DNA of 43,052 bases from Bacillota bacterium. Its GTDB lineage: Bacteria > Bacillota > Clostridia > Oscillospirales > SIG627. Position 1 is the first letter of the stretch, and the number at the start of each line of letters is the position of its first letter. Shown in pieces: positions 1 to 43,052 of this stretch. A program made the position numbers and the translations under genes. The notes under the pieces were generated by a model that saw only the letters and a list, made by a program, of their open reading frames with translations, had not been told where the DNA came from and did no database searches. The stretch lies in NCBI GenBank assembly GCA_029006345.1, contig JAQXGK010000062.1, positions 1 through 43,052 on the forward strand, read 5' to 3'.

Positions 1-262
1 TTCTTACCACCTTGCCTTTCTGCCTCAGGATATTATACGCTGTATGCTCTGAGTCAAATGTCGTATATCGCAGGTTGTTCTTTTGGCCTTCGTTATTCAT
101 ACGACCGCCGCTTTGACCGGTCGCCGCGGCGTTCTCCGCGGCTCTTTGGCGTCGGCCTTTTTCTGTCGCAAATAATAGGTGTCCTTGCGATATTTTACTC
201 TGTTCGCACCCAAAATATGCACGATAGCTTTTTTGATTGCGAAAACCGCAGAAAAACATCAT
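1..262 (-). CDS. Partial ORF running off the left edge, unidentified
   Basis: An open minus-strand frame runs from two adjacent ATG codons (262 and 259) to the window edge, 87 codons with no stop. A later ATG at 100 gives the most protein-like stretch, starting MNNEGQKNNLRYTTFDSEHT. No strong Shine-Dalgarno site precedes any of these starts. The part before position 100 is rich in Arg and Ala and may be untranslated. I do not recognise the family, and the C-terminal part is outside the window. It would be divergent from the antiporter gene. A competing plus-strand frame over the same bases is probably its shadow. Coding status is uncertain. Confidence 0.3.
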   Translation of the reverse strand, partial: MMFFCGFRNQKSYRAYFGCEQSKISQGHLLFATEKGRRQRAAENAAATGQSGGRMNNEGQKNNLRYTTFDSEHTAYNILRQKGKVVR

Positions 263-289
263 AAATAAGCGGGCAATTGATTATTTAAA

Positions 290-318
290 TTGACAGCGCC
301 CGGTTGCGGTGATAGAAT
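290..318 (+). promoter_or_regulatory. Sigma-A promoter of the antiporter operon
   Basis: TTGACA at 290-295 and TAGAAT at 313-318 are separated by exactly 17 bp, and the downstream start codon is 34 bp beyond the -10 box. This is a near-consensus housekeeping promoter. Confidence 0.8.
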
Positions 319-351
319 GTATAGGCTAAAAAACAGATTGGACGCAGTATT

Positions 352-1638
352 ATGAATACAATGGAAATTCTCATAACAGTCTCGGTAGCTTTGCTGGCAG
401 GACTTTTGATGACCCGTGTCGCCAAGCCCCTCGGCTTGCCGGCGGTAACCGCGTATCTTGTGACCGGCATACTTCTCGGACCTTATGTTCTCGGACGGCT
501 GAATATCGCAGGTCTCGGCTTTCCGAGCTTTGAATCTGTAGAATCCTTCGAGCTTTTGTCCAAGTCGGCGCTCGGCTTTATCGCTTTTATGATAGGCAAT
601 GAATTCCGCCTGTCACAGCTTAAAAAGACCGGTAAAAAAGCGACTGTGCTCAGCTTCTGTGAAGCGCTGAGCGCGGCCTTCCTGGTAACTGCCTGCCTTA
701 TTGCTCTGCATTTTATCATGCCGGATAAAATATCGCTCCCTGCGGCAATAACACTCGGAGCGGTTGCCACGGCGACTGCTCCGGCAGCAACGCTGATGGT
801 CGTCAAGCAGTATAAGGCTAAAGGCGAGCTTGTAGACCTGTTGCTTCCCATCGTCGCTCTCGATGACGCTATAGCGCTGGTGGTTTTCTCGGTGGCGTCA
901 GGCGTGGCAAGGGCGATCCAGAGCTCAAGCTTCAGTTTTGCCGCAGTCTGTGTTTCTCCGCTTCTTGATGTTATCTTCTCGCTTTTGCTCGGCGCAGTTA
1001 TGGGATTTCTGTTTTCGTTTACACAGCGCTTTTTCAAGTCGCGTAGCAAGCGTCTCTCGGTTTCGGTCACCTTCGTGCTGCTTACCGTTGCGCTTTCTAT
1101 GATTAAGTTTAACCTTTTCGGTATGGAAATTGAGTTTTCCCCGTTGCTGGTCTGCATGATGCTCGGCACTGTTTTCTGCAATGTATGCGACTTCTCGGAG
1201 GAGCTTATGGAGCGCATCGACCGCTGGACGGCGCCCGTGATAATCCTGTTTTTCGTGCTGAGCGGCGCAGAGCTGGATCTAGGAGTGTTTACGGATATCG
1301 CCGTGGTCGGCATCGGTGCCGTGTATATTATCTCCCGCTCAATCGGTAAATACTCCGGCGCCGGCATCGGTGCCCGCGCGCTCAAGTGCCCCGACAGTGT
1401 CAGCAAATATCTCGGCATCACCCTTTTACCGCAGGCGGGCGTTGCACTGGGAATGACCATTACCGCTACGGAATTGCTCGGTGAAACGGACGGCGGACTG
1501 ATACGCAATATCACGCTGTTCTCAGTGCTCATTTACGAGCTTGTCGGACCGCTGCTCACAAAAATCGCACTTACCAAGGCGGGCAATATCCATCCGAAGG
1601 AGGATGACGGCCCTCTCAAACCGCCGGTAAAACAATAA
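352..1638 (+). CDS. Cation:proton antiporter, CPA2 / Na+/H+ exchanger family
   Basis: This is a polytopic membrane protein of 428 residues with about 11-13 hydrophobic helices across its whole length, matching the Na_H_Exchanger fold. The family exchanges Na+ or K+ for H+ across the cytoplasmic membrane. Residues 140-150 (TATAPAATLMV) resemble the broken helix that crosses in the transport core. The Asp pair at 171-172 in ALDDA is where CPA proteins carry their ion-binding acid. There is no C-terminal TrkA-N (RCK) domain, unlike KefB/KefC. Its own promoter lies just upstream and the YgjV-type gene follows 21 bp later, so the two are probably cotranscribed. The transported ion cannot be told from sequence. 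Confidence 0.85.
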   Translation: MNTMEILITVSVALLAGLLMTRVAKPLGLPAVTAYLVTGILLGPYVLGRLNIAGLGFPSFESVESFELLSKSALGFIAFMIGNEFRLSQLKKTGKKATVLSFCEALSAAFLVTACLIALHFIMPDKISLPAAITLGAVATATAPAATLMVVKQYKAKGELVDLLLPIVALDDAIALVVFSVASGVARAIQSSSFSFAAVCVSPLLDVIFSLLLGAVMGFLFSFTQRFFKSRSKRLSVSVTFVLLTVALSMIKFNLFGMEIEFSPLLVCMMLGTVFCNVCDFSEELMERIDRWTAPVIILFFVLSGAELDLGVFTDIAVVGIGAVYIISRSIGKYSGAGIGARALKCPDSVSKYLGITLLPQAGVALGMTITATELLGETDGGLIRNITLFSVLIYELVGPLLTKIALTKAGNIHPKEDDGPLKPPVKQ

Positions 1639-1659
1639 AACCACGAAAGGACATAGAAT

Positions 1660-2187
1660 ATGATATTTTGGATTGCTCAGATAATCGGTGTTATCGCGCT
1701 TTTAATGGTAATTGTGTCCTTTCAGCAGAGAACTCAGAAGAGGATAATGTTCTTTCAGCTTTTTTCCACTGCTCTATTTGTTGTGCATTTTTCGCTTTTG
1801 GGACTTTATACCGGCAGTATATTGAATGCCGTAGCCTTTTTCCGCTCGCTTGTTTATTATAATAAGGACAAGAAATGGGGGAATACGCCCCTTTGGCCTG
1901 CGGTTTTTACCGCCGTTTCGGTTGTTGCGGGTATTGTTACGTGGGACGGCGCTCTCAGTCTCCTGCCCATGCTGGCAATGGTGCTTTCGAGCGTCTCTAC
2001 ATGGCTTTCATCCGCTAAGCTGGTCCGCATTTTTAATCTGCCGGGTTCGGCGATGTGGATGGTGTATAATTTTGCGGGTCAGTCCTATCCCGGCGCAGTT
2101 ACAGAGATAATCAGTACCGTATCGGTCATAGTAGGCATTATCCGTCTCGATTTGCGTAAGAATAAGGATGTAACGCCGAATCGGTAA
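1660..2187 (+). CDS. YgjV-family inner membrane protein
   Basis: A 175-residue protein with about six membrane segments and very short loops. The opening (WIAQIIGVIALLMVIVSFQQ), the FQL..T..F..HF..LG....G motif and the later FNLPGSAMWMVYN stretch are typical of the YgjV (Imp-YgjV) family. The family has no established biochemical role. AAAGGA precedes the ATG at good spacing, and the gene follows the antiporter by 21 bp, then a terminator, so it is the last gene of a two-gene unit. A link to ion homeostasis is suggested only by that pairing. Confidence 0.75.
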   Translation: MIFWIAQIIGVIALLMVIVSFQQRTQKRIMFFQLFSTALFVVHFSLLGLYTGSILNAVAFFRSLVYYNKDKKWGNTPLWPAVFTAVSVVAGIVTWDGALSLLPMLAMVLSSVSTWLSSAKLVRIFNLPGSAMWMVYNFAGQSYPGAVTEIISTVSVIVGIIRLDLRKNKDVTPNR

Positions 2188-2287
2188 AAACAGCCGCCTC
2201 AAAAGTGCGATGCTCCAAAGGACAGCTGCCTGAAACCGAATAGGGATATGACACACAAATCCCATGCTTGTAACGGTATAATACAAA

Positions 2288-2336
2288 ACTACCCGAAGAA
2301 GAGAAGAAAAAACTCTTTTTCGGGTAGTATTTTTTT
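2288..2336 (+). terminator. Rho-independent terminator after the antiporter operon
   Basis: A 10-bp stem, ACTACCCGAA (2288-2297) with TTCGGGTAGT (2319-2328), continues inward with AAGAG/CTCTT and is followed by seven T at 2330-2336. The 100 bp between the YgjV gene and the stem hold nothing I can identify. Confidence 0.9.
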
Positions 2337-2350
2337 ATGTAGTGATACTT

Positions 2351-2514
2351 CTTTGCTCAGCAAAGAGTGCCGATATGGAAGCCTTGCGGTTTCAGTGATG
2401 TTTTGTTCGCCGTTAAACTGCCGCAGGCAATAAAACTATGCAAAACCTCGAAGCAATATCACCCGCGTGCCGCGCGGATAAAACTGAAGAGTGTCCCTCG
2501 GGGGACACTCTTCA
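2351..2514. repeat. Cluster of short hairpins with ATAAAAC linkers, locus A
   Basis: This non-coding stretch between two convergent operons holds five palindromes: CTTTGC-TCA-GCAAAG (2351-2365), GAAGCC-TTGC-GGTTTC (2378-2393), TGCC-GCA-GGCA (2419-2429), CCGCG-TGCCG-CGCGG (2463-2477) and a 13-bp stem at 2485-2514. The third and fourth are each followed at once by ATAAAAC (2430-2436 and 2478-2484). The bases at 2382-2395, read on the minus strand, are CTGAAACCGCAAGG, identical to a hairpin arm and loop at 42826-42839. No convincing gene lies here. Confidence 0.6.
2485..2514 (-). terminator. Terminator of the rny-ymdB-spoVS operon
   Basis: A perfect 13-bp stem (TGAAGAGTGTCCC with its complement, loop 2498-2501) starts 21 bp past the spoVS stop codon. 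On the minus strand the stem is followed by GTTTTAT, a modest T-run. The position fits termination of spoVS. Confidence 0.7.
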
Positions 2515-2535
2515 AAAGGGTAGCTTTTTAGCTGT

Positions 2536-2796
2536 TCAGCGCGGTTCTACGATCATAGAGAGCGCGGTTCTCGACTCGCCGTCTATTTCAATATCAATAA
2601 ATGAGGGAACACATACGAGATTGACATCGGTTTCGAGAAGAAATCCGCGGGCGATCGCTATTGCCTTGATAGCCTGGTTGGCAGCGCCGGCGCCGATAGA
2701 CTGAACTTCTACCTTGCCTTCCTCGCGAATCGCACCTGCTATTGCGCCTGCCACCTGGCTTGCGCCTGACTTGGATGATACCTTAAGAATTCTCAC
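2536..2796 (-). CDS. spoVS: Stage V sporulation protein S
   Basis: The 86-residue length and the sequence (MRILKVSSKSGASQVAGAIA at the start, SIGAGAANQAIKAIAIARGF in the middle) match SpoVS, an Alba-like small protein. In Bacillus it acts in spore coat assembly and in septation control during sporulation; its biochemical activity is unclear. The start is GTG at 2796, behind AGGAGG with a 5-base gap. The first 14 bases overlap the end of ymdB, so the two are likely translationally coupled. The rny-ymdB-spoVS order is as in Bacillus. It supports, but does not prove, a spore-forming host, since spoVS also occurs in some non-sporulating lineages. Confidence 0.95.
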   Translation of the reverse strand: MRILKVSSKSGASQVAGAIAGAIREEGKVEVQSIGAGAANQAIKAIAIARGFLLETDVNLVCVPSFIDIEIDGESRTALSMIVEPR

Positions 2797-3583
2797 AACT
2801 GCCTCCTATTTTAATAAGTTTTGTACTTAAGACCTTACTGTTTGTTCTGTCGAGCTCTACCATGGCACCGCACAGAATGCAGTCGCCGTCCGCCACATCG
2901 TAGCGGGTCGGCATGCCGGTGGTGAATCTCTTTATGCTCTGCGCCGCCTTAACACCGATGACCGAGTCTTCGGGGCCGGTCATGCCGATATCGGTAATAA
3001 AAGCGGTACCGCCCGGTAAAACGCGCAGATCATTGGTTTGAATATGTGTGTGAGTGCCGAAAATAAAGTCTATTTTGCCGTCGAAAAAATATGCAAACGC
3101 ATTTTTTTCACTGGTAGCCTCGGCGTGTATGTCGCAGACGGAAAAATCGTAACATCCCTCTTCCCGTTTAAGTATTGCACCCACCGTCTCAAACGGCGAG
3201 CTGTGACTTTCGAGAAATACAGTGCCGAGAACATTGATACATAATACGCGCACGCCTCCGATGTTCTCGATGGAGTAGCCGTGCCCGGGACATTCCCCCG
3301 AATAATTCGCGGGGCGGAGTATTGCGCTTTTGTCGTCGAGATAGTTGTAAATGTTGCTTCTTCTGAATATATGGTTTCCGGTAGTGATAACATCGGCGCC
3401 TGCGGCAAAAATCGCGTCCGCGTCGTCGGGGGAAAGCCCCTTTCCGGTTTCTGCGGCATTTTCACCGTTGACAACGATAAAATCAACCTTGTTTTCAATT
3501 CTGAAGGCGGAAAGGTTCTTCCGTAAGAAGCTAAGCCCCGGCTTGCCGACAACATCGCCGACAGCGAGAATTCTGAAGTTCAT
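2783..3583 (-). CDS. ymdB: YmdB-type metallophosphoesterase (TIGR00282)
   Basis: A 266-residue phosphodiesterase of the calcineurin-like fold. In Bacillus subtilis YmdB hydrolyses 2',3'- and 3',5'-cyclic nucleotides and affects biofilm and motility gene expression. Metal ligands are visible: Asp10 in GDVVG, Glu41 in NGEN, Asn70-His71 in TGNH, His152 in DIHAE, and His178/His180 in GTHTH. Full length and no signal peptide, so cytoplasmic. It lies between rny and spoVS and overlaps spoVS by 14 bases, a conserved neighbourhood that pairs it with the mRNA decay nuclease. Confidence 0.92.
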   Translation of the reverse strand: MNFRILAVGDVVGKPGLSFLRKNLSAFRIENKVDFIVVNGENAAETGKGLSPDDADAIFAAGADVITTGNHIFRRSNIYNYLDDKSAILRPANYSGECPGHGYSIENIGGVRVLCINVLGTVFLESHSSPFETVGAILKREEGCYDFSVCDIHAEATSEKNAFAYFFDGKIDFIFGTHTHIQTNDLRVLPGGTAFITDIGMTGPEDSVIGVKAAQSIKRFTTGMPTRYDVADGDCILCGAMVELDRTNSKVLSTKLIKIGGSCENS

Positions 3584-3616
3584 ATGAAGTACGACCTTTC
3601 CCGAATTTGCGATTAC

Positions 3617-5155
3617 TTACTTGGCGTATTCTATGCTTCTGCTTTCGCGGATAACGTGGACCTTGATCTGACCCGGATACTCAAGCTCGTCCTCGATTTT
3701 CTTTGCAATATCGCGTGCGACGATTGCCATTTTATCGTCGTTGATTACCTCCGGCTTTACCATAAGGCGAAGCTCTCTGCCTGCCTGGATAGCGAAGGAC
3801 TTGTCTACGCCGTCAAATGAGTTTGCGATTTCCTCAAGCTTTTCAAGACGCTTGATGTAGCTTTCGAGATTCTCGCGTCTTGCACCGGGACGTGCCGCCG
3901 AGACCGCGTCGGCCGCCTGAATGATAACCGCAAGAAGCGTCTGCGGCTCCACATCGTTGTGATGAGCCTCGATAGCGTGGACAACATCTCTGTTTTCACG
4001 GTACTTCTTGGCGATTTCCGCACCTATCTGTGCGTGCGAGCCCTCTACCTCGTGGTTGACAGCCTTGCCTATATCGTGGAGAAGTCCTGCTCTGCGTGCC
4101 AGTGCGGGTTCGATTCCCAGCTCGTCGGCTATCATGCCGGCAATGTACGAAACCTCGACAGAATGCATAAGAACATTCTGGCCGTAACTCGTGCGGTATT
4201 TAAGTCTGCCGAGCAGTCGGATAAGCTCGGAGTTCATCGAGTGTATGCCGCACTGAAGAACTGCCTGCTCGCCCTCCTTTTTGATGATGGCGTCGACTTC
4301 CTTTTTGCTCTTTTCGACCGTCTCTTCAATGCGCGCCGGATGGATTCTTCCGTCAGCGACCAGCTTTTCTATAGTCAGCTTGGCGACCTCGCGGCGCATC
4401 GGGTCAAAGCTTGAGAGGGTAATGGCCTCAGGTGTGTCATCGATTATCAGGTCGACGCCGGTGAGCGTCTCTATCGTTCTGATGTTGCGTCCTTCGCGTC
4501 CGATGATTCTGCCCTTCATGTCGTCGTTGGGCAGAACGACTGCGGATACTGTAGCCTCCGAAACCTGACTCGAAGCACATCGCTGAATAGCGAGCGTGAT
4601 GAGATTTTTCGCCTTTTCGTCGGCGCTTTCCCTGAGCTCCTGTTCGATTTCCTGGAGTCTTATCGCCGCGTCGTGCTTAGCCTCGTCCTCGTATTTGGAG
4701 ATGATTACCTGCTTTGCCTCTTCTGCGGTCATCTGCGAGTATTCCTCGAGCACCGAGAGCTCCTTGGCGCGAATGCTTTCTATCTCCTTTTCCTTGGAGT
4801 CGAGCGATTTAATGCGGTTTGCGCATTCCGCTTCCTTCTTTTCGAGAGCTTCAAGCTTGCGGTCGAGATTTTCTTCCTTCTGCAAAGCCCGCTTCTCAAG
4901 GTGGAATACCTCGTTGCGGCGCTCCTTGATTTCCCTGTCGGCTTCGTTTTTGGTGCGGAGGACCTCCTCCTTGACCTCGATGAGAGCCTCTTTCTTCTTT
5001 CTTTCGGATTCGTTCTTAGCTTCATCTATAATTTTGGTTGCCTGCTCCTCGGCAGAGCCGATCTTTGCCTCGGCGATCTTTTTGCGCCAGGTAAAGCCGG
5101 CTAAAAAGCCGACTGCGAGACAGCAGACCCCGATGATTATGTATATTATGTCCAT
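3617..5155 (-). CDS. rny: Ribonuclease Y
   Basis: The 512 residues show the full RNase Y plan: an N-terminal membrane anchor (about 3-22), a long charged coiled coil (about 30-190), a KH RNA-binding domain with [10 protein letters not shown] at 215-224, and an HD domain with His331, His360-Asp361 (LLHDIGK) and Asp416. It is the membrane-bound endoribonuclease that starts mRNA decay in many Firmicutes. The ATG at 5155 sits 15 bases after AGGAGG, a long spacing. An in-frame stop lies just upstream, so no earlier start is possible. It has its own promoter and is followed by ymdB 33 bp later. Confidence 0.96.
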
Positions 5156-5232
5156 ATGATTTGTTTAACACCTCCTGACCGGTAAATTTATATTATATAT
5201 CATCAGTAAATAACATATATATACACGGTAAT

Positions 5233-5261
5233 ATTTTAATATATATGTGCGGTTATGTCAA
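5233..5261 (-). promoter_or_regulatory. Sigma-A promoter of rny
   Basis: On the minus strand TTGACA (5261-5256) and TAAAAT (5238-5233) are 17 bp apart. The leader to the rny start is about 70 bases and very AT-rich. Confidence 0.75.
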
Positions 5262-5289
5262 GGCTTATTTGCCGCCGGACACTTATCAT

Positions 5290-6021
5290 TTACATCAGCT
5301 TGTAGAGCTGTTTGATGTCGTGCAGAGCGCGTGCGGCGCTGCCCTCGCCGGCGTAATCGCTTATCGAGAAAAAGCCGTACCTGTCGAAGGAGCGCGCGCA
5401 GAGAATCGAGATAAGCTCCTTTATCTCGCAGTTTCCGTGGCCGAGGTCGGTAAATCCTCCGGAGTACAGCGAGTCGGCTACCCGCAGAAATACAATGTCG
5501 TTTTTCAGATGACTGCGGTAGAACATATGGAAAAACGGATGGTGCGACAGCCTTACAAATTCCGCCGGGTTGTATATTATCCCCAGCTTTGAGCGTTGGG
5601 TGCCGTCGCTGACCCGTGCGAGGTCGTCGTCGGTCTTGATGGAGGTGTCGGCATTGTTTTCTATCAGAGCCTTCATATCAAAGCTCTCGGCGGTGTGGGC
5701 GAGACTGTCGAGTTCGTCTGCCGGCAGTTCTCCGTCCACCTTGATGTACAGCGCTCCGAGTAAATGCGCCGCACGGAAGAAACGCTTGGTTTCCTCGCGG
5801 CCGAGACGGTCGTCGAGCGAGATAAGCGCGATTATTTTGCCTGCGTCGATTATCTTGTCGCGCAGGGCTTCGAGCTGTCTGCCGTCCAGCGTCCAGAGCG
5901 GTCTGCCGTCGATAACGGCGGAGATCTCGAGATTGTTTATACCCAGTGCCGATGCGGCCGAAATGCCGTCGTCAATGCACTTTTCACTTGTCTTTTTTAT
6001 GTCGAAGCTGTAGTTCAGCAT
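5290..6021 (-). CDS. Sugar-phosphate isomerase/epimerase-like TIM barrel
   Basis: A 243-residue protein that fits the xylose-isomerase-like TIM barrel (AP_endonuc_2) superfamily. Features typical of the fold are ALIENN in the middle (a metal-ligand Glu at a strand end), GIIYNPAEF, LRVADS, and GHGNCEIKELI near the C-terminus. It is on the short side for the family (usually 260-290) and fairly divergent, so some ligands may be lost. Members act on sugar phosphates or related polyols; the substrate here is unknown. It follows the acetyltransferase gene by 30 bp and is probably cotranscribed with it and the cyclase gene. ACC/AGG-type spacing before the ATG is weak. Confidence 0.7.
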   Translation of the reverse strand: MLNYSFDIKKTSEKCIDDGISAASALGINNLEISAVIDGRPLWTLDGRQLEALRDKIIDAGKIIALISLDDRLGREETKRFFRAAHLLGALYIKVDGELPADELDSLAHTAESFDMKALIENNADTSIKTDDDLARVSDGTQRSKLGIIYNPAEFVRLSHHPFFHMFYRSHLKNDIVFLRVADSLYSGGFTDLGHGNCEIKELISILCARSFDRYGFFSISDYAGEGSAARALHDIKQLYKLM

Positions 6022-6051
6022 ATTTTTTACCTTACCTTTCTTCGGACGCCG

Positions 6052-6909
6052 TCATATGACGCAGATTTCGCAGGTTTCGTCGTCGCAGTGGTTGTGCTCG
6101 TACAGCGAGAGGTCGATCTTGTCGGGGGCGTTATACAGCAGTCTCGACCAGTGGCAGGAATTGCAGTGCTCGTTTTCACATATAAAGAGAAGCGGGTTTT
6201 CCTTCAGCATTCCCAGGACAAGGTCGAAAAGTCCGCGGATATCGATTATCTTTACGCAGGCGTCGCCTATCATGCCCTCGATAAGCAGGTCGTTTTCGCG
6301 CAGAGCCCTTGTTACGCTGAGAAAGTCTCTGTGGCCGGGAGGAAATTTCTTGAGCGTAAAGGTGTCGGATTGCCAGTAAACCGGCGCAACTATGTCGAGT
6401 GTGCGCAAATACAGCGCGTCTATTGCCTCCTCGAGCGAGTGCATCATGGTGTTTCGGTCGTTGTCTACACCCAGCAGTACTATCTTTCCGCCCAGTTCGC
6501 GCAGCTTGAGGTACGGCGTGCCTTCGCCGCATCCGGTCTGACAGTTTTCATGCCCTTCGGTAATGTACTCTGCATGCTTGCCTATTGCGGCTACGGAATG
6601 AACGGGATGCAGGCTTCTCAGCGCCTCGGGACGGTTGCGGAAAACCTCCGAAATCAGCCCGACTGCCGACGGAGAATTGTCCGGGTCGTAGGGCTGAAAC
6701 CATCCGGTCAGCGTGCTCATGGCCAGTGTGCCCTCATCGCCTATCGCCTCAAGAAATGCGTCTATCACCGCGTCCGAGCCGCCCTTGACGGCGCCCATGC
6801 TGGACAGCGCGCTGTGCATGAGGAGAACATCGCCCTTTTTTATGTCCATAAGCTCGAGACTTTCGAGAATATCGCTTTTGGTAATGGTTTTGCTTTGCCG
6901 TATGCTCAT
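6052..6909 (-). CDS. AAC(3)-family N-acetyltransferase with a Cys-rich tail
   Basis: A 285-residue member of the Antibiotic_NAT fold. The family transfers acetyl from acetyl-CoA to an amine, classically the 3-amino group of aminoglycosides; many chromosomal members have other substrates. Recognisable stretches are LLMHSALSSMG near the N-terminus, GTLAMSTLTGWF, HPVHSVAAIGKHAEYIT and GGKIVLLGVDNDRNTMMHSLEE. The start at 6909 follows AGGAA; a longer frame reaching back to 7083 lacks a site and has low-complexity coding. The last 45 residues carry CNSC and C..TCEIC groups with several His, absent from typical members. Resistance should not be assumed. The cyclase gene lies 139 bp upstream. Confidence 0.82.
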   Translation of the reverse strand: MSIRQSKTITKSDILESLELMDIKKGDVLLMHSALSSMGAVKGGSDAVIDAFLEAIGDEGTLAMSTLTGWFQPYDPDNSPSAVGLISEVFRNRPEALRSLHPVHSVAAIGKHAEYITEGHENCQTGCGEGTPYLKLRELGGKIVLLGVDNDRNTMMHSLEEAIDALYLRTLDIVAPVYWQSDTFTLKKFPPGHRDFLSVTRALRENDLLIEGMIGDACVKIIDIRGLFDLVLGMLKENPLLFICENEHCNSCHWSRLLYNAPDKIDLSLYEHNHCDDETCEICVI

Positions 6910-7048
6910 ATTAGTGTTTCCTTTCGTAAATTGATTGTGGTTTTGTCTGCCATCGGGGTCGGCTTTATAAGTGCCGTTGTTTCGCCGTGCCGCCCGAAAA
7001 TACGGCAGGCTTTCGTGCTGTCTTTGTGTTTTGCGGAAAAAGCTGGTG

Positions 7049-7726
7049 TCAGCCTTCCTTGATAATTGCCCGGCAGGGCGCACAGCAGGTACCCTCCGCT
7101 TTCAGCGGGAGAACGGTCAATAAGTGCGTTTTGCCTGTATCGAGAGATTCCAGATTGACTGTCGGTGCAAGCATGAGTATGTCGGCGCGGTAAAATTCCT
7201 CCCAGAAGCCCTCGGGGGCTTCGAGGCTGTCCCAGCGCGGCAGGTCGCTGCCCAGCAGAAACGGCTTGAGGGAAATCAGCTTTTCCATAGCTTCGCGGGA
7301 GAAATACGGAGATTTTGTCAGGTAATCCTCCGAAAACCAGCTGTTGCCCCAGCCGCAGCCGACGATAATTGCGCCGCCCGGGCGTATGTCCCGCCCGTCG
7401 AGCGCCGCCTCCAGCTCGGACAGCGTGATTCTGTGCCTTTGTCCGCCGCATTGCGGCAGATTAAGCATGATTATTTCGGCCGGCATGTCAATCAGCCGCT
7501 CCACCGGCACGTCGGAGAGCATGTAGCTCTCGGAATAGCCGAGAAAGTGCGCCGGGGTTTCGAGGTATGTGCCGCATTGCGAGTTCAGTCCCTCAAAAAT
7601 CTCGCACCAGACTCGGTTTTTTACCCACGGCACCTCCGGAAGCGGCTTCATGCGGTATTCGGGAAAGGGCTCTCCGTAGCTCCACATGCCGTTTTTCAGC
7701 GTTCCGGTAATATCTGTAATTTTCAT
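7049..7726 (-). CDS. Cyclase-family protein (kynurenine formamidase-like), altered metal motif
   Basis: The 225-residue product has the layout of the cyclase/arylformamidase family (PF04199), metal-dependent hydrolases of amide or lactone bonds: MKITDITGTLKNGMWSYG at the start, then a GTYLETPAHF motif, then GGAIIVGCGWG and a late LGSDLPRWDS. The usual HxGTHxDxPxH reads QCGTYLETPAH, so two His and the Asp are replaced while the final His remains. This is a known kind of variant in Clostridia as far as I recall, but the chemistry is unclear. The start at 7726 follows AAGAAAG; a frame extending to 7762 lacks a ribosome site. First gene of the three-gene minus-strand unit. Confidence 0.75.
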   Translation of the reverse strand: MKITDITGTLKNGMWSYGEPFPEYRMKPLPEVPWVKNRVWCEIFEGLNSQCGTYLETPAHFLGYSESYMLSDVPVERLIDMPAEIIMLNLPQCGGQRHRITLSELEAALDGRDIRPGGAIIVGCGWGNSWFSEDYLTKSPYFSREAMEKLISLKPFLLGSDLPRWDSLEAPEGFWEEFYRADILMLAPTVNLESLDTGKTHLLTVLPLKAEGTCCAPCRAIIKEG

Positions 7727-7785
7727 CTTTCTTGTTGCCTCAAAATGCAGAAAAGTTATCAATTATTTATAATCTTTTTCATATA

Positions 7786-7813
7786 ATTATAACACATTTT
7801 GTGAAGAAATCAA
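7786..7813 (-). promoter_or_regulatory. Promoter of the cyclase-acetyltransferase-isomerase operon
   Basis: TTGATT (7813-7808) and TATAAT (7791-7786) on the minus strand are 16 bp apart, about 60 bp before the cyclase start. Confidence 0.6.
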
Positions 7814-7848
7814 ATAATTTTTTCGCCCCCGGCTTTTTTGACCGGTTG

Positions 7849-7877
7849 TTGTATTTTTTTTGCTTGTGTGATATAAT
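7849..7877 (+). promoter_or_regulatory. Promoter of the ddl operon
   Basis: TTGTAT (7849-7854), 17 bp, then a perfect TATAAT (7872-7877). It is back to back with the minus-strand promoter at 7786-7813, so the 195-bp gap holds two divergent promoters and nothing else evident. Confidence 0.65.
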
Positions 7878-7957
7878 TTTATGATTTCTGTAGAAGTCAG
7901 TTTATCAACTGCCGCGTCTGCTGTCAGGCAGCGGCACGGAAGTGAGGTCACAGTATT

Positions 7958-9064
7958 ATGGATAAGAAAATTTCAATCGGAGTGATTTTCGGAGGTCAGA
8001 GCAGTGAATACGATGTATCGTGCGTTTCTGCCGTTACGATTATCGAGGCGCTTGATAAAAATAAATACGATGTCACAAAAATCGGCATAATGCTCGACGG
8101 CAGATGGTTTGTCTATGTCGGTGATAATTCCAGAATAAAGGATTTGAGCTGGGCGTCCGACACCGAGAATCTCCGCCCGGCGATTATCAGCCCCTGCAAG
8201 GCTCATCACGGAATAATGTATCTTGACAAGCAGAACCTGAAGTATGAGATAGTCCGCCTGGATTGCGTTTTTCCCGCGCTTCACGGCGAAAACGGCGAGG
8301 ACGGCAATATGCAGGGCCTGTTGACGCTGTCCGGAATACCGTATGTCGGCTCCCGCACCCGCGGCGCGGCGGTCACTATGGATAAGGCCATGACTAAGCT
8401 TGCCGTCACCCCTCTCAAGGTCAATCAGGCGGCGTATATCATGGTAAATTACAACGGCGCGATGGAGAAAAATCCCGATTCGCTCATAAGTTTCGTATCA
8501 AAGCAGATGGGCTACCCCGTGTTTGTAAAGCCGTCCAACGCCGGCTCGTCTGTCGGCGTAACAAAGGCGCACGACCGCGCAGAGCTTTTGAGCGCGCTTA
8601 CTGTCGCTTCAAAGGTCGATTCGCGCATTTTGATAGAGGAATATGTCCGGGGCAAGGAGATTGAGGTCGCGCTCCTCGAGCGCTATGTCAACGGCAAAAA
8701 ACAGCTTATCGCTTCCAGCTGCGGAGAAATACGCCCGGCTGGAGAGTTTTACGATTATAACGCAAAGTACGTGGATGACCGTTCCGAGTGCATTGTGCCG
8801 GCACAGATAGATGAAAGCGTTGCAAAGCTCGTGCGGGAAGCGGCCTGCCGCATTTTCAGGGCGACCGATTGCACGGGACTTGCTCGCGCAGACTTTTTTG
8901 TCGACGGCGAGAAGATAGTGTTTAATGAAATCAACGCCATCCCCGGCTTTACCGAAATCAGCATGTTTCCCATGCTGTTTGCCGCGGACGGACTTGCACT
9001 TCCCGCGCTTGTTGATACGCTTGTGGAGACCGCGCTTCGGGACGCCGGCGAATTTTCGGAGTAA
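7958..9064 (+). CDS. ddl: D-alanine--D-alanine ligase
   Basis: This 368-residue ATP-grasp enzyme joins two D-Ala for peptidoglycan precursors. Visible motifs: VIFGGQSSEYDVS (residues 9-21, with the Glu that binds the first D-Ala), HGENGEDG (109-116), the ATP loop KPSNAGSSVG (191-200), the omega loop EFYDYNAKY (263-271) and the metal site NEINAIPG (323-330). The Tyr-containing omega loop fits D-Ala-D-Ala rather than a D-Ala-D-Lac ligase. The serine before MDK found in DdlB is Thr140 here. GTGAGGT precedes the ATG. It is the first gene of a plus-strand unit, and its stop overlaps the next start (TAATG). Confidence 0.93.
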   Translation: MDKKISIGVIFGGQSSEYDVSCVSAVTIIEALDKNKYDVTKIGIMLDGRWFVYVGDNSRIKDLSWASDTENLRPAIISPCKAHHGIMYLDKQNLKYEIVRLDCVFPALHGENGEDGNMQGLLTLSGIPYVGSRTRGAAVTMDKAMTKLAVTPLKVNQAAYIMVNYNGAMEKNPDSLISFVSKQMGYPVFVKPSNAGSSVGVTKAHDRAELLSALTVASKVDSRILIEEYVRGKEIEVALLERYVNGKKQLIASSCGEIRPAGEFYDYNAKYVDDRSECIVPAQIDESVAKLVREAACRIFRATDCTGLARADFFVDGEKIVFNEINAIPGFTEISMFPMLFAADGLALPALVDTLVETALRDAGEFSE

Positions 9065-9687
9065 TGTCTGAGGAAAAAATCCGTATGAAAAAATCGGTCA
9101 GAATAAATATCAAGGGCACACGCTGGTTTCCGGCTTTGCCCGAGGGAGATTTGCACGACTGCGTGTCCGCCCTGTCGGAAGAGGGCGTTTTGCCGTGCAT
9201 TGAAGACCATGGGGAATTTTGCGGACGGACAGAACATCTCGGGCGCGGAGAGCCGGGTTCGGAGCCGCTGACGGATGAGGAGCTGGAGGAGCTTCTCACA
9301 AGGGCGCTCGCTGAGGCGGCGGACTATAAGCCGACCACCGAGCTCGATACGCTCGGTGAAATGATGTGCGACGACGGAGCGGTCACGCTGTCCTACGATG
9401 AGAGTGAGATAACCGGAATGGCTGGCTGCCGTACCACCATACGCATCGACAATAACGGCATCGCTTCGTTCTCAAGAAGCGGCGCCGTCAACAGTCATAT
9501 GGTTTTCGAGGACAAAAAGAGATACTTCTGTGTGTCCGACAGCCCGGAGGATATCCCCGTCTGTATAACGACCAATGACCTGGTCAGCAGCCTGAACGAG
9601 GACGGAGGCGAGCTTTACATAGACTATTGCGTCGAGGTCGGCGGTGCGAAGGCGGAACACAGCAAATTTGAGATCAAGGTTAGGTAA
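9064..9687 (+). CDS. DUF1934 protein with an internal insertion
   Basis: The C-terminal half (about residues 95-207) has the DUF1934 / YwiB pattern: YDESEITGMAG, then IRIDNNGIASFSRSG, MVFEDKKRYF and GGELYIDYCVEV, a small calycin-like beta barrel of unknown function. The usual first strand (SVRINIKGTR, residues 11-20) is present, but about 70 residues that are acidic and partly helical (DEELEELLTRALAEAAD) separate it from the rest. Typical members are about 140 residues; this is 207. The start ATG overlaps the ddl stop. A cytoplasmic protein, probably coexpressed with ddl. Confidence 0.8.
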   Translation: MSEEKIRMKKSVRINIKGTRWFPALPEGDLHDCVSALSEEGVLPCIEDHGEFCGRTEHLGRGEPGSEPLTDEELEELLTRALAEAADYKPTTELDTLGEMMCDDGAVTLSYDESEITGMAGCRTTIRIDNNGIASFSRSGAVNSHMVFEDKKRYFCVSDSPEDIPVCITTNDLVSSLNEDGGELYIDYCVEVGGAKAEHSKFEIKVR

Positions 9688-9696
9688 AACAGCAAA

Positions 9697-10929
9697 ATGA
9701 ATGATATTTTGGGCAAAAATAAAATAATACTCGACGGCGCCATGGGTACCCGCCTGTTCGCCGCGGGACTTAAAAACGGCGAATGTCCCGAAAGGTGGAT
9801 TCTTTCGGATGTCAGCAACCGCGCGGCGGTGGAGCAGGTGCAGACAGGTTATGCCCGCGCCGGCTCGGATGTGCTTTACACGCCCACCTTCGGCGCTAAC
9901 CGCGCCGCGCTTTCCAAGTATTCGCTTGAAGAAAACGTGCGTGATTACAATCTCTCACTTGCCGCCGTTACGGTTGCGGTTGCCCGTGAGCACGGCATTT
10001 GCGCGGCGGGCGATATGTCGTCCACCGGGCTTTTCATGCAGCCGATGGGGGACGCTTCGTTTGACGATATCAAGAGCATATACCGCGAGCAGGCGGAGTA
10101 CCTGCTGGAGGCGGGAGTGGATATGTTTGCGATAGAAACAGGTCTGTCGCTCGACGAGACTCGCGCGGCGGTGCTTGCGGTCAGGGAACTGAGCGACAAA
10201 CCGATTATCGCCACTTTTACGCTTGAAAAGGCAGGCCGCACCATGTCGGGCAATACCCCGGAGGCGCTTGTCACCGTGCTGTGGTCGCTCGGCGTGGAAA
10301 TCGCGGGCTTCAATTGCTCGCAGGGCCCCTGCGAAATGAAGGAGAGCTTCCGCTCTCTTGCCGGCAGACTCCCCGAGGGCGTTCGTCTGGCGGCGAAGCC
10401 CAATGCCGGTCTGCCGCATTGCGGCGCGGACGGCGAGACAGTGTTTGATATGACGTGCGACGATTTCGCCCGCGAAATGCGTGAGCTTGTATTACTCGGA
10501 GCGTCTGCAGTGGGCGGCTGCTGCGGCACCGACGACAGCTTTATCCGGCTTTTGGCGGAGGATAAGACCGAGCCCCACCCTGTATATTCGGACGCCTCGC
10601 ACTTTGCCTCCGACGGAAGAACGGTGTTTGATGTAGACTTGTCGATGTCGGTGGGCGATCCGATGGTCTGCGGCGAGCAGCTTATCGACGGAATAATGTC
10701 CGACTGCTCGGATATACTGAATGTAAGACTTGAATCTCCCGACAGCGCAATGTATCTTGCACAGGCGGCTATGTATATTAACCGTCCGCTTATGCTTGAG
10801 GGCGACTTTGCTTCGCTTTCGGAGGCGCTTAAACTGTATTCCGGCAGGGCGGTTTTGTCCGGCAGCTCCTCTCTTACGGAGGACGAAAGGCAAAAGCTTA
10901 TCAAGAGCTTCAACCCTGTAATTATGTGA
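9697..10929 (+). CDS. Homocysteine S-methyltransferase family protein, short MetH-like
   Basis: Residues 1-290 form a homocysteine S-methyltransferase barrel: DGAMGT (13-18), and zinc ligands Cys207 (FNCSQGP) and Cys275-Cys276 (GGCCGTD), which bind and activate the homocysteine thiol for methionine synthesis. The last 120 residues (ADHF-like start, then DILNVRLESPDSAM, INRPLMLEGDF and LSGSSSL) resemble the beginning and end of the MetH methyltetrahydrofolate barrel, but are far shorter than the usual 280 or so. No cobalamin domain is present. It may take methyl groups from a separate corrinoid protein or from S-methylmethionine. Gap to the DUF1934 gene is 9 bp; the ribosome site is weak. Confidence 0.82.
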   Translation: MNDILGKNKIILDGAMGTRLFAAGLKNGECPERWILSDVSNRAAVEQVQTGYARAGSDVLYTPTFGANRAALSKYSLEENVRDYNLSLAAVTVAVAREHGICAAGDMSSTGLFMQPMGDASFDDIKSIYREQAEYLLEAGVDMFAIETGLSLDETRAAVLAVRELSDKPIIATFTLEKAGRTMSGNTPEALVTVLWSLGVEIAGFNCSQGPCEMKESFRSLAGRLPEGVRLAAKPNAGLPHCGADGETVFDMTCDDFAREMRELVLLGASAVGGCCGTDDSFIRLLAEDKTEPHPVYSDASHFASDGRTVFDVDLSMSVGDPMVCGEQLIDGIMSDCSDILNVRLESPDSAMYLAQAAMYINRPLMLEGDFASLSEALKLYSGRAVLSGSSSLTEDERQKLIKSFNPVIM

Positions 10930-10956
10930 TAAAAAATTAAGGACGGAAAAAGAGTT

Positions 10957-12693
10957 ATGAGAATATTGAAAACGGCAGACGGATTTTCGGAAAGCCAGCT
11001 TGAAAAAATCGCCGCCGCAAACAGAGAAGAATGGCTGTCGGCGTTTGAGGTGAGTAATGCCGACCGCGAGGAGGCGCTGTCGCTGAGCTCAGAGGTGCTG
11101 ATTTCGCGCTTTACCCGGCTTTCAGGCTTCGGAACCGCCGGAATCCGCGGAGTTATGCGCGCCGGCCTTTCGGAAATGAATGTATATACGGTGGCGCTTG
11201 TCACCGCGTCCCTTGCAAGGCTTATAAAAAAGAGCGGTGTAGATAATCCGAGCGTAGTCATTGCGTATGACAGCAGAAATAATTCCCGCGACTTTTCAAA
11301 GGCCTGCGCCGCAGTATTGGCGCGCGAGGGGATCAAGGTGTATTTCTTCGAGAGCCTTCGCCCCACTCCCGAGCTGTCGTTTGCCATACTCGAATTAAAG
11401 GCAACTGCCGGAATAAATATGACCGCTTCGCATAATCCCGCTCCCGATAACGGCTATAAGTGCTATTGGAGCGACGGCGCGCAGATGCCGCCCAAGGAGG
11501 CCGCGCTTGTGGCCGACGGCAGATATGATATTGATATCCTTCATGTCCTCGACGGCTGCGATTTTGATGCCGCCGTAAGAGACGGACTGATAGAATTTGT
11601 CGGCGCGGAGCTTGATGAAAAGTATCTTTCCGGTGTACTTGCCCAGTCGGTCTTTAAGTCCCGGCCTGAGCTTTCCGTGGTTTACACTCCGCTTCACGGC
11701 GCGGGCTATAAGCTGGTTCCGGAGCTGCTCTCGCGCGACGGCTTTGATAATGTCGTTACCGTGGCAGAGCAGGCGGTGCCGGACGGCGACTTTCCCACGG
11801 TCGAAAAGCCCAATCCCCAGTACCTGGAGGCATTCCGCCTCGGCATAGACGAGGCGCGCAGAACGGGCGCGGAGCTTGTCATTGCGACCGACCCCGACGC
11901 CGACCGCATGGGAATGGCGGTCAAGACCTCGTCTGGCGAGTTTGAGGTGCTTTCGGGCAATCAGGCCGGCTGTCTTATGATAGATTTTCTCATCAAACTT
12001 AAAAAGCACAACGGCACGCTCCCCGAAAATGCCTGCGTAGTCAAGTCGCTGGTTTCCACGGAGCTTGCGGATGTTATTTGCCGTGCGAACGGAGTTTCGG
12101 TTGCGAATGTTTACACCGGCTTCAAGTATATCGGCGAGAAGATAAACGAGTGGAAAAAGAGCGGCGAATACAGCTTTCTCTTAGGCTTTGAGGAAAGCTA
12201 CGGCTATCTCGGCGGAGAATATGCCCGCGATAAGGACGCGGTTTTTGCGTCGCTTATGGCGGCAGAGATGGCGGCATATTATAAGACCCGCGGCATGAAT
12301 CTTTATGACGCCATGCAGGAAATATACTCAACCTACGGCTACCGCGCGGATTATCTTGAAAATATAGAGATAACCGCGCTCGATTTCAAGGCGGAGGTTG
12401 CGAAAAAAATGGAGGCGCTGAGGAAAAATCCTCCGTCGTCGCTCGCCGGCAGTAAGGTTACCTTTGTCAACGATTATCTCACGGGAATCAGAAGCGGCTC
12501 GGACGGAAGCAGTGAAAAAATCGCCCTTGCCAGTGAAAATATGATTTCCTTTGAAACCGCTTCCGATTGCAAGCTGATTGTCCGCCCGTCCGGAACGGAG
12601 CCTAAGATGAAGGTGTATATTTTTGTCAAGGCCGAGGATGAGCGCACAGCAAAGCAGATTAAGACCGCCATGCTTGCGGATATCAAGCTCTGA
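10957..12693 (+). CDS. Phospho-sugar mutase (phosphoglucomutase/phosphomannomutase)
   Basis: A 578-residue alpha-D-phosphohexomutase. All four family signatures are present in order: the active-site serine loop TASHNP (156-161, Ser158), the metal loop TDPDADRMG (311-319), the sugar-binding loop GFEESYGYL (410-418) and the phosphate-binding loop RPSGTEPK (543-550). The length and the GTAGIRG motif near residue 60 match the large bacterial PgcA/Pgm-2 type, which interconverts glucose-1-phosphate and glucose-6-phosphate for glycogen and cell-surface glycans. Last gene of the ddl unit, followed by a strong terminator. Confidence 0.92.
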   Translation: MRILKTADGFSESQLEKIAAANREEWLSAFEVSNADREEALSLSSEVLISRFTRLSGFGTAGIRGVMRAGLSEMNVYTVALVTASLARLIKKSGVDNPSVVIAYDSRNNSRDFSKACAAVLAREGIKVYFFESLRPTPELSFAILELKATAGINMTASHNPAPDNGYKCYWSDGAQMPPKEAALVADGRYDIDILHVLDGCDFDAAVRDGLIEFVGAELDEKYLSGVLAQSVFKSRPELSVVYTPLHGAGYKLVPELLSRDGFDNVVTVAEQAVPDGDFPTVEKPNPQYLEAFRLGIDEARRTGAELVIATDPDADRMGMAVKTSSGEFEVLSGNQAGCLMIDFLIKLKKHNGTLPENACVVKSLVSTELADVICRANGVSVANVYTGFKYIGEKINEWKKSGEYSFLLGFEESYGYLGGEYARDKDAVFASLMAAEMAAYYKTRGMNLYDAMQEIYSTYGYRADYLENIEITALDFKAEVAKKMEALRKNPPSSLAGSKVTFVNDYLTGIRSGSDGSSEKIALASENMISFETASDCKLIVRPSGTEPKMKVYIFVKAEDERTAKQIKTAMLADIKL

Positions 12694-12785
12694 AAAACGC
12701 TCAGGCTTTCGTTGATTCTGGCAGCTCCTGCGCAAAGCTGTGCGCTTTGCTTTGAATAGGCGCCTGCTGCCGAAAAATATAAGAT

Positions 12786-12825
12786 GCCCCGCGTCAACCC
12801 TACTTCGGTTGACGCGGGGCGTTTT
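12786..12825 (+). terminator. Strong terminator after the mutase gene
   Basis: A perfect 14-bp GC-rich stem (12786-12799 with 12807-12820, loop 12800-12806) followed by GTTTTG. A smaller hairpin, GCAAAGC-TGTGC-GCTTTGC, lies upstream at 12732-12750. Positions 12826-12929 show no feature I can support. Confidence 0.85.
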
Positions 12826-12929
12826 GCATCCGGTGCCGTTTGTGTCCGATTGCTTTGATTGCCTGCGCCGCCTTTGTTGCGCTTTTTTTCGGCTTGCGCG
12901 TTGCCCGATGTGCGGCTTCTTTTGCGGAC

Positions 12930-13140
12930 AAAAAAAGAGCCTTCCCGCTTTAGCCGTGTGTTGTGATTAGAAACCCTGCTTACGCAAGGGCGGTATCCTC
13001 TCCCCGACTACAGTTGCTCCCAACTTCCGACAAAGCCCGAGGCTCGCCGGGAGGTCTGCATCCGCCGGGGAATATGGATTCCTTTTTCTGTCTGTGGGTT
13101 TAATACATCAACATCACGCACTAAGCAGAAAGCGCTCTTT
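12930..13140 (-). ncRNA. ssrS: 6S RNA (RNA polymerase-binding regulator), by structure
   Basis: On the minus strand about 211 bases fold into one long rod. The ends pair: AAAGAGC with GCTCTTT, CTTTC with GGAAG, GCTTAG with CTAAAGC, and GTG-TGTTG with CAACA-CAC. There follow AAACCC/GGGTTT, an open central bubble with a small hairpin on its 3' side (CCCTTGC-GTAA-GCAGGG), and a terminal arm built from GGAATCC/GGATACC, CCCCGGC/GTCGGGG, TGCAG/CTGTA, CTCCC/GGGAG and a 10-bp capping hairpin. This is the 6S RNA architecture, which mimics open promoter DNA and binds sigma-A RNA polymerase in stationary phase. The 3' end runs into seven T. A TATAAT lies 7 bases before the 5' end. Confidence 0.7.
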
Positions 13141-13147
13141 AGTGCTT

Positions 13148-13153
13148 ATTATA
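13148..13153 (-). promoter_or_regulatory. -10 box of the 6S RNA gene
   Basis: TATAAT on the minus strand, 7 bases before the deduced 5' end. No good -35 box is seen 16-18 bp further upstream. Confidence 0.5.
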
Positions 13154-13176
13154 TGCAGTAGTCCTGAAAATAATGC

Positions 13177-13488
13177 TCAGTTGTTGTTTTCGGGCGCGTC
13201 GGTATCGTCGTAGTCGTATTCGGCGGTCAGCTCGTCGTCGAACATATCGGCGATTCTGTCGAACTCGTCGTCATCGTCGATTGTTACCAGCATTTCCTCG
13301 TCGTTTTCGTCTACTTCCACCTTGAGAATGATATATTCATCGGCGTCGTTTTCGACCGGAACAAGGGCGAGGTAGTCATTGCCGTTGTCCTCAAGACTGC
13401 CGATTATCTCGTAGTCGCTTTCTTCACCGTTCTCATCGGTCAGAGTGACAACTTCGTTTTCGTAATCCATGCTTTCATTTTCAGCCAT
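13177..13488 (-). CDS. DUF1292 acidic protein (YrzB-like)
   Basis: A 103-residue, extremely acidic protein with the DUF1292 pattern: VTLTDENGEESDYEIIGSLE, then YLALVPVENDADEYIILKVE, and an Asp/Glu-rich tail (DDELTAEYDYDDTDAPE). The function of the family is unknown; it is widespread in Firmicutes, often near holliday-junction resolvase genes, which are not present here. AGGAG precedes the ATG. The 6S RNA gene lies 36 bp downstream on the same strand and may receive some read-through. Confidence 0.88.
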   Translation of the reverse strand: MAENESMDYENEVVTLTDENGEESDYEIIGSLEDNGNDYLALVPVENDADEYIILKVEVDENDEEMLVTIDDDDEFDRIADMFDDELTAEYDYDDTDAPENNN

Positions 13489-13524
13489 CGGAATTATCTC
13501 CTGTCAATCATATTTTGTAAGTAC

Positions 13525-13553
13525 ATTCTATAATAATTATCTGCGATAGTCAA
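13525..13553 (-). promoter_or_regulatory. Promoter of the DUF1292 gene
   Basis: TTGACT (13553-13548), 17 bp, TAGAAT (13530-13525), read on the minus strand. The start codon is 37 bp beyond the -10 box. Confidence 0.7.
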
Positions 13554-13592
13554 TAGAAATATTTGTGTTTCAGAGGCGTAAAATGTCGTCTC

Positions 13593-15254
13593 TCAGTCCT
13601 GCTTTACAAACTGCATGCTTCTCACGTCGAATAGACCGCCGCTTGTCAGCTTGAGCTCCGGTATTACCGGCAGCGACAGGAACGAAAGCAGCATCAACGG
13701 CTCAAAATCGCGGTTGTATTCCAGCTCGCCGAGCGCCGAAAGCACTGCGCGGTGCGATTTTTCGACCTCCTCATACGGCTTTTCCGAAATTATGCCGGCA
13801 ATCGGCAGCGGCATATGCGCTATCAGCTTGCCGTCTCTGACCACGGCGATTCCACCGTCGTGTCCGAGGGCGTTTACAGCCGCCGCCATATCGTCCGCGC
13901 TTGCTCCGAGAACGGTTATGTTGTGCGAATCGTGCCCGATGGATTGGGCGATCGCGCCGTTTTTGAGCCCGATTCCCTTAATGCGGCACTTGCCGATACT
14001 GCCGCTTTTGCCGTGCCGCTCGATGACGGCGCAGAGATTGAGCCCGTCGTCGCTGTCGGCGTGATAAAATCCGGTTATCAGCGAATCGCGTATGACTTCT
14101 ATTACGGGCTTTTTTGGGTCAAACGGCTCGTAAAGGGCGTCGGCAGACAGCTTTGACAGCTTGACGGTGTTTACAAGCTGTGGGGGAATGTCGTCCTCCG
14201 GCACATCAAACAGCGCCTTTTTGCCGTCGGATATAAGTACGCCGTTTTTGTAGACCGCACAGAAATCAAGCTCCTCGAGACTGTCGCAGACAGCGAGGTC
14301 GGCGATGTATCCCGGAGCTATGGCACCCCGGTCGGTCAGGCGGTAGCACTCTGCGGCGTTGCGGGTGGCAATGGTGACGGCGTCAATGGGGGAAACTCCC
14401 TGCTTTATCGCAATTCTGATGCAGTTTGTTATACTTCCGTCGCTTACAATGTCGTGAATGTTTCTGTCGTCGGTACAGAAGGTGACGCGGCTCATGTTGC
14501 GCTTGTCTAAGCCTTTTGAAAGTACGGCGCAGTTTTTGGCAAGCGAGCCCTCGCGGATGCAGACATACATACCGAGCGCAATGCGCTCGGTCATTTCCTC
14601 TGCGGTCGAGCACTCGTGGTCTGTCCTCACTCCCGAGGCGGCGTAAGCGCACAGCTCCCGTCCGGTATAGCCCGGCGCGTGTCCGTCTATCAGCCCGAAA
14701 AGCTCGAGCTTTTCGAGCACCTCGGGGTCGCAGTTAACTACTCCGTAGGCATTCATCATTTCGGCAAGGCCTTGGAAACAGCCGTCGTTTTTCAGCTCGG
14801 TCAGCGCCTTTGCGTCCAGCTTCGCACCGGACGGCTCAAAGGGAGTTGCCGGAACGCAGGAGGGAAGCATAAAGCGAAAATCCACCGGCACCTTGCGGGC
14901 GTCGCTAACCATAAAGCGTATTCCCTCGGCACCGCAGACATTGGCGATTTCGTGCGGGTCGGCAATCAGCGTGGTGACGCCGCGCGCCGCGATGAGACGC
15001 GCGTATTGCGACGGCTTGAGCATGGTGGATTCTATGTGCATGTGACTGTCGATAAGGCCGGGAATAAGGTATTTTCCTTTGAGATTTACCTCGTTTTCGC
15101 CGTTATATACACCGAGACCGGCTATAATTCCGTCCTTGACAGCCACATCGCCGTTTATTATTTTGCCGGAAAATACGTCGACAATCTTTGCGTTTTTGAA
15201 GATAATGTCCGCACCCGTTTTTCCGAGCGCCGCTTCAATAACAGTTTGTTTCAT
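13593..15254 (-). CDS. ade: Adenine deaminase
   Basis: A 553-residue amidohydrolase that converts adenine to hypoxanthine plus ammonia in purine salvage. The N-terminal small barrel leads into IPGLIDSHMHIEST (metal His71 and His73), then ADPHEIANVCG (His101, Glu102), LIDGHAPG, RTDHECS and FCTDDRN. These and the C-terminal AdeC domain ending in LPVIPELKLTSGGLFDV mark Ade rather than a generic amidohydrolase. Slightly shorter than the usual 570-590 residues. It lies 21 bp after the permease gene and has no promoter of its own that I can see, so the two are probably one transcript. Confidence 0.93.
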   Translation of the reverse strand: MKQTVIEAALGKTGADIIFKNAKIVDVFSGKIINGDVAVKDGIIAGLGVYNGENEVNLKGKYLIPGLIDSHMHIESTMLKPSQYARLIAARGVTTLIADPHEIANVCGAEGIRFMVSDARKVPVDFRFMLPSCVPATPFEPSGAKLDAKALTELKNDGCFQGLAEMMNAYGVVNCDPEVLEKLELFGLIDGHAPGYTGRELCAYAASGVRTDHECSTAEEMTERIALGMYVCIREGSLAKNCAVLSKGLDKRNMSRVTFCTDDRNIHDIVSDGSITNCIRIAIKQGVSPIDAVTIATRNAAECYRLTDRGAIAPGYIADLAVCDSLEELDFCAVYKNGVLISDGKKALFDVPEDDIPPQLVNTVKLSKLSADALYEPFDPKKPVIEVIRDSLITGFYHADSDDGLNLCAVIERHGKSGSIGKCRIKGIGLKNGAIAQSIGHDSHNITVLGASADDMAAAVNALGHDGGIAVVRDGKLIAHMPLPIAGIISEKPYEEVEKSHRAVLSALGELEYNRDFEPLMLLSFLSLPVIPELKLTSGGLFDVRSMQFVKQD

Positions 15255-15275
15255 TTGTCTGACCGAGCCTTTCTT

Positions 15276-16214
15276 TTAAGCTATCAGTATATTGTAAATC
15301 CAGAGTATCGCGGGAATCGTAATTACGGAAAAAAGGGTGCATACGCCGACAAGCTCTGCCGCCAGCGACTTGTCAGCGCCGAAGGCGTCGGCAAATATCG
15401 CCGTATTTGTCGCGCTCGGCATACTGCACATAATCACCGCCATGAGCGGGACGGCACCCGAAAGACGGAGCACCGCGCATATGAGAATTGCGGCCAGCGG
15501 GAGCACGAACAGCTTGAGCAAGGCAAATATGTACAGCCGTATGTCCTTCAGCGCTCTCTTGAAGTCGATGTCGGCAAGCAGCGAGCCGATTATTATCATA
15601 GACAGCGGAAATGTCATGTCTCCCACTGTTTCCAGCGTGTCGCTTATTACCTCGGGCAGCCTGATTCTGAATGAGAAAATAATGATACCGATAAGCGTCG
15701 ATACCGTGCCGGCGTTGACAAATGCCTTGAACCAGTTGATTTTGGAGTTTTGCTTCGATTGCATAAGCGAGTAGCCGTATGTCCAGTTGTAGAAATTGAA
15801 CATTATGCACCAAAAGGAGCCGTAGAAAATGCCCTCTCCGGACTTGAAAATTATGTCGAGCAGAGGAAATCCGAGAAACGAGCAGTTGGCGAAAATAAAA
15901 GCGTATCGGAATATTTTTCGCTGTTCGCCGTCCGATATTCTGAAAAACAGAAGCCGCCCGAGCAGGGTTGAGGCCAGGTGAACTCCCACCGAGACTGCCA
16001 GCACCGTCAGTCCGGTGGCTATAAGCGAGGGCTTGTATTCGAGTTCAAAGGATGAAATTATTAAAAGCGGCTGTGTTACATACAGCAGAAGCCGCGACAT
16101 CGCGGTGGTTGAGTTCTCGTCTATAAGATGCCGCCGTCTGGCGATAATGCCGCACAGCATGACGAGAAAAAGAGCCGCGGTTTTCTGCGCGACCGGCGTT
16201 ATTTCCTGTATCAC
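15276..16214 (-). CDS. AEC-family permease
   Basis: A 312-residue membrane protein with about ten hydrophobic segments in two halves, matching the auxin efflux carrier family. Typical landmarks are LCGIIARRRHLIDE near the N-terminus, the charged middle loop, and the second half opening FPLSMIIIGSLLADID. Bacterial members move organic acids or other small solutes; substrate cannot be inferred reliably. The start is GTG at 16214 behind AGGA. It is first in a unit with adenine deaminase, which makes a purine or related solute conceivable but unproven. A small hairpin (CCGCG/CGCGG) precedes the ribosome site. Confidence 0.82.
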   Translation of the reverse strand: MIQEITPVAQKTAALFLVMLCGIIARRRHLIDENSTTAMSRLLLYVTQPLLIISSFELEYKPSLIATGLTVLAVSVGVHLASTLLGRLLFFRISDGEQRKIFRYAFIFANCSFLGFPLLDIIFKSGEGIFYGSFWCIMFNFYNWTYGYSLMQSKQNSKINWFKAFVNAGTVSTLIGIIIFSFRIRLPEVISDTLETVGDMTFPLSMIIIGSLLADIDFKRALKDIRLYIFALLKLFVLPLAAILICAVLRLSGAVPLMAVIMCSMPSATNTAIFADAFGADKSLAAELVGVCTLFSVITIPAILWIYNILIA

Positions 16215-16264
16215 TGAAAAGTCCTGTCCCCGCGAAATAATGCGCGGATTGTAGTATATTCAGA

Positions 16265-16293
16265 ATTATATAACAGATACCGCGTTTTTTCAA
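16265..16293 (-). promoter_or_regulatory. Promoter of the AEC permease-ade unit
   Basis: TTGAAA (16293-16288), 17 bp, TATAAT (16270-16265) on the minus strand. Confidence 0.75.
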
Positions 16294-16323
16294 TATCAAA
16301 CCTCTTTTCGGAGCGTTTTTTCG

Positions 16324-16352
16324 TTGCATTCCGGGCTCGCGTGTGCTATAAT
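16324..16352 (+). promoter_or_regulatory. Promoter of the wecG-tmk run
   Basis: TTGCAT (16324-16329), 17 bp, TATAAT (16347-16352). It is divergent from the permease promoter 31 bp away. Confidence 0.75.
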
Positions 16353-16399
16353 ACACAATGTATGATTATATTCAAATGTTATAAGGAATACTGACGGTT

Positions 16400-17164
16400 A
16401 TGAACGGCGATACAACAGAGAAAATAAATGTCCGCGGCGTCCGCTTCGATAATGTTGACGAGTCTGAGGCACTGTTTAGAGCGCTGACATTCGGAGAAAC
16501 GAGGCAAGCCAGGGTCATATACACGCCGAACGCCGAGATAGTGCAGATGTGCATCGAGGATAAGGCGATAGAGAATATTATAAATTCGGCGGATATGATT
16601 ATTCCCGACGGCGCGGGAGTCGTGCTCGCGTCAAAGCTTCTTCACCGCCCCCTCAAGGGCAAGGTGGCAGGTATCGAGCTTGCGGAAGCCATAGTGCGCG
16701 AAAGCGCGAAAAGCGGCAAAAGGATATTTTTCCTCGGCTCTAAGCCCGAGCGCGACGGCGAGCCGTCCATAGCCGACCTTGCGGGGCAAAAGCTCGGCGA
16801 GAAGTATGAGGGCTTCAGACCCTGCGGCACGCATGACGGCTACTTCAAGGAGGAGCAGAGCGCCGAGATTATAGAGCAGATTAATGCCGCCGATCCCGAT
16901 TTCGTGTTTGTCTGTCTCGGCGCGCCGCGGCAGGAAAAGTGGATTTATGACCACCGCTCTCAGCTCAGGGCAGGCTGTCTTATCGGACTGGGCGGCAGTC
17001 TCGACGTTTTCGCCGGCGCGGTCAAGCGCGCCCCCCGCTTTTTCATCAGGACCCGTCTCGAGTGGTTTTACAGACTGCTGAAGCAGCCCTCCAGAATCGG
17101 CAGGATGATGAAACTGCCGAAGTTTATTATCTCTACCGTGTTTTGCCGTAAGGACAAGGCATAA
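16400..17164 (+). CDS. WecG/TagA/CpsF-family glycosyltransferase
   Basis: A 254-residue GT26 enzyme. Family motifs are in order: TPN (42-44), the catalytic-region PDG (69-71), FFLGSKPE (110-117), LGAPRQEKW (173-181) and GLGGSLDVFAG (196-206), ending with the basic amphipathic LEWFYRLLKQPSRIGRM stretch that in TagA binds the membrane. Members add N-acetylmannosamine (or ManNAcA) to an undecaprenyl-linked GlcNAc for wall teichoic acid or capsule. No other teichoic acid genes are nearby, so the exact polymer is unknown. AAGGAA precedes the ATG; tmk follows 14 bp later. Confidence 0.9.
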   Translation: MNGDTTEKINVRGVRFDNVDESEALFRALTFGETRQARVIYTPNAEIVQMCIEDKAIENIINSADMIIPDGAGVVLASKLLHRPLKGKVAGIELAEAIVRESAKSGKRIFFLGSKPERDGEPSIADLAGQKLGEKYEGFRPCGTHDGYFKEEQSAEIIEQINAADPDFVFVCLGAPRQEKWIYDHRSQLRAGCLIGLGGSLDVFAGAVKRAPRFFIRTRLEWFYRLLKQPSRIGRMMKLPKFIISTVFCRKDKA

Positions 17165-17178
17165 AGGAAAGGCGATAT

Positions 17179-17835
17179 ATGGGATTTCTTATCACTATAG
17201 ACGGTTTGGACGGAAGCGGCAAGAGCACGCAGTCCGAGCTTGTGTACCGCCGTCTGGTACAGCAGGGCAAAAAAGTCAGGCTCGTGTCGTTTCCGAACTA
17301 CGGCACCCCGGCGTGCGCTCCGGTGGAAATGTACTTGAACGGCGCCTACGGCAGCGACCCGAACGCAGTCAATTGCTACGCGGCCAGCACCTTTTACGCC
17401 GTTGACAGATATGCGTCGTATAATCTCGGCTGGAAGCAGGATTACCTGGACGGAGCAATCATTCTTGCCACACGCTATACTACCTCGAATGCGATTCATC
17501 AGGCGGCCAAGCTGGAGAGCGAGCGCCGCGGAGAGTTTCTCGATTGGCTCGAGAGCTACGAATACGGACTTCTCGGACTGCCGCGTCCCGATTTGACGGT
17601 GCTTCTGGAAGTTCCGGTGGAGGTCAGCTTGTCGATGATAGAGAAGCGCGGCGAAAAGACCGATATTCATGAAAATACAAATCACCTCCGTCAGGCGTAC
17701 AGCGCCGCAATGGAGGTCAGCCGCAAGTGGGACTGGCAGGTGGTGCATTGCTCCGGGGAGGGCGGAATGCGTCCGAAAGAGAGCATCACCGATGAAATAC
17801 TTGCCGTAATTGCTTCGGCTCTGCCGACAGAATAA
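17179..17835 (+). CDS. tmk: Thymidylate kinase (dTMP kinase)
   Basis: A 218-residue P-loop kinase with GLDGSGKST at 9-17, a FPNYG stretch at 39-43, AVDRYASY in the DRX substrate-binding position, and RYTTSN near the middle. dTMP kinase makes dTDP for DNA synthesis. The sequence after the P-loop is somewhat divergent from the classical DRY/S form, and the usual neighbour holB is absent; another deoxynucleoside monophosphate kinase activity cannot be excluded. AAAGGA at good spacing supports the ATG. It overlaps nothing and sits 19 bp before the DJ-1 gene. Confidence 0.82.
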   Translation: MGFLITIDGLDGSGKSTQSELVYRRLVQQGKKVRLVSFPNYGTPACAPVEMYLNGAYGSDPNAVNCYAASTFYAVDRYASYNLGWKQDYLDGAIILATRYTTSNAIHQAAKLESERRGEFLDWLESYEYGLLGLPRPDLTVLLEVPVEVSLSMIEKRGEKTDIHENTNHLRQAYSAAMEVSRKWDWQVVHCSGEGGMRPKESITDEILAVIASALPTE

Positions 17836-17854
17836 ATACGAAGGTGAAAAGCTT

Positions 17855-18397
17855 ATGATTTATATTTTGATGGGCGACGGCTTTGAGGAGACAGAGGCGG
17901 TCGCGCCGATAGATATTCTCCGCCGCGCCGGTCTGAGCGTTACCATGGTCAGCCTGTACGGCGACAGATTGACGGTGACCGGTTCGCATGGTATTACAGT
18001 TGAGTGTGCGGTTTCGGTAGACGAGATAAGCTCCGACAGCGCGGATATGCTAATTCTGCCGGGCGGTGTCGGCGGAGTCCGTGAGATAAGCGCGTGCAAA
18101 AAGGCGCTTGAGCTTATCACCGACTGCAGTAAAAAGCAGTGCTGCATCGCGGCTATCTGCGCCGCGCCGACCGTGCTTTCGAAATTGGGCTTACTCAGGG
18201 GCGTTACCGCAACCTGCTATCCGACCATGAAGGATGAGCTTGAAGGCTGTATCGTTTCCGATGAAAAAGTCTGTGTTTGCGGCAGGATAGTAACCGCCGA
18301 GGCGGCGGGCTCGGCTGTGGAGTTCGGTCTTGCCCTCGTCTCCGTCCTGAAGGGCGCTTCGGCGGCAGATGAGGTCAGGGGAGCGATATACGCTTGA
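17855..18397 (+). CDS. DJ-1/PfpI family protein
   Basis: A 180-residue protein of the DJ-1/ThiJ branch: MGDGFEETEAVAPIDILRRAG at the N-terminus (with the conserved Glu), MLILPGGVGG, and the nucleophile elbow AICAAP with Cys102. Members act as protein or glyoxal deglycases, or as chaperones against oxidative damage; the role here is not fixed by sequence. The start at 17855 follows GAAGGTG; a longer frame beginning at 17810 lies inside tmk and is rejected. The TGA stop overlaps the TTG start of the next gene by four bases. Confidence 0.88.
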   Translation: MIYILMGDGFEETEAVAPIDILRRAGLSVTMVSLYGDRLTVTGSHGITVECAVSVDEISSDSADMLILPGGVGGVREISACKKALELITDCSKKQCCIAAICAAPTVLSKLGLLRGVTATCYPTMKDELEGCIVSDEKVCVCGRIVTAEAAGSAVEFGLALVSVLKGASAADEVRGAIYA

Positions 18398-18951
18398 CTA
18401 AGGAAAGTCTTCGCAGGCAGTTGCTTGAAAGGCGCCGCCTTCTGGACAGCGGCTATAAGACCGCCGCGTCGGAGCAGATCTGCCTGAAATGCTCCCGCCT
18501 TGCGGCTTTTGAAAACAGCGAAAATATCCTTCTTTATTCGCCGCTTGCAAATGAAGTGGATACGGGCGGTCTTTTTCTCGCGGCTCGGGCGGCGGGAAAG
18601 CGGGTATATTATCCGCGCTGTGAGCCGGGCTCAAAGCTGTCTTTTTACCGCGTGGAGGACCCCGGCAAAATGCCGGTCGGAGCCCACGGCATTCGCGAGC
18701 CCTCGGGGGGCGAGCGGCTGTATTCTTTTGAAAATACGCTTGTCATAGTTCCGGGCGTCGCGGCCGACAGAGAGCTTTACCGCCTCGGCTACGGCGGCGG
18801 ATATTACGACAGATTTTTGCCGTCGGCCGTCGGCGCGGTCTCCGTCGGTCTGTTCTTCTCGGAAACCGTTGTAGCGGCTCTGCCGCACGGCAGGTACGAC
18901 GTGAGGCTTGACTGTATAGTCACCGAGAAGGAAATACTAACTGATTTGTAA
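18394..18951 (+). CDS. 5-formyltetrahydrofolate cyclo-ligase
   Basis: A 185-residue enzyme that converts 5-formyl-THF to 5,10-methenyl-THF with ATP. The N-terminal basic helix (LRRQLLERRR), the substrate stretch LLYSPLANEVDT, and the C-terminal signature RLGYGGGYYDRFL (residues 130-142) identify it. TTG start at 18394 overlaps the DJ-1 stop as TTGA, so translation is probably coupled. The gene name varies (fau, ygfA, yqgN). The CPBP protease gene follows after 19 bp. Confidence 0.93.
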   Translation: MTKESLRRQLLERRRLLDSGYKTAASEQICLKCSRLAAFENSENILLYSPLANEVDTGGLFLAARAAGKRVYYPRCEPGSKLSFYRVEDPGKMPVGAHGIREPSGGERLYSFENTLVIVPGVAADRELYRLGYGGGYYDRFLPSAVGAVSVGLFFSETVVAALPHGRYDVRLDCIVTEKEILTDL

Positions 18952-18970
18952 ATATTATGTGAGGTAGAAA

Positions 18971-19924
18971 ATGCGGATAAAATCAGCGCTTTTGGCGCCG
19001 CTTCTTGTCCTTGCGACGTTTGTTATCACCGGGCTGTCGGATTCGCTGGTCGGCGTTATCGGCAGGCTGAGCGACAATATGTATCTGTCGGCGGTAATAA
19101 TGAATTTTCTCGCATTTCTTCTGCCGCTCGCCTTTTATTTGAGGGTAAGGGGCTTGAAGCTCGGGGAGGCCACGGGAGTCCGCCGCGTGAAAAACAGAGA
19201 TATCTCCTTTATTGCGGTTGCTTCGGTAATGACGGTTGTCGGACTTGCTATCCTCAGGTATATCGCCTTTTACACCTCGGACAGCTTTTCGGAGGCTACG
19301 GAGGCGCTTCCGGTGGTCTCCGGCTCGGAGGAGGCGCTTATAGTGCTGAGTCTTGCGGTGCTGCCGGCGTTTTTGGAGGAGCTTTTGTTCCGCGGAGTGC
19401 TGTTTTACGAATACCGCAAATACGGCCCGGCGCTGACGGTTGTTTTTACCTCGGTGTGCTTCGCCATGCTGCATTTTTCGTTTGCTTCACTGCCGTTTTA
19501 CTTTTTCGGCGGCGTAATGTTCGGGATTATCACGGTGGTTTGCGACAGCACGCTTCCGGCAATAATACTTCATATGCTCTGCAATATCGTCAGCCTGTAT
19601 TTTCAGGAAAACTTTTTGAATTATATCAATCAGTCGGGAAATAATTTCCTGCTTTTATATGTCCTTATCGCGGCGTTTCTCGTTTGCCTGTGGTTTTTTA
19701 TCGGTCAGGTCGATTCGTATTATAAGCGCCGCGCCATAGAAAAATCCGGCTATGAACGCCGAAGGGAGCTTTTGTCGGCGGGTCTTGAGGCCGACGCTTC
19801 GCCGGCCGCCAAAAAGCTTCTCCGTTCGGAAGGCCTGGCGGCAAGACTTTCGGAAATATTCTTTTCACCGTCGTTTCTGGCGGTTGCCGCGTTTTTTGTA
19901 CTGAAAGCCGCCGGCGTCGTATGA
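18971..19924 (+). CDS. CPBP-family intramembrane metalloprotease
   Basis: A 317-residue protein with about eight membrane helices. The CAAX-protease / bacteriocin-processing (CPBP, Abi) signature is complete: EELLFRG (Glu136-Glu137, Arg141), His168 in FAMLHFSF and His201 in IILHMLCN. These ligands form the intramembrane metal site. Family members process peptides or take part in bacteriocin immunity; here the housekeeping context gives no such hint. A charged cytoplasmic tail of about 65 residues and a last hydrophobic segment follow the catalytic core. GAGGT precedes the ATG. Confidence 0.88.
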   Translation: MRIKSALLAPLLVLATFVITGLSDSLVGVIGRLSDNMYLSAVIMNFLAFLLPLAFYLRVRGLKLGEATGVRRVKNRDISFIAVASVMTVVGLAILRYIAFYTSDSFSEATEALPVVSGSEEALIVLSLAVLPAFLEELLFRGVLFYEYRKYGPALTVVFTSVCFAMLHFSFASLPFYFFGGVMFGIITVVCDSTLPAIILHMLCNIVSLYFQENFLNYINQSGNNFLLLYVLIAAFLVCLWFFIGQVDSYYKRRAIEKSGYERRRELLSAGLEADASPAAKKLLRSEGLAARLSEIFFSPSFLAVAAFFVLKAAGVV

Positions 19925-19974
19925 TGCCGGATTATACCCAATATATTATCTTTTGATTTGAAAGGAACGGATTT

Positions 19975-21585
19975 ATGGAGGATAATAAACTGTTCGGCAC
20001 GGATGATATCGATATCATCGCGTCCGGAAGAAGCGACTCGAAAGAGCGTAAAGAGGAGTCGGCAGACTCGTTTGATGTCAGAGATATCGACCGCGAGCTT
20101 GAGGAAAACGGCAGTCTTGCGGCTCAGAATTCCGCGCCGAGACCTGCCCGCCGTCCCACCGCTGCCCGCAGAGTGCCGTCACACCCTTCTGCGGCAAGAA
20201 AGCCGTCCGCACCTCAGCGCCCGTCAGAGGCGCCGACTCAGACGGTGCCGTCGGTGGAGCAGACAGACGAGGATGCCACGGGAAATGAAAGAACGCGGGT
20301 GATGACCGCCGCAGAGCAGGATGTAATTATATCCGAGAGAAGGCCTTCCGCACCGGCAAGAAAGGCAAAATCCGCCGCTCCGGCAAAGGCCGGGACGGAG
20401 AAACCGGCAAGAGCGGCAAGGCCGGCAAAACCGCCGGTGAAAGCGTCGGAGGAAAAGCCCGGCCGCTCCGGCAGGGAGCATTCGGAGGAGGATCAAGTGA
20501 AGGTAAAGGATAAGGGCGGCATTTTCTCGACATTTTCCAAGACTATAGTGTATATTGTCGCCGTCATCGGCGTCAGCATCCTTCTCTCGGTTGTCGGCAT
20601 CAAGTTTGCCAACGACTGCTTTGCTTTTGTCAAGGACGATTATGAGACCACGGTCGTAATAAATACCGGCGCGTCTATCTCAGAGGTCGCCGATGTGCTC
20701 AAGTCCAGCAATGTCATCTCTCAGCCGCTGGCGTTCAGACTGTATGCGGGATTTAAGTACAGAAACAGCAATCTCGAGTTCGCCGAGGGTATATATACGC
20801 TCAATTCAAATATGAATTATGACCAGATTATTTACACCATAAAAGCCGGCAAGGCTCCCGCGCGAAAGACTGTCAAGCTGACCTTCCCCGAGGGCATGAC
20901 GGTGGATGAAATAATCGACGTTCTGGTTGAAAACAATATCGGCACGCGGGAGGGGTATGTCGACGCGATAAATAATTACGCCTACGATTATCCGTTTATG
21001 ACCGAGCTCTCGAAAATCGAGCTTTCGTCCGACCGCAAGTACCGTCTCGAGGGCTATCTGTACCCCGACACCTACGAGTTTTACACCGACTCCACCGAGG
21101 TCGCGGTAGTGGATAAATTCCTCAATAATTTCAGCTCGCTGTTCGGAGAGGCGGAGTTCAGCCGTTGCAAGGAGCTCGGCTACAATATGGACGAAGTAAT
21201 GACCATCGCCTCCATAGTTCAGAAGGAATCAAAGTTTGCAAGCGAGTTTTACACCACCGCGTCGGTATTCTATAACCGTCTCGGCTCTAAGAGCTTCCCC
21301 AAGCTCGAAAGCGACGCGACAGTTCAGTACTGCCTTGCCGAGCATGCCGAGCATATTACGGCAGAGCTTCGCAATACCGATTCCAAGTATAATACCTACC
21401 TTTATAACGGCTTGCCGCCGTCTGCTATCTGTAATCCCGGCATCGACGCGATAACCGCGGCGCTTTATCCGGAGGAGACCGGCTACTACTTCTTCTACGC
21501 CGGCAGTGACGGCTATAATATCTTTTCAAAGACGCTCAGCGAGCATCAGAGCGTTATTGCCCGCGAGCAGAATAAGACAAAGTAA
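19975..21585 (+). CDS. mltG: Endolytic transglycosylase MltG with a long cytoplasmic tail
   Basis: Residues 1-185 are a charged, Ala/Pro/Arg/Lys-rich, probably disordered cytoplasmic region. A single membrane helix spans about 190-212, and a YceG/MltG domain fills 225-530. The catalytic stretch is TIASIVQKES with Glu418; other marks are EGYLYPDTYEF, LESDATVQYCL and YNTYLYNGLPPSAICNPG. MltG cuts nascent glycan strands next to the membrane and so sets their length. The tail is far longer than in Escherichia coli MltG and may contact division or elongation proteins. The next gene is a paralogue starting at the stop codon (TAATG). Confidence 0.93.
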   Translation: MEDNKLFGTDDIDIIASGRSDSKERKEESADSFDVRDIDRELEENGSLAAQNSAPRPARRPTAARRVPSHPSAARKPSAPQRPSEAPTQTVPSVEQTDEDATGNERTRVMTAAEQDVIISERRPSAPARKAKSAAPAKAGTEKPARAARPAKPPVKASEEKPGRSGREHSEEDQVKVKDKGGIFSTFSKTIVYIVAVIGVSILLSVVGIKFANDCFAFVKDDYETTVVINTGASISEVADVLKSSNVISQPLAFRLYAGFKYRNSNLEFAEGIYTLNSNMNYDQIIYTIKAGKAPARKTVKLTFPEGMTVDEIIDVLVENNIGTREGYVDAINNYAYDYPFMTELSKIELSSDRKYRLEGYLYPDTYEFYTDSTEVAVVDKFLNNFSSLFGEAEFSRCKELGYNMDEVMTIASIVQKESKFASEFYTTASVFYNRLGSKSFPKLESDATVQYCLAEHAEHITAELRNTDSKYNTYLYNGLPPSAICNPGIDAITAALYPEETGYYFFYAGSDGYNIFSKTLSEHQSVIAREQNKTK

Positions 21586-22460
21586 TGGTATTCAGGAAGG
21601 TTTTAACAGCGGCGCTGACGGTGGGCGTGATGTGCGTCCTGCCGTCCTGCTCCGACCCGTCCGCGCCGTCTGAAAAGACAACAGAAATGCCCGTATCCTC
21701 CGACACCTCGGCAGAAATGACGACTGCCTCGGCACCGATAGCCTCCGTGCGCGTGACGATAGGCGAGAACCAGCGTATCGATGATATTGTCGCCCTGCTG
21801 ACCGCAAGCGGACTCGGCAGTACGGAAAAATATATAGACCTGTTGCAAAATCACGATTTCGGCTTTCGCTTTGAAGAGAAGCTGAAGGAATGCTCCCTGT
21901 CGCCGGACAGAAAGTATCTTTTGGAGGGATATCTGTTGCCCGGGGATTACTCCTTTCCGGCAAACGCCGACGAGCAGACCGTGCTTTCGGCAATACTTTC
22001 GCGCTTTGACTCGTTTTTTACCGACAGCTGTTATGACCGTGCGGCGGAATTGGGACTGAATATGGATGAGGTAATAACGCTTGCCTCTGTAGTGGAAATA
22101 GAAACCGCCGATAACCGGGACTGCAGCATGACCGCTTCGGTCTTTCTCAACCGTCTGAAATCGCCGGATTTTCCCAAGCTGCAGAGCGACCGCACGGTGC
22201 TGTATGTTCTCGACGGCTTTACCCGAAGCGCCACAAATGAGGATGTCAGGGTAGACAGCCCGTATAATACTTATATGTATAACGGTCTCATGCCTTCCGC
22301 GGTTTGCAATCCCACGACCGAGGCTATCGAGGGCGTGCTGTTTGCCGACAGCAGCGATTATTACTATTTTATAAACCGCCACGACGGCAGGAATGAATAT
22401 GCCTCGACTTATGCCGAGCATAAGGCAAATTACAAACGCTACCTCGACGGCGAGCTGTAG
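21585..22460 (+). CDS. Second MltG-like protein, predicted lipoprotein
   Basis: This 291-residue paralogue of the preceding gene keeps the second half of the YceG domain: LEGYLLPGDYSF, ITLASVVEIETAD with the catalytic-position Glu, SVFLNRL, LQSDRTVLYVL and YNTYMYNGLMPSAVCNP. Instead of a cytoplasmic tail and transmembrane anchor it has a signal peptide ending in LPSC with Cys22 as lipid-attachment residue, then a Ser/Thr-rich linker. The LysM-like first half is much reduced. It probably sits on the outer face of the membrane as a cell-wall lytic enzyme or a regulator of MltG. Its ATG overlaps the mltG stop by one base. Confidence 0.83.
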   Translation: MVFRKVLTAALTVGVMCVLPSCSDPSAPSEKTTEMPVSSDTSAEMTTASAPIASVRVTIGENQRIDDIVALLTASGLGSTEKYIDLLQNHDFGFRFEEKLKECSLSPDRKYLLEGYLLPGDYSFPANADEQTVLSAILSRFDSFFTDSCYDRAAELGLNMDEVITLASVVEIETADNRDCSMTASVFLNRLKSPDFPKLQSDRTVLYVLDGFTRSATNEDVRVDSPYNTYMYNGLMPSAVCNPTTEAIEGVLFADSSDYYYFINRHDGRNEYASTYAEHKANYKRYLDGEL

Positions 22461-22537
22461 AGCGCGCCATTGACGGATACCGGCCGGACTTTTCCCGCAT
22501 AGTATAAGCTCCGGCAAAAAGGAGAGTACAGAAGTAT

Positions 22538-23764
22538 ATGGAAACAGCTTTGCTTATCGCAATACTCATTTTGACGCTCGCGTCTCTTGTTTTGGCGGGG
22601 TTGGCCTTTGTGCGCTCGGGCAAAAAGGACAGCGTGTCACACGAGCTTGAGGAAAAGCTCTCCCGCGCAAAGATGGAGATAAATTCATCTACGCAAAGCG
22701 CGGTATCCGCCGCCAACAGCGCCCTTGCCGAGTCTCAGAAGCAGGTTTTTGAATTGCAGAACAAACGCCTTGAGGAGCTCTCGCGCATATTGAACGACAG
22801 CATGTCGGCGCTCAGACTCTCTCTCGAGGGCCGCTTTAAGGCTCTGAGCGAGGAAAACGACAAGCGCCTGACCGAGATTCGCGCAACAGTCGACGAGAAA
22901 TTGCAGTCAACTCTTGAAAAGCGCCTCAGTCAGTCCTTCAAGGAGGTCAGCGACCGTCTCGAACAGGTGTATAAGGGGCTGGGCGAAATGCAGTCGCTTG
23001 CCACCGGCGTCGGCGACCTGAAAAAGGTGCTTTCAAATGTTAAAACACGCGGAATTCTCGGCGAGATTCAGCTCGGAGCCATTCTTTCCGAGATAATGTC
23101 GCCCGACCAGTACGAGGAGAATATCGCGACGGTCCGCGGCTCGCAGAACCGCGTGGAGTTCGCAGTGAAAATGCCCGGCGGGGGCGACGGCAGGCCGGTA
23201 TATCTGCCGATAGATTCAAAGTTCCCGGTAGATACATATCAGAAGCTGGAAGACGCCTATGACAGCGGCGATCCCGAGCGTGTAAAGGCGGCGAGAAACG
23301 ATTTTTCCGTCAAGATTCGCTCGTTTGCCAAGGATATTCACGATAAGTATGTCTGCCCGCCCGACACTACCGATTTTGCGGTCATGTTCCTTCCCACGGA
23401 GGGAATATACGCCGAGGTGCTGCGGCTGGGGCTGATGGAAAAGCTGCAGAGCGAGTTTAAGATAAATATCGCGGGCCCCACCACTATGGCGGCTCTGCTC
23501 AACAGCCTCAGAATGGGCTTTAAGACGCTCGCCATACAAAAGCGCTCCGGCGAGGTCTGGGACGTGCTTTCGGCTGTCAAGACCGAGTTTGAAAGATTCG
23601 AGGACGTGCTTATCGCCACTCAGAATAAGCTCAATCAGGCCAACGGCGAGCTCGATAAGCTGGTGGGCGTGCGCACACGCGCCATTCGCCGCCGCCTCAA
23701 GGATGTTTCCGTGCTTCCGGAAAACAGCGCCGGGATGCTGTCCGATAATGACCCCGACGAGTGA
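22538..23764 (+). CDS. rmuC: DNA recombination protein RmuC homologue
   Basis: A 408-residue protein: N-terminal membrane helix (about 4-25), a coiled coil (about 35-150), then a RmuC nuclease-like core beginning around KTRGILGEIQLGAILSEIMS and including LPIDSKFPVDTYQKLEDA, FAVMFLPTEGIYAEVLR and AGPTTMAALLNSLRMGFKTL. RmuC limits inversion-type recombination in Escherichia coli and carries a PD-(D/E)XK-like fold. AGGAG precedes the ATG by 13 bases. It lies 77 bp after the second MltG gene and 32 bp before smpB. Confidence 0.9.
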   Translation: METALLIAILILTLASLVLAGLAFVRSGKKDSVSHELEEKLSRAKMEINSSTQSAVSAANSALAESQKQVFELQNKRLEELSRILNDSMSALRLSLEGRFKALSEENDKRLTEIRATVDEKLQSTLEKRLSQSFKEVSDRLEQVYKGLGEMQSLATGVGDLKKVLSNVKTRGILGEIQLGAILSEIMSPDQYEENIATVRGSQNRVEFAVKMPGGGDGRPVYLPIDSKFPVDTYQKLEDAYDSGDPERVKAARNDFSVKIRSFAKDIHDKYVCPPDTTDFAVMFLPTEGIYAEVLRLGLMEKLQSEFKINIAGPTTMAALLNSLRMGFKTLAIQKRSGEVWDVLSAVKTEFERFEDVLIATQNKLNQANGELDKLVGVRTRAIRRRLKDVSVLPENSAGMLSDNDPDE

Positions 23765-23796
23765 AACAATTATTAAGTACCGTATAAGGAGCCGAT

Positions 23797-24267
23797 ATGG
23801 CTGAAAAAAAGACTGAAAGACAAGCGGCGGAAAACCGCAAGGCTTACCACGACTATTTCGTGGAGGAAAAATATGAGGCGGGCATAGAGCTTACCGGCAC
23901 CGAGATAAAGAGCATACGGTGCGGCGGCGTCAGCCTGAAGGATTCCTACTGCTCGGTAGTACGCGGCGAGCTCTGGCTCATGAACGCCCACATCAGCCCG
24001 TATGAAAAGGGAAATGTGTTCAATAAGGACCCCCTGAGAGTACGCCGGCTTCTGATGCATAAAAAGGAAATTCTAAAGCTCATGGGCTTGGTTGAGCGGG
24101 ACGGCTACAGCCTTATTCCGCTTGCGTTATATTATAAAAATGGCAGAATTAAAGTTTCGGTCGGTCTCTGCCGCGGCAAAAAGCTGTACGATAAGCGCGA
24201 GTCACTGCAAAAGCGCGACATAAAGCGCGAGACCGAAAGATTTATGAAAAATAGGGATAGAGACTGA
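23797..24267 (+). CDS. smpB: SsrA-binding protein SmpB
   Basis: A 156-residue tmRNA-binding protein. [59 protein letters not shown] and the basic tail [18 protein letters not shown] are classic SmpB. It carries tmRNA to stalled ribosomes for trans-translation. No tmRNA gene was recognised in the window. GGAG precedes the ATG, and lepA starts on the base after its stop. Confidence 0.97.
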
Positions 24268-26073
24268 ATGGCAAAAAAGGAAAACATCAGAAATTTCTGT
24301 ATAATCGCTCACATCGACCACGGCAAGAGCACGCTTGCCGACCGCTTGCTGGAGCTGACAGACTCGGTCAGCAAGCGCGAAATGGAGGAGCAGGTGCTTG
24401 ACGATATGGAATTGGAGCGCGAGCGCGGACTTACCATCAAGGCGCGCGCAGTCAAGCTTACATATAATGCCGATGACGGCAAAACATATGAGTTCAACCT
24501 GATAGATACCCCCGGTCATGTCGATTTCAACTACGAGGTGTCCCGTTCGCTTTCGGCGTGTGAGGGCGCGCTTTTAGTGGTGGATGCGTCGCAGGGCATT
24601 GAAGCACAGACTCTCGGAAACGCCTACCTCGCGGTAGACCATAACCTCGAGCTTGTGCCGGTAATAAACAAGGTAGATTTGCCCAGCGCGGATATAGAGG
24701 GCTGTAAGGCGGATATCGAGGAGATAATCGGCATACCGGCAGAGGACGCGCCCTGCATTTCCGCCAAGACAGGCTTGAATGTCAAGGATGTGCTTGAGGC
24801 GGCGGTGCATAATATACCCGCACCCGAGGGCGACGATTCGCTCCCGCCCAAGGCGCTCATTTTCGACTCGGTTTACGACTCGTATAAGGGAGTAATCGTG
24901 TATTTCCGCCTGTTTGACGGCGTTCTCAGAAAGGGGGACGTCATTCGTCTGATGTCCAACGGCGCGGAGTATGAGATAGTCGAGATCGGCTGTATGCGCG
25001 CTTTCGGCCTTGAGCCTACCGGAATCCTCCGTTCCGGCGAGGTGGGATACCTTACCGCTTCCATAAAGAATCTAAAGGAAACACAGGTCGGCGATACCAT
25101 AACTCTGGCGTCAAATCCGGCTGACAGTCCGTTCAGCGGCTTCAAAAAGGCGCTTCCCGTCGTGTTCAGCGGTATATATCCGGCTGACGGCGCCAAGTAT
25201 AATGACCTGCGCGATGCGCTCGATAAGCTGGTTCTCAACGACGCCTCGCTGTCGTACGAGCCGGAGACCTCCCTTGCTCTCGGCTTCGGCTACCGCTGCG
25301 GCTTTTTGGGACTGCTTCATATGGAGATAATTCAGGAGCGGCTGGAGAGAGAGTTCAACCTCGACCTTATCACTACCGCGCCCAGCGTTGTATATAAGCT
25401 CGACCTTACAAACGGCGAAACAGTGTTTATAGATAACCCCTCGAATTATCCCGCCTCCGAACAGATAGCGGCGGCATACGAGCCGGTAGTCAAGGCAAGC
25501 ATCATCACGCCGAGCGAGTTTGTCGGCAACATAATGGACCTTTGTCAGGACAGGCGCGGCATTTTCGATGATATGAAGTATCTGTCCGCCAACCGCGTTG
25601 AGCTGCATTACAGATTGCCGCTCAACGAGATAGTTTACGATTTCTACGACGCGCTCAAATCGCGCTCAAAGGGCTACGCTTCTCTCGATTATGAGGAGTC
25701 GGAATATGTCAAATCCAGCCTTGTCAAGCTCGATATACTGTTGAACGGCGAGGTAGTCGACGCACTTTCCTTCATCGTTCATTCAGATAAGGCATATGCG
25801 AGAGCCCGCAGAATAGCCGAAAAATTAAAGGACAATATACCGCGTCAGTTGTTTGAGATACCCATTCAGGCGGCGGTCGGCGGCAGAATAATTGCACGTG
25901 AAACCGTCAAGGCGATGCGTAAGGATGTCCTTGCAAAATGCTACGGCGGCGATATAACGCGAAAGAAAAAACTGCTTGAAAAGCAGAAGGAAGGAAAAAA
26001 ACGTATGCGCTCGCTGGGCACGGTCGAGGTGCCGCAGGAGGCGTTTATGGCGGTGCTTAAGCTTGACGAATAA
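24268..26073 (+). CDS. lepA: Elongation factor 4 (LepA)
   Basis: A 601-residue translational GTPase of full length: P-loop AHIDHGKST (14-22), the switch region with [25 protein letters not shown], then the LepA-specific C-terminal domain ([23 protein letters not shown]). LepA aids ribosome function under stress and 30S assembly. It starts directly after the smpB TGA, and the last bases overlap the start of hemW. The smpB-lepA-hemW order suits a translation and stress cluster in Clostridia. Confidence 0.97.
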
Positions 26074-27190
26074 TCTCGGTTTATATATTCATTTCCCGTT
26101 CTGCCGAAAAAAGTGTCTGTATTGCGACTTCTATTCGGTGGAAAAGACCGAATTGCAAAAAAGCTATATTTCGGCGCTTGCGCGGCAGATAGAGTCCCTT
26201 GAAACCGACAAAACAGTCGATACCGTGTATTTCGGCGGCGGCACTCCGTCGCTCATGGACGCTTCTGATGTCGACGCCCTGCTCGGGGTGATTGCGAAAC
26301 GTTTTCATGTCTCCCGCGACTGCGAGATTTCGCTTGAGGCAAATCCGAACTCTCTGGATTACGATAAGCTGTCCGGTTACCGCCGCGCCGGCGTCAACCG
26401 TGTCAGCATCGGCATGCAGTCCGCACACGACAGCGAGCTTTCCCGCTTGGGGCGTCTTCACCGTCATACCGATACGGTGCGCGCGGCGGAAGCGGCAAGA
26501 CAGGCCGGCTTTGACAATCTTTCGCTCGACCTCATTTACGGGCTTCCGGAGCAGTCGCTGTCGGATTGGCGGCAAAGCCTCTCGGCGGCGGCGGAGCTTT
26601 CGCCCGAGCACATTTCGTTTTATTGCCTCACGCTGGAGGAGGACGCGCCTCTGCTTGCAAAGGATTACAGCTATCCCGATGACGACGCCTCGCGCGCTAT
26701 GTACGAGTATGCACTCGGATTTTTGCAGGACTGCGGTTATGAGAGATACGAGATTTCAAATGCCGCGAAACCGGGTTATAATTGCCGTCACAATGAGAAG
26801 TACTGGGATCTTTCCGAGTACTACGGCTTCGGACCGTCGGCCCATTCCTATTACGGCGGGCGCCGCTTCTCGGTGGCAAATGACCTGCCGCGTTACCTGA
26901 AAGCAGGCAGCTTCCGCTCCCTGACTGTAGATGCAGGTCTCTCCCGCGAGCGGGATATTGCCGAGGAATACATAATGCTCTCGCTTCGCACATCGGCAGG
27001 CCTTTCGTTTGGGCGGATGTCGGAGCTCGGAGTGAATGAAAAGCGCTTTCCCGTTATCCGCGAGGCGCTCGAAGCGGTGACCGACGCGGGCTGTGCGCGG
27101 CCGACAGCCGACGGCTATACCCTTACCGATAATGCGCTCTTTGTCTCGAATACCGTAATCGTTCAGGTGCTTTCAAAGGTGCTTGACTGA
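26063..27190 (+). CDS. hemW: HemW, radical SAM heme chaperone
   Basis: A 375-residue protein starting [20 protein letters not shown] with the radical-SAM CxxxCxxC cluster motif, then [36 protein letters not shown] and the HemW-specific [20 protein letters not shown]. That HNxxYW signature separates it from coproporphyrinogen dehydrogenase HemN. It delivers heme to respiratory proteins in other bacteria. The best start is TTG at 26063, overlapping the lepA stop by 11 bases, since no in-frame ATG lies between the lepA end and the conserved N-terminus. Confidence 0.9.
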
Positions 27191-27212
27191 TATAATTGAA
27201 AGGAAAAATATA

Positions 27213-27746
27213 ATGAAAAAGACTGCCTTACTTCTTGCACTCATGCTTGTACTCGTTTCGCTGTTTACGGCCTGCTCGGACGACGCGCCGTCAGACATTC
27301 CGGAGGGCTATGCGGAGGCGACAAACGACGCCGTGGATTTTTATTTCTACTACCCCGAGGATTGGACGCTTGACCGCAATGACGGACTCATTAAGGTTAT
27401 AGTCTCCGACCCGCAGGCAAGCGACGACATCTCAAATGTCACCGCCACGGTGCTCAGCGTTAATTCCAATATCAGCAGTATTGAGGAATACTTTGATATG
27501 TTTTCCGATGAGTTTCAGAAGAGCTTTGCCGATTACCGCGAGATAGGCGACCGCATCGAGGGCGACAATTCGCTCACGGTTTGTTATACCGGATCGGTAG
27601 CCGGAGTAGAGTATAAGTATCTGCAGTTCATGCTGTACGGCGGCGGAAATCTCTATACCTTCACTTATACCGCGCCGACCGCATATTACGACGCGCACTT
27701 GGAAGATGCCAAGGCGCTGTTCGACTCGGTCAATTTCAAATCCTGA
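27213..27746 (+). CDS. Predicted lipoprotein, PsbP/DUF1795-like
   Basis: A 177-residue secreted protein: a signal peptide with hydrophobic core LLLALMLVLVSLF and lipobox FTAC (Cys22), followed by a domain starting FYFYYPEDWTLDRNDGLIKV. That pattern (a phrase like 'F.YP..W....n.g...v' then I.EY.....) is shared by PsbP-like and DUF1795 lipoproteins of Firmicutes, whose role is unknown. AAGGA precedes the ATG at 27213; an earlier frame start at 27183 has no site and overlaps hemW. It lies 22 bp after hemW. Confidence 0.8.
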   Translation: MKKTALLLALMLVLVSLFTACSDDAPSDIPEGYAEATNDAVDFYFYYPEDWTLDRNDGLIKVIVSDPQASDDISNVTATVLSVNSNISSIEEYFDMFSDEFQKSFADYREIGDRIEGDNSLTVCYTGSVAGVEYKYLQFMLYGGGNLYTFTYTAPTAYYDAHLEDAKALFDSVNFKS

Positions 27747-27808
27747 CAGCTTGGGTTACTGCTGTTTTCAGCGGATATAAGTAATGTTTTACATATGAAA
27801 GGCGAACT

Positions 27809-28861
27809 ATGAAAGACAAGAAATGTTCATGCCCCGATAAGGCTGACGCGCTCAAGTCGCGCATCGGCAAGGTCGGGGGTCAGGCGGTGCTTGAGGGCGT
27901 TATGATGCGCGGCCCCAAGCAGTACACTACGGCGGTCCGCACCCCGGACGGCAATATAGTTACCGATACGCATCCGAATACGTCCATCAAGGACAGGATA
28001 CATTTTCTGGGCTGGCCTATTATCCGCGGCTGCGTGAATTTTGTCGAAATGATGAAGCTTTCCATGTCGACTCTGACTTTTTCAGCCGAGGCGCAGGGAT
28101 TTGAGGAAGAGGAAACAAAGTTTGAAAAGTGGCTGTCAAAGCACTTCGGAAAATCACTCATTGCGGTGGTGGCCGCTATCGGCTCGGTTCTCGGCGTAGC
28201 ACTCGCTCTGCTTTTGTTTATGTACCTGCCCATAAGAGTCACCAAGCTCATAGAGTATCTGTGCGGCACGGAGTTTAATCAGTATCTGCGCGCATTGATT
28301 GAGGGCGTGCTCAAAATGGGCATATTCATCGCGTATATCGCGCTTATATCGCTTATGCCGGACATCAAGCGAACCTTTCAGTATCACGGTGCCGAGCACA
28401 AGAGCATATTCTGCTACGAACACGGCCTCGAGCTGACGGTTGAAAATGTCAGCCGGCAGGGCAGACTTCATCCGCGCTGCGGCACCAGCTTTATGGTGGT
28501 AATGATAGTTGTCGGCATACTTATTTCCATGCTTATCCAGACCGATATCGTGTGGCTGCGCACCGTCATTCGTCTGCTCATTCTGCCATTTATTGTCGGC
28601 GGCGGCTATGAAATCATCCGTTATGCCGGCCGCCACGACAACCTTTTTATCAGAATAGTCACAAAGCCCGGTATATGGATGCAGCACCTCACCACAAAGG
28701 AACCCACCGGCGACCAGATCGAGTGTGCCATAGTCGCGCTCAAGTCGGCGCTTCCCGAGGAATTTCCGGAGGAGAGCATTTTTGAAAACATTGTACTGCC
28801 CGACCGAAAAGAGTCCGGGGAGGCTGAAGCTTCGGCAGTATCCGAAGCCCTGGAAAAGTGA
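27809..28861 (+). CDS. DUF1385 membrane protein (YqhQ-like)
   Basis: A 350-residue protein with the DUF1385 signature: GGQAVLEGVMMRGPKQYTTA near the N-terminus, EHKSIFCYEHGLELTVENV and HPRCGTSFMVVM in the second half, and four to five membrane segments between and after. A Cys-containing cytoplasmic start (KDKKCSCPDK) precedes it. The function is not known. It overlaps prmC by four bases; DUF1385-prmC(-prfA) is a common Clostridia pair, but prfA is not next here. Reduced AAAGG-like site upstream. Confidence 0.88.
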   Translation: MKDKKCSCPDKADALKSRIGKVGGQAVLEGVMMRGPKQYTTAVRTPDGNIVTDTHPNTSIKDRIHFLGWPIIRGCVNFVEMMKLSMSTLTFSAEAQGFEEEETKFEKWLSKHFGKSLIAVVAAIGSVLGVALALLLFMYLPIRVTKLIEYLCGTEFNQYLRALIEGVLKMGIFIAYIALISLMPDIKRTFQYHGAEHKSIFCYEHGLELTVENVSRQGRLHPRCGTSFMVVMIVVGILISMLIQTDIVWLRTVIRLLILPFIVGGGYEIIRYAGRHDNLFIRIVTKPGIWMQHLTTKEPTGDQIECAIVALKSALPEEFPEESIFENIVLPDRKESGEAEASAVSEALEK

Positions 28862-29706
28862 CCGAGCGCGAGCTTTATATTGAGATTAAGCGCATATTTG
28901 CCGTCTCCTGCGCGCAGGAAATGTTTTCCTTCCGCGACCTTTGGACGGCGCTCTGCGAGAAAAACGGTATAGCGACAGAAGCTCATATACTGTCGCCGCA
29001 CGCGACGCAGCCGCTTGCCGGCGCGGCGGTTGAAGACGCAGGCCGCCTTTGCGACGGCTATCCGCTTCAGTATTATCTGGGGAGCGCCTATTTTTGCTGC
29101 AGACGCTTCGCGGTGCATGAGAATGTGCTCATCCCGCGTGAGGATACCGCCGTGGTTTGCCGCCTTGCAGAAAGGTATGCGTCCGGCGCAGCCCTGTTCG
29201 ATTTCTGCACAGGAAGCGGCATTATTCCCATCACTGTGCTTGCAGATTTGCCTGATACCCGCGCGCAGGCAGTCGATATTTCGCCCGATGCGGTCGCTCT
29301 CACGCTGGAAAATGCGCGCCTGCACGGGGTGAACGGGCGCCTGTCATGCTCTGTCTGCGACCTGTTTTCCGACCGCGCCGAAGCGCTGTTAAATGAATTT
29401 TCCCCGGCTGTTATTACTGCAAATCCTCCGTATATCAGGACGAAAGATATGCAGAAGCTGCCGAAAAATGTCAAAAGAGAGCCGTCTCTCGCGCTGGACG
29501 GCGGCGAGGACGGAATGAGATTTTACCGCCGTATAACCCGGCTTTGCGCGCCGCTTGTGCGAAGGGGAAGCCGCCTTGTTTTCGAGATAGGCTTTGACCA
29601 AGATCGGGATATTGCCGCTGTTGCGAAACAATACGGCTTCGGCTGTACCGTCTTTCCGGACGGGGCCGGTCTTCCGCGGGCCGCTTTAATTGAAAAAAAC
29701 TGTTGA
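28858..29706 (+). CDS. prmC: Peptide chain release factor N5-glutamine methyltransferase
   Basis: A 282-residue SAM-dependent methyltransferase. N-terminal helical domain, then YYLGSAYFCCRRFAVHENVLIPRED, the SAM loop FDFCTGSGIIPI and the catalytic NPPYIRTKDM. PrmC methylates the GGQ glutamine of RF1 and RF2. It starts with GTG overlapping the end of the DUF1385 gene (GTGA). The usual partner prfA does not follow; recA does, after its own promoter. Confidence 0.92.
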   Translation: MTERELYIEIKRIFAVSCAQEMFSFRDLWTALCEKNGIATEAHILSPHATQPLAGAAVEDAGRLCDGYPLQYYLGSAYFCCRRFAVHENVLIPREDTAVVCRLAERYASGAALFDFCTGSGIIPITVLADLPDTRAQAVDISPDAVALTLENARLHGVNGRLSCSVCDLFSDRAEALLNEFSPAVITANPPYIRTKDMQKLPKNVKREPSLALDGGEDGMRFYRRITRLCAPLVRRGSRLVFEIGFDQDRDIAAVAKQYGFGCTVFPDGAGLPRAALIEKNC

Positions 29707-29731
29707 AATTACGAAAACAATAGGATATAAT
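29703..29731 (+). promoter_or_regulatory. Promoter of recA-recX-rimO-pgsA
   Basis: TTGAAA (29703-29708), 17 bp, TATAAT (29726-29731), overlapping the last codons of prmC. I found no canonical Firmicutes LexA box (GAACATATGTTC-like) near it. Confidence 0.75.
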
Positions 29732-29784
29732 GTTGTCAGTGTAACGAAAAACCGTAATATTAATTGTCGAAAGGATATAAGAAA

Positions 29785-30888
29785 ATGGCTGAAAAGAAAG
29801 TTAAGGCAAAGGAGACAGTTGAGGAGGGCGGCAGAGAAAAAGCGCTTGCGACAGCACTCAGTAAGATCGATAAAAAATTCGGCAAGGGTTCGGTAATGAA
29901 GCTGGGGGAAAATGCGACCATGAATGTCAGCGCGATTTCGACAGGCTCGATTTCGCTTGATATGGCGCTCGGCATCGGCGGCGTTCCGAGGGGAAGAATA
30001 GTCGAGATATACGGCCCCGAGTCCTCCGGTAAAACCACTCTTGCGCTTCATATCGTAGCCGAGGTGCAGAAGGAGGGCGGTACCGCCGCTTTCGTGGATG
30101 CCGAGCACGCCCTCGACCCGGTGTATGCCAAGGCTCTCGGCGTCGATATAGACAATCTTCTCGTTTCACAGCCGGACAACGGCGAACAGGCGCTTGATAT
30201 TGCCGACGCGCTCGTCAGCTCCCAGGCGGTGGATGTCCTTGTCGTTGACTCGGTTGCGGCACTTGTGCCCAAGGCTGAGATAGACGGCGAAATGGGCAAG
30301 TCCACTGTCGGCGTTCAGGCGCGCATGATGTCACAGGCTCTGCGCAGGCTTTCCGGCACGGTTTCCAGAAGCAAGTGCGTGCTTATCTTCATAAACCAGC
30401 TTCGCGAAAAGGTCGGAGTTACATACGGCAATCCCGAGGTTACCACCGGCGGCCGCGCCCTCCGGTTTTATGCCTCTGTAAGACTCGATGTCCGCCGCGG
30501 AGAGCAGATAAAGGATAAGACCGAGGTCATAGGCAACCACATTAAGTGTAAGGTGGCGAAAAATAAGGTCGCACCGCCCTTCAAGGTAGCGGAGTTTGAC
30601 ATTCTCTACGGCCACGGCATATCAAAGGAGGGCGAGCTCATCGATATGGGCGTTGCGCTCGAGATAGTAGAGAAGAGCGGCTCCTGGTTCAGCTATAACG
30701 GCGAGCGTATCGGCCAGGGTAAGGATAAGGCCAAGCAGTATCTTGAAGAGCATCCCGCCGTTGCCGAGGAAATCAAGAACAGAATATTTGCACAAAAGGA
30801 TAAGCTGTCTGGCGGCGCCGTCAAGGTAGAGGAGGATGACCTTCAGGAGAGCGACTCCGAGCTCGACCTCGACGATCTCGATTTATGA
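29785..30888 (+). CDS. recA: Recombinase RecA
   Basis: A 367-residue recombinase for homologous pairing and SOS signalling. Walker A is GPESSGKT (77-84), the second Walker region is [10 protein letters not shown], and [25 protein letters not shown] covers the loop 2 DNA-binding region. The acidic C-terminal tail ([19 protein letters not shown]) is present. The chosen ATG at 29785 follows AAGGA; an in-frame TTG at 29764 lacks a site. recX overlaps the stop by four bases (ATGA). Confidence 0.98.
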
Positions 30889-31343
30889 GTGAGCTATTTG
30901 ACCGTTATAAGGACATCGCGCTGCGTGCTCTCGGATATCACGATTATACCCCCCGCGGCTTGATGAGAAAGATTCTCGAGAAAGCCCCGCCCCCCGCAGA
31001 CCGTGATACCGCGAAGCAGGTTGTCGTCTATCTGCACGGCGAGGGCTACATAAACGAGCGGGCTTTTTTAGAAAAGGTACTTGCGGACTGTGAAGCCTCC
31101 CTGTACGGTCCCTTGCGCGTGCGGCAGGAGCTTGTCAAGCGGGATTTTTCACCCAAAAGCATCCGGCGTGCGCTGTCGGCGGATGTCGATTATACTCCGC
31201 GCGCCGTCAAGCTGCTGAAAAAGCAGAGCGATATCGCTTCGCGTCTTGCCGACCCGGCTTCAAGGAACAGCCTTGTCCGCATGCTTTCGCGCTACGGCTA
31301 CCCGTATGACGTCATACGGGACGCTGTCGAGGCTGTAAGATAA
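30885..31343 (+). CDS. recX: RecA regulatory protein RecX
   Basis: A 152-residue three-helix-repeat protein. [26 protein letters not shown] opens the first repeat and [16 protein letters not shown] and [13 protein letters not shown] follow. RecX binds RecA filaments and modulates them. The ATGA overlap with recA points to tight coupling of the two. No promoter separates it from rimO, whose start lies 27 bp further on. Confidence 0.9.
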
Positions 31344-31370
31344 ATAATAATATGGTAAGGAAAAGAAAAG

Positions 31371-32705
31371 TTGAGTATTAAAGTAGGATATCTGTCGCTC
31401 GGCTGCGCCAAGAATCAAATGGATCTTGAGCTTATGCTCGGCCGTCTCGCGGCAGACGAGGATTTTGTTATAGTGGATGAGGACATCAATGCCGATGTCA
31501 TGATAGTAAATACCTGCGCTTTTATTCAGAGCGCCAAGGAGGAGTCGATAGAGAGCATTCTCGACCTCGATTGGCTCAAGAAGAACCGTTCTCTCAAGGG
31601 AATTATCGTCACAGGCTGTATGGCTCAGCGTTATTTTGAGGAGATAAAGAAGGACATCCCGGAGGTGGATGCTATCCTCGGTTTGGGAGCAGAGCAGGAT
31701 ATCTGCGAGACGGTCAGAAAGGTTTTCGACGGCCAAAAGCTCTACAGGCACGATGCGCCCGAAGCGCTGTGCATCGAGGGCGACCGCGCGGTCATCGGCA
31801 GCGAGTATTCGGCATATCTGCGTATAGCCGAGGGGTGTGATAACCGTTGCAGCTACTGTGCGATTCCGAGTATCCGCGGTAAATTCCGTTCGAGAAGGAT
31901 AGAGGATATTCTGGCGGAAGCGAAGGATTTGTACGATATGGGCGTAAAGGAGCTTTGCCTCATCGCTCAGGATACCAGCCGATACGGCCTTGACCTGTAC
32001 GGCACATATTCTCTTGACCGGCTTTTAGAGGCTCTGTGTACCTCTCCCGACTTTTCTTTCGAGTGGATAAGGGTGCTGTATTGCTATCCCGATAAGATAA
32101 CCGATTCTCTGATATCGGTAATGAAAAAGTATGATAGTATCGTAAAATATATCGATATCCCGATTCAGCATATAAGCGACCGTATGCTTACTGCCATGAA
32201 CCGCCACGGCAGCCGCGCCGATATAGAGGACGCCGTAAAGCGCCTGCGCGCCGCAATGCCGGATATCGTGCTTCGCACTACAGTAATGGTCGGTTTCCCC
32301 GGCGAGCGCGACAGCGACTTCAAGGAGCTGCTTGATTTTGTCGGACAAGCGCGTTTCAATCATCTCGGCGCGTTTGAGTATTCGCGGGAGGAAGGCACCG
32401 AGGCTTACGGGCTCAAGGGTCAGGTTTCGGCAAAAACAAAGGCGGTAAGACTTGACAATATTATGAATAAACAATATACTGTTGTTAGCGATTATCTTGC
32501 CGAACAGGTCGGAAAGACCGTGAAGGTGCTCTGCGAGGGTTACGACCCTGTCGGTGGGTGCTTTTTCGGCAGAAGCGCGGCATTTGCACCCGAGGTTGAC
32601 GGCAGAGTGTATTTCACTGCGGCCAAAAAGCCTAAGGAGGGCGATTTTGTAAACGTCAGAATCCAATCGACGCTTGATTACGACCTTGTCGGGGTCAGAG
32701 TATAG
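31371..32705 (+). CDS. rimO: Ribosomal protein S12 methylthiotransferase RimO
   Basis: A 444-residue radical-SAM methylthiotransferase. The first cluster ligands are Cys12, Cys49 and Cys83 (GCAKNQ, NTCAF, TGCMAQ). The radical-SAM motif CDNRCSYCAIPSIRGKFRSR holds Cys156, Cys160 and Cys163. A C-terminal TRAM domain follows. The sequence CAIPSIRG and the opening SLGCAKNQMD mark RimO rather than MiaB or MtaB. TTG start at 31371 behind AGGA. It lies with pgsA downstream, as in many Clostridia. Confidence 0.95.
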   Translation: MSIKVGYLSLGCAKNQMDLELMLGRLAADEDFVIVDEDINADVMIVNTCAFIQSAKEESIESILDLDWLKKNRSLKGIIVTGCMAQRYFEEIKKDIPEVDAILGLGAEQDICETVRKVFDGQKLYRHDAPEALCIEGDRAVIGSEYSAYLRIAEGCDNRCSYCAIPSIRGKFRSRRIEDILAEAKDLYDMGVKELCLIAQDTSRYGLDLYGTYSLDRLLEALCTSPDFSFEWIRVLYCYPDKITDSLISVMKKYDSIVKYIDIPIQHISDRMLTAMNRHGSRADIEDAVKRLRAAMPDIVLRTTVMVGFPGERDSDFKELLDFVGQARFNHLGAFEYSREEGTEAYGLKGQVSAKTKAVRLDNIMNKQYTVVSDYLAEQVGKTVKVLCEGYDPVGGCFFGRSAAFAPEVDGRVYFTAAKKPKEGDFVNVRIQSTLDYDLVGVRV

Positions 32706-32723
32706 CTACTACTTTGCGAAAGG

Positions 32724-32739
32724 CGGGAGTTTTCTCCCG
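32724..32739 (+). promoter_or_regulatory. Hairpin between Shine-Dalgarno and pgsA start
   Basis: CGGGAG-TTTT-CTCCCG, a 6-bp stem with a four-T loop, starts right after AAAGG and ends 11 bases before the pgsA ATG. Folding would shorten the AAAGG-to-ATG distance from 27 to 11 bases. Confidence 0.5.
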
Positions 32740-32750
32740 AGTATTGAAAA

Positions 32751-33341
32751 ATGAATCTACCCAATAGACTTACATTGATACGGATTATTCTCGTGCCGGT
32801 ATTTATGGCATTTGCATTGCTTCCGGGCTCAAATGTTTTCAGATGCGTTGCATGCGGAATTTTCGCACTCGCCGCTATAACCGACTTTTTCGACGGTAAG
32901 ATAGCGCGCGGCAGAAATCTCATTACCAATTTCGGAAAGTTTCTTGACCCTCTCGCCGATAAATTTATGGTATTCGGCTCGATCATTTGCTTCTGTGCAT
33001 CGTCTAATTACTGGCAGGACAGCGAGCTTCTTCATTGGGGCTTCATTATTTCGGGAACGATTGTTATTTTCCGCGAGCTGGCGGTCACATCTATCCGCCT
33101 TGTTGCCTCGGGCAGCTCCGAGCACATTGTCATCGCCGCAAGCTGGCTCGGCAAGATAAAGACTTTCTCCCAGTGCATCTATATTCTTATAGTATTTTTG
33201 GAGCCGGTGATTTTCAGCGGTGCAGTTGTCGAGACGCATACTCTCACATGGGTAGCTATGAGCGTCATGACTATTATGACCGTGTGGTCGGGTGTGGACT
33301 ATCTCAAAACCTACTGGTCGTGTCTCAATCCAAACGAATAA
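32751..33341 (+). CDS. pgsA: CDP-diacylglycerol--glycerol-3-phosphate 3-phosphatidyltransferase
   Basis: A 196-residue membrane enzyme that makes phosphatidylglycerol phosphate, the first step to phosphatidylglycerol. The CDP-alcohol phosphotransferase motif is intact: TDFFDGKIARGRNLITNFG and then KFLDPLADK, with the DxxDGxxAR...GxxxDxxxD acids. Five or so membrane helices. Last gene of the recA run; a strong terminator follows. The hairpin at 32724-32739 lies in its leader. Confidence 0.94.
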   Translation: MNLPNRLTLIRIILVPVFMAFALLPGSNVFRCVACGIFALAAITDFFDGKIARGRNLITNFGKFLDPLADKFMVFGSIICFCASSNYWQDSELLHWGFIISGTIVIFRELAVTSIRLVASGSSEHIVIAASWLGKIKTFSQCIYILIVFLEPVIFSGAVVETHTLTWVAMSVMTIMTVWSGVDYLKTYWSCLNPNE

Positions 33342-33354
33342 CTTTGGGATTTCC

Positions 33355-33400
33355 CGGTTGAGCCGAAGGCGATTTTTCGCTTCGGCTTGACGGTTTTTTT
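33355..33400 (+). terminator. Terminator after pgsA
   Basis: AGCCGAA-G-GCGA (33361-33372) pairs with TCGC-TTCGGCT (33377-33387), with some outer pairing, followed by seven T at 33394-33400. Confidence 0.88.
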
Positions 33401-33436
33401 CGGGAAGGACATATTTTTCGGAAAGGAGAATGCATC

Positions 33437-34090
33437 TTGTGCAAAAGGCTTTTATATGACCTGAAAGCCATAAAGGAACGCGACCCCGCGGCGCGGAACT
33501 GTGCCGAGGTGTTTTTTCTGTATTCCGGCTTTCATGCGGTCTGTTGGTACAGAGCGTCGCACTTTTTCTATAAGATTAAATTGAAATTCATCGCTCGTTT
33601 GCTTTCTCAGCTCGGCAAGTTCTTTACGGGAACCGAAATACATCCCGGCGCTACCATCGGCAAAGGGCTGTTCATCGACCACGGAAGCGGAGTTGTCATC
33701 GGCGAAACCACCGTCATCGGCGACGACTGTACTATATATCAGGGCGCTACGCTCGGCGGAACCGGAAAGGATGTCGGCAAGCGTCACCCCACACTCGGAA
33801 ATAATGTAATGGTGGGCTCGGGGGCAAAGGTCTTGGGACCCTTCCGCGTCGGAGATAATTCTAAGATAGCGGCAGGAGCCGTTGTGCTCAACGAGGTGCC
33901 CGATAATTGCACTGCAGTCGGCGTACCGGCGCGAATAATCAAGCGCGACGGAGACCGTGTTTCCGGCGAGCTTGACCAGATCCATATACCGGACCCTGTG
34001 TCTCAGGAGCTTTGCAGACTTGAGGCACGCATAGCCGAGCTTGAACGCGAGCTAGGCAAAAAAGATGATTCGAGGAATGATGATAAATGA
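33437..34090 (+). CDS. cysE: Serine O-acetyltransferase
   Basis: A 217-residue enzyme that acetylates L-serine to start cysteine synthesis. The N-terminal helical region (YDLKAIKERDPAARNCAEVF) is followed by a left-handed hexapeptide-repeat beta helix: HPGATIGKGLFIDHGSG, then VVIGETTVIGDDCTI, YQGATLGG and a C-terminal tail. The C-terminal helix (EARIAELERELGK) is longer than in minimal forms. TTG start at 33437 behind AGGAG. ATGA overlap with cysS links cysteine supply with cysteinyl-tRNA formation, a conserved Firmicutes arrangement. Confidence 0.92.
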   Translation: MCKRLLYDLKAIKERDPAARNCAEVFFLYSGFHAVCWYRASHFFYKIKLKFIARLLSQLGKFFTGTEIHPGATIGKGLFIDHGSGVVIGETTVIGDDCTIYQGATLGGTGKDVGKRHPTLGNNVMVGSGAKVLGPFRVGDNSKIAAGAVVLNEVPDNCTAVGVPARIIKRDGDRVSGELDQIHIPDPVSQELCRLEARIAELERELGKKDDSRNDDK

Positions 34091-35493
34091 TTTTATATAA
34101 TACTCTTACACATACAAAGGATGAATTTAAGACCTACGAGCCCGGCAAGGTGAAAATGTATACCTGCGGCCCTACCGTCTACCATTTTGCCCATATAGGC
34201 AATCTTCGAAGCTATATAATGGAGGATGTTCTGGAGAAGTATCTCCGTTATACCGGACTTGATGTCAAGCGGGTAATGAATATTACGGATGTAGGACATC
34301 TTTCGAGCGACGCCGACACCGGCGAGGATAAAATGCTCAAGGGCGCGCGCCGCGAGCATAAGACGGTCATGGAGATTGCGAGGTTTTATACCGACGCTTT
34401 CTTTGAGGACTGCAGGAAGCTCAATATCAGGCGCCCCGATGTAGTTGAACCGGCTACCGGCTGCATTCCGGAGTTTATAGAGATGGTTCAAAGCCTTTTG
34501 GATAAGGGCTATGCCTATGTAGCCGGCGGAAATGTCTACTTCGATACCTCCAAGCTCAGCGAGTACTACGTTTTTAATAAGCACGATGCCGACGATCTTG
34601 AGGTGGGAGTCCGTGAGGGCGTTGAAGCCGACGAGAATAAGAAAAATAAGGCGGACTTCGTTTTGTGGTTTACCAAGTCGAAGTTTGACAGTCAGGAGCT
34701 TAAATGGGAAAGCCCGTGGGGGCTCGGCTATCCCGGCTGGCATATCGAGTGCTCGGCTATCTCTATAAAGCATCTCGGAGAGCACCTCGATTTGCATTGC
34801 GGCGGCATAGACAATGCCTTCCCGCACCATACGAATGAAATAGCCCAGAGCGAGGCATACCTCGGACATTCGTGGTGCCCTCAGTGGTTCCATGTATTGC
34901 ACCTCAATACAAACAGCGGTAAAATGTCCAAGTCCAAGGGCGAGTTTCTTACGGTTTCTCTGCTTGAACAAAAGGGGTACGACCCGCTTTGCTACCGCTT
35001 CTTCTGCCTTCAGTCTCATTAACGCAAGTCCCTTGTGTTCTCGTATGAAGCGCTTGATAACGCCGCACTCGCTTACTCCAAGCTTGTTTCGCGCATAGCG
35101 GCGCTCAGACAGGACGGCGAGGTAGACATGGCTGCATATGAAAAAATGAAAAAGGCCTTTACCGACGCCCTCGATAACGATTTGAATACCTCTCTTGCCG
35201 TGACCGCCGTTTTCGACGCCCTCCGCGCCGATACCAATGACGCCACCAAGCTGTACGCCGTCGCGGATTTTGACAGCGTGCTTTCGCTCGGGCTCATAGA
35301 GGCCGCAAAGCGCGTCTTGGAGGCTCCCGCCGATTCCGAGGGCGACAGCGAGATAGAACTGCTTGTCAGCAGACGCGCCGAGGCAAAGAAGGCAAAGGAT
35401 TACGCCCTCGCCGATGAAATAAGGAATCAGCTTGCCGAAATGGGCATAGTGCTCGAGGATACGCCGTCAGGCACCAAATGGAAAAGAGCCTGA
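34087..35493 (+). pseudogene. cysS: Cysteinyl-tRNA synthetase interrupted by an in-frame TAA
   Basis: The frame encodes a complete CysRS of about 468 codons, with one TAA at codon 312 (35020-35022). Before it are the HIGH-type motif FAHIGN (His36), zinc ligands Cys27, Cys222, His247 and Glu251, and KMSKS (279-283). After it, in the same frame, the anticodon-binding domain continues intact to position 35493. The stop falls in SHxRKS, where the family has Tyr (SHYR); TAT or TAC to TAA is one base change. TAA is the normal stop of many neighbours, so general recoding is unlikely. CysRS is normally essential, so this is either a sequence error or a real truncation rescued elsewhere. A GTG at 35035 could in principle start the second part. 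Confidence 0.88.
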
Positions 35494-35552
35494 TTTGCAA
35501 TATATCCCTAAAAACACCTGCATAACGGCCGGCGATTGTTGCGAATTGCAAG

Positions 35553-35581
35553 TTGAAAAAATACTTACAAGGCGGTATAAT
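35553..35581 (+). promoter_or_regulatory. Promoter-like sequence overlapping the dut start region
   Basis: TTGAAA (35553-35558), 17 bp, TATAAT (35576-35581). The Shine-Dalgarno-like AAGGCGG (35569-35575) of dut lies inside its spacer and the dut TTG is only four bases after the -10 box, so transcripts from here would lack the ribosome site. Confidence 0.45.
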
Positions 35582-35584
35582 TAG

Positions 35585-36025
35585 TTGAATGAATTAAAAA
35601 TAAAGCTTCTCGACGAAAAAGCCGGGATACCGAGATATATGACCGACGGAGCGGCGGCAATGGATCTGTGTGCCCGTCTCGACAGTCCTGTTGTTCTTGC
35701 ACCGGGCGAGCGTGCGCTCATCCCGACGGGAATTGCCATAGGACTGCAGAAGGGTACCGTCGCCCTTATTTTTGCGCGCTCAGGACTTGCGGTAAAGCAG
35801 GGCTTGTGCCTGTCAAACGGAGTCGGAGTTATCGACAGCGACTATACCGGCGAGATAAAGGTCGGGCTTATCAATCTCGGCGGCACCGCAGTTGAAATAA
35901 CAGATAATATGCGCATTGCGCAGATGATGGTGTCGCGCTTCGAGCGTGTGGAGCTTTGCCCGGTGCAGGAGCTTGAGAAAACCGAGCGCGGCGACGGCGG
36001 CTTCGGCTCTACGGGTACCGAGTAA
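35585..36025 (+). CDS. dut: dUTP diphosphatase
   Basis: A 146-residue trimeric dUTPase that keeps uracil out of DNA and supplies dUMP. The conserved motifs are AAMDLCAR (1), RSGLAVKQG (2), GVIDSDYTGEIKVGL (3), and the C-terminal P-loop-like RGDGGFGSTG (5). The conserved N-terminus LKIKLLDEKAGIPRYMTDGA requires a start at or next to TTG 35585, which AAGGCGG precedes with a 9-base gap. maf begins on the base after the stop. Confidence 0.93.
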   Translation: MNELKIKLLDEKAGIPRYMTDGAAAMDLCARLDSPVVLAPGERALIPTGIAIGLQKGTVALIFARSGLAVKQGLCLSNGVGVIDSDYTGEIKVGLINLGGTAVEITDNMRIAQMMVSRFERVELCPVQELEKTERGDGGFGSTGTE

Positions 36026-36574
36026 ATGCTCGTCTTAGCGTCAAAGAGCCCGCGCCGCAGGGAGATTTTGTCAGGCGCCGGCTATCGGTTCAAAGTAATT
36101 ACCGCCGACACGGACGAGACTGTTTCGGGGCTTTCGCCTGAGGATACGGTAATGACTCTGTCCCGCCGCAAGGCGCTGGCAGTCAGGCCCCTCTGCTCTC
36201 CCAAGGATGTCATAATAGCCGCAGATACGCTGGTCTTTTTCGGCGACCGGGTGCTGGGCAAGCCCCGCGACCGCCGGGACGCTTACCGTATGCTGAAGGA
36301 GCTGTCCGGCAGTAGCCACCGCGTTTTGACCGGAATAACCGTCGTTCGGGGAAATAAGGAGATTACGGAGTGCGACGAAACCCGCGTGATATTCAATGAA
36401 CTGTCCGACGGGGAAATACAGCGGTATATAGAGGAATGTAACCCACTCGATAAGGCCGGCGCCTACGGGATTCAGGAGACCGGCGACAGCTTCGTGCGGC
36501 GTATAGACGGCGACTATAATAATGTGGTCGGCTTGCCGCTTTACAGATTGGAAAAGATACTGAAGGAATTTTGA
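36026..36574 (+). CDS. maf: Maf-family nucleotide pyrophosphatase
   Basis: A 182-residue protein with LASKSPRRREILSGAG at the start, ADTDE, IIAADTLVFFGDRVLGKPRD in the middle and KAGAYGIQETGDSFVRRIDGDYNNVVGLP at the C-terminus. Maf proteins hydrolyse dTTP, UTP or modified nucleotides and affect septation. The context next to dut fits nucleotide-pool cleaning. It starts at once after the dut stop. Confidence 0.93.
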   Translation: MLVLASKSPRRREILSGAGYRFKVITADTDETVSGLSPEDTVMTLSRRKALAVRPLCSPKDVIIAADTLVFFGDRVLGKPRDRRDAYRMLKELSGSSHRVLTGITVVRGNKEITECDETRVIFNELSDGEIQRYIEECNPLDKAGAYGIQETGDSFVRRIDGDYNNVVGLPLYRLEKILKEF

Positions 36575-36625
36575 AACCAAAGCATTCTTGACGATTGCTT
36601 GAAAATAAATACAGAGGTGCAGAAG

Positions 36626-37591
36626 ATGATACCACACGGCAAAAACATCAAGATTTTCTCGGCAAATTCTCATCCACAGCTTGCAGCAAGCATCGCAAAG
36701 GAGCTCGGTCTTCCGGTCGGGCGCAGCGAGGTCAGCCACTTTTCTGACGGAGAGATAAGCGTCAGCATTTACGAGTCAGTCAGAGGCAGCGACGTTTTTG
36801 TTTGCCAGTCCACCAGCGACCCGGTCAACACAAACCTCATGGAGCTTCTCATTATGATTGACGCGTTCAAGAGAGCCTCCGCAGGCAGAATTACCGCTGT
36901 TATACCGTATTTCGGTTACGCGCGTCAGGACAGAAAGGCTAAGGCGAGAGACCCGATTTCCGCTAAGCTTGTAGCAAACCTTATTACAACGGCAGGTGCC
37001 GACAGAGTGCTCACCATGGATCTTCATGCCGCACAGATTCAGGGCTTCTTCGACATTCCCCTTGACCATCTTCAGGGCGCACCCATATTGGCGCAGTATT
37101 TTATCAACCGCTTCAAGGACGAGCTTGAAAAGGATTTCGTAATAGTCAGCCCCGACCTCGGCTCGGTTTCCCGCGCACGCCGCTTTGCCCAGAGCTGCAA
37201 TACATCAATAGCCATGATCGATAAGCGCCGCGCGAGAGCAAATGTCAGCGAGGTTTGCAATATCATAGGCGATGTCAAGGGCAAGAACTGTATACTTGTG
37301 GATGACATCATAGATACCGCCGGCACCATTTGCAATGCCGCAAAGGCATTGGTTGAGATAGGCGGCGCAAAGGATGTTTATTGCTGTGCTACTCACGGCG
37401 TACTGTCCGGCGAAGCTATCAATCGCTTTAAGGCAAGCGCGTTCAAGGAAGTAGTGCTTCTCGATACCATCGACATCCCCAAGGAAAAAATGCTCCCGAA
37501 TTTCAAAATGCTGTCGGTCGGCAAGGTGTTCGCCGAGGCCATCGAGCGCATTTACGAGGAGCTCCCCGTTTCCACTATCTTTAATTCATAA
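36626..37591 (+). CDS. prs: Ribose-phosphate pyrophosphokinase
   Basis: A 321-residue PRPP synthetase of normal length. Motifs: SVYESVRGSDVFV-like N-terminal stretch with FSDGEISV, the ATP loop YARQDRKAKARDPISAK, HAAQIQGFFDIPLDHL (metal-binding His) and the PRPP site VDDIIDTAGTI. PRPP feeds purine, pyrimidine, His, Trp and NAD synthesis. The ATG at 36626 sits behind GAGGTG; an in-frame TTG at 36599 lacks a site. The ROK gene follows 12 bp later. Confidence 0.96.
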   Translation: MIPHGKNIKIFSANSHPQLAASIAKELGLPVGRSEVSHFSDGEISVSIYESVRGSDVFVCQSTSDPVNTNLMELLIMIDAFKRASAGRITAVIPYFGYARQDRKAKARDPISAKLVANLITTAGADRVLTMDLHAAQIQGFFDIPLDHLQGAPILAQYFINRFKDELEKDFVIVSPDLGSVSRARRFAQSCNTSIAMIDKRRARANVSEVCNIIGDVKGKNCILVDDIIDTAGTICNAAKALVEIGGAKDVYCCATHGVLSGEAINRFKASAFKEVVLLDTIDIPKEKMLPNFKMLSVGKVFAEAIERIYEELPVSTIFNS

Positions 37592-37603
37592 AAGCGCAGT
37601 GTT

Positions 37604-38479
37604 ATGAAAAAATATCTCGGTCTCGATATCGGCGGCACAAAGATAATGTATATGCTGGCCTCCGAAAACGGCGAAATTCTTGCCAGGGAAAAGGTGCCCA
37701 CCGTTAAGGATGCACAGCTTCTTTATGCCGGCATACTCCGCTTTTTGGACGCCGCCGGAGTGCAGGCGCAAGAGGTCACGGCCATGGGGCTCGGTATCCC
37801 CGGCTGCGTCAGCCGCGCCCGCTTTGTCAGCGACGCGCCGGCGCTTTGTTGGAAAAATGTAGATTTGGGCGCTCTGTTCGACCACTTTCCCTTCAAATCG
37901 GCGGCGGCGAACGACGTTACCTGCGCTCTTTACGCCGAGTGCGAGCAGGGGATAGGCAGACACAGCGATAATTTGCTGTTTATCTCTATCGGCACAGGTC
38001 TGGGCAGCGCCTTTAAGGCGGATGGCAGAATTGTTGACGGCCACGCCGGCATGTCGGGCGAGATAGGGTATTTTGCCGGTATAGAGGAGGCAAAAAATAC
38101 CATAAGCTTCGGCGGTGACGCCTATGGCGCCCTTGAAAGTGTCGTTTCCGGCACAGGTCTTACAAATTCCGGCAAGCCGTTCGGACTTACCGCGCAAAAT
38201 ATTTTTTCTGCAGCCGATAGCGGCAATGCAGACGCTAAGCGCATAATTGACGATTTTCTTGTGCGGCTGGCGGTAGCTACCGCAAATTGCACAAGCCTCT
38301 TAAACCCCGAATACGTAGTTTACGGCGGAGGCATCTCCAATGAACTGCCGCCGTATATGGATATTCTCCGCGGGACGGTTGCGCGCCTGACTCCCACGCC
38401 CGTAAAGCTTGAGATAACCTCGCTCAAAACGGACGCCGGAGCGCTCGGCGCTGTCGCCCTCGCCAAAACTTTGGCTTAA
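37604..38479 (+). CDS. ROK-family protein, no zinc-finger motif
   Basis: A 291-residue sugar-kinase-like protein. LGLDIGGTK at the N-terminus (phosphate 1), AANDVTCALYAE (catalytic Asp), SIGTGLGSAF and VYGGGIS are present, as in ROK glucokinases and N-acetylhexosamine kinases. The ROK zinc signature CxCGxxGCxE, expected after GEIGYF, is absent; the region reads SFGGDAYGALESVVSG. Some ROK enzymes lack the zinc site, but glucose specificity is doubtful. No DNA-binding domain is present, so it is not a repressor. Weak ribosome site; 12 bp after prs. Confidence 0.85.
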   Translation: MKKYLGLDIGGTKIMYMLASENGEILAREKVPTVKDAQLLYAGILRFLDAAGVQAQEVTAMGLGIPGCVSRARFVSDAPALCWKNVDLGALFDHFPFKSAAANDVTCALYAECEQGIGRHSDNLLFISIGTGLGSAFKADGRIVDGHAGMSGEIGYFAGIEEAKNTISFGGDAYGALESVVSGTGLTNSGKPFGLTAQNIFSAADSGNADAKRIIDDFLVRLAVATANCTSLLNPEYVVYGGGISNELPPYMDILRGTVARLTPTPVKLEITSLKTDAGALGAVALAKTLA

Positions 38480-38482
38480 ATC

Positions 38483-38509
38483 CCTGCTCCCATCGGGAGC
38501 AGGTTTTTT
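38483..38509 (+). terminator. Terminator in the ROK-cinA gap
   Basis: A perfect 9-bp stem CCTGCTCCC-ATC-GGGAGCAGG (38483-38503) followed by six T (38504-38509). The ROK stop is just upstream and the cinA start just 20 bp downstream. Confidence 0.9.
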
Positions 38510-38529
38510 CTCGGAAAGGAACTGAAAAA

Positions 38530-39780
38530 ATGAAGCTTACTGCTGAAATAATCTGCGTCGGCACCGAGCTGCTGCTCGGTGACATCGTAAATACAAACGC
38601 CGAGTACATTTCCCGCGCCCTCGCCGCTATCGGCGTGGATGTGTTTTATCAGGAGGTGGTCGGAGACAATGCCGAGCGTCTCCGCGGAGTTGTATCGCAG
38701 GCGCTTTCGCGCAGTGATATAATCATCACCTCCGGCGGCTTGGGGCCGACATACGACGACCTGACCAAGGAAACAGTCGCCGATATCATGGGTCTCAGTC
38801 TTGTCAGGGACGCCGACACCGAGGCGGCGATACTCGAGTTTTTCCGCAAGCGCGGAATTAAAATGACGGATAATAATATGAAACAGGCGCTTGTGCCGGA
38901 GGGTTGCCGCGTTCTGAAAAATTCCTGCGGCACCGCGCCCGGGATTTGTATCGAAAACAAGGACAAGACAGTCGTTCTGCTTCCCGGCCCGCCCCGCGAG
39001 CTTACCGCGCTTCTTGACGAACAGGTAATACCGCTTTTGCGCGCCAAAAGCCCCGGAAGAGTTTTGCTGTCGAAAAATATAAATGTCTACGGAATGGGCG
39101 AGTCTGCGGTTGAGGACGCCCTGAGGGAGCTTATGCTCGGTTCGGCTAATCCCACCCTTGCGCCGTATGCCAAGGATGGCGAGGTGCTGCTCAGAGTGAC
39201 CGCAAGCGCACAAACCGAGCAGGCGGCAGAGAATATGGTTGACGATATGATACAGTCCGTGCGTGGAATTATCGGCGATTATATATACGGCATCGATTGC
39301 GGCAGTCTTCAAAACGCTCTTGTTACAAAGCTCCGCCGCCTCGGCAAGACTGTTTCGACAGCCGAGAGCTGCACAGGCGGACTCGTGTCAAAGAGAATTA
39401 CCGAAATCAGCGGCGCTTCAGAGGTCTTCGGATGCGGAATTTGTTCGTATTCCTGCGAGACTAAGGAAAAAGTGCTGGGCGTTCGCCGTGAAACGCTCGA
39501 GAAATATACAGCCGTCAGCGCACAGACTGCCGCCGAGATGGCAGAGGGAGTCCGTCGCCTTTCCGGCAGTGATATCGCCGTTTCGGTTACAGGCTATGCC
39601 GGCCCGACAGGAGGCACGCCCGAAGACCCCGTCGGCACGGTATATATCGGCGTTGCAACCGAACATTCGGTTCGTGCCGAGCGCCATACCTTCGGCAGAA
39701 ACGCCGCCGAGCGCGAGTATGTGCGCTACCTTGCCGCTTCCGCCGCCATTTCCGCCGCCATTAAGGCGCTCGATGAGTAA
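38530..39780 (+). CDS. cinA: CinA, competence/damage-inducible protein A
   Basis: A 416-residue two-domain protein. The N-terminal MoCF-like domain shows EIICVGTELLLGDIVNTNAEY and ITSGGLGPTYDDLTKE; the C-terminal domain shows the nicotinamide-mononucleotide deamidase signature STAESCTGGLVSKRITEISG and VTGYAGPTGGTPEDPVGTVYIG. In Bacillus and Streptococcus it is recruited with RecA during competence; the enzyme parts recycle NMN and ADP-ribose. AAAGGA precedes the ATG. Here it is about 8 kb from recA. A terminator follows. Confidence 0.95.
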   Translation: MKLTAEIICVGTELLLGDIVNTNAEYISRALAAIGVDVFYQEVVGDNAERLRGVVSQALSRSDIIITSGGLGPTYDDLTKETVADIMGLSLVRDADTEAAILEFFRKRGIKMTDNNMKQALVPEGCRVLKNSCGTAPGICIENKDKTVVLLPGPPRELTALLDEQVIPLLRAKSPGRVLLSKNINVYGMGESAVEDALRELMLGSANPTLAPYAKDGEVLLRVTASAQTEQAAENMVDDMIQSVRGIIGDYIYGIDCGSLQNALVTKLRRLGKTVSTAESCTGGLVSKRITEISGASEVFGCGICSYSCETKEKVLGVRRETLEKYTAVSAQTAAEMAEGVRRLSGSDIAVSVTGYAGPTGGTPEDPVGTVYIGVATEHSVRAERHTFGRNAAEREYVRYLAASAAISAAIKALDE

Positions 39781-39866
39781 ACTTGCATGCAATAATGATA
39801 AACAGTCAGAACAATGCCGTAATAGCGTATTTGTAGCAGTATAAGAAAATAGCAAAAATAAGAAAA

Positions 39867-39907
39867 CCCGTTGCAACTGCAGAGTGATCTGCTTTGCAAC
39901 GGTTTTT
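39867..39907. terminator. Bidirectional terminator between cinA and tRNA-Leu
   Basis: CCGTTGCAA (39868-39876) pairs with TTGCAACGG (39894-39902) with an inner GCAGA/TCTGC. Five T follow on the plus strand (39903-39907) for cinA; on the minus strand GTTTTC follows the stem and serves the tRNA gene. The bases 39781-39866 hold no feature. Confidence 0.85.
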
Positions 39908-39912
39908 CTGTT

Positions 39913-39995
39913 TGGTGCACCTGAAGGGACTCGAACCCTTACCCTTGCGGACCGGTTCCTAAGACCGGCGCGTCTACCAATTCCGCCACAGGTGC
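39913..39995 (-). tRNA. tRNA-Leu(UAG)
   Basis: The acceptor arms GCACCTG and CAGGTGC pair, followed by A and an encoded CCA end. The anticodon stem CCGGT/ACCGG encloses CTTAGGA, giving anticodon TAG, which reads CUN leucine codons. The 83-base length and a short variable stem (TCCGCAAGGGTAA region) fit class II tRNA-Leu. Confidence 0.97.
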
Positions 39996-40065
39996 ATTTA
40001 CCTTGTAAATGATAACACATAATATATGTAAAAGTCAATCTCAAATGAGTGTCATCAAGAAAGCG

Positions 40066-40091
40066 CCCGGCAAAGCGTAAGCCTTGCCGGG
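40066..40091 (-). terminator. Terminator of the TIM-barrel/AMP-ligase gene
   Basis: On the minus strand CCCGGCAAGGC (40091-40081) pairs with GCTTTGCCGGG (40076-40066) around TTAC, 11 bp with one G-T pair, then CGCTTTC. The stem begins 14 bp past the stop codon. Confidence 0.75.
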
Positions 40092-40105
40092 TCTATTAAT
40101 ACAAG

Positions 40106-42628
40106 TTATGCGGTAACGATTTTGCTTGCGTCCTGAAGATGGAGCTTTTCAATAGCTTCTTCGCGCATCTTGTACTTGAGTATCTTTCCTGCCGCATTCA
40201 TCGGGAAGGAATCGACAAAGTCAATGTATTTTGCAACCTTGTGCTTTGCGATACGATCGACCATGAATTGTTTGAGCTCGTCCTCGGTCAACGTTTCGCC
40301 CTCGCGGACAATGACGCATGCCATTATTTCCTCGCCGTACTGGGCGTCCGGAACGCCTATTACCTGAACATCCTTGACCTTCGGATGCGTGTAGAGGAAG
40401 TCCTCTATCTCCTTGGGATAAATGTTCTCGCCGCCGCGGATTATCATATCCTTGATACGGCCGGTTATCTTGTAGTAGCCCTTTTCGGTCCTGCGCGCAA
40501 GGTCGCCGGTGTGCAGCCAGCCGTTCTCGTCAATGGCCGCCGCGGTCGCCTCGGGCATCTTGTAGTAGCCCTTCATAATGTTGTAGCCGCGCGCCACAAA
40601 TTCGCCGTCGGTGTTGTCGGGCAATTCTTCGCCGGTTTCGGGATCGACTATTTTGCATTCGACGCCGAACATCGCTCCGCCGACCGTGTTGACTCTGTCT
40701 TCGATGGAGTCGGTGGTCTTGCTCATGGTACAGCCGGGGCTGGCCTCGGTCTGACCGTAGGTAATTACGATCTCGCTCATGTGCATCTTGTCGATGACTT
40801 CTTCCATTATCTTGATAGGACAGGGACTGCCCGCCATAATGCCGGTTCTCATGTGCGAGAAATCGGTCTTGGGGAAATCCTCGTGTCCGAGCATTGCGAT
40901 AAACATTGTCGGAACGCCGTGGAATGCCGTAATCTGCTCTTTATTGATGCAGTAGAGCGACTTGCGCGGTGAAAATGCCGTTATCGGGCACATGGTTGTG
41001 CCGTGTGTGACCGAAGCGGTCATGGCTAAAACCATGCCGAAACAATGGAACATAGGCACTTGTATCATCAGCTTGTCGGCGGTCGAAAGATCCATGCAGT
41101 CGCCGATAGCCTTGCCGTTGTTGACGACATTGTAGTGGGTCAGCATAACGCCCTTCGGGAAGCCGGTAGTGCCGGAGGTGTACTGCATATTGCAGACATC
41201 GTCCTTGTTTATCGACTTGGCTCTGGCGTAGACCTCGTCGACGGAAACCGACTTGCCGTGCTCAATCGCCTCGTCCCATGTAAAGCAGCCGTCCTGCTTT
41301 GAGTCGACTGTAATGATGTTGCGAAGCTCGGGCAGTCTTTCCGAATGAAGCTCGCCCGGCTTGCAGGATGATAATTCGGGGCAGAGCTGCTTCATTATTT
41401 CAACATAGTTTGAATCCTTGAAGCCGTCTATCATGACCAGCGTGTGCGTGTCGGACTGACGGAGCAGGTATTCAGCCTCGTGAATTTTGTATGCGGTGTT
41501 GACGGTAACCAGTACCGCACCGATTTTTGTCGTAGCCCAGAAGGTAATGTACCACGCGGGAACGTTGGTAGCCCAAATAGCGACGTGGTCGCCCTTCTTA
41601 ACGCCCATGGAAATCAGCGATCTCGCAAAGTTGTCTACATCGTCGCGGAATTCCGGATAGGTGCGCGTGTAGTCAAGCTCGGTGTAGCGGAAGGCGTATT
41701 GGTTCGGAAATTCCTCGCAGATTCTGTCCAGTACCTCCGGGAAGGTGTAGTCTATCAGGCGCTCCTTGGGCCATACATACTTGCCGGTCTTTGCGTGATT
41801 GTCCTGCAGATCGTGCTTGTGCTTTCTGTGATAGGGCGCCATAAAGTGCGCGTACTGCGGGAATACAATGCCCGCGCTCTCAAGCTCCCTTGACCAGCGC
41901 TTGACCCATTCGAGGCTTACATAGCCTGCATACCCGGCCGATTTCAGACCGTCCAGCATTTCCTTGAGAGGCAAATCGCCCTCGCCGCACATGCGGTATT
42001 CTATCTTTCCGTCCCGAATAATGCTGTCCTTGATGTGAACATATTTAATGTAGCTTCCGAGATTTTCAATCGGCTCGAGCGCCTTTTCGCCGGCGTAGCG
42101 ATAGGGGTGATGCACATCCCAGAGCGCCGCGACCGCCGGGCTTGCGACCTTGTCGAGAAGCGCCTTGAGACGCTTGGTGTCGCTGTACGCGCCGTTCGTC
42201 TCGACAAGCAGAGTGACCCTTGTACCCTCTGCCGTTTTTGCAAGACGTTTCAAAACTTCGGCGATTTTTTCATCGTCGATCTCCTCCGCCGGCTCGGGAT
42301 TGCCGTCGCAAAGTATGCGTATATAAGGGGTGCCGAGCTTTTTGGCGAGCTCTATATAGTTGGCAACCTCAGAGATGTTCTCCTCGGTTTTGCCTAAATC
42401 ATTCAGCGGGCAACCGGAGGATAGGCAAGCTATCTCAATTCCTAGTTTCTGTAGCAGTCCGATGGTCTCTACAATCTTTGCATCTGAAAAGGGTTGAGCA
42501 TTTACCGCATAAATGTCCTGACCGAGTCCGCGGATTTCTATTCCGTCAAAGCCGATGTCTTTTGCCATAGAATAAATATCCGACCAGCTGTACTCAGGGC
42601 AAGCAAGCGTTGAAAACGATATTTTCAT
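40106..42628 (-). CDS. TIM-barrel isomerase fused to an AMP-forming acyl-CoA synthetase
   Basis: One 840-residue frame with two enzymes. Residues 1-255 are a sugar-phosphate isomerase/epimerase-type TIM barrel: LVETNG with Glu143, WDVHHPYRY (Asp171, His174), KYVHIKDS (His198), and SLEW with Glu240. From about 290 to 835 is an acyl-CoA ligase: P-loop YTSGTTGFPKG (483-493), YGQTE (624-628), GWLHTGDL (703-710), GRIKDMIIRGGENIYPKEIE (723-742) and the catalytic Lys815 in NAAGK. The ligase half resembles the fatty-acid/short-chain FadD type. The start is ATG 42628, 9 bases after GGAGG; upstream frames to 42661 are rejected. A near-perfect promoter is at 42680-42708. The job of the fused pair is unknown. 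Confidence 0.92.
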   Translation of the reverse strand: MKISFSTLACPEYSWSDIYSMAKDIGFDGIEIRGLGQDIYAVNAQPFSDAKIVETIGLLQKLGIEIACLSSGCPLNDLGKTEENISEVANYIELAKKLGTPYIRILCDGNPEPAEEIDDEKIAEVLKRLAKTAEGTRVTLLVETNGAYSDTKRLKALLDKVASPAVAALWDVHHPYRYAGEKALEPIENLGSYIKYVHIKDSIIRDGKIEYRMCGEGDLPLKEMLDGLKSAGYAGYVSLEWVKRWSRELESAGIVFPQYAHFMAPYHRKHKHDLQDNHAKTGKYVWPKERLIDYTFPEVLDRICEEFPNQYAFRYTELDYTRTYPEFRDDVDNFARSLISMGVKKGDHVAIWATNVPAWYITFWATTKIGAVLVTVNTAYKIHEAEYLLRQSDTHTLVMIDGFKDSNYVEIMKQLCPELSSCKPGELHSERLPELRNIITVDSKQDGCFTWDEAIEHGKSVSVDEVYARAKSINKDDVCNMQYTSGTTGFPKGVMLTHYNVVNNGKAIGDCMDLSTADKLMIQVPMFHCFGMVLAMTASVTHGTTMCPITAFSPRKSLYCINKEQITAFHGVPTMFIAMLGHEDFPKTDFSHMRTGIMAGSPCPIKIMEEVIDKMHMSEIVITYGQTEASPGCTMSKTTDSIEDRVNTVGGAMFGVECKIVDPETGEELPDNTDGEFVARGYNIMKGYYKMPEATAAAIDENGWLHTGDLARRTEKGYYKITGRIKDMIIRGGENIYPKEIEDFLYTHPKVKDVQVIGVPDAQYGEEIMACVIVREGETLTEDELKQFMVDRIAKHKVAKYIDFVDSFPMNAAGKILKYKMREEAIEKLHLQDASKIVTA

Positions 42629-42679
42629 CTTTTTCATCCTCCGTTTCTTTATTTTTTGCATAATAAATGCTTAGAAGCT

Positions 42680-42708
42680 AGTATACAAGACAACTAATCC
42701 TTTGTCAA
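42680..42708 (-). promoter_or_regulatory. Promoter of the TIM-barrel/AMP-ligase gene
   Basis: TTGACA (42708-42703), 17 bp, TATACT (42685-42680), read on the minus strand. Confidence 0.85.
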
Positions 42709-42826
42709 GCGTGAAAACCGCCAATATTATCGCTGAAATAGCCGCATAGATAACAGCAAAATCACTTATACGCGTTCGCCCGGAATACAATTGCCGCATC
42801 GATGACCCGAGCGAATAAAATACCCC

Positions 42827-42898
42827 TGAAACCGCAAGGTTTCAATAAAACTTTTGGCTTGCCAAAAATAAAACTCCGTACGCAGTACGGAATATAAC
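42827..42898. repeat. Three tandem short hairpins with ATAAAAC linkers, locus B
   Basis: TGAAACC-GCAA-GGTTTCA (42827-42844), TTTTGGC-TT-GCCAAAA (42852-42867) and TCCGTAC-GCA-GTACGGA (42875-42891) are each perfect 7-bp hairpins. They are separated by identical 7-base linkers ATAAAAC (42845-42851 and 42868-42874), and ATATAAC follows the third. The stem sequences differ from each other, so this is a regular array of structures, not a plain sequence repeat. Confidence 0.8.
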
Positions 42899-43052
42899 TT
42901 GAAAAACTTATATTTTTTCTGTCATTTAACAGCGGTAAAGATTAAAGAAGATTTCTGTGAAAAGGGCGACATAATCTCTATAAGATATTGGATCAATACA
43001 TTTTGGGTTGACAACTCAGTTTAGAAAAGTAACTTATGTATAAAAAAAGGAA
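42899..43052 (+). other. Leader of a gene beyond the right edge
   Basis: Non-coding AT-rich DNA. TTGACA lies at 43008-43013 but has no good -10 box at 16-18 bp. The window ends in AAAAAAAGGAA, which looks like a Shine-Dalgarno site, so a plus-strand gene probably starts within a few bases of the edge. The rest of 42709-42826 also shows no gene. Confidence 0.35.

Follow-up and report, generated by a model that had tools for sequence, protein, structure and literature searches.

The window analysed here is a stretch of 43,052 nucleotides from a Bacillota bacterium of the order Oscillospirales (GCA_029006345.1, contig JAQXGK010000062.1, positions 1 to 43,052). Near its right-hand end lies the gene for an unusual fusion protein of 851 amino acids, in which a xylose-isomerase-like TIM barrel (AP_endonuc_2) is joined to a CoA-ligase module (AMP-binding/AMP-binding_C). 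Beyond this gene is an array of three hairpins joined by 7-base linkers. The original prediction, made from the letters of the sequence, described three perfect 7-bp hairpins of regular spacing, and these are real: each stem has seven perfect pairs, the loops are of 4, 2 and 3 nt, and the repeat lengths of 25, 23 and 24 bases are correct. Some details need amendment. The array occupies 42827–42898, its first hairpin beginning at 42827 and not at 42826. The shared linker, ATAAAAC, holds for the first two linkers; the third is ATATAAC. And GTTTTAT, said to follow each stem on the minus strand, follows two of the three, the remaining one being followed by GGGGTAT. The features of the window are collected in Table 1, labelled according to the grammar described below.

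Table 1. Features of the window that belong to, or neighbour, the two copies of the element
Feature	Position	Strand	Basis
851-aa fusion protein, AP_endonuc_2 with AMP-binding/AMP-binding_C	40106–42661	-	
Core GCGAATAAA, at the inner end of the element's right arm	42811–42819	+	sequence, parsed copies
Linker R1, ATACCCC, decayed (consensus ATATCAC)	42820–42826	+	sequence, parsed copies
Hairpin H5, TGAAACC-GCAA-GGTTTCA	42827–42844	+	hairpin search, covariation
Linker R2, ATAAAAC	42845–42851	+	sequence, parsed copies
Hairpin H6, TTTTGGC-TT-GCCAAAA	42852–42867	+	hairpin search, covariation
Linker R3, ATAAAAC	42868–42874	+	sequence, parsed copies
Hairpin H7, TCCGTAC-GCA-GTACGGA	42875–42891	+	hairpin search, covariation
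Linker R4, ATATAAC	42892–42898	+	sequence, parsed copies
TTGAAA where cargo copies have the promoter TTGAAA-17-TATAAT; no TATAAT here	42899–42930	+	sequence
Second, fuller copy of the element, both arms	2213–2514 (about)	-	DNA and covariance-model searches
Second copy, H0-type hairpin	about 2487–2514		
Second copy, right arm	2324–2410	-	
Second copy, right-end motif	about 2213–2226		
Second copy, long hairpin ACTACCCGAAGAAGAG..CTCTTTTTCGGGTAGT, on the side opposite the H0-type hairpin			

The window contains 38 perfect 7-bp hairpins, and a single triple of them spaced 5–9 nt apart. Linker–hairpin arrays of at least two units occurred in none of 20 shuffled windows. Folded as RNA and compared with shuffles, the array stretch gives z = -3.95 for the plus strand and -2.41 for the minus strand. 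The strict pattern ATAAAAC-N18-ATAAAAC had no match, its spacing being too exact; a search of the whole genome by linker spacing identified two further places, on contigs C109 and C85. C109 carries a strain variant of the window locus. Over its first ~240 bases it corresponds to the part of the window that precedes the array, and it then runs on past the end of the window's contig to ferredoxin-like and PSP1-domain genes, both on the minus strand. The region, which had been described as divergent, is probably not so, for the ferredoxin-like gene is on the strand of the fusion gene. The C109 allele keeps all three of the window's hairpins (H6 with one T-G wobble), and adds a set of left hairpins joined by GTTTTAT or GTTATAT. 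On C85, hairpins flank a core on both sides. What had been taken for a free-standing array is one arm of a larger element, whose degenerate linker motif appears here in one of its variants.

DNA searches found full-length copies of this element on C57, C73, C85, C78, C38 and C4, as well as the second copy in the window (Table 1). A covariance model of the right arm gave 16 matches in the window's genome, three of the top ones being members of its own training set (which included L001, L002 and L003); the 94.5 bits scored by the window array are, with this training set, partly a matter of construction. At C57, C78, C38, C73 and C85 both arms were matched, in opposite orientation. The element is present in 27 of 58 genomes (the window's own and those of relatives), with up to 18 matches per genome, and 48 copies were parsed with one grammar. 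The left half reads H0 – L1 (GTTTTAT) – H1 (TCGCC..GGCGA) – L2 – H2 (TGCTTCGCA) – L3 – H3 – L4 – H4. After H4 come GTTT.., the core GGCGAATAAAA, and then R1 – H5 – R2 – H6 – R3 – H7 – R4. The left arm consists of three to four hairpins joined by GTKNTAT; the right arm consists of three, joined by the same linker inverted (ATATCAC, ATAACAC, ATAAAAC or ATATAAC). Once the right linkers are reverse-complemented, both arms conform to one degenerate consensus, GTKNTAT. What follows R4 differs between copies: some have a long hairpin, others a sigma-70-type promoter with one or two cargo genes and a terminator behind it. The element's right end bears an imperfect inverted match to H0, right ends resembling the 5' half of H0 in inverse orientation (e.g. 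TTGCGAGACTTCTCATAAGGA / AACGGCTACTTCTCATAAGGA). Copy L094 differs from most in that its right end repeats the whole H0 hairpin without change (TGAGGCACACTCCGTAAGGAAGTGTGCCTC); most right ends have a half-copy. Two arrays near PF05635 genes (L300 and L305) use the linker ACATCAC/GTGATGT, a further variant of the family. Another high-copy repeat family of genome G013 adjoins the element at L140 (4500–4701) and at G013:C25.

The stems covary. In H5–H7, 94% of the cells are paired and all 21 pairs show double changes; the covariation score is 0.61, against 0.175 for shuffled alignments (reached in 0 of 500 shuffles), and alignments slid out of register all score 0.095 or less. The stems are 0.89–0.99 Watson–Crick, compared with 0.55–0.61 when shuffled. 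The search for further copies and the covariance test put forward with the original prediction returned many copies and strong covariation, not the absence of both. This leaves next to no probability that the array is a chance cluster of palindromes unrelated to other sequences. Short repeats in two copies are often due to chance, but triples of this kind occurred in none of 100 simulated (Markov-1) windows, the C109 allele retains the array and adds units to it, and the model matches in the genome, even with the three from the training set among them, together with the covariation already refute the idea.

Complementarity also extends between the arms. In complete copies, the core GGCGAATAAAA is complementary to TTTTATTCGCC of the left arm; L1 and the 5' half of H1 are complementary to the core. 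One double change follows clades: among 29 copies, 19 have GTTTTAT/AATAAAA and 7 have GTTCTAT/AATAGAA. Folded as one strand, a full copy forms a compact tree with its arms paired, and the C109 copy folded as DNA gives z = -3.8. Covariation between the linkers of the two arms was considered but is not supported: their complementarity is about equal in shuffled pairings, and most z values lie near 0. One register, L-1 with R3, reaches z = 4.7, and the one-strand folds do pair the arms, despite linker pairings near the shuffled level.

Some copies carry cargo. A sigma-70-type promoter begins 0–2 bases after R4 in 14 of 48 copies, compared with 43 of 4000 random windows. Genes in complete cargo copies encode 23S_rRNA_IVP (PF05635), a methyltransferase, a HAD hydrolase, an AraC-Cass2 regulator, a DMP19-like protein and unknown proteins; the translations of others, by inspection, suggest a GNAT acetyltransferase, a TetR-type regulator and a PfkB-type kinase. 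None of the copies examined was seen to contain a transposase, recombinase or reverse transcriptase, and the cargo copies examined included no autonomous element sharing these ends. Two candidates for an associated protein were considered and set aside. RAYT/Y1 transposases (PF01797), the enzymes that move REP/BIME and here a candidate for the mover, have 0 matches in the window's genome, which is 94% complete. The IVP protein is not obligatory to the element: an array lies near only 6 of 30 fetched PF05635 genes, and many cargo copies are without PF05635.

The copies have moved. Genome G044 contains four that are 94–97% identical over ~290 bp, and their upstream flanks are only 36–40% identical, the level of unrelated sequences. 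Immediately outside the element's ends, in many copies, lie the two halves of an intrinsic terminator, different for each copy (e.g. AAAAAATCACGGAC | element | GTCCGTGATTTTTT, and AAAAATTGCAGGAG | element | CTCCTGCAATTTTT). Scored blindly, the flanks of 15 of 41 copies contained a matching terminator stem, with a score that 0.7% of flank pairs attain when mismatched. A search further downstream found the partner half for most cargo-bearing copies, 0.75 to 1.7 kb away; an automatic table of the junctions includes a few spurious rows, L042 and L105 having been matched to the wrong downstream place. Named genomes were searched as a further set, and of their 63 copies with H0, 24 lie within exact terminator halves, and more do so with mismatches; many copies of this set lack an exact outer stem, part of them running off contig ends or needing mismatches. 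The named set comprises Clostridia or Oscillospiraceae MAGs, mostly from ruminant gut, and is not fully independent, a few of its contigs being records also used as relatives (e.g. L177 and L225). Nearly all of the genomes used in this work are metagenome assemblies.

Two comparisons with empty sites are in keeping with insertion. In genome G017, element L130 follows a gene whose translation resembles an ABC-transporter permease; five congeners have, directly behind this gene, a terminator that is intact (e.g. AAAAGTGTCGGCATTTTGCCGACACTTTTTT). Element L140 of G013 likewise corresponds to an uninterrupted terminator in G016 and G017. The terminators at these sites have diverged between the species, and the sites match by position rather than base by base. 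No clear empty site emerged from a first search, which covered the genus of G044. The junctions inspected displayed no consistent target-site duplication, and the empty sites are diverged. Plasmids searched for the element gave no match. A phage search gave one partial match, and IMG/VR one contig with phage genes (L380), which has a two-armed copy at 1300–1800 and capsid- and protease-like phage genes on one side. This contig is possibly a vehicle, or possibly misjoined.

These insertion sites bear on whether the element is punctuation, that is, a bidirectional terminator or an insulator, kept by selection on the host and copied by ordinary recombination. H0 followed by GTTTTAT, and the long hairpin on the right, do resemble terminators, and the copies are intergenic and adjoin gene ends. 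Yet where the insertion site is visible there was a terminator already, which the element splits; the arms, with their hairpins and linkers, are unnecessary for termination; and near-identical copies have different outer host stems. We regard this explanation as very improbable. Nor does it seem to be the purpose of the individual stems to act as weak terminators, as had been suggested. The GTKNTAT linkers are not T-tracts, they are conserved, inverted, in both arms, and separate, strong terminator-like hairpins occupy the ends of the element. The original prediction had offered selection on structure or a mobile palindromic element, and both apply: the stems covary, and copies of nearly identical sequence are found within host terminators at unrelated places.

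The window array comprises the core, R1 to R4 and H5–H7 of the element, and has neither left arm nor cargo. The flanking halves of a host terminator, and H0, were looked for at the locus, and neither was seen. The 32 positions beyond R4 may be a decayed promoter (Table 1); identity to the promoter region of L045 is only 48% over the whole stretch. Probably a copy of the dispersed mobile element has decayed here and the array is what survives of it, its right arm; the copy is most likely an immobile relic that has lost its left arm, H0 and cargo. By itself, as a relic, the window array is ordinary.

The left arm has a name already. Gut-1 (RF01706) was listed by Weinberg et al. in 2010 as a certain RNA, not cis-regulatory, and from human gut metagenomes only (PMC2864571). 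Like the element, it consists of variable hairpins on a fixed 7-nt linker, GUGAAAU in Gut-1 and GTKNTAT here. Left arms score above the Gut-1 gathering cutoff (50 bits) in 8 of 20 loci from relatives, and two matches in the window's own genome also exceed it. Across the class, 39 of 391 genomes have a match above the cutoff, and 64 of 391 one at E = 0.001 or better. The right arm has the Gut-1 trait of at least three covarying hairpins on a conserved 7-nt linker, on the opposite strand. The window array itself (locus L004) has no match to Gut-1 even at E = 10, and an Rfam scan of the window at the gathering level found only a tRNA; the array is therefore not filed as a member of Gut-1. It is the mirror (right) arm of an element whose other arm is Gut-1. 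In distant families of Clostridia (L345–L364, e.g. L346, L347, L349 and L355), canonical GUGAAAU Gut-1 copies are mostly situated directly behind complete terminators, and these often belong to tRNA genes. A literature search, with most subscription journals and all preprints outside its scope, found RF01706 named only in the 2010 paper, and found no account of terminator-loop cassettes or of this family.

Gut-1 was first proposed as a structured noncoding RNA, and the copies could, accordingly, be a multi-gene family of such RNAs. The rating of Gut-1 as certain (PMC2864571), the strong covariation of the stems, and the RNA fold of the full element (-103.8 kcal/mol, z = -10) all agree with this. 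DNA hairpins also covary, however, and the description of Gut-1 as a stand-alone RNA differs from what we find, which is part of an element with two arms, multiple copies and cargo genes. The sole promoter found in cargo copies follows the array and points away from it, and therefore would not transcribe the arms. The two arms share a linker word only as double-stranded DNA; a single strand displays two different words. And the copies differ both in the terminators they have entered, which are unrelated, and in their cargo. On balance we consider the RNA explanation unlikely.

The family is best read, instead, as a non-autonomous mobile cassette that inserts into the loops of terminators and is moved in trans. 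Other repeats offer partial parallels. BOX and RUP of pneumococcus, REP/BIME and MITEs are likewise non-coding, dispersed, intergenic, modular stem-loops without a transposase of their own. The element differs from them in its fixed 7-bp linkers, inverted about a core, in its position inside terminator hairpins, and in its cargo genes with abutting promoter; neither an autonomous parent nor a clear target duplication was found for it. Like integron cassettes, it carries single, diverse cargo genes (0.7–1.7 kb) and has folded end structures. Unlike them, it has its own promoter and terminators and is scattered in the genome rather than gathered in one array; no attC-like site or integrase was recognised, and the scanned cargo proteins included no integrase. 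Group IIC introns target terminator hairpins. The element, in contrast, lies inside the hairpin and not behind it; no reverse transcriptase was present in the cargo scanned, and the loci scanned had no Rfam match to group II introns. The intervening sequences of 23S rRNA occupy the loops of rRNA hairpins and encode a PF05635 protein. PF05635 is a frequent cargo of the element too, but the element is not in rRNA.

How might such a cassette operate? The element would insert at the tip of terminator hairpins. An enzyme acting in trans would recognise the folded arms, with their covarying hairpins, or the inverted linkers, or both. H0 at one end and terminator-like hairpins at the opposite one would restore termination and insulate host genes and cargo from one another. 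Tentatively, and short of thinking it probable, we suggest that these elements may represent a new class of mobile gene cassette in Clostridia: a folded, two-armed strand, inserted into terminator loops by an enzyme of the host or a helper, that delivers single genes with their own promoter and terminators, and of which Gut-1 is one arm.

The orphan family Gut-1 gains a concrete identity from this analysis: what was presumed to be a noncoding RNA becomes a component of a mobile element, and as such accessible to testing. PF05635 cargo links the element to the intervening sequences of 23S rRNA; both reside in hairpin loops, and the mobility of both is unexplained. Insertion into terminator loops is a nearly harmless niche, in that genes are avoided and the element supplies terminators of its own, and cargo can therefore spread through gut Clostridia at little cost.
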